From positions 1 through 27,829 of IMG/VR virus record IMGVR_UViG_3300024301_000069: a DNA stretch of 27,829 nucleotides. One strand, 5' to 3'. The translations under genes were made by a program, and so were the position numbers. A model generated the notes under the pieces. The model saw only the letters and a program-made list of their open reading frames with translations. It had not been told where the DNA came from and ran no database searches. Of the stretch, positions 1-27,829 are shown in pieces (positions within the stretch are counted from its first letter, which is position 1; every line of letters starts with the position of its first letter). The stretch is from a virus.

Positions 1-1
1 T

Positions 2-106
2 AATATTATCAAGTATTCGTTGCGGCAGGGAGCTAAAGATAGTGACGATGCAGGCAAAACCCAACACTATATGCAGAAGCTACGCGAGGTAGAGTCTGGA
101 ACATAG
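2..106 (+). CDS. 3' end of a DUF3310-like phage protein (partial)
   Basis: An open frame enters from the left edge and ends at TAG 104-106, giving 34 visible residues. The visible pattern is NIIKYSLRQG, then a short Asp-rich linker, then HYMQKLREVE. An N-(I/V)-I-K-Y helix followed by a second helix with a YL/YMxKL motif is typical of the C-terminal half of DUF3310, a small phage family often labelled nucleotide kinase without real proof. The start lies outside the window. It precedes the DNA polymerase by about 70 bp, which suits a DNA-metabolism operon. The family call is by remembered motif on a short fragment, so it is moderate at best; the reading frame itself is clear. Confidence 0.5.
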   Translation, partial: NIIKYSLRQGAKDSDDAGKTQHYMQKLREVESGT

Positions 107-174
107 TTTAGGGCTACAACGCACCAAAACATATAACTATGCGTTAACTCGCAGATGCGCAAAAGGTGAGTAGA

Positions 175-2004
175 ATGGACCTCATTACAGTAGATTTTGA
201 GACGTATTACGACAGGGAGTTTTCCTTGTCGAAGATGACGACCGAATCCTATATCCGTGACCCTCGATTTGAGGTGATCGGTGTAGGGGTTAAAGTAAAC
301 AACGGGCCCACTGAGTGGGCGAGTGGTACACATGAACAGATTAAGGAGTACCTACATACATTCGATTGGGCAAACTCTATGTTACTTGCTCACAACACTA
401 TGTTTGATGGGGCTATTCTTAGTTGGCGCTTTGGTATCCATCCTCGTGTTCTTACCGATACTCTGTGTATCGCCCGTGCTATTCATGGCATTGAAGTTGG
501 TGGGAGTCTCAAGGCACTCGCTGACCGCTATAAGATCGGAGAGAAAGGTACGGAAGTTATTAACGCGCTTGGAAAATCGCGAGAATCGTTCGCCCCCGAT
601 GAGTTAGCTAGATATGGGGACTATTGTGTTAACGATGTCGAGCTAACGTATAAGTTGTTTAATATTTTCTTATCACAAGGGTTCCCGAAAACCGAGCTAC
701 GGCTGATTGATACTACGCTCCGTATGTTCGTCGATCCCGTGCTTGAGTTGGATATTGGACTACTAGAACAGCACCTTGAAGATGTGCGAGAGCGTAAAGA
801 CCAGCTGCTCGAGTCGGCTAATGTGTCTAAAGAAAACCTCATGTCGAACCAGAAGTTCGCCGAACTACTTAAGTCGTTAGGAGTGACGCCACCTACCAAG
901 ACAAGTCTAGCTACAGGTAAAGAAACATTCGCGTTTGCTAAGTCAGATGAGGAGTTCAAGGCTTTACTTGAGCACGACGATGATCGAGTACAGGCTTTGG
1001 TAGCGGCGAGGCTTGGCACCAAGAGCACGCTTGAGGAGACGCGTACTCAGAGGTTTATCGATATAGGTAAGCGGGGCACTCTACCCGTACCCGTGCGGTA
1101 CTATGCGGCACACACCGGACGGTGGGGTGGTGACGATAAGATTAACCTACAGAATTTACCTAGCCGCGGACCAAATGGTAAGAAGTTAAAGAGTAGCATT
1201 ATTGCGCCTGAAGGCCACTCGTTGATTGACGCCGATTCCGCTCAGATTGAGGCACGTGTACTGGCGTGGTTCGCTGGGCAGGACGACTTAACCACTGCAT
1301 TTACAAACGGTGACGATGTATATAAGCAGATGGCCTCTCGCATTTATGGCTGTGCCGAAAGTGATGTGACGGCGCAACAGCGGTTTGTTGGTAAGACTAC
1401 GATCTTAGGTGCTGGCTACGGTATGGGTGCAGCCCGCTTTACAGATCAGCTAAAGACGTTTGGAGTTGAGGTTAGCCTCGACGAGGCGCGGCGGATTGTT
1501 AACATCTACCGTGAAGCGAACAACAAGATAAGCCAGCTGTGGCGCGACGCGCAGAACATGGTCCGGTACCTAGCTAATGGGGATGCACTACAGTTTGGCC
1601 GAGCTGGGGTACTAACGGTAGACCCACGTAAAGGTATTATGGTGCCATCTGGGTTATATATACGGTACGACGAGCTCCGCGGGGAGCAGACCGAGAACGG
1701 TGTTGAGTACTCATACAAAACCCGTCGAGGGCGTACGCGTATCTATGGGGGTAAAGTTACAGAGAATGTTTGCCAAGCGATTGCCCGTTGCATAATTGGT
1801 GAACAGATGTTAAAAATAGCTAAGAAATACCGTGTTGTGTTAACGGTACATGACTCAATCGTTTGCTGCGTACCTGATGAAGAAGTCGACGAAGCACAGG
1901 CATATATTGAGGCATGGATGCGTTGGACGCCTGAATGGGCGGCGGGGCTACCGATTGACTGCGAGAGCGGTGTTGGTAAATCTTATGGTGGAGCAGGCGA
2001 GTGA
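175..2004 (+). CDS. polA: Family A DNA polymerase with 3'-5' exonuclease domain
   Basis: Replicative phage polymerase with N-terminal proofreading and C-terminal polymerase domains. Residue numbers count from the GTG at 166. Exonuclease motifs are D10/E12 (TVDFETYY), the HNTMFD segment near 76-81, and Y153-x3-D157. Polymerase motif A is D357 in DSAQIEAR; motif B is R406-x3-K410-x3-L414-G-x2-Y418; motif C is VHDS at 561-564. No 5'-nuclease domain is present, as is usual for phage PolA. The ATG at 175 is preferred over the GTG at 166 because AGGTGAG (164-170) sits at good ribosome-binding distance from it. Two oddities: the E. coli Pol I Phe762 position is Leu, and the motif C Glu is replaced by Ser. 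A weak TATAAC at 132-137 upstream could be a -10 element. The stop overlaps the next gene (GTGA). Confidence 0.96.
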   Translation: MDLITVDFETYYDREFSLSKMTTESYIRDPRFEVIGVGVKVNNGPTEWASGTHEQIKEYLHTFDWANSMLLAHNTMFDGAILSWRFGIHPRVLTDTLCIARAIHGIEVGGSLKALADRYKIGEKGTEVINALGKSRESFAPDELARYGDYCVNDVELTYKLFNIFLSQGFPKTELRLIDTTLRMFVDPVLELDIGLLEQHLEDVRERKDQLLESANVSKENLMSNQKFAELLKSLGVTPPTKTSLATGKETFAFAKSDEEFKALLEHDDDRVQALVAARLGTKSTLEETRTQRFIDIGKRGTLPVPVRYYAAHTGRWGGDDKINLQNLPSRGPNGKKLKSSIIAPEGHSLIDADSAQIEARVLAWFAGQDDLTTAFTNGDDVYKQMASRIYGCAESDVTAQQRFVGKTTILGAGYGMGAARFTDQLKTFGVEVSLDEARRIVNIYREANNKISQLWRDAQNMVRYLANGDALQFGRAGVLTVDPRKGIMVPSGLYIRYDELRGEQTENGVEYSYKTRRGRTRIYGGKVTENVCQAIARCIIGEQMLKIAKKYRVVLTVHDSIVCCVPDEEVDEAQAYIEAWMRWTPEWAAGLPIDCESGVGKSYGGAGE

Positions 2005-2666
2005 GTATAAGTCCGTGGTCGTTTAGCCGTATAAAGGCATTTGAACAGTGCCCTAAACAGTTTTACCACGAGAAGATACTTAAAGAATATCCCGTTGTAG
2101 AAACAGACGCGATGCGTTACGGCACGGAGTTTCACGAAGCGGCTGAGTTTTACGTTCGGGATGGTACACCACTCCCTAAGAAGTTTAAGTTCGCGCAGGG
2201 AATGCTAGACGCGCTAGTTGCTAAACAAGGCACCAAGCACTGCGAATTGAAGTTAGGGGTTACAGAGAACCTTGAACCATGCGCGTTTGACGCCGAGGAT
2301 GTATGGTTTAGGGGGATTGCCGACCTCATCATATTGGATGGTGACCTTGCTTGGGTAATTGATTACAAGACAGGCAAGTCCGCCAAGTATGCGGATAAAG
2401 GGCAGTTAGAACTTATGGCACTGTCCGTGTTTATCCACTATCCAGAAGTTAAGACTGTCCGCGCAGGGCTACTGTTTGTGGTCAGTAATAACCTAATCAA
2501 AGACAAGTACGCCGAATTTGATAAGGGTAAACTGTGGGAGAAGTGGATTAGTAAGTACAAACAGATGGAAACCGCCGCTGAAAGTAACGTGTGGAATCCA
2601 AGACCTAGTGGGCTGTGTAAGAGACATTGCCCCGTTACTGTGTGCGTACACAATGGAGATAACTAA
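2001..2666 (+). CDS. PD-(D/E)XK nuclease, Cas4/RecB-like exonuclease
   Basis: 221-aa nuclease of the RecB/Cas4 fold. The N-terminus SFSRIKAFEQCPKQFYHEKI is the usual motif preceding the core. The catalytic set is H45 in RYGTEFHEAAE, D108 in GIADLIIL, then D121 and K123 in VIDYKTGK, with Q135 in a QLELMAL motif. Four cysteines, C17 and C206/C210/C215, are placed like the Fe-S cluster ligands of Cas4 and AddB nucleases. It starts with GTG overlapping the polymerase stop by 4 bp, so it is translationally coupled. The likely role is DNA end processing for recombination or replication in the infected cell. It is not evidence of CRISPR: no array or cas1/cas2 is present. Confidence 0.88.
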   Translation: MSISPWSFSRIKAFEQCPKQFYHEKILKEYPVVETDAMRYGTEFHEAAEFYVRDGTPLPKKFKFAQGMLDALVAKQGTKHCELKLGVTENLEPCAFDAEDVWFRGIADLIILDGDLAWVIDYKTGKSAKYADKGQLELMALSVFIHYPEVKTVRAGLLFVVSNNLIKDKYAEFDKGKLWEKWISKYKQMETAAESNVWNPRPSGLCKRHCPVTVCVHNGDN

Positions 2667-2962
2667 TGCCGTACGTAAAGAAACCCCGCCCGTACAAGAA
2701 AGAGTATGCGCAACAAAAAAGCCGTGGCGAGCACGGCGACCGAATGGAAAGGCAGCGGGCCCGTCGCGCAATGGACAAAACAGGGAAAGACGCTAACAAG
2801 AACGGCAAAGCCGATAAGCGTGAAGGCAAGGATATAGCTCATAAAAAGCCGTTGGCACGTGGGGGCTCAAATAAAGATGGGTACACCGTGCAATCACGGA
2901 AGACAAACCGTGCAGCGGGTGGGGCTATGAGTAAGCCACCCAAAAAGAAAAAGAAAAAGTAG
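2666..2962 (+). CDS. Small basic HNH-like protein
   Basis: 98-aa, extremely basic protein. The start ATG overlaps the upstream TAA by one base. The C-terminal half carries DIAHKKPLARGGSNKDGY followed by an N81-R pair, matching the second half of small phage HNH endonuclease-like proteins: His59, a GGSN turn, and a late Asn. The first His is not in a canonical DH or HH pair (it reads AH), so catalytic activity is uncertain. The protein ends in a run of six lysines, suggesting nucleic-acid binding. The N-terminal 50 residues are Lys/Arg-rich and probably disordered. It could be a nicking or packaging-related endonuclease, or only a DNA-binding relic. The family call is by motif only. Confidence 0.6.
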   Translation: MPYVKKPRPYKKEYAQQKSRGEHGDRMERQRARRAMDKTGKDANKNGKADKREGKDIAHKKPLARGGSNKDGYTVQSRKTNRAAGGAMSKPPKKKKKK

Positions 2963-2998
2963 TTAGTGCCCCACTAACATAACCGGCGTCACTAACAT
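2962..2998. promoter_or_regulatory. Operator-like inverted plus direct repeat
   Basis: GTTAGTG (2962-2968), a 3-bp spacer, then its exact inverse CACTAAC (2972-2978). The longer CACTAACAT (2972-2980) recurs directly at 2990-2998. Three identical half-sites thus fill the 47-bp gap before the SNF2 gene. No T-run follows the palindrome, so it is not a standard terminator. Binding by a regulator such as the HTH protein at 5025 is inference. Confidence 0.4.
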
Positions 2999-3009
2999 GA
3001 TGTGATGCC

Positions 3010-4563
3010 GTGCCGGAGAACACAGTGCAAATTTTAAACAACAAGGCGCTCTTGTTGCGCCTACGTAACCCTAAACAAGTTACAGAGATAATCCCAAAAA
3101 GCCGAGAACTCGAAGACAACAAAGTTGTTGTTAACTGGGGCATCGACGAAGCACATGTCTTAAAGAACCTCAAGGTTAAAAATGTGCCGTCACCTATAGA
3201 GGGTAGGTACGACTGGACAGGTCAGTACAAACCATTCGACCACCAGCGGACTACCGCGGCATTCCTGACTATGAACCGCAGGGCCTTTTGCTTTAATGAG
3301 CAGGGTACGGGTAAAACCGCCTCTGCAATTTGGGCGTCAGACTTTTTGATGAAGGAGGGCAAGATAAACCGTGTGCTGATTATCTGCCCGCTGTCTATCA
3401 TGGAAAGCGCATGGCGCAATGACTTATTTAGCGTGGCTATGCACAGGACCGTTGACATCGCATATGGCCCCGCAGATAAACGTCGTAAGATAATTAACCA
3501 AGGTGCAGACTACGTCATCATTAACTACGATGGTGTTGAGATCGTTGCCGATGAGATAATAAACGGTGGTTTCGACTGCATAATTGTAGATGAAGCTACA
3601 CACTACAAGAATGCGCAGACGCGCCGCTGGAAGACGCTGTATAAGTTGTTATCCACAAGCACTTGGCTATGGATGATGACAGGTACCCCCGCAGCACAGT
3701 CCCCTCTGGATGCTTATGGTATCGCTAAGTTAGTAAACCCCTCGGCGGTACCGCGGTTTTATGGGTCGTGGCGCGACCAAGTAATGGTCAAGATTACTCA
3801 ATTCAGGTGGTTACCAAAGCCAGATGCTACTGACACAGTTTACCGAGTGTTACAGCCAGCAATCCGCTTCACCAAAGACGAGTGCCTTGATTTACCAGAG
3901 ATGGTATACGTGAAGCGTGAGGTCGAACTTACGCGTCAACAAGCAAAATACTACAAACAGCTTAAAGAGAAACTTGTTTTACAAGCCGCTGGGGAGGAAG
4001 TAACCGCGGCTAACGCAGCTATCGGCATGACGAAGCTGCTGCAAATATCCTCCGGTGCGGTGTATACCGATAACGGCGAAAGTCTAGAATTTGACATTAA
4101 GCATAGGTACGCGGTACTGCGAGAGGTTATAGACGAAAGTTCTAAGAAGGTGCTTGTGTTTGTACCGTTTAAGCACACCATAGACATACTCACTGACAAA
4201 CTTCGTGCAGATGGTATCACTACCGAGATTATACGTGGTGACGTATCCGCACATAACCGCACTGCAATATTCAAACGGTTCCAAGAGGAACAAGACCCAC
4301 GGGTATTAGTGATACAACCTCAATCGGCAGCACATGGAGTCACACTAACCGCTGCAAATACTGTGGTGTGGTGGGGACCGACTAGCTCACTAGAAACGTA
4401 CGCACAGGCAAACGCCCGAGTGCATAGGGCGGGACAAGACCATAAATGTACGGTCGTACAGCTACAAGGCTCACCCGTAGAAAAACATGTTTACGCATTA
4501 CTAGACAACAGAATAGACGTACACACAAAGATGATTGACCTTTACAAGGAAATACTTGACTAA
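3010..4563 (+). CDS. SNF2-family DEAD/DEAH-type helicase
   Basis: 517-aa superfamily 2 ATPase of the SNF2 type, which translocates on dsDNA and in phages is linked to replication, recombination or remodelling. Motif I is EQGTGKT (97-103), motif II is DEATH (194-198), motif III is TGTP (224-227), and motif VI is ARVHRAGQ (469-476). The spacing to ICPLSI (motif Ia) and to the second RecA lobe is normal, so both lobes are complete. It starts at GTG 3010: a TGA at 2998-3000 closes the frame just upstream and no in-frame ATG lies between, so this is the only reasonable start. It is preceded by the repeat cluster at 2962-2998, suggesting separate control from the polymerase group. No accessory domain is recognisable in the first 70 residues. 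Confidence 0.93.
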   Translation: MPENTVQILNNKALLLRLRNPKQVTEIIPKSRELEDNKVVVNWGIDEAHVLKNLKVKNVPSPIEGRYDWTGQYKPFDHQRTTAAFLTMNRRAFCFNEQGTGKTASAIWASDFLMKEGKINRVLIICPLSIMESAWRNDLFSVAMHRTVDIAYGPADKRRKIINQGADYVIINYDGVEIVADEIINGGFDCIIVDEATHYKNAQTRRWKTLYKLLSTSTWLWMMTGTPAAQSPLDAYGIAKLVNPSAVPRFYGSWRDQVMVKITQFRWLPKPDATDTVYRVLQPAIRFTKDECLDLPEMVYVKREVELTRQQAKYYKQLKEKLVLQAAGEEVTAANAAIGMTKLLQISSGAVYTDNGESLEFDIKHRYAVLREVIDESSKKVLVFVPFKHTIDILTDKLRADGITTEIIRGDVSAHNRTAIFKRFQEEQDPRVLVIQPQSAAHGVTLTAANTVVWWGPTSSLETYAQANARVHRAGQDHKCTVVQLQGSPVEKHVYALLDNRIDVHTKMIDLYKEILD

Positions 4564-4584
4564 CGCAATATACGCTAGTAAAGT
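4556..4584 (+). promoter_or_regulatory. Sigma70-like promoter before the Gam-like gene
   Basis: TTGACT (4556-4561), a 17-bp spacer, then TAAAGT (4579-4584). The -35 matches consensus at 5 of 6 and the -10 at 4 of 6. It overlaps the end of the SNF2 gene and lies 42 bp before the next ATG. The leader contains a small hairpin, CCGAT/ATCGG, at 4592-4606 with no T-run. Plausible but unproven. Confidence 0.42.
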
Positions 4585-4626
4585 TAGTTTCCCGATACTT
4601 AATCGGTGCACAAAAGGAGTACGATA

Positions 4627-5025
4627 ATGAGCCAAGAACAATCATTAGCTGAGAAGCTCACGAAGGTTTATATCAAGATACGTAATAAGCGTTCTGAGTT
4701 ATCGGCAGAGTTCAAAAAGCAAGATAGCGATCTTTCCGATCAGTTGGATAAGGTCAAAGCTGCACTACTCACATACTGCAAAGACAATGGTGTGGATAGT
4801 GTGAAAACTTCTGAAGGGTTGTTTTACCGAACCATAAAGAATCGTTACTGGACAAGTGACTGGGCCTCCATGCACACGTTCATCAAAGAGCACGACGTTC
4901 CTGAGTTCTTTGAGAAACGGCTCAACCAATCAGTAGTAAAGCAGTTCTTAGAAGAGAACCCTGATCTAGTCCCACAGGGGCTGAATGTGGATTCCAAATA
5001 CAGCATAACCGTGAGGAAAAAATAA
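4627..5025 (+). CDS. Gam-like coiled-coil DNA-binding protein (tentative)
   Basis: 132 aa from the ATG at 4627, chosen over the in-frame ATG at 4606 because AAGGAG (4613-4618) lies 8 bp before it. Residues 5-50 form a charged amphipathic helix, probably a coiled coil. A compact domain follows with a G-LFYRT beta segment and two Trp, then EFFEKRLNQSVVKQFLEEN, and a final beta strand ending in basic residues (ITVRKK). This order of coiled coil, short strands, a helix with a late Asp/Asn, and a G-x-N-x-D strand resembles Mu Gam, the Ku-like protein that shields DNA ends from host RecBCD. I recall similar unnamed proteins in marine phages. The Gam assignment is inference from fold pattern, not from diagnostic residues. 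Confidence 0.5.
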   Translation: MSQEQSLAEKLTKVYIKIRNKRSELSAEFKKQDSDLSDQLDKVKAALLTYCKDNGVDSVKTSEGLFYRTIKNRYWTSDWASMHTFIKEHDVPEFFEKRLNQSVVKQFLEENPDLVPQGLNVDSKYSITVRKK

Positions 5026-5327
5026 TGGCTAGAACGTTTGTACCTATTGATGACCTTTCAAAGCACTTTTCAGTGTCGATCTCTACGATTCGAGCATGGG
5101 TGCGGCAAGGGCATATTCCTAAAGACACTTATATAAAAGTCGGTAATACTTACCGGTTCAATATTGACGCAGTATCCGCTGCGTTAACCACTAAAGACGA
5201 ACCTACACCAAGTCCGTCACAGGAGCAGGAACAGGTTGTGTCTGAGGGCATAACAATATCGCAATCAGACAATGTGTACGAAATCGAACGTACCACGCCT
5301 GAATACAATATAGATGATGACATCTGA
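5025..5327 (+). CDS. Excisionase/MerR-type HTH DNA-binding protein
   Basis: 100 aa; ATG overlaps the upstream TAA by one base. Residues 9-52 form a compact winged-helix unit of the HTH_17 (excisionase/MerR-like) type: helix-turn-helix in LSKHFSVSISTIRAWVRQG (11-29), then a wing in which a Gly-Asn turn leads to YRFNIDAVSAAL. The C-terminal 45 residues are acidic, Gln/Ser-rich and probably disordered. Such proteins act as transcription regulators or recombination directionality factors. No integrase is in the window, so a regulatory or replication-accessory role is more likely here. It may bind the CACTAAC repeats upstream of the SNF2 gene, but nothing direct shows this. Confidence 0.75.
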   Translation: MARTFVPIDDLSKHFSVSISTIRAWVRQGHIPKDTYIKVGNTYRFNIDAVSAALTTKDEPTPSPSQEQEQVVSEGITISQSDNVYEIERTTPEYNIDDDI

Positions 5328-5337
5328 GGAGAACGAC

Positions 5338-6258
5338 ATGTCTGAAGTAACTTTGTTTGAAAACAATGCGCTAGCAAACAGTGATCTATTTAAGTCACTG
5401 CAAGATGTAAATGACAACCTATTAAGCGGTTCTGGTACGGGTGAAGAGCGACGCCGCATCTCACTAAACGGTGGTAAGTTCCGTGAGTTTATTAACGGGG
5501 AACAAGTTAGGGTAAGTAAAGAAGATAACGTAAATATGGTTATCGTTAACGCCGCACCTATATCCCGTACATACTACGAAGGGACGTACGACCCCGCGAA
5601 CCCTACACCCCCTAAGTGTTGGTCGGCTGATACAAATAGTCCCGCTAAAGAGGTGCCGGAGGAGAATCGCCAAGCCGCACGTTGTATGGATTGCCCGCAG
5701 AATATTAAAGGCTCCGGCCAAGGTGAGTCACGTGCATGTCGTTTTGCGCAGCGCCTTGGCGTTGTATTAGAAGGGCAGTTGGATAAGGTGTACCAGCTAC
5801 AGTTACCCGCCACGTCAGTATTCGGCGATGGTAAAGACGGTAATATGGGTATGCAGGCGTATGCACGTTTCCTTAGTGCGCATAATACTCCCGCAGTGGC
5901 AATCGTTACTAACATGCGGTTCGACGAGAACAGCAGCACGCCGAAACTGTTTTTCAAAGCAGTGCGCCCGTTGAATGAAGCAGAGCTGCAAACAGTAGTC
6001 GATCTTAAAGATCACCCCGACACTATTAAAGCTATAACTCTTACTGTTGCGCAGACTGACGGTGTGCAGAAAGAGACGCCGGTGGCACTACCAGCTAAAC
6101 AAGAGCCTACTAAAGCATCATTGTTTGATTCCGAGCCTAGTGAGGAAACTGACGATGTTGTAGAAGAGCCGAAAAAGGTAGCTACCAAAAAGGCAACACC
6201 TGCCCCCGAAGAAGATAGCGATCTGAGCGCGATTATTGATAACTGGGAAGACGATTAA
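5338..6258 (+). CDS. Cys-rich phage protein with acidic tail, possible ssDNA-binding protein
   Basis: 306 aa from the ATG at 5338, which has GAGGAG 6 bp upstream; an in-frame ATG at 5314 lies inside the previous gene and lacks a site. After a 60-residue variable region comes a conserved core with C94, C116-x2-C119 and C134, arranged like a zinc- or metal-binding knuckle and including the segment ARCMDCPQNIKGSGQGESRA. Beta-rich sequence follows to about residue 240. The last 65 residues are Lys/Pro/Glu-rich and end in IIDNWEDD, an acidic tip with an aromatic residue reminiscent of bacterial SSB and T7 gp2.5 tails. The position between a Gam-like gene and the primase-helicase fits an ssDNA-binding role. 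I recognise the core from marine phages but know no proven function. Confidence 0.55.
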   Translation: MSEVTLFENNALANSDLFKSLQDVNDNLLSGSGTGEERRRISLNGGKFREFINGEQVRVSKEDNVNMVIVNAAPISRTYYEGTYDPANPTPPKCWSADTNSPAKEVPEENRQAARCMDCPQNIKGSGQGESRACRFAQRLGVVLEGQLDKVYQLQLPATSVFGDGKDGNMGMQAYARFLSAHNTPAVAIVTNMRFDENSSTPKLFFKAVRPLNEAELQTVVDLKDHPDTIKAITLTVAQTDGVQKETPVALPAKQEPTKASLFDSEPSEETDDVVEEPKKVATKKATPAPEEDSDLSAIIDNWEDD

Positions 6259-6320
6259 CCATTCGTTGTCAAAGGTAATTGGATTGCCGCCATGATGAGG
6301 AAGTGTAGTAATTACTCAGC

Positions 6321-9200
6321 ATGGCGTTTTTGGCTACGGGTGGGGATATGGAAACAAAAACATTCTTACAAAAAGCGCTTAGTAGTGATGGGTACTTCTG
6401 TTTATTTGCTGCACGTTCAGAAGACGGGCGTAGGGTCCAGAAATTTTACGACTCTATCGATGCGCTTGTAGACGCTGCGAGTAATTTCGATGACGAGGGT
6501 TTTGATGTTTACTACGGCTTAGCTACGTTTAACGAAGGTGGCTCACGTAAACTTGATAATGTTAAGCAGCTATCGTCGTTTTTTCTCGACCTTGACTGCG
6601 GACCTAGTAAAGATTTTGTCTCACAAGAAGTTGCTATAAAGGCACTACGGCAGTTTTGCACTAAATACAAACTACCTACACCGACGTTAGTTAACTCTGG
6701 TCGGGGTGTGCACGTGTACTGGTTCTTATCGGAACCGGTATGCTATGCGGATTGGTACCCTGTAGCAGAGCGTCTCAAGCGACTATGTGCGGAAGATAGC
6801 TTCGATGCTGACCCCGCGGTGACATCTGACGGCGCACGCGTGTTAAGGATTCCACACACGCATAACTACAAGACAACGCCACCGTCACCTGTAGGGTTTT
6901 TCGGGTTGACCGGAAAATTTGAAACAGTAGATTTTGATGCGTTTTCGGTTTTGCTTGGGGAAGATGCGATACCAGTTCCTACGGTATACGCCCCGCAAGA
7001 GATGAGCGAGGCTATGAAAAACCTGCTCGGCAACAACGAGAACGTGTTTAAAGACATATTGGTTAAGACTCAAAATGGTGAAGGGTGTGCACAGATTGCG
7101 TACATAGTCCGAAATCAGGAGTCTATGAGTGAGCCAATGTGGAGGGCTGGGCTGTCAATTGCTAAATTCTGCACCGATGCGGACAAAGCGATACACCTAA
7201 TATCGCATAAGCACCCCGATTACACTCCACGCGATACGTTGAAAAAGGTAGAGCAGATCAGGGGCCCATACACATGCGCTAAGTTTGACGAGTTTCGTCC
7301 TAATGTATGTAAGGGGTGCCCTCTATGGGGGCAGATAAAATCTCCGGTTGTATTAGGCAGACGGCTTAAAGAAGCTGAAGTAGATGCTGATGGTAATTAC
7401 GTGGGTACAGTAGTAGAAGCCCCCGCATTAGAGCTACCCACCAAGCCAGTACAGCAGTATGTGATACCTAAATACCCTTTCCCGTTTGTGCGTGGGGCTA
7501 ATGGTGGGGTGTATGCCCGCACCGAAAAAGATGACGGACAAACCGACGAAGTGTGCATATATCGTAATGACTTATATGTTGTTAAGCGGGTGATTGACCC
7601 TGAAGTCGGAGAATCACTAGTAATGCGGTTACATTTACCCATGGATGGTGTCAGAGAATTTACCGTCCCTATGACAGCAGCTACCTCAAAGGATGAGTAC
7701 CGTAAAGTGCTGGCTATGAAGGGAGTTGCTGGAGCTAAAGTAGAACATCTTATGGCATACACAAACGCGTGGATAAACGAACTACAGGCCAAGAGTACGG
7801 CAGACGCTGCCCACCATTGTTTCGGCTGGACTAACAGTGATATGGAAGCGTTCGTACTTGGCAATCAAAAGATCACTGCGACCTCTATCGAGTTTAACCC
7901 ACCCTCAACTAAAACTGTGGGCTTGTTCCCAGCGTTTGAGCCTAAAGGGACCTTAGAGGGTTGGAAAGAAGCGCTTGAATTGTGGAACGACCCGCAGTTT
8001 ACGCTACAGCAGTTTGCGCTAGGCATGGGTTTCGGCTCTGTGCTTATGGAGATGTTAAACGTGTCTTGTGGCACTGTGTCTTTCTATAACAAAGAATCGG
8101 GTGTAGGTAAGACAGCGTTACTGCAGGCAGCGGTAGGTATATGGGGTAACCCTAAAGAACTTATCCTAGACAAAGACGACACTGTGAACTTCAAGATGAA
8201 CCGCAGTGAGGTGTACCACAGCTTACCGTTCCCCCTAGATGAAATCACCAATATGACACCGAAACAGATGTCAGACTTGGTCTATCAAGGCACAAGCGGT
8301 AAACAGCGCGGTAGGATGTCGGCCAGTGCAAACGTGGAACGGCACCGGAGCGGTAGCTGGAGCTTGCTGATGATGTATACGGCGAATACCAGCATCGTCG
8401 AACGCATAAGCATGGCAAAGGCTATGCCGAAAGCAGAGGCCCAACGGGTTCTTGAATGCCGCGTAGAGCGTATATTTGACGAGGTATCAGATAAGGAACT
8501 AACCGATGCGTTCGAAGCCGCACTGCAAAACAACTACGGACATGCAGGGCCTATTTTCGTGCAGTACCTTATGCGTAACAAAGATGCGTGTCGTAAGTTG
8601 TTGTTTGATGTGCAGAAACGCGTTGATACAGTCGGACAGCTCACCGCAGAAAATAGGTTTTGGTCAGGTACTATAGCTGCAACGATAACCGGTTTACTGA
8701 TTGCCCAGAAAGCAGGGCTACACAATTACCCTGTCCAGAATGTGTTTAAGTGGGCTACGTCTGACCTCATCGCCCAGAATAAACGCACGTCAAGAGATAT
8801 GGACGGCTCTGTGTTCGATATTATGGACGACTTCTTCAGTGAGAACATAAGTTGTATTTTGCAGATCAAGAGTACGCTCGATAATCGAGGTACGCAGGGG
8901 AACGGGCTTGACGACCTTGTTATACCCGAGCAGGTAGCCCGAGGACGACTTATAGCACGTTATGAAACAGATACTAAGTTGTTTTTTGTTAAGCCGAAAC
9001 CGTTGAAGGAGTGGTGCGGGGAGTTGCAGATCAACTATCAACACTTGATTAGCGAAATCATGCAGCATTGTAGTGGTAAGCGTGGCAAAGTTAGGCTTAC
9101 TAAAGGTACTCATTTGCAGCTACCGGCATCCGACGTAGTTATTATGAAGTTTGACGCAGGGCAAGATGAGCAAATATCAGAAGATATTTCGGACTTATGA
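6321..9200 (+). CDS. Primase-helicase (AEP primase plus DUF927-like ATPase)
   Basis: 959-aa replication protein. The N-terminal domain is an archaeo-eukaryotic-type primase: D90-L-D92 in FFLDLDCG, then SGRGVHVYW (126-134), then a later Asp near 164-170 followed by RIPHTHNYK. A Cys cluster C319-x10-C330-x2-C333 followed by a KSP motif is typical of the linker in such phage primases and may bind metal. The C-terminal helicase has Walker A SGVGKT (593-598, Lys597) and Walker B PLDE (Asp640), with downstream Asn and Arg candidates for sensor and arginine finger, resembling the DUF927 family. It would prime and unwind at the phage fork for the PolA upstream. The ATG at 6348 (residue 10), which has GGTGGGG just before it, is a serious alternative start. 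The 62-bp gap before the gene shows no convincing promoter. Confidence 0.9.
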   Translation: MAFLATGGDMETKTFLQKALSSDGYFCLFAARSEDGRRVQKFYDSIDALVDAASNFDDEGFDVYYGLATFNEGGSRKLDNVKQLSSFFLDLDCGPSKDFVSQEVAIKALRQFCTKYKLPTPTLVNSGRGVHVYWFLSEPVCYADWYPVAERLKRLCAEDSFDADPAVTSDGARVLRIPHTHNYKTTPPSPVGFFGLTGKFETVDFDAFSVLLGEDAIPVPTVYAPQEMSEAMKNLLGNNENVFKDILVKTQNGEGCAQIAYIVRNQESMSEPMWRAGLSIAKFCTDADKAIHLISHKHPDYTPRDTLKKVEQIRGPYTCAKFDEFRPNVCKGCPLWGQIKSPVVLGRRLKEAEVDADGNYVGTVVEAPALELPTKPVQQYVIPKYPFPFVRGANGGVYARTEKDDGQTDEVCIYRNDLYVVKRVIDPEVGESLVMRLHLPMDGVREFTVPMTAATSKDEYRKVLAMKGVAGAKVEHLMAYTNAWINELQAKSTADAAHHCFGWTNSDMEAFVLGNQKITATSIEFNPPSTKTVGLFPAFEPKGTLEGWKEALELWNDPQFTLQQFALGMGFGSVLMEMLNVSCGTVSFYNKESGVGKTALLQAAVGIWGNPKELILDKDDTVNFKMNRSEVYHSLPFPLDEITNMTPKQMSDLVYQGTSGKQRGRMSASANVERHRSGSWSLLMMYTANTSIVERISMAKAMPKAEAQRVLECRVERIFDEVSDKELTDAFEAALQNNYGHAGPIFVQYLMRNKDACRKLLFDVQKRVDTVGQLTAENRFWSGTIAATITGLLIAQKAGLHNYPVQNVFKWATSDLIAQNKRTSRDMDGSVFDIMDDFFSENISCILQIKSTLDNRGTQGNGLDDLVIPEQVARGRLIARYETDTKLFFVKPKPLKEWCGELQINYQHLISEIMQHCSGKRGKVRLTKGTHLQLPASDVVIMKFDAGQDEQISEDISDL

Positions 9201-9399
9201 TCTTCATCCTGATGGGGTGTTGGTGAATGTTAACTGGGATAAGATGGTTGTTAACGCATCTGTCTTCATCCCATGTTTGAACACAGAAGCAGCAGTAAGC
9301 CAGATTTCTAGTATATTTGCGTGGAAAGGTTGGGAATTTACCCATACAGTTCGTATAGAAAACGGCAAATTAGGTTTACGTGTATGGCGAACTATATGA
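9166..9399 (+). CDS. Small conserved-type hypothetical protein
   Basis: 77 aa from ATG 9166, overlapping the end of the primase-helicase by 35 bp in another frame. The TTG at 9151 is a weaker alternative start. The sequence alternates short strands and one helix: YDLHPDGVLVNVNWDKM, then VFIPCLNTEAAVSQISSIFAWKGW, then EFTHTVRIENGKLGLRVWR. It looks like a complete, compact alpha/beta domain with aromatic residues and no catalytic signature. No signal peptide or membrane segment is seen. It is the last gene of the + arm, and its TGA stop forms the TG of an extended -10 promoter motif. I do not recognise a function. Confidence 0.65.
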   Translation: MSKYQKIFRTYDLHPDGVLVNVNWDKMVVNASVFIPCLNTEAAVSQISSIFAWKGWEFTHTVRIENGKLGLRVWRTI

Positions 9400-9405
9400 T
9401 ATAGT
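9375..9405 (+). promoter_or_regulatory. Extended -10 promoter at the end of the + arm
   Basis: TGATATAGT at 9397-9405 is an extended -10 motif (TGn followed by TATAGT, 5 of 6 to consensus). TTTACG at 9375-9380 is a poor -35 at 19 bp. The TG belongs to the TGA stop of the 77-aa gene. Predicted start is near 9411, with only about 76 bp to the terminator and no gene between. Confidence 0.42.
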
Positions 9406-9410
9406 GGCCC

Positions 9411-9486
9411 CACGATGGTGTACGCCTGCCCGCACTGGTAAGCCGTCGTTCTCCGTAGCCCCCTTCCGCAAGGTTGGGGGCTTTTT
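9411..9486 (+). ncRNA. Candidate short structured RNA
   Basis: The gap between the convergent arms could be transcribed from the extended -10 promoter to the terminator as an RNA of about 76 nt. Its 5' part can fold: ACGATGG (9412-9418) pairs with CCGTCGT (9443-9449) with one G-T wobble, and the terminator hairpin forms the 3' end. No open frame of useful size lies inside. It is not a tRNA: there is no T-loop or acceptor pairing. The entire unit is a prediction from spacing and folding; it could equally be an ordinary terminator region with a chance -10 match. Confidence 0.3.
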
Positions 9487-9490
9487 ATTT
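9457..9490 (+). terminator. Rho-independent terminator between convergent arms
   Basis: AGCCCCC (9457-9463) pairs with GGGGGCT (9476-9482). Inside are CC/GG pairs around a GCAA loop, separated from the outer stem by a TT/TT mismatch. The run TTTTTATTT follows at 9482-9490. It serves the + strand arm. On the - strand no T-run follows the hairpin, so termination of the structural arm here is less certain, although its last stop codon (9485-9487) abuts the stem. Confidence 0.8.
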
Positions 9491-12400
9491 GTTGTACTCG
9501 CGTCGGCTCTCCTCGATCTCTTTGCGTACCAATGGGTTTATAGTGACACCGTTGTACATTTCAGAAGAAGTTTTCCTAGCACTTTTGAGAGACCTTTGGA
9601 TAGCTTCGTAATCTAGTCTTGCCCCGGGATGTTTGCGGTTAAACTCCCGCATGTCTGCCAGCACCGCCTGTTTAGCTTCGAAATCACCAGTCCGTAAGGC
9701 TACGTAGTATCGACGCGTGATGTTAGTACGCTCGTCAAGAATCGCCCGCTCGACACGCTTGTCGCGTTGGTTCTGCTCTTGCTGGAACGCGTAGTCTGCA
9801 GGGGCGAAACCAATTGCTTGCGACATCATCTCCCATGTAGACATATCAGCGTACATCGGATCACCACGTCGGCTATATATGCCACCGTCTTTCTGATAGC
9901 GCCCGAAAGTAGTCTTATACGCGTTAGCTACACCGGCTGGGAGCATTGACTCTACCCCCCGCTGCATATCACCGCTTGTTAAGTCGTCAACACCACGTAA
10001 GAATCGTTTAAAGACACTTAGTGATGGGCCTCCTATGTAATACATAATATCTTCTTCTAGAGAAGCATTATGGTTATATCGGTTCTCTTGAATAAGTAGC
10101 CCACTTAGGCGAACACGGTCAGCGATATTGATGCCGAGTGCTTCTTGGAGTGGGCCTTTAAACCACCCTTCATCTATTTGTTTACGCACAAGTGTATTGA
10201 AGTCATCTTCGTCGTCATCAAGGAATAGGAGGTCTGCCAGCATCTGCACTGCCCCGTAAAGTGGTACACCATATACCCCGGCGAAAAACATTGAAGCCCC
10301 GTGGAAGCCAAGAATCTGCTTGAACGCACGGTTGCGGGTAGCTTTGTCACCTTCGATATGAGCGTCAACCAGCCCCTTAGCTGTTTTCATCATGGTGTAG
10401 TACATCTGCAAGCCGTATGACTTGTACATAAACGCCACGCGTCCAAGCCCTTCTTGTGATACTCTCGGCGCAGTTTCGAGTACAGCCCCACCGTTCGTCT
10501 CTTGTGCGGTGTACAGTGCCTCCTCCGCGGCTTTAGCTTCGCGTTGTGCTTTCGGCATCTTAGGGTTATCTGCGGCTATCTGCTCAAGAGCCAAGTTATA
10601 AGACGCGATAATAGTAGCTTGACGGTTAAATCGTTCTGCTTGGTTAAACGCCATTGCGGAAATAGCTGAGATACGATTCATATTACGCCCTGCAAAGCCC
10701 CCACGCAGTGCACGGCCACCTTCTTCCAAACCCAATGCGTCTAGGAGAAACGACCGGCTCAATAGCCCACGGCTTGCTGCTAACTTAACTACAGGTGCTA
10801 TACGCTCTAACTCTTTCACTGTATCTGTATCTAAATCAAGATCAGTGCGTACGTTATAGTCCCCATTAGGAGTAACGTCGTAGTAGCTGTCAACACCGTA
10901 AGCAAGCGTCACCCTATCCAGTGCTTTACCTACCATGCTAGAGGATTCGGCACCGATTTTAGAGCCGGTAACCAGCTTCATAGCTTTAAAGATTTCTGCT
11001 GAAGTATTCTCGTAGCCGTATTTGCCCCCAAGCATAGGTAGCACGAATAGTGGTACTTGTGAAAGGTTAACAAGTGCAGACGCGACGTTGAAGCCGATTG
11101 TGTATATGAACGCTAGCTGGTTCGCGCCTTTATACGCCCGCTCTAGCTGCTTATTCTTAGCGCCAGACATAGCAAACTTAGCGCGGATTAGAAGCTCTTT
11201 TTTGACCATATCAGCTGGGATTTCACCCACTGCGCGCCCTGCCATAGTTTTAGGTCCGCCAGTATCAGCGGGCTCCGCTTCAAAAATCTCATCTGCAAGT
11301 TGTTGTATTTTGGCACTATATTCTAAACGTGCTGTTTGGCGTCCAAGGTCGTAGCCTTTTGTTTTCATAGCGTGGAGTGCATCTTGAATGTACCCGGGAG
11401 TCCCTTTCCTACGCTGTAGTGACTTAGCAAAAGAAGTTTCAGGTAGAGCTTCGACAAACAAACGTAATATCTGCGCTTGAACGTCCTCTGCTACACCGTT
11501 AGCTTTTAATGTTTGCAAGGTCTGCCCTACGAATGAAGTAGGCGGCGCAGCTTGGAACTGCTCGAGCCCGTAGTCTCCATCGTGAGTTTTGATAGAAGAT
11601 ACAACTACATTGGGGTCTTCTTTAAGTTCATCCATAGCACGCTTACGAGCTGCGTAGGTATCGAACATCTCTACAACGTAGGCGTCTTCTGCACGGTCGA
11701 CCGAGCTGTCTTTTAGGGAATACTCGAGCTTGTACGAACCTTCACGGATTAACGGGAAGTACACGGACAGCGTGCTAGTATCAAACAACTTCGCATACAC
11801 TTCTCGTTTCAGTTTCTTCGCAACTTCGGGGTCGCTAATCGCATTGTCTATACGCCCGTAAATAACGTCGCGTAGCCGTTCGTACTGCGTTTTGTACATG
11901 CCTTGCATCAACTTATAAGCACGCTGCCCATCAGCCCCTAGCGCGTCCCAATCGGCGCGCTGAGCTTTCCAGATATCAAACAGCTTGCGGCCAGATACTT
12001 CAGTATCGCCGTACGTTTTACGTGCTTGCGCCTGAGATAGCGTTGGGTCTACTTGCCAGATAGTAGCACCGTACTCACGGCTGTAGATTAGGTTATTCAG
12101 CTTAGCATTAAGCTCCGCCCCCGCGGTTTTAGTCCACCGCTCTACCGCACGAACGTGCTTTTGCACCCACTCATCTGCCTCATACATTTTCCCGCGCTGT
12201 TCTTCCACCAACCTATGTAAGCGCAGCCCAAGGTCTTTTAGGCCAACTTTTTTCGCTACATCACCAAGCGCCTGCGAGCCAAGTAGTTTTAGGTATACAA
12301 GTTTAGTGTTATTACCTACACCGGCACGCAAGAACTCCTCACTAGAGTCTGCAAAGTCTTGGCGGAACTTCTCGGTGAGCTTTCCTACACCTTTTTGAGT

Positions 12401-15400
12401 GTTATCTACCTCTTTAATCTCCTGCTCCACACCACGCCGTGTAGAAGCCATTGGCAAGTCCGTCGAATCACGGTACTTAGGTGCAGGGCTGATAATTGCT
12501 TCAATCATAGAGTCTGCCGCAGTAAGTGCGGAATCGATAGACTTCGGCTGCATACCAATTAGTTTACGTACGAAGTTCCCAACAGAGTTAACAAAACGTT
12601 GGAATGCACTAATCTCTTTGCCATCTGGATACATACCAGCCAATTTCTGCTGGAACTCCGGATTACTCATCGCTTCAGAAACAAACTCATCCACGTTAGT
12701 CGCACCGTACGCTGAATCAAGCATAGGTGTAACGTCTTCAAGCAGCTTAGTTAACTGTTTGGTAAGGGGATGGTTCTTGTTTGCTAGTGTCGCGCTAACC
12801 GCCGCGTGCGTAACTTCGTGCAGAAGAACATGAGGGTTCATGCCTGTTTCTGCGTCCAACTTGATAGTGTTGGTTTTAGGGTCAAATAAACCACCGACGG
12901 GATTACCCCGAGAATCTTTCAGGTTTTGCACGATCTCGATCTGTGTACGCTCCTGCTCAACACCAGCTGACTCTACAACCTTTGCTAGTTTACGAGCTGT
13001 ATTCGCAACGCGCTGATTCTGAGTAGTTACAGAGAGTGCACGTAGTGCGGCGCTTAGGTTACCTTGGGTTAGCAGCCCACGTACTACCGGGTGCATGGGG
13101 GCACTCAAAGCCAGCACCGAATCTTGAGGCATCAGCAATTCGTTAATGAACTCTATATCCCCGTCCACCATAGCCTTCTCAAGAGCTTTTGCAGCGGCCT
13201 TGTCAGTTTTACGCCGTTCTGCAACGTTATCGGTCAAGGTATATAGATTCTGTGCGTACGCAGCGTGTGCTTCATCCGCAATCTGCGTGTTTAGCCACTT
13301 AATAGTCTGCTCAGACATATTGGCTTCAACCCACTCCCGGGCTAGGTTCGCGTTTTTACCGCCAGTACCCCTAAAGAAGTCTGCTTCAATATCAGTCTCG
13401 CCTTCTGCACGGCGGTAGTCTTTAGGCTGAAACGCAATATCATGCGCAAGCATAGCTAGCACGTCAGCGGGACGCGGTAGTTTTTGGAAATATATCTTAG
13501 CCGCGGAAGCAGATTTATCATTTCTGACATCTGTAGTTAGTAGCTCTAATACCGCTGTCTTATCTCCCGCCGTGCTGGGGTCCGTTTTTTCAAACTTAAA
13601 GGCTTCAGCAAAGGCACGTACGGTAGGTTTAGCGCGTTGCTCCCATAAGTCTTTAATCTTAGTAGCAATTTTAGCATCGCGCCCCAAGGCTTCTTTTGTC
13701 CGGCCCGTTTCAACTCTAGGGCCTACCGGCTTAGCTTCTGTTGTTTCTTTAGTGGGTTTACGCGTAGCTTTCGGTTTAGCAGCAGGTTTAGCTTTTTTGG
13801 TCGGTTTTTTAGCTTGAGGGGCCTCTACAGGCGCTGCTTCTTGCTCAGGCGTAGCACCGGTGCGTGCTTCAATACGTTGTCTCTCTGCATCTATTTCTTG
13901 CTGCAGTGTAGCTTCGTCCGTTACGCGTGTTTCAAGCGGACGTTCGATAGCCCTAGCTGCACCGGGCGCAATATCTAGTGTAAGCTGGTCTGGGCTTTCT
14001 CCTCCAATAGGTCTTCCAACGCCGCGCTCAGCTGCTGCCAATCCTCGTCCTCTAGGTGCTGCAGCTGGTTCGGCACCGATTCCACTGAGAGGTGGTACAG
14101 CTCCGACGCCCACAGGTCGTTCAATACTTGAAACGCTAGCTCTATCTGCTGGCGGCTCAGCTGCTGTTTCCCCTGCACCTCGGCGTCCTCGTCCTGACGG
14201 TTGGAATAGTTCAAGCTGTTCATCCGGTGTACCCTCCAATTTACGAGCCACATTAAGCCGAGTCTGCTGTGAAATTTTCGGGTTATTAGCAAACTTAACA
14301 AACTGTTCCCTTACATCTGGATCGTTTAAATCTTTGTTCTCTGTACGCTTGCGTATAGGTGCAGCGGGGGAGATACCTAAATCGTCTAAAAACTCTTTAG
14401 TAACAATAGTTGGTTCTGGAGCTTGTTCTGGTAACGTCTCAGGACGTGTATCACGTCGTTTACCCATGCCGGGGAACGCCATCTGAGAAGGCTCTGCGGG
14501 GGCAGCGGCTTGGCGTTCTGGTATGCGTGCCTCCAGCTCCGCAATCTGGGTGTCTTCGGGAGTCGTCTCTACTTGATCGATAACTTCTTGAGGAGCTACA
14601 TCGGTATCTGCAGGTCGCAGCCCAGCATACGCATCAGTAGCACGGCGTATACGCTCTCGCTCAGTCTTTGTAGGCCGAGCATTGCGGGCACTAGCGACAT
14701 TTTGCCGCTGCAATTCTTTAGAAAAGCGCTTTTCTACGTTTGTACGACTGCCAGTAGATAGCTCAGCGAGCACACTGTCTAACACTTCACTACGGCGTGC
14801 TGTCTTTTCATCTTGTACAATCCTAGCTTCCGACGGGGTACTTTCGGCTTCAGAAGCACGCTTAACACGTTCTAGCTCTGCTATTGCTTCCTCGTCAGCC
14901 CCCATCAATTCTTGTAGCTCGGCGTCCTCGGCCATGGCCTGTTCTTGTTGGACCATCTCTGCGAGCTGCGCATCTTCTGCTTGCGCAATCATATCGGGAG
15001 TGCCAGTCTCTTGCTCCCGCAGTGTGAGGTATTCCTCCGTCGTCATCGGGCGCTGTGCATCTTCAGAAGTTAACAGGTCAAAAACCATCTCTTCTGTTAT
15101 CGAGGCAGGCTCTACACCTTGCTCAGTTAGTATATCGACAGCAGCGTTTATCTCGTCTCCAGTAAAGTCAGTTAGCGCGCTGCCATAGTCAGGGCCTTGC
15201 TCAACAGTTGTAGGTGTAGCGCGACCGGGGAATAACTCACCTTGACCTTCAAATCCGCGCTGATCGCCTAATTTAGGCTCCTCAATTTCCTCCGGGGTAA
15301 CCTCGCCCAGTTCAACCCTATCGGTAGTTTCGGTTCCTCTTACACGGCCTTTGGTAAACGTATCAACAACGGCTTGGAGGATTCCACCTGCACCGCCGCC

Positions 15401-16231
15401 AGCAATGGCCTCGTCAATCAGGCCAGCATCAAGGAGTTCGCGCTCTGCGTTGTAGCCACGCTCGTTAAGGTTCTGTAGAAACCCCGCTGCGGCTTCCTGC
15501 GCTGCTTCAACGCCACCAGTCGTAAGCGCACTACGGATACGGCTACCGCCCGCTTCAACGGCTTTACCGCCAATCTTTTCAGCGAACTTAGATACCCCCG
15601 GAATACGGAGGATTCGGCCTAGTGGTAAGATTTCAAGTGAGCCGATTCCAGCGCCGCGAGCGGTAGCTATATTACGCTCTTCTTCGGTAGCGCCGGCGGC
15701 ACGGGCCCGTTCACTTGCTTCACCAGCACCGGCCCCTATACCTATAAAACCTGCTCCGATAGTACCAATAGCGGTAGCAGCGGCGGCAGGGGCGGCGTAA
15801 GCAGCGATAACAGCAGGGGTCAATGCCCCAGCAACAGAACCAAGTCCTGACGAAACAAGATACGATAGAGAGTCTTGGTCGCCCCCTTCAGGACGAATTG
15901 CGTCTGCGACGCTCATTATCTTTTGCCGTGCGGCAAGCTCGTCCTCTTCTTCAAGCAGTGTAGCGGCACCCAGTGCAGCCATCTCACCGGTACCGACATA
16001 ACCTGCACCGAAACCAGAAGCTACGTTCTCGAAAAATCCGGGGTCTTCGTCTCCGCGGCTTAGCAAGTCACCATACGTAGCATTTTGCTGCTGTAGGAAT
16101 GCGGCTAAATCCCCCTCTTGCTGGGGGAGGCGTCTTTGTTGGATAGCTATTGCTAACTTCCGTGCTGCATCCACATCCCCCGCTGCATGGGCATTTTTGA
16201 GCGCGGCGCCCAACTCGTCTAGTGTTGCCAT
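9485..16231 (-). CDS. Giant internal virion (ejection) protein with metallopeptidase motif
   Basis: 2248 aa, the size class of phage internal or ejection proteins and polyvalent proteins that enter the cell with the genome. The start is helical (LGAALKNAHAAGDVDAARKL). Gly/Ala-rich hydrophobic stretches follow at about 65-200, with a VEAAQEAAAGF segment near 245 and another Gly-rich stretch after it. Residues 300-900 are acidic, Pro/Lys-rich and probably disordered. A zinc metallopeptidase signature HEVTH lies at 1138-1142, with E1182/E1186 as possible third ligand, resembling the MPTase-PolyVal family. The C-terminal third has an AERFNRQATIIASYNLA motif near 1860-1880, like large polyvalent protein-associated domains, and a hydrophobic helix near 1978-2002. 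It probably forms part of the DNA-ejection channel; the peptidase may cut host or virion proteins. It is last in the structural arm, 10 bp after the 557-aa gene. Confidence 0.8.
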   Translation of the reverse strand: MATLDELGAALKNAHAAGDVDAARKLAIAIQQRRLPQQEGDLAAFLQQQNATYGDLLSRGDEDPGFFENVASGFGAGYVGTGEMAALGAATLLEEEDELAARQKIMSVADAIRPEGGDQDSLSYLVSSGLGSVAGALTPAVIAAYAAPAAAATAIGTIGAGFIGIGAGAGEASERARAAGATEEERNIATARGAGIGSLEILPLGRILRIPGVSKFAEKIGGKAVEAGGSRIRSALTTGGVEAAQEAAAGFLQNLNERGYNAERELLDAGLIDEAIAGGGAGGILQAVVDTFTKGRVRGTETTDRVELGEVTPEEIEEPKLGDQRGFEGQGELFPGRATPTTVEQGPDYGSALTDFTGDEINAAVDILTEQGVEPASITEEMVFDLLTSEDAQRPMTTEEYLTLREQETGTPDMIAQAEDAQLAEMVQQEQAMAEDAELQELMGADEEAIAELERVKRASEAESTPSEARIVQDEKTARRSEVLDSVLAELSTGSRTNVEKRFSKELQRQNVASARNARPTKTERERIRRATDAYAGLRPADTDVAPQEVIDQVETTPEDTQIAELEARIPERQAAAPAEPSQMAFPGMGKRRDTRPETLPEQAPEPTIVTKEFLDDLGISPAAPIRKRTENKDLNDPDVREQFVKFANNPKISQQTRLNVARKLEGTPDEQLELFQPSGRGRRGAGETAAEPPADRASVSSIERPVGVGAVPPLSGIGAEPAAAPRGRGLAAAERGVGRPIGGESPDQLTLDIAPGAARAIERPLETRVTDEATLQQEIDAERQRIEARTGATPEQEAAPVEAPQAKKPTKKAKPAAKPKATRKPTKETTEAKPVGPRVETGRTKEALGRDAKIATKIKDLWEQRAKPTVRAFAEAFKFEKTDPSTAGDKTAVLELLTTDVRNDKSASAAKIYFQKLPRPADVLAMLAHDIAFQPKDYRRAEGETDIEADFFRGTGGKNANLAREWVEANMSEQTIKWLNTQIADEAHAAYAQNLYTLTDNVAERRKTDKAAAKALEKAMVDGDIEFINELLMPQDSVLALSAPMHPVVRGLLTQGNLSAALRALSVTTQNQRVANTARKLAKVVESAGVEQERTQIEIVQNLKDSRGNPVGGLFDPKTNTIKLDAETGMNPHVLLHEVTHAAVSATLANKNHPLTKQLTKLLEDVTPMLDSAYGATNVDEFVSEAMSNPEFQQKLAGMYPDGKEISAFQRFVNSVGNFVRKLIGMQPKSIDSALTAADSMIEAIISPAPKYRDSTDLPMASTRRGVEQEIKEVDNTQKGVGKLTEKFRQDFADSSEEFLRAGVGNNTKLVYLKLLGSQALGDVAKKVGLKDLGLRLHRLVEEQRGKMYEADEWVQKHVRAVERWTKTAGAELNAKLNNLIYSREYGATIWQVDPTLSQAQARKTYGDTEVSGRKLFDIWKAQRADWDALGADGQRAYKLMQGMYKTQYERLRDVIYGRIDNAISDPEVAKKLKREVYAKLFDTSTLSVYFPLIREGSYKLEYSLKDSSVDRAEDAYVVEMFDTYAARKRAMDELKEDPNVVVSSIKTHDGDYGLEQFQAAPPTSFVGQTLQTLKANGVAEDVQAQILRLFVEALPETSFAKSLQRRKGTPGYIQDALHAMKTKGYDLGRQTARLEYSAKIQQLADEIFEAEPADTGGPKTMAGRAVGEIPADMVKKELLIRAKFAMSGAKNKQLERAYKGANQLAFIYTIGFNVASALVNLSQVPLFVLPMLGGKYGYENTSAEIFKAMKLVTGSKIGAESSSMVGKALDRVTLAYGVDSYYDVTPNGDYNVRTDLDLDTDTVKELERIAPVVKLAASRGLLSRSFLLDALGLEEGGRALRGGFAGRNMNRISAISAMAFNQAERFNRQATIIASYNLALEQIAADNPKMPKAQREAKAAEEALYTAQETNGGAVLETAPRVSQEGLGRVAFMYKSYGLQMYYTMMKTAKGLVDAHIEGDKATRNRAFKQILGFHGASMFFAGVYGVPLYGAVQMLADLLFLDDDEDDFNTLVRKQIDEGWFKGPLQEALGINIADRVRLSGLLIQENRYNHNASLEEDIMYYIGGPSLSVFKRFLRGVDDLTSGDMQRGVESMLPAGVANAYKTTFGRYQKDGGIYSRRGDPMYADMSTWEMMSQAIGFAPADYAFQQEQNQRDKRVERAILDERTNITRRYYVALRTGDFEAKQAVLADMREFNRKHPGARLDYEAIQRSLKSARKTSSEMYNGVTINPLVRKEIEESRREYNK

Positions 16232-16241
16232 GAGTTATACC

Positions 16242-17915
16242 TTATTCCTGCACAGTGTATTGGTTTACTAATGCCTGAACATCTGAGGGTACGCCAACAT
16301 CTGAGTCTGAGGGTACTTCTGCGTTATTTCGTTTACCGCCCGGTCTGTTGTAGGGTCTCCCTAGGCGTTTATATAGCTGTTCTTCGACGTCAAAAAGCCC
16401 TGCCTGTGACATTATAATATTAGCAACCATTGTAAGCTGTTTTTGTTTAGCTTCAGCTTTCGCAATATCGGCTGGGTCACCTGTCTGCGCCGCGCGGTCC
16501 AGCAACATTAAATATTCTTGGTCTGCCATAACTTCCTGACTGATCTCGGCTTGCCGCTGGGTATTACGCTCTAGAAGGGCGTATGTCGCTTGTTGGTTAC
16601 TTGCGGCTTCAATAGCTAAACGCACGTCTCTATCGGCTTCAACCCGCGCTTTCTGCACTATGGCATCTAAGTTTGCTTTATCAGATTGCAACTTCATATC
16701 AGCGACGCGGAAGGCTTGGTCCATTTCAGCTTTGCTCATACCAGCAGCAATATCTGCGGCTTGTCGCGCGTTGGCAGCGGCGCGGTCAGCTGCGGATGTT
16801 CCGGACCGTTGGGCTTCAGAACCGATAGCTACGTCTGTGGTAATAGCTTCTTTGTTAAGGCCGATAATGTCCTCTAGGCGTTGGCGACGATCGGTGTACT
16901 GCTTATCTTCTTCCGCGGCCATAGCTTCCGAACCACCTGCCATTGTCTGACCAAAGCTGCCACCCCCTGCGGTACCACGTAGGAACGCCGAGATTCCACG
17001 CTCACGTTGACGTTTAGGGTCAGAATACTCAGCGTCGAACGCTTCAAGCCGACTAGTTAGGTCTTCATATTTACTAGCTTTCTCTTCGCGCCCAAGGAAC
17101 TTAGCCGCATCGTCCCTAGCTGTGTTCATCGCGCTTTGCGCGTTATTTGCGTTCGCCCCGCCCAACCCAAATTGTTCGTTAATCTGTTTACCAAGAGTAC
17201 CAACCTTTGACGTGTCGATTTCTGGTGCGGTAATAGTAGGGAAACCAATAGGGGCCATACTAGAACCGGGTTGTGGTTCAGTAGATAGTGTCTCAATGCC
17301 TACGGGTTCATCTTCTACAGCGGCAACTGCTTCGTCCTGCACTGCTAACGTATCTTCTACGGGTGCAGGCGTTATACCCCGCTCTGCTTGGAGGATAGCT
17401 AAAACTTCTTCGTCAGTTAGCCGTGAGTTAACGCTACGCTGTCCCAAGCGACGCCGATAGGCGTCAATCATCTCTTGTGTGATCTCCCCACCAGCCTGCA
17501 GAGCTACTACGCCACCTGCTGCCATACGTTGAGGAGCTTGACGTTGTGCTAACGCACCGAGCCCAGAAGCCACCTGCTGCACCTGTCGAGGGCTAGCCGC
17601 TCCTTCTTGGGCCACCTGTTGCATATTTTGTTGTTGGCGTTGTTGCGCCGTAGCCATTATGCCGCCCTGCTGCTTCAACATATCTTCTTTAGTACGGTCA
17701 AACAGTTCACGCTCACGTTGCTGCTTAATCGTTTCGGGGTTCTGCTGCATTTGCATCTGCACGGCGCGCTGTTTCTCATCTAATTCTGTTTTTAGACGTT
17801 GTAACGCCAACAGATCAACTAGCTGTTGGTTCTGTGCGTAACGTTCTTGCAGTGCCTGTGGATTGTTCCGGTAGGCATCGACTTTAGTTTGAATTTGTTG
17901 GTCTATACCGGCCAT
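16242..17915 (-). CDS. Gln-rich virion-associated protein, probably internal
   Basis: 557 aa. The first 140 residues are Gln-rich and strongly helical, with many QQ pairs and coiled-coil character. A short hydrophobic Gly segment RMAAGGVVALQAGGEI follows, a motif I associate with marine phage structural proteins. Residues 160-260 are acidic and Pro-rich linker. The C-terminal half (260-510) is again long charged helix, rich in Ala, Glu and Lys. There is no catalytic motif. It lies between the 278-aa gene (2-bp gap) and the 2248-aa gene (10-bp gap), so it is co-transcribed with the virion genes. By size, composition and position it could be an internal core or tail-assembly protein comparable to T7 gp15, but no homology is shown. 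Confidence 0.6.
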   Translation of the reverse strand: MAGIDQQIQTKVDAYRNNPQALQERYAQNQQLVDLLALQRLKTELDEKQRAVQMQMQQNPETIKQQRERELFDRTKEDMLKQQGGIMATAQQRQQQNMQQVAQEGAASPRQVQQVASGLGALAQRQAPQRMAAGGVVALQAGGEITQEMIDAYRRRLGQRSVNSRLTDEEVLAILQAERGITPAPVEDTLAVQDEAVAAVEDEPVGIETLSTEPQPGSSMAPIGFPTITAPEIDTSKVGTLGKQINEQFGLGGANANNAQSAMNTARDDAAKFLGREEKASKYEDLTSRLEAFDAEYSDPKRQRERGISAFLRGTAGGGSFGQTMAGGSEAMAAEEDKQYTDRRQRLEDIIGLNKEAITTDVAIGSEAQRSGTSAADRAAANARQAADIAAGMSKAEMDQAFRVADMKLQSDKANLDAIVQKARVEADRDVRLAIEAASNQQATYALLERNTQRQAEISQEVMADQEYLMLLDRAAQTGDPADIAKAEAKQKQLTMVANIIMSQAGLFDVEEQLYKRLGRPYNRPGGKRNNAEVPSDSDVGVPSDVQALVNQYTVQE

Positions 17916-17917
17916 GA

Positions 17918-18754
17918 TTACTCTCCACTGCCTGTGTTGTTAGGGTTGTCAGGCAAAAACACTTTAGATAGAAGATCGTATATACCACCACTACCTGACA
18001 AAAAGTCACTTAGTGCACTAGGTTGCGCATAAGAGTACGACTGCGCAGCGATAGGCAACCCTTGTAGCAACGATTGCATGTACTGTACTTGTTTGTATGG
18101 GAAGTCACGCTCTTCTTCAAACTGCGCACGGTCAGCACTAAGACCTTCTTGCTCTATTCCACGCTGAAGTGCGCCAAAATCGGCTTGGCGTTGCAGGGCT
18201 GTAAGCCCGTACACATTCCCCGCTTCTTGTGCGCTACGGGCTCGATCTTGTTCAATATTAAACTGCTGCGCAGCTTTATCGTATGCAGAAGCGTAGCCTT
18301 GCCCAGTAACATTCGCCATCTTATCCAGCATAGCGCGGGTTAGTTCGACGTCAGCTAGTGCTTGTCGAGAACCACCATAAGCACCGGCACGAGTGAGGCG
18401 TCCAGCTTGCTCTACGCGCGACATTTCAGATTGACGGCGTAACTCATCAAGTTGTGGTTGTAACGCCGCATTTAGGTACGGATTCATGTACTGTTGAGCA
18501 GTGCCTTGTCCCGTAAACGATTGTGGCTGGTAAGCCCCCATATTTTGGGGTACAGCTAGCCCGGCTACACCTTGGAACGCTTGCTGCTGGAGGTTTGATG
18601 CGCCTGCAGTGAGTGGTCCGGTGTAGGCTTGATACGGCTCATTGGCTAGAGCTGCACCCTTACCAAGCATAGTTGTTACATAAGGACCGGCCCAGTTAGA
18701 GAGGGAAGACTCCTTACCTGTTACTTCTCCTACAACACTATTATCGTCTGCCAT
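17918..18754 (-). CDS. Conserved phage structural protein, helical
   Basis: 278 aa, rich in Gln, Ala and Gly. The N-terminal 90 residues are loop-rich (YQAYTGPLTAGASNLQQQAF). A helical middle follows, with MNPYLNAALQPQLDELRRQ, then RAGAYGGSRQALADVELTRA, then a long Gln/Glu helix to about residue 210. I recognise the YMNPYLxxALxPQLxEL and AGAxGGSRQA motifs from unnamed virion-region proteins of many marine podo- and siphoviruses, where they sit beside internal-protein genes. The C-terminus is short and loop-rich. It has no signal peptide, membrane helix or catalytic motif. The 8-bp gap upstream and 2-bp gap downstream show tight coupling. An internal virion or tail-tube-associated role is inferred from position only. 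Confidence 0.65.
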   Translation of the reverse strand: MADDNSVVGEVTGKESSLSNWAGPYVTTMLGKGAALANEPYQAYTGPLTAGASNLQQQAFQGVAGLAVPQNMGAYQPQSFTGQGTAQQYMNPYLNAALQPQLDELRRQSEMSRVEQAGRLTRAGAYGGSRQALADVELTRAMLDKMANVTGQGYASAYDKAAQQFNIEQDRARSAQEAGNVYGLTALQRQADFGALQRGIEQEGLSADRAQFEEERDFPYKQVQYMQSLLQGLPIAAQSYSYAQPSALSDFLSGSGGIYDLLSKVFLPDNPNNTGSGE

Positions 18755-18762
18755 GTCCTACC

Positions 18763-19569
18763 TCACGCTGGTAACATTTTGTTGGGCTTTATTTCTTTGC
18801 CCTGTTTTTCATTGCCTGTACGTTCTTTACGTACGCGGGCCATCATTTGCTTTAAGATTTTTGCACCTGCGGCGGAGTTGCCGTTGCCTAGGTGACTTAC
18901 TACATCAGCGGGGATTACAAACTCACCGTCGCTTAGTGCCGCGGGTTGCCGCCCGTCGATTTCGGCTGGAACTTTATCCGCCATACCGTCTGTTGATCCG
19001 TTGAGGTATTTCCCCTTTTTTAGCCCCATAAGACCACCTGCGGCAGCTTCAACTGTTTCAGGAGGCTGTGGCGGAGGTCTACGCTCCTCCCGTGCAGGGT
19101 TAGCTAGATTATATTCCATAAGGGCACGTGCCTGCTCATCCCCACGTGTACGCGCTGCGGTCTCGCCTGCTGCGCCTTGTACATACTCGACATCGGTAAA
19201 GTAGCGACGTCCGGAGCTACCGGGGCGGCGATTCGGGTCGTACGTATATTCGGGGAGGCGTGGCCGTTGCGCTTCTGCGGCACCTTGTAGACTACCGAGA
19301 CCACTAAACATATCAGCATCAGCTTCAGGGGTTCCCGGTTGTTGCATGGGCACACCACGGCGAATAGCAGTTAGTTGCGGAATACCGCCTTGGTAACCCG
19401 TTGGAGGTATTTGTGGGTCACCTATACCGGAGGCATTACCGAGGTAACTAAGCCCGGCGGACCCAAGTTGCAATATACCTTCAGGGGACATAATATAGTC
19501 TAATCCCTGCTGACCTGCAGTTTTAAGCCCTGCGGTAAAATCGTCTAGTAAGCTGTCAAACCAACTCAT
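18763..19569 (-). CDS. Conserved phage virion-region protein with GEFVIPADVVS motif
   Basis: 268 aa; its ATG overlaps the stop of the 1799-aa gene (ATGA). Residues 1-60 are helical with a mildly hydrophobic stretch. The middle (70-170) is Pro/Arg-rich and probably disordered. The C-terminal third carries a block I recognise from marine phages: AAAGGLMGLKKGKYLNG, then IDGRQPAALSDGEFVIPADV, then LGNGNSAAGAKILKQMMARV. The function of this block is unknown to me. It may mediate assembly with the neighbouring proteins, since the 557- and 1799-aa proteins carry comparable short A-x-GG segments. No enzyme motif is visible. The sequence ends in a Lys-rich tail. Confidence 0.65.
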   Translation of the reverse strand: MSWFDSLLDDFTAGLKTAGQQGLDYIMSPEGILQLGSAGLSYLGNASGIGDPQIPPTGYQGGIPQLTAIRRGVPMQQPGTPEADADMFSGLGSLQGAAEAQRPRLPEYTYDPNRRPGSSGRRYFTDVEYVQGAAGETAARTRGDEQARALMEYNLANPAREERRPPPQPPETVEAAAGGLMGLKKGKYLNGSTDGMADKVPAEIDGRQPAALSDGEFVIPADVVSHLGNGNSAAGAKILKQMMARVRKERTGNEKQGKEIKPNKMLPA

Positions 19570-22500
19570 TTTTTGCCTCCAATAATACGTAACAACTTAT
19601 CAGTTGTGTCCTCTACTTGTCCACCTTTTGCATAAGGGCTTGGGAACATTGCTGCCTGTGAAGGCGTAGCAAATATGCTGCTCCAGTCGTAGATATAGTT
19701 TAATTGTAGCGGATCAGGAGTTTCTACAGTAACTTGTTGCCCCATAGCGTCTGGTGCCATAAGAGCTTGTTGTAAAAAGTCGCGTCCACCTTGCTGTAAA
19801 AATTGCTTCTCCATCTCAATAGAGGTGTCTTGTGCCATCTGCTGAACCATATCCATAGTTTGGTTCTGGTTTTGGTATAGTCCGGTCGGTGCGAATACAG
19901 ACGTGGGCGCTACTTGAGAGGTGGTTACGTCCCCCGCCAATAACTGCTCAAGCATCTGCTGGTCTGCAATATCTACTACGTTATCGCCTGTAACGTCATA
20001 CTGCGTGATCTGCTGCTCGTTAAGCGCTTGATTTTGGGCAATAACGTCGGCAACAAAATCAATATCGGTTTGGGTAACGTCTTGCGCAGGTTTGCCCACA
20101 TACTCTGCAATCTGCTGAAGCTCTTGAGATGTAACATTTGCAGCGGCTACGGGTAGATAATCGCTAATACCCTCTTTGCTAGTAGCTTCAAACTCATCAA
20201 GCGTATAATCCGACGTCGTTGGGTCATACTGTCTAACAAACCGATCTAAATCTTCTTGGGTTACATTCTGGAGTCCGAGGTCTTGATAAGCAGCAAGAAC
20301 TTCATCTGCGCTTAAATACCGAGGGTCTACGTACTCACTGATCGCAAGTTCTTGGGTAGTTTGATAGTTAACGTCGTTCAGCTGACCTACAAACTTCTGT
20401 ACTTCTTCATCAGTAGGGTTGTACCCAATATCGGTTAAGTACGCCCGTGCTTCAGTTTCTGTTACTTGCCGCGGGTTTACGTACTCACCGATTGCGGTTA
20501 TTTGCTCTTCTTCAGTTTTAGAAGCAACAAAGTCAGCAATTTCTTCCGGTGTAGCGGTATACCCGGATTCTTCAAAGAATTGTGCGGCTTCATCCTGCGT
20601 TGTTGCTAGCGGATCGTATTCGGCACGGGCAGCTTCAAGTTGAGTTTCTTGGTACGCCTCATCACCCTGCCCAACGTAAGTTTGTGCGAGGGCTTCGGTA
20701 AAGGTTAGTCCTTCTTCGTCCGCAATAGCTGCTATTTCGTCCAACGTTACTTGCCGTGGATCGACGTACTTTGAAATAACCTCAGATTGAGTAGTTTCCT
20801 CTACCTGTGCAACAAACTGCTGGACTTCTTCGTCAGTTGGTGTGTACCCAAGATCAGAGAAAAAGCCTCTCGCATCTTCCTCTGTTACTTGCAGCGGATC
20901 AACGTACTGTTCTAAACGTAGGGGAGCATTTGCTTCGTAATTAGCCCCACCTTGCCCTACAAAGTTACTTATTTCCTGTTCACTTGGAGTGTAGTCAAGC
21001 CCTGCAAACAGCCCTGCAACCTCGTCCGCTGTAATCTGCCGTGGGTCTACATACGCCTCAAGGTTGGTAAGTATGTCGGCTTCGTTACCTTCTTGGACGA
21101 ATTGACCAACTTCATTATTGACCGGGTTGTACTCTAGTAAAGCAAAAGCCTCTTGTATTTCCGCATCGGTAGTGCCTAGAGGGTCGTATACCTCTGCTAC
21201 TGTGCCTAACGTTTCGGTCTCGTCTTGCCACCCGATGTATTGCTGGGCATCCTCCGCAGTAATTGTTACCCCCTGCGCTGCGGCTGCATCTATAACTTCT
21301 TGGGTATCAACGTGTTTTTGGTCTATGCTGGTGTTAACAGCATCTTGTAGTGCAGTGCCGCCTTGAGTGCCGACAAAACTGTCTATATCAGCACTGGTGG
21401 GGGTATACCCACCTTCTTCCTCGGTAGCCCACACACCAGAGGCGTTTTCATACGCATCAATTACCGCTCCGGTACTAGCGTATGTTTCTGGGTCAATCTG
21501 ACTAAACACGTTACCTACAACAACAGGGTCAGTAATACCTATAGTGTCGAGAGCTCTAGTTGCAGCGGCAATGTCACCTTTTTCTATGGCAGAGTTAATA
21601 TCGGGAGAGAGCAACGAAACTGCATTTGCATACGCATCTTTTGTTTGGGATAAACCGTAGGCACCCCCAGATACACTTGAACCGACAATGAAGCCCATAA
21701 ACGCCGATGCGGTAACTTCTCCAGCGATATCTATACTTGGGTCTAATTGCTTCAGGTGGCTAGCCGTGAACGCTTGAGTTAGTCCCTCCTCAATGGATTC
21801 GGTAACCCCTTCTTTTAATGTGATAACGCCGCCGTTAGCAATACGTCGAGTAAGTTCAGTAACACCGTCTGCTAAAAAGCCAGATACATTATCTTTGTTT
21901 AAGATAGCTTTCTCTAAGGCTAGTCCGCCAACACCAAACGATGCAGCGGTAAGGGTAGCTGCGACAGCACCGGATTGAACAGCTAACTCCAGTGCATAGT
22001 TTTGTGCGTCCGCTTCGGACATTCCGCTGTCAATCGCTATAGAATACGCGCGGTCGTATGTATCAGCTGCTGTACCCCCAAAACTTTCGGTGAGATCAGT
22101 CGCTGCAGCGGCACCAAGCCCCGTCCTCGCTGCAATACGGGTAGATAAAGTTTTACCGGCAGCATACGCAGCGCCTTTAACACCTAGGGTAGCTACCCCA
22201 CCTACCGCTAGCGGTACAAGCTCCTGCATAGCCTCTACACCAACGTATTCGGCTAAGAACGTAGTTGGATGTTCTGTAATACCCCCAGCGAGTGCGCTCA
22301 TTTTATCTATGGCTTTGTCGTACCATGGGAGCGCATCGTATTCGGACTGTGTGATTTCAGTCGCTTCTTCCTCTGATAGCCCAGTAGCCATGAGTGCTTC
22401 TTTACGTAGGTCTTTAAACCCTGAAGAACTCATCTGTTCTTCAAGTTCTTTTAGGTTCTCTTTGTATTCTTCGGTATTGCTATTCTCACCAAGTTTGACG

Positions 22501-24965
22501 AGCTTTTTAGCAAACTGCCCCACAGCTGTGTCAGAAGGAGCTACGCCGAATAGGGCAGAAACACCGTTAAACGCCTTGAGAATTCCTCCCGTCGCCTTCA
22601 AAACATTAGCTATCGTATCCTGTGCGTTGTCGTAATCATTCTCGTCTGCCCAATTAAGAAGAGACGAAACAGTATCAATGGTTTGATCTGTGAACCCCAT
22701 TGCATCAGCAGCTTCCTTGGCTACGTCACTGTCGGCACCGCGGGTAATAACGATAGTAGTGAGCAGTTCAGCGTTATCCGCCGTGCTAACGCCATCATAA
22801 GTGTTTGTTATGAACCCAATACTTTCACCGTCGTCGTTTACCAGTATAGTGCGGACTTCTCTACCAATAGCGTCGTATGTGGTGGTTTTATTTACTCGCC
22901 CGTGGTTAGGGTCCCAATATTGCTCAGAGGTTTCTAGCGGTCGGAAGACTCGGTTACCGTTCACATCTATATCGATAGCTATCGGATTGTAGATAACATC
23001 TTCGTAAGTGACACCGTCCGCGAGCTTGGCAGTATTAACACCTTCCTGTGCGTCAGCTATTAGCGCGACTTTTTGCTGGTTAGTGAGCGCATCGCCATTT
23101 GTCATGTCAGCGGTATCAAAACCAAGCCGCTCTAGCGAAGTTCGTGTGGCATCATCTAGGGTGTCTTTGCTAAGCGCGGGATCAGCATTCTGCAGTATGG
23201 CTTGTTCCAACGTACGCACGTAGGAGCTAGTAGTATTCGGGTCGTCAAGAATTTCACGTAAGGAGCTTATTGGTAAGTCTGCTAACTCTTTATGGATCGC
23301 ATGAAAACTCTTTGGATCGATGTCCGCTGAGTCCAGCCCAGCAGCTTGGACAACAGCAACGAGGGCGTCTAGTTTTACTGACTTTTGCGCGGCTTCATAT
23401 TGCTCTTGGCTTTGGAACACTGTCGGATTGCCAGTATTGCCTAGGAAGTGCTCGTATACATTAACGTCGTCTCCGAGATCGTTAATGTTGCGATAGGATT
23501 CTTCCGCGAAGAGTGGGTTTAGTGTCAGAGTAAAGGCTTTGGCAGTCTCTTCATACAGCGGGTTAAGTGATTCGTCGAGGCGCTCAGTCGACACTTGCAT
23601 ACGGGCCCGTCTGGCATCTAACTCTTTATAGAGGCCAGTAAACTCTGCGTCTGGGTTTTCTTCAGTAGGGCCGGTACCAATCTGTTTACTTAGGTCGTTA
23701 ACCTCCTCAAGCAGGGTCTCCATTTGAGGGTTATAATCTTTGTATAACGCATTAAACTTTTTAACGTCCTTGTTCAATTTGTTGATAGCAGCTTTGTAAG
23801 CGGGGCTATCTAATGTAAGGTCAGAGTTCTTAACTCGGTTCACTTGCTCTGTATATAGATCACGCTCCGTGATGGGATTAGCCGTAATTCTTTGGTTAAG
23901 GCTTTTAGCCCCCTCCAACCGCTCACTTTCAGCAATGATAGCGTCATACTTGTCCTTTAATTCCACACGCATGGCTTCGTACTGCTCGGATTTTGACGCG
24001 CGCGTAGTTGCTAATTCATCTATTTTATTCGCGGATTCCTCCAACCGCTGGTAATCTCCACTGATTTTATCGAGGGTGTTACCTATGAGATCACCGACTT
24101 TGGAGTCATCGATCGCTTTGTTTAACGCCTGAGTACCGTACGCAGACATGACGTTCTTAAGTACGGCAGCTGCTTGCTCCCCCGATCCACCTGACAGTGC
24201 GATAGCTGACACCCGCTGTATAGCAGCGGTGGTGTATGCAAGGGCAGTAGGGTCATTAATAGCTATACCGCCAGATGCGGCCATTTTTTGTACGAGGTCG
24301 GTAGTGAGAAGCCCACGGGTTACGGCGTTAGCTATCACGCTTGCGTCAACTTCGCTCCCAGATAACTGTGCAGAGATTGCAGAGCCGACAATATTTTCTA
24401 CTACAGCAGGTATTGGAGTAGTCTTGCCAGTATTAGGATTGGTAAAGTTCCAACCAAGTTTCTGTTTAATCTGTCCAAGGGCGGCAGATGTTGCCCCGCT
24501 TACACCTCCGGTAAAGAAGGCTTCCACCGGGTCAGTTCCGTAGATCACCGCATAGGTAGCGCTAGTTGCTCCTTTAGTAACCGCATCGGTAACTATTTCG
24601 TTGGCTACTGCATTATTAAATAGGTCAGCATTTCCCATAGCCTCGCCGACATAGTCACTAACTTCACCAGCTATTTTTTGGGATGCGTATGATACTGCGA
24701 CTGTTTTTAGGACATCCCCGATGTCACCACCCTTTACGGCTACACTTGCGCCGTCAACGAGTGGGATAGCCCAAGCGTTCCCAGTAGCATACAGAGCAAT
24801 TTTTGCCGCGGTCCCCAGTGGGTCCTCCGCTAGCCCTTTAAGGGTATCTCCCACAAAATCGACCGCTGGCTTAGCAATTTTGTCAACGGCAAAGTCGACT
24901 ACGTTGCCAACTGCTTTAGCTGCACCACTAATTGCTTTCCCAACTGCTTTAGCTACACCACCCAA
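19566..24965 (-). CDS. Giant virion protein with tandem repeats and an EF-hand-like loop
   Basis: 1799 aa. The start is TTG at 24963-24965 with GGAG 6 bp upstream; TAG at 24975-24977 closes the frame, and no ATG or GTG lies between. The N-terminal 35 residues are an Ala/Gly/Val/Lys amphipathic stretch (VAKAVGKAISGAAKAVGNVV). Charged coiled-coil-like helices occupy about 290-470. Gly/Ala-rich hydrophobic stretches lie near 900-1100 and include EGVTESIEEGLTQAF followed by FIVGSSVSGGAYG. Residues 1218-1600 are tandem repeats, described separately. At 1657-1668 a loop DVTGDNVVDIAD matches dockerin or EF-hand calcium loops. The C-terminus carries AKGGQVEDTTDKLLRIIGG. Size, membrane-type segments and position before the 268-, 278-, 557- and 2248-aa proteins suggest an internal or tail protein that contacts the membrane during ejection. 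No catalytic domain is recognised. Confidence 0.7.
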   Translation of the reverse strand: MGGVAKAVGKAISGAAKAVGNVVDFAVDKIAKPAVDFVGDTLKGLAEDPLGTAAKIALYATGNAWAIPLVDGASVAVKGGDIGDVLKTVAVSYASQKIAGEVSDYVGEAMGNADLFNNAVANEIVTDAVTKGATSATYAVIYGTDPVEAFFTGGVSGATSAALGQIKQKLGWNFTNPNTGKTTPIPAVVENIVGSAISAQLSGSEVDASVIANAVTRGLLTTDLVQKMAASGGIAINDPTALAYTTAAIQRVSAIALSGGSGEQAAAVLKNVMSAYGTQALNKAIDDSKVGDLIGNTLDKISGDYQRLEESANKIDELATTRASKSEQYEAMRVELKDKYDAIIAESERLEGAKSLNQRITANPITERDLYTEQVNRVKNSDLTLDSPAYKAAINKLNKDVKKFNALYKDYNPQMETLLEEVNDLSKQIGTGPTEENPDAEFTGLYKELDARRARMQVSTERLDESLNPLYEETAKAFTLTLNPLFAEESYRNINDLGDDVNVYEHFLGNTGNPTVFQSQEQYEAAQKSVKLDALVAVVQAAGLDSADIDPKSFHAIHKELADLPISSLREILDDPNTTSSYVRTLEQAILQNADPALSKDTLDDATRTSLERLGFDTADMTNGDALTNQQKVALIADAQEGVNTAKLADGVTYEDVIYNPIAIDIDVNGNRVFRPLETSEQYWDPNHGRVNKTTTYDAIGREVRTILVNDDGESIGFITNTYDGVSTADNAELLTTIVITRGADSDVAKEAADAMGFTDQTIDTVSSLLNWADENDYDNAQDTIANVLKATGGILKAFNGVSALFGVAPSDTAVGQFAKKLVKLGENSNTEEYKENLKELEEQMSSSGFKDLRKEALMATGLSEEEATEITQSEYDALPWYDKAIDKMSALAGGITEHPTTFLAEYVGVEAMQELVPLAVGGVATLGVKGAAYAAGKTLSTRIAARTGLGAAAATDLTESFGGTAADTYDRAYSIAIDSGMSEADAQNYALELAVQSGAVAATLTAASFGVGGLALEKAILNKDNVSGFLADGVTELTRRIANGGVITLKEGVTESIEEGLTQAFTASHLKQLDPSIDIAGEVTASAFMGFIVGSSVSGGAYGLSQTKDAYANAVSLLSPDINSAIEKGDIAAATRALDTIGITDPVVVGNVFSQIDPETYASTGAVIDAYENASGVWATEEEGGYTPTSADIDSFVGTQGGTALQDAVNTSIDQKHVDTQEVIDAAAAQGVTITAEDAQQYIGWQDETETLGTVAEVYDPLGTTDAEIQEAFALLEYNPVNNEVGQFVQEGNEADILTNLEAYVDPRQITADEVAGLFAGLDYTPSEQEISNFVGQGGANYEANAPLRLEQYVDPLQVTEEDARGFFSDLGYTPTDEEVQQFVAQVEETTQSEVISKYVDPRQVTLDEIAAIADEEGLTFTEALAQTYVGQGDEAYQETQLEAARAEYDPLATTQDEAAQFFEESGYTATPEEIADFVASKTEEEQITAIGEYVNPRQVTETEARAYLTDIGYNPTDEEVQKFVGQLNDVNYQTTQELAISEYVDPRYLSADEVLAAYQDLGLQNVTQEDLDRFVRQYDPTTSDYTLDEFEATSKEGISDYLPVAAANVTSQELQQIAEYVGKPAQDVTQTDIDFVADVIAQNQALNEQQITQYDVTGDNVVDIADQQMLEQLLAGDVTTSQVAPTSVFAPTGLYQNQNQTMDMVQQMAQDTSIEMEKQFLQQGGRDFLQQALMAPDAMGQQVTVETPDPLQLNYIYDWSSIFATPSQAAMFPSPYAKGGQVEDTTDKLLRIIGGKK
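20166..21191 (-). repeat. Protein repeats of 45-50 aa in alternating A/B order
   Basis: Seven units in the 1799-aa protein begin at residues 1260, 1305, 1354, 1400, 1450, 1495 and 1545, with a degenerate unit at 1218. Spacings are 45, 49, 46, 50, 45 and 50, an alternating pattern giving a superrepeat of about 95 aa. A units open with (V/Y)DPL, except the last, which reads VDPR; B units open with V(D/N)PRQ(V/I)T. Each then runs to a helix, GYxPTxEE and FVxQ. The DNA copies have diverged, so this is not a recent slippage expansion. Confidence 0.85.
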
Positions 24966-24974
24966 TTTAATCTC

Positions 24975-25472
24975 CTACCGCAGTAACCCTTCAGAAAGGG
25001 GCTGCTTACCGATAAGCATATACACCACAAAAGTGTTAGGATCGTCTTCGGATTGGCTAACACTAATAACTGTATCCCCTTCATCACGCTCTATTCGGCG
25101 CTGGAATAGCTTAAACGCGTTTAAATACACAGGTGTACTGAAAGAGGTAGTGTAATGAGTAAATCCACGCTCTTGTAAGTACGTAAAATACTTAAAGCCG
25201 TTAATAGCAAAGTTACGTGCAGTATCTATGTTAAACGCACGGCCGACCATCTTCTTACTGTCTTCCCCTTCCCCATAATGGCCCATATATACTGTATTAC
25301 CTACCTGAATGATGTCCGTATTTGGCAGGCTTGCTTCCGCCGCTAACGCAGTTAACACGTCGTTTTTCGGTATATTAGGGTCCGCAGCAGTGTCGTTGTG
25401 GTACACATACTGCGCCAAAATCTCTGGACCCGTAATAAGTTTCTTTTTGCTGTCAATAACTAATGACTCCAT
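24975..25472 (-). CDS. 165-aa protein of the ACP-KAS cassette, possible GNAT-like acyltransferase
   Basis: The ATG directly abuts the ketosynthase stop, with GGAGG 5 bp upstream inside that gene, so the three cassette genes are coupled. No family is certain. The second half shows a helix (ARNFAINGFKYFTYLQERG), a strand (FTHYTTSFSTP), a helix (VYLNAFKLFQRRI), and two strands (DTVISVSQ, FVVYMLI). This order resembles the C-terminal half of a GNAT acyltransferase, where a late helix after an x-N-x-A segment shapes the acyl-donor pocket. A clear Q/RxxGxG/A pyrophosphate loop is not seen. Alternatives are a small virion or assembly protein belonging with the 1799-aa gene 9 bp downstream. An acyltransferase using the phage ACP is an attractive guess from context, not a demonstrated function. 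Confidence 0.4.
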   Translation of the reverse strand: MESLVIDSKKKLITGPEILAQYVYHNDTAADPNIPKNDVLTALAAEASLPNTDIIQVGNTVYMGHYGEGEDSKKMVGRAFNIDTARNFAINGFKYFTYLQERGFTHYTTSFSTPVYLNAFKLFQRRIERDEGDTVISVSQSEDDPNTFVVYMLIGKQPLSEGLLR

Positions 25473-26579
25473 CTATACCTCCGGGGAAAATACAGCGGCT
25501 GAATAGATGTTACCCATACCAGCAGCTAAGCTAAGGAATGGGCCGTTTACGGCAGGCGCGGGGGCAGACAAAAACACAGGATCATCACTGGTCCTGTTGG
25601 GGATTGCGGGAATAACACCTAGTTTAATGTCGTCTAGCAACAGTCCAGTCTCCAATAGTCCGCTGGCTCCTACAGTATGCCCAATCTGTGGTTTATATGA
25701 TGTTGCTATAAACTCGTTAAGGGATCGTCGTAAAGCCTGTTTTTCCGCAGCATTGTTGACTGGCGTACCAGTACCATGCGTTTTTACTAATCTTACTTTA
25801 TTTTTATGCAGTTTGGCTACATCTAATGCGCCTTCAATAGCGTGACTAAACCCCTCCCCATCAGGGGTTTGCCCCAAAGGGTTACTGTTACGTTCCCCAC
25901 CAGTGTAGGCACCGAGAAATTTAGCCACCGGTTCGGCCATATTAGCGTGCTCTTTTTCGAACACGAAGATAGCTGCGCCTTGACCTACAAAAAACCCTGT
26001 ATTCACGTCATCAAATGCTGATGGACACCCTCCATCTTTTAGTAGTAAGTTAGCGCCCGACTCCCCAAAAAACTCTAACGTGTTGTTATGCACAGAATCT
26101 TCAACAGTAGCTACAATCATCCGATCGTACCCGTACATCCACATCAAGTGCTGCATCTCCATTAGTACTTTGAGACTAGAGGCGCAAGCACTTGCGTCAG
26201 TAGATACGTAGTCTGGCGCATTAAGCATACTAGCTAACTTACCTGCGTATATATTTGTCAAGGTCAAAAAAGGTACTTTAACTTTGTAGTGCAGTGTGGC
26301 GTCAGGGTTCCTGTCGTAGCGGGCGCTTGTCCCCTGCCAACCTTGACTACCTCCGGCAAATAAAAACCCAGTTTTACCCGCTACGGGGGTGTTACGTAGG
26401 TAGTTTACTAATTCTTCGTCTAACAAAGACTCTAGGAGCCGGTGTGGCGGGTAGAACAAACCCGTCTTAAACCGCCTATACGACTCAGGAATCATATGCA
26501 CGTATTGGGGGTAAGGTATGTCGTCGATTAAAGTGGTGGTAGTGGTGCTAGCAGTACGGTATTTCGTAACATAAATCAT
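25473..26579 (-). CDS. Beta-ketoacyl-ACP synthase (FabF/KAS-type), phage-encoded
   Basis: 368-aa thiolase-fold condensing enzyme. In this family an acyl-Cys intermediate is condensed with malonyl-ACP to extend the chain by two carbons. The whole active site is present: Cys132 in STDASACASSL, His268 in KTHGTGTP, Lys296 and His301 in KPQIGHTVGASG, and Glu310 nine residues after His301 as in FabF. A FFVGQGAAIFVFE strand matches the usual GFVxGEGA block. It is about 45 residues shorter than FabF. The C-terminal gate loop is altered: GMGN (354-357) replaces GFGG, so the gatekeeper Phe400 equivalent is Met355. ATG overlaps the ACP stop (ATGA) with AAGGA upstream. No other elongation enzymes are in the window, so host FabD, FabG, FabZ and FabI would be needed for full cycles. 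The family is certain; the product is unknown. Confidence 0.93.
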   Translation of the reverse strand: MIYVTKYRTASTTTTTLIDDIPYPQYVHMIPESYRRFKTGLFYPPHRLLESLLDEELVNYLRNTPVAGKTGFLFAGGSQGWQGTSARYDRNPDATLHYKVKVPFLTLTNIYAGKLASMLNAPDYVSTDASACASSLKVLMEMQHLMWMYGYDRMIVATVEDSVHNNTLEFFGESGANLLLKDGGCPSAFDDVNTGFFVGQGAAIFVFEKEHANMAEPVAKFLGAYTGGERNSNPLGQTPDGEGFSHAIEGALDVAKLHKNKVRLVKTHGTGTPVNNAAEKQALRRSLNEFIATSYKPQIGHTVGASGLLETGLLLDDIKLGVIPAIPNRTSDDPVFLSAPAPAVNGPFLSLAAGMGNIYSAAVFSPEV

Positions 26580-26881
26580 GACAAATCCTTCACAAGGTCT
26601 TGGATAGTTGCGTACTCGTCTTCTGGATTCCGACGTTTATGCTCCATAATGAAGTCATGTATGGTACGGATAGTTTGAGTAGGCCAATTAGGTTCCAGCT
26701 CTGGCGGGATGTCATACGCCTCTGCGAGGATAACTGTAACTAAGGTAACGTCAAGGCTATCTAAGTTTAAGTTATCGGGGGTTATCTCAGTGTCTAGGGA
26801 GTCAGCGGGCTTATAGTTGTCAAATACGGGTTTTTGACTACGCCCGACAGCGTTAAAAAGTTCAAGAAAATCGAAAGTCAT
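26576..26881 (-). CDS. Acyl carrier protein, phage-encoded
   Basis: 101-aa acidic helical protein with the phosphopantetheine site LDSLD (Ser42), followed by helix II and EAYDIPPELE, which aligns with the E-x-FDIxIPDE region of bacterial AcpP. After modification by a phosphopantetheinyl transferase (host-supplied, since none is here) it would carry acyl chains as thioesters. It is about 24 residues longer than AcpP, with an extra charged C-terminal tail (HKRRNPEDEY and on). Two of the helix II acidic residues that dock partner enzymes in E. coli ACP (Glu41, Glu47) are Leu47 and Ala53; Glu54 remains. AAGGAG lies 7 bp before the ATG. It is the first gene after a promoter-like sequence and overlaps the ketosynthase by 4 bp. 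Confidence 0.9.
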   Translation of the reverse strand: MTFDFLELFNAVGRSQKPVFDNYKPADSLDTEITPDNLNLDSLDVTLVTVILAEAYDIPPELEPNWPTQTIRTIHDFIMEHKRRNPEDEYATIQDLVKDLS

Positions 26882-26911
26882 CGTGTCGCTCCTTATGTTA
26901 AGGGTACGACG

Positions 26912-26939
26912 AGTATACTTTACGCGGTATGTTACGCAA
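26912..26939 (-). promoter_or_regulatory. Sigma70-like promoter for the ACP-KAS cassette
   Basis: On the - strand TTGCGT (26939-26934), a 16-bp spacer, then TATACT (26917-26912). The -10 matches 5 of 6 and the -35 matches 3 of 6, including TTG. It fills the 65-bp gap between the jelly-roll gene and the ACP gene, one of the few real gaps in this arm. Predicted start near 26905 leaves a leader of about 24 nt containing the AAGGAG site. Confidence 0.5.
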
Positions 26940-26946
26940 TGATGCG

Positions 26947-27570
26947 CTATAAGTTGCTAACAAATGATACCGCAACGACTGCGGATGGAATACCGGGATG
27001 AGGTGTGGTAGGAGCTTCGGTAGCGAGCGATGCAGTAGTGTCGTCAGTCGCCCAATACATCTCTATGTACTCTCCTGCGGTTAGATCAATAGAAAAGTTC
27101 CAATACACGGGTTGGTTTGCGTTACCTACGACGGTTTGTTGTTGCCCGCCGTAGGTCACATCAGTGCCGTTCTTGTTAATCCAAGTCCATACCTGCACAG
27201 CTGACGAGTTCGTGTGCGCGGTCTGTAATGTCACTTGGAAGTTGTAAACTCCATCAGCCGCCACAGTAATCTGTGTATTATCTGCACCCGCTATACTTAC
27301 CCCGTTGCCGATATACGTATTTTCAAATTCTATCGGATACCCAGTGTTAATAGCTGCCGCGCTCTGGTTTGTGGTGCTGTAAAACAGCCCCCGTGGCATG
27401 TATAGAAACTTGCCACCATCATCGGTGCTTAGAAGCGTGTTGATAGTATTGGTAATTCGGTTGAAGAACAGCCGCAGAACATTACTATTCTGGTCCATAA
27501 ACGGTCGGCTGTACTCTTCAGGTGGCAGAGGTAACGCTGGTGGCTCTGCCCTATCAATATCGTTAGCCAT
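26947..27570 (-). CDS. C1q/TNF-like jelly-roll virion protein, probable fibre or decoration
   Basis: 207 aa; ATG overlaps the stop of the upstream gene by one base. Residues 25-50 form a short helix (NVLRLFFNRITNTINTL), likely a trimerising or anchoring segment. From residue 58 on the sequence is beta-rich: MPRGLFYSTTNQSAAAINT, then GVSIAGADNTQITVAADGVY, NFQVTLQTAH, VWTWINKNGTDV, YWNFSIDLTAGEYIEMYW, and a final SAVVAVSFVSNL strand. This strand order and the AAxGVYNFQ and AGEYIEMYW motifs are typical of C1q/TNF-like jelly-roll domains in marine phage fibre or neck proteins. The likely role is surface binding or adsorption on the virion. No peptidase or lyase signature is seen. Confidence 0.8.
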   Translation of the reverse strand: MANDIDRAEPPALPLPPEEYSRPFMDQNSNVLRLFFNRITNTINTLLSTDDGGKFLYMPRGLFYSTTNQSAAAINTGYPIEFENTYIGNGVSIAGADNTQITVAADGVYNFQVTLQTAHTNSSAVQVWTWINKNGTDVTYGGQQQTVVGNANQPVYWNFSIDLTAGEYIEMYWATDDTTASLATEAPTTPHPGIPSAVVAVSFVSNL

Positions 27571-27829
27571 TACCGCCGCCCGTCAGGTCGCAGGTCAATC
27601 CGGGGAGCCCCCAGCTGCCACTGGGTACCACTGCTCGTAGACTCAACTTTTAACGCCATCTGGCGCCCCCTGATTCGGGTATAGAGTTGTCCGGTGTATT
27701 GCTCCACAGGAATTGTAGCGGAACGAGTGACGGTACCCCCAGATTCACCACCTTCTGACAGAGGGCTATTATAAGAAGAACCTGAATTCTGCAGTGGGTA
27801 TAATGTCATAACCGCTGACGGTGTGGAGC
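27570..27829 (-). CDS. 3' end of a phage structural protein (partial)
   Basis: The frame stays open to the right edge: six further codons (STPSAV) precede the Met at 27807-27809, so that Met is probably internal and the gene is truncated by the window. The visible C-terminus reads YTRIRGRQMALKVESTS, then WQLGAPRIDLRPDGRR. This IRGRQM...W.LG..R.D.RPDGR ending is one I associate with large beta-rich structural proteins in the head-tail or tail region of marine podoviruses. It lies directly upstream of the jelly-roll gene with a 1-bp overlap, consistent with a tail module. The exact role is not determinable from this fragment. Confidence 0.65.
   Translation of the reverse strand, partial: STPSAVMTLYPLQNSGSSYNSPLSEGGESGGTVTRSATIPVEQYTGQLYTRIRGRQMALKVESTSSGTQWQLGAPRIDLRPDGRR

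Follow-up and report, generated by a model that had tools for sequence, protein, structure and literature searches.

An array of EF-hand-like units as a possible variable-length helical spacer in a large, putatively ejected protein of podovirus-like phages

The repeat gene

The window, that is, the whole stretch of DNA analysed here, covers 27,829 bases and is a virus record of IMG/VR, from an uncultured podovirus-like phage. Its minus strand carries a gene (19566..24965) for a 1,799-residue repeat protein, P0001, which has a TTG start with GGAG in front and a stop codon that overlaps the ATG of the following gene (18763..19569). The tandem array of this protein is preceded by a stretch with three weakly hydrophobic segments (aa 916-1098, 21672..22220, minus strand; Kyte-Doolittle values of 1.38-1.56 over 19 residues). 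The C-terminal tail (aa 1745-1799, 19569..19733, minus strand) is conserved, with a SIFA.P.Q...F..PY..GGQV-like pattern common to relatives. The array is under purifying selection, with dN/dS values of 0.10 and 0.25 in two pairs; a third pair gives 0.13 with synonymous sites nearly saturated, and a fourth is saturated.

Searches of Pfam and NCBIfam with P0001 gave no match above cut-off, and whole P0001 found no match among PDB sequences. The best PHROGs match (E 0.0094) is to a group of unknown function, and no known ejection-protein family was matched in Pfam, NCBIfam or PHROGs. In INPHARED, blastn returned nothing and tblastn found no match with P0001 or P0005, while P0002 gave a single, N-terminal match. 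At E 0.001 a BFVD search found nothing (best E 1.3), and a pattern scan of bacterial and archaeal genomes returned 200 and 99 matches, none of which was confirmed as a relative.

Gene neighbourhood

Relatives of the repeat protein were collected from IMG/VR scans (loci L002-L047 and L053-L130). Directly after the repeat gene lies a gene for 268 residues (18763..19569, minus strand), whose homologue comes straight after the repeat gene in 34 of the 35 loci that could be tested; in the remaining one, L102, it forms a fusion with the repeat protein. A gene for 278 residues (17918..18754, minus strand) matches phrog_4287, a 'DNA ejection protein', weakly (E 3.2e-5), and has a homologue downstream of the repeat gene in all 35 testable loci. 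The cassette ends with a PLxRFG/tail-700 protein of 2,248 residues (9485..16231, minus strand; NF032893, E 1.7e-95), possibly a large ejected polyvalent protein.

The window ends before the nozzle gene. The position of the cassette after the tail nozzle is given by family match in L016 and by annotation in MW202545. In L016 a 615-residue gene comes first, followed by small genes, a gene resembling a ketoacyl synthase, the repeat gene itself, two genes of middle size, a 757-residue gene and a very large gene. The 615-residue product matches phrog_3287 (virion structural protein, head and packaging), and its closest cultured matches carry annotations as stabilisation proteins or constituent proteins. 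Judged by size only, ORFs in L020 and L022 follow the L016 order, with no ORF of the expected size in the ketoacyl-synthase place of L022. MW202545, a siphovirus according to its record title, encodes, by annotation, a stabilisation protein, a ketoacyl synthase, a 639-residue protein and, where the cassette ends, a transglycosylase. Only the first 150 residues of the 639-residue protein match the repeat-protein family (E 3e-26) and the repeats are absent, so that the family can do without the array. The last protein of the corresponding DSL-LC04 cassette is annotated 'DNA transfer protein' and the positional counterpart of the repeat protein is annotated 'tail tape measure protein'; no homology to the repeat-protein family was detectable in these cassette genes.

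As read from sequence, this gene order fits an ejection-protein cassette of a podovirus-like phage. As with the ejection proteins of T7, P22, SP6 and phiM1, a large protein stands in a cassette behind a nozzle or stabilisation-type gene in the relatives, and podophage ejection cassettes likewise end in a very large protein. The repeat protein differs from podophage ejection proteins in having no sequence match to their families, and we know of no ejection protein of the T7, P22, SP6 or phiM1 type with such repeats. Gene place and size would fit its placement in the group ejected from the capsid. A virion location, suggested in the preliminary description of this DNA, is thus presumed here as well, since the gene lies in a cassette with ejection-type genes.

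The same neighbourhood invites another reading, in which the protein would control tail length or assembly, as tape-measure or scaffold proteins do, and the repeats would set a length inside the virion and not in the envelope. The annotation of the DSL-LC04 counterpart points in this direction, a ruler would suit the variable copy number described below, and the title of the MW202545 record would count in its favour if correct. However, the DSL-LC04 protein has no detectable sequence relation to the family, and a long tail is not expected because the upstream gene of L016 resembles stabilisation proteins of short-tailed phages. This explanation is considered unlikely.

The repeats also occur in a 1,435-residue protein of L037 (L037:5927-10231), a locus on the same contig as L102. 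Because the last 80 residues of this protein match the neighbouring 268-residue gene (66%), the repeat module is also present in another cassette protein, by what appears from the sequence to be fusion or module transfer.

Two genes before the repeat gene, the window encodes a beta-ketoacyl synthase of 368 residues (25473-26579, minus strand; Pfam Ketoacyl-synt_C, E 1.2e-16; FabF-type PDB chain, E 1.5e-18). Among 22 aligned copies, the Cys position that we take to be catalytic is conserved in 21, with one gap, and the two His positions, likewise taken as catalytic, in all 22. The synthase is found in 8 of the 25 loci with more than 2.2 kb upstream (21 of 59 loci overall), and the MW202545 copy is 52% identical to that of the window. 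Elsewhere in the window, a 207-residue protein (26947-27570, minus strand) shows a sub-threshold similarity to the BclA C-terminal domain (E 2e-5) and weak matches to minor-tail PHROGs. In the 2,248-residue protein, LPD39 falls just below the cut-off and the last 390 residues are similar to a DarB-like PHROG.

Nine units in the window protein

An iterated HMM of a 34-residue core locates nine units in P0001, starting at residues 1167, 1213, 1259, 1305, 1354, 1400, 1449, 1495 and 1545, with spacings of 46-46-46-49-46-49-46-50. All are encoded on the minus strand, and the type names attached to them (A, B, C, C', A2, B2, C2 and D) belong to this analysis and were assigned by eye. Seven tandem units had been reported in the preliminary description at coordinates that agree with units 3-9. 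Upstream of these lie two degenerate units with a spacing of 46, unit 1 (aa 1167-1212, 21330..21467) and unit 2 (aa 1213-1258, 21192..21329; type A). The reported seven begin with unit 3 (aa 1259-1304, 21054..21191; type B, 46 residues) and unit 4 (aa 1305-1353, 20907..21053; type C, 49 residues). They continue with unit 5 (aa 1354-1399, 20769..20906; type C', 46 residues), unit 6 (aa 1400-1448, 20622..20768; type A2, 49 residues) and unit 7 (aa 1449-1494, 20484..20621; type B2, 46 residues). Unit 8 (aa 1495-1544, 20334..20483; type C2, 50 residues) precedes the terminal unit 9 (aa 1545-1594, 20184..20333; type D), the end of which was placed by eye.

The regularity of the tandem repeat is confirmed by the unit HMM and by an ungapped self-comparison of residues 1150-1660, in which the top diagonal, at offset 95, scores 297 over 190 residues versus a maximum of 51 in shuffled controls (n=40). 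The spacings of 45 and 50 residues first given for the array result from mixed registers. A single register gives 46-49-46-49-46-50, so that the alternation of short and long units stands and the exact values do not. The alternation itself holds for the last seven units and is absent from the first part of the nine-unit array (46-46-46). Nor are the opening motifs strictly split by length, as had been proposed, since the 46-residue unit at 1354 opens with YVDPLQVT, near the YVNPRQVT of the 50-residue unit at 1495. These two units (5 and 8), one short and one long and three apart in the array, form the best pair, with 59% identity.

It had also been suggested that an ancestral short-long pair of 95 residues was duplicated to give a two-faced rod, and the offset-95 diagonal appears to favour such an event. 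This diagonal is strong because all neighbouring length pairs in units 3-8 sum to 95 or 96, and alone it is no proof of greater likeness between alternate units. Mean BLOSUM62 scores in units 3-9 are 57.0, 60.0, 62.0 and 68.0 at lags 1, 2, 3 and 4. The excess of alternate units (60.0) over neighbours (57.0), which the preliminary description had itself named as the decisive comparison, is matched by 41% of all 5,040 orders (permutation p 0.41), which argues against pair duplication in the window.

Copy number and duplication among relatives

Two sets of relatives were compared. The first comprises 183 units from 27 proteins, the near-identical L003, L014, L022, L030 and L038 being left out. 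The larger one comprises 104 arrays with at least four units, of which 60 were kept after removal of any array with more than 30% of its 12-mers in common with a longer one; arrays of fewer than four units are outside this 60-array set. A comparison of repeat number in related phages, proposed earlier as a check, reveals copy numbers that vary from 2 to 18 units. Two units each are found in L026 and L039, and also in L004, which is cut by the contig end. Complete proteins of the larger set, from which arrays of fewer than four units are excluded, have 4 to 18 units with a median of 7.5.

Similarity between units was measured as a function of their distance in 28 contiguous runs of at least seven units. 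Mean scores at lags 1-6 are 63.1, 64.4, 63.8, 71.7, 54.6 and 57.0, with permuted means of 58.8-61.0. The value at lag 4 (71.7 vs 59.7, sd 1.6, in random order) lies 7 standard deviations above chance, while the excess at lags 1-3 is about 3 to 4. When lags 1-4 are compared within each run, the highest score falls at lag 4 in 15 runs, at lag 1 in six, at lag 2 in four and at lag 3 in three. We conclude that the larger block of descent consists of four units (~190 residues) and not of two. Duplication of a two-unit block could still draw on the strict alternation over six spacings in 10 of 31 non-redundant arrays with at least six spacings, the window included, and on lag-2 scores above random order (64.4 vs 59.1). 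But lag 2 is level with lags 1 and 3 and under lag 4, and the L085 array, where the 46/50 alternation is perfect over the last eight spacings, itself peaks at lag 4, where the similarity among its last nine units is 142, as against 59 and 69 at lags 1 and 2. Pair duplication as the origin of the array is accordingly judged very improbable.

The alternation is nevertheless real as a pattern of lengths. Of the 37 arrays (window included) that are intact at the 3' end and have no fewer than four spacings, 14 end short-long-short-long, and alternating successive pairs number 158 of 296 over all 60 arrays, close to half. Spacings of 46 (151 cases) and 49-50 (152) predominate over 47 (35) and 48 (19), from which we infer two length classes set apart by roughly one turn of the connecting helix. 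The length class can switch within an apparent orthologue, as in unit 6 of the window, which has 49 residues vs 46 in its L018 counterpart.

Recurring unit types were read by eye from a tree of the 183 units from 27 proteins, of which only the leaf order was used, without support values. Type A is the first unit of short arrays, type B comprises EYDPLATT units, type C is YVDPRQVT with 49 residues and C' its 46-residue variant; A2, B2 and C2 are later versions, and D is terminal. Read in this way, the window array is u1-A-B-C-C'-A2-B2-C2-D. L010, L013, L024, L033 and L034 have just four units, again read by eye as A-B-C-D, as does L015 as far as its contig runs. L012 and L020 share 96% identity. 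Each is read as a first unit followed by blocks of four units, three in number, and among their best unit pairs four are at lag 4, with 53-70% identity. Single units also duplicate, since L028 contains three tandem units that are 93-98% identical.

Predicted fold and resemblance to EF-hand pairs

An AlphaFold model of two units (units 7-8), built on an alignment of 119 rows in register (alignment A4, window pairs overlapping the query dropped), reaches a pLDDT of 94.4 and a pTM of 0.81. It consists of a bridge, a helix at 9-18, a helix at 25-29, a second bridge and a helix at 37-51, after which the order is repeated, so that each unit has three short helices. The regular tandem repeat is thus helical by prediction. 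A model of the long array (units 2-9 and the stretch after) has a pLDDT of 66.1 and a pTM of 0.24, too poor for a global shape.

Sequence searches with the two-unit profile point to EF-hand proteins. Against PDB sequences the profile finds calmodulin (E 9.2e-6), and the best 60 of 276 matches are all calmodulin, centrin or troponin C. A 22-row profile gives E 2e-5, and its reversed control yields three matches, the best at E 0.56, none of them to a named EF-hand protein. The aligned stretches span the F helix, the linker and the E helix, and end where the next calcium loop begins or slightly within it. The match extends to both lobes of calmodulin and centrin, in one register. The units resemble the calmodulin, centrin or troponin C pair in having an F-helix, a short linker with a G..PT-like turn and an E-helix in a single register, and the predicted strand-helix-helix-strand-helix order fits that of an EF-hand pair. 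They differ from such a pair in lacking a calcium loop, in having a third helix that continues into the next unit, with up to 18 copies in a row, and in their period (46-50 residues, vs 73 between the two matching calmodulin stretches).

Homology of the fold would account for this shared register and for the reversed-sequence control, yet the resemblance may also be convergent, the array then being a generic helix-turn-helix spacer with the capping motifs TxxE and GYTPT. Single EF-hand stretches are weak (i-Evalue 0.08-5.1 for the six main ones among the matches listed), and the whole-profile E-value is low because two weak lobes add up. Foldseek ranks troponin C and calmodulins first among PDB structures, without significance (best E 0.17, TM ~0.3). 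VIA-align gives Z scores of at most 3.6, likewise not significant; spastin ranks at the top and EF-hand proteins score near 3. Spastin and the other VIA rows were set aside as sharing a common helical arrangement. Pfam has no EF-hand match in the arrays of P0001, P0002, P0005, L008, L020 and L022, the EF-hand_7 match of L008 (E 0.059) being located after the array. When the units were compared, profile to profile (hhalign), with the calcium-loop module found in their own proteins, no relation was detected.

Ligand residues also argue for convergence. The near-invariant residues of the units are one D and two E, and across 183 units a twelve-residue calcium-ligand loop is not a feature of each unit. 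Even a loose pattern occurs in just two, at the same out-of-place stretch of the near-identical L012 and L020. At L020:6875-13636, inside the array, Sigma70_r3 (32.0 bits, cut-off 25.3) and DUF2789 (30.2 bits, cut-off 27) exceed their cut-offs as whole-protein scores, with no single stretch above cut-off. These two are probably chance similarities of short helix pairs, and they weaken the sequence case for EF-hands because they sum up in the same way. The units are therefore named EF-hand-like and not EF-hands, as the results above speak against an EF-hand origin. Convergence is held to be quite possible, with a probability somewhat short of even; it concerns the fold and not the function, and can be combined with a spacer role.

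A dockerin-like loop after the array

Separate from the units, a dockerin-like calcium loop, DVTGDNVVDIAD, lies at aa 1657-1668 (19962..19997, minus strand). Its positions 1, 3, 5, 9 and 12, presumably the calcium-ligand sites of a dockerin or single EF-hand loop, are occupied in the window by D, T, D, D and D. A profile of 12 loop stretches has dockerin type 1 as its top match in the PDB (E 0.0015). Of 42 complete non-redundant proteins, counted with the window and without genes cut by a contig end, 35 have the five-position pattern after the array; it is absent from L013, L099, L102, L109, L110, L116 and L124. Dockerin_1 scores 14.9 bits in P0002, 13.4 in the L012 tail and 13.3 in L020, all under the cut-off of 22.9, and was not reported for P0001 at E 0.1. 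The loop resembles that of dockerin type I in its D-V-T-G-D-x-x-x-D-I-x-D pattern; it differs in being one loop instead of two and in not reaching the Pfam cut-off. The loop would presumably bind calcium.

Such a loop also suits an adhesive or host-binding stalk on the virion surface, the folding of which would be stabilised by calcium as in secreted repeat proteins. The acidic composition of the array (92 D+E vs 14 K+R in 428 residues), the variation in copy number and a weak VIA-align likeness to the N-terminal domain of the S-layer protein RsaA (Z 3.3) would all be in keeping with a stalk. Against it, the repeat gene sits among genes with ejection-type annotation and family scans found no receptor-binding domain, which leaves the stalk improbable. 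The RsaA row had also pointed to a DUF4214 or S-layer pattern as a lead for the array; PF13946 was not found in the window at E 1.

Proposed role

Taken together, the favoured interpretation, to which we give a little less than an even chance, is that the array serves as a helical spacer of variable length within one of the large ejected (pilot) proteins that a podovirus-like phage would carry, and is built from units that resemble EF-hand pairs. Each unit of 46-50 residues would adopt the strand-helix-helix-strand-helix fold of an EF-hand pair without its calcium ligands, and its third helix would run directly into the following unit to form a continuous helical chain. The two main unit lengths, 3-4 residues apart, would differ by about one helical turn, and the chain would grow or shrink through duplications that involve sometimes one unit and sometimes a block of four. 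The protein would be packaged in the capsid and ejected through the nozzle, after which the array may span the cell envelope or act as a tether in it, with a spacer length set by the number of units. The dockerin-like loop, with calcium, may aid folding after ejection.

Ejection proteins of other phages offer precedents for parts of this scheme. According to the phiM1 ejectosome paper (PMC11440229), ejection proteins are packed in the capsid, must pass a nozzle of ~30 angstrom and form a channel that crosses the periplasm. A review (PMC8954989) describes the T7 protein gp16 as mostly helical and capable of refolding once it has partly unfolded. Among the open-licence PMC papers listed, judged by title and opening of the abstract, none deals with an ejection protein or other virion protein that carries solenoid repeats, EF-hands or a dockerin.

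A more elaborate version pictures an extensible rod of tandem calcium-free calmodulin-like lobes with shared helices, capped by the calcium loop, which would fold the chain past the nozzle in calcium-rich surroundings. Unit number would then be tuned, by four or by one, to the host envelope or to virion geometry. This fuller scheme is speculative and rather unlikely as a whole. How ejected proteins of short-tailed phages cross the envelope is a structural question, which a natural series of 2-18 copies of one unit would make directly testable. A chain of EF-hand-like units without calcium ligands would be an unusual viral use of a familiar fold.

Other repeats are found in some relatives. In L005 (L005:3361-6711), just two EF-hand-like units are followed by a second tandem repeat (QLTGLEGTVGGLGD-like) and then by the conserved C-terminus, and in L017 a VVDEVVDQPxDD repeat lies close to the C-terminus; different repeats may act as interchangeable spacers.

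Follow-up and report, generated by a model that had tools for sequence, protein, structure and literature searches.

A conserved ACP, ketosynthase and GNAT-fold gene cassette next to the ejection genes of mostly uncultured phages, with a possible role in acylating a virion protein

Why does a phage keep an acyl carrier protein (ACP) and a beta-ketoacyl-ACP synthase (KAS) among its virion genes? Published phage ACP and fabF genes have been treated as metabolic genes, and reported phage and prophage acpP and fabG-acpP-fabF were interpreted accordingly (PMC8224337; PMC11705849), as were the fabG-acpP-fabF sets carried by Rhodobacteraceae prophages (PMC8224337). The window, by which we mean the whole stretch of DNA analyzed here, is a 27.8-kb linear virus record whose related records measure about 55–66 kb, and it shares with these prophages an ACP and a KAS gene side by side. 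The prophage sets keep the bacterial fab order including fabG, whereas the cassette in the window has no fabG, lies in a virion block and is followed by a gene for a GNAT-fold protein. No description of this triad was found in open-licence full texts. Our preferred explanation, to which we give somewhat less than an even chance, is a module resembling HlyC: KAS and ACP would ready an acyl chain, which the GNAT-fold enzyme would attach to a virion protein, most likely the ejection protein.

Organization of the locus

The ACP gene (26576–26881, minus strand; 101 aa) is preceded by the ribosome site AAGGAG immediately 5' of its ATG, and its stop codon overlaps the start of the KAS gene (25473–26579, minus strand; 368 aa) by ATGA. 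The third gene (24975–25472, minus strand; 165 aa) starts with an ATG directly 3' of the KAS TAG, and the sequence GGAGGT lies within the final KAS codons. The open reading frames and the GGAGGT site confirmed what the sequence-only reading had given for the coordinates, the strand, the ATGA overlap and a third gene abutting the KAS stop with its own ribosome site.

The cassette is located between two tail genes and the ejection block. On the upstream side are the C-terminus of a tail-hub (stabilization) protein (27570–27829, minus strand; phrog_3287), which is cut at the window end and measures about 620 aa in relatives, and TF1 (26947–27570, minus strand), a tail-associated protein with a C1q/BclA-like C-terminal domain. 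On the downstream side, the ejection block opens with a giant ejection-type protein of 1799 aa (19566–24965, minus strand), which has a TTG start, begins MGGVAKAVGKAISG and carries an amphipathic-looking N-terminal domain. Two conserved genes common to triad phages come next, one of 268 aa (18763–19569, minus strand) and one of 278 aa (17918–18754, minus strand) that matches the PHROG 'DNA ejection protein'. All three cassette genes are therefore placed among virion genes on the same strand, as had been proposed.

Degenerate repeats of the type 'GYTPT.EE...FVGQ...YVDPRQVT' occur several times in the C-terminal half of the 1799-aa protein, and a dockerin/EF-hand-like stretch (DVTGDNVVDIADQQMLEQLL) comes after them. 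Another very large gene (9485–16231, minus strand) encodes a giant polyvalent protein of 2248 aa, which is perhaps injected. It contains an HExxH-like stretch, LLHEVTHAA, and its match to 'Large polyvalent protein associated domain 39' is borderline. No tRNA genes were found within the 27.8-kb window.

The acyl carrier protein and the ketosynthase

The window ACP alone has no Pfam match, and single ACP sequences score below the curated Pfam and NCBIfam cut-offs. A profile built from 25 ACP sequences matched ACPs only in the PDB list (best 2.7e-4), and the predicted model (pLDDT 89) resembles ACP structures in a fold search. The protein thus combines a helical fold and a profile match with the phosphopantetheine site D41-S42-L43, of which D41 and S42 are kept in 115/115 distinct homologues; the median dN/dS of the gene is 0.109. 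No PPTase gene was found in 14 related genomes or records, so the activation of the phage ACP must come from the host (AcpS).

The KAS contains both Pfam domains of its family (PF00109 and PF02801; E = 3e-10 and 1e-16; 40.6 and 61.2 bits against a gathering score of 20.8) and matches FabF-type PDB chains down to 1.5e-18. Its Cys132, His268, Lys296, His301 and Glu310 align with the catalytic set of E. coli FabF, which gives the Cys-His-His triad plus the Lys and Glu of the KAS I/II enzymes, and the core of both domains is likewise shared with FabF/FabB and FabF-like ketosynthases. Among homologues the cysteine is invariant (124/124) and the other catalytic residues are never substituted; the median dN/dS is 0.042. 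In contrast to FabF, the phage KAS is about 45 residues shorter, chiefly on the N-terminal side, and the gatekeeper motif GFGG reads GMGN, the Phe being replaced by Met355 and the Gly by Asn357, both of which are invariant. It reaches 88.3 bits against the FabF equivalog TIGR03150, far from the cut-off of 493.75, and it likewise scores far under every curated NCBIfam cut-off that it was scored against. The phage KAS is a divergent virus-borne branch, far from FabF.

The same data bear on the view that ACP and KAS are auxiliary metabolic genes that boost or redirect host fatty-acid or phospholipid synthesis, with the GNAT-fold gene as an unrelated neighbour. The complete KAS active site and the published interpretation of the phage and prophage genes cited above agree with this view, but the low score at the FabF equivalog cut-off and the invariant exchange of the gatekeeper Phe for Met do not, and with the genomic evidence given below we consider it improbable. 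The same KAS family is represented by phrog_35856, which is annotated only as '3-oxoacyl-ACP synthase', with no proposed role.

A GNAT-fold family without the CoA loop

The 165-aa protein has no family match in Pfam, PHROGs, NCBIfam or PADLOC. Its model (pLDDT 90, pTM 0.85) was compared with the PDB using Foldseek, and nearly all leading matches were GNATs with a probability mostly of 0.95–1.0, at moderate TM scores of about 0.4–0.57 and E-values no better than 1.5e-3. By its predicted structure, the protein has a GNAT fold. The residues S8, G58, N59, D83 and N87 are almost invariant across homologues, and the median dN/dS is 0.065. At the place of the CoA loop (strand 74–81 to helix 85–101), the family reads (I/V)-D-T-(A/G)-x-N, and the R/Q-x-x-G-x-G/A loop of acyl-CoA-using GNATs is not present in it. 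These properties are consistent with an ACP-dependent acyltransferase, and the gene is annotated here as a putative acyl-ACP-dependent N-acyltransferase. Whatever its target, the group represents a new GNAT-fold family. The HMM and structure searches accordingly agreed with the identities first proposed for three distinct proteins, the KAS being recognized by Pfam, the ACP by profile and model, and the third protein by fold.

Known families were compared with the protein. Membership of HlyC/RtxC was rejected, as neither the window protein nor 25 family members gave a Pfam match and no His is invariant. Membership of the LuxI autoinducer synthases was rejected for want of a match to the Autoind_synth profile. 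Homology to T7 gp13 (PF11090) was rejected at an hhalign probability of 0.3%; T7 gp13 itself matches PF11090, and the window protein does not.

LuxI-type enzymes have a GNAT fold, depend on acyl-ACP and form acyl-homoserine lactone from it. A KAS, an ACP and an acyltransferase would also be a logical small biosynthetic set, and the triad might in this manner make a small acylated molecule, such as an acyl-amine signal or a lipid. We regard this as very unlikely, because neither Autoind_synth nor any other acyltransferase family of Pfam matches the window protein or the 25 family members, no regulator gene was recognized within the cassette, and the GNAT-fold gene persists in phages that have neither KAS nor ACP, where it tracks a virion protein.

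The position of the gene raises another explanation, in which its product performs no acyl transfer and has a structural or assembly function in the ejection module. ACP and KAS would then have been acquired later, either for a separate role or as a structural chaperone. T7 gene 13, whose product is internal virion protein A, likewise lies between tail and ejection genes, one BFVD fold match with a GNAT-like fold is annotated 'Internal virion protein A' in another phage, and no other part of the cassette is as widespread as the GNAT-fold gene, which tracks the N-terminal domain of the ejection protein. However, there is no detectable sequence or profile similarity to T7 gp13, the near-invariance of S8, G58, N59, D83 and N87 resembles that of an active site, and the regular company of an ACP and a KAS with intact active sites is left unexplained. 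This explanation is, in our estimate, unlikely.

Distribution and conservation of the triad

IMG/VR was scanned with the window KAS, which yielded 327 relatives, and the best 80 of the 327 were analyzed. In these close loci the ACP gene is present in 80/80 and the four-base ATGA overlap in 79/80, and a third gene follows the KAS in 77/77 of those that reach far enough. MW202545.1 (Caudoviricetes sp. ctpbd312), which comes from Manatee Spring water, carries the full triad in identical order with a KAS 52% identical, annotated as '3-oxoacyl-ACP synthase' plus hypothetical proteins and with no proposed role. A second scan with its KAS as the query provided 66 further, more distant loci, of which 65 contain the ACP, the remaining one starting too near the KAS. 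Downstream of the KAS, 58 of the 66 extend far enough to show a GNAT gene, and 54 of these have it. The suggested co-occurrence was thus borne out, since all 80 nearest KAS loci, and nearly all of the 66 distant ones, keep the ACP-KAS-GNAT order, and the active sites, said to be intact in the window, are intact in every relative examined.

The arrangement is not due to chance, as it is found in more than 130 other contigs and is under strong purifying selection. The phages that carry it are aquatic and form a large group, most of whose members are uncultured. In distant triad phages, the hub protein is often barely recognizable; the triad therefore predates its flank or moves more readily than it does. 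A survey of 84,980 species genomes for a cellular source returned a single true relative, on the phage contig L084 described at the end.

One distant lineage (L109, L113, L114 and L119) carries ACP-KAS with intact active sites and without an adjacent GNAT gene. The pair is located there after helicase and nuclease genes and before small early genes, with helicase/primase-type neighbours, and has thus moved between modules. Either the GNAT gene lies elsewhere in these fragmentary genomes, or ACP-KAS has a use of its own. This occurrence in a replication-gene block counts in favor of the auxiliary metabolic role and against the acylation module. It also narrows the sequence-only reading, which had placed the cassette inside the virion gene cluster: this holds in very divergent phages but not in this lineage.

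On the other side, the fixed virion-block position across such divergent phages is difficult to reconcile with a metabolic role, and in the hub-anchored set described below KAS never occurs without GNAT. In addition, no ketoreductase, dehydratase or malonyltransferase genes were found in 14 related genomes or records, so the host must supply these activities, any reduction included. The missing genes speak against a self-contained pathway and fit the modification of an existing acyl-ACP pool. A dedicated product had earlier been preferred to a boost of host FabF, and it is still favored by the divergent KAS branch, the place in the virion block of very divergent phages and the lack of other fatty-acid genes.

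Gene content in hub-anchored loci

Scanning with the hub protein, which more than 600 contigs bear, gave a set of loci chosen independently of the cassette, which together with the close KAS loci amounted to 114 scorable hub-anchored loci. These comprise 60 with the triad, 4 with ACP and GNAT, 20 with GNAT only and 30 with none; the hub-centred part alone (59 loci) comprises 5, 4, 20 and 30, respectively. There was no case of KAS without ACP, or of ACP without GNAT, in the 114 loci. Phages with an ACP but no KAS retain the DSL motif, which gives no sign of decay, and lone genes with decayed sites, the case named beforehand as contrary to a working cassette, were looked for and not seen. The hub tree shows 9 changes of state for GNAT, 7 for KAS and 8 for ACP. 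An ACP elsewhere in the GNAT-only records was looked for and not found, most of these records being fragments. The pattern suggests that GNAT is the core, to which ACP was added, and that KAS was added to ACP. In L159:3070-3848, KAS is absent although the hub shares 98% identity with the hub of a triad phage; the ACP is a different one (33% identity) with DSL intact, and the GNAT is 61% identical.

Co-inheritance with the giant ejection-type protein

The N-terminal domain of the giant protein, detected by profile, is present in 83/84 GNAT-bearing but only 3/30 GNAT-less hub-anchored loci, that is, 83 loci have both, 27 have neither and 3+1 are discordant. In the hub-centred part, the corresponding values are 28/29 and 3/30. 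One of the three GNAT-less loci with the domain, L214, contains a weak GNAT-like ORF in the expected place. The upstream TF1 does not track the presence of the cassette or of GNAT in the hub-anchored loci. Among the GNAT-bearing hub-anchored loci, L196:3516-5218 alone lacks the N-terminal ejection domain, and its GNAT has DKARN in place of the DT..N of the family.

The two genes also vary together. In phage pairs whose hubs are 90–98% identical, a differing GNAT (31–42% identity) accompanies a differing N-terminus of the giant protein (33–50%). A tree-based pair test comprised about 7 independent contrasts, of which 4–5 pointed in the same direction and 0 in the opposite one (p 0.06–0.25); because the independent contrasts are few, the sign test falls short of 0.05. 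As the GNAT and giant-protein genes adjoin, their co-inheritance may be mere linkage.

No acceptor lysine is conserved within the first 260 residues of the giant protein, and 15/77 N-termini have no lysine in residues 2–60, so a fixed-lysine target in the N-terminal region is unlikely. The N-terminal amine of the giant protein is a possible acceptor. Small residues at position 2 would agree with acylation of the N-terminus, but the controls show much the same. MGCCSF is the start of the giant protein of L164 (ORF after 5114), and in several others an initial MG or MS comes before an amphipathic-looking helix. These starts are reminiscent of signals for N-terminal acylation, though not significantly so against controls.

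A possible virion acylation module

From the gene identities, predicted fold, conservation and co-inheritance described above, we infer an acyl transfer, its donor and its target as follows. Host AcpS would attach phosphopantetheine to Ser42 of the phage ACP. The KAS, whose active site is intact, would then load an acyl chain on Cys132 and condense it with malonyl-ACP or merely transfer it, with the outcome that a particular acyl chain is set on the phage ACP and host enzymes perform any reduction. As suggested by its fold, the missing CoA loop and its co-inheritance with ACP, the GNAT-fold enzyme would finally take the acyl group off the ACP and attach it to an amine of a virion protein. The likeliest target would be the giant ejection-type protein encoded directly downstream; its N-terminal domain hardly ever occurs without the GNAT-fold enzyme. 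When the DNA enters the cell, acylation would help this protein to insert into the host membrane. Insertion into the inner membrane is described for ejection proteins such as T7 gp16 (PMC8954989), and an acyl anchor would therefore be useful.

The order of an acyltransferase gene before its large target is also that of rtxC-rtxA. HlyC uses acyl-ACP, and its relative ApxIC is GNAT-like and lacks the CoA elements (PMC8339906). The phage protein resembles HlyC/RtxC proteins such as ApxIC in being a small GNAT-fold protein with no CoA loop, linked to an ACP and encoded directly before a large protein. It differs from them in that there is no sequence match, the catalytic His of HlyC is not conserved and the target is putative; moreover, the phage encodes its own ACP and KAS, whereas HlyC draws on host acyl-ACP. 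Besides the possible linkage, the lack of a conserved lysine and the lineage with ACP-KAS among replication genes, two further points weigh against the acylation module: phages with GNAT alone would depend on acyl-ACP or acyl-CoA from the host, and the TM scores that support the GNAT fold are moderate. In its most far-reaching form, in which widespread tailed phages make their own acyl-ACP and acylate an ejected DNA-delivery protein through a new GNAT-fold enzyme to give it a lipid-like membrane anchor, the proposal is conceivable but doubtful.

If the ejection protein is acylated, this would be, to our knowledge, the first phage-borne protein-acylation pathway and a novel means by which phages cross the inner membrane. 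A gene that is commonly classed as a 'fatty-acid AMG' would then belong to the virion machine. Even with another target, the strongly selected ACP-KAS-GNAT unit in very divergent phages is a directly testable three-gene system.

The closest annotated phages by polymerase have varied hosts. One triad phage contig, L084 (JAGYJQ010000016.1), which also encodes a major head protein and a 2OG-Fe(II) oxygenase, was binned in a Balneolaceae MAG, and this binning is a possible hint to the host of one lineage.
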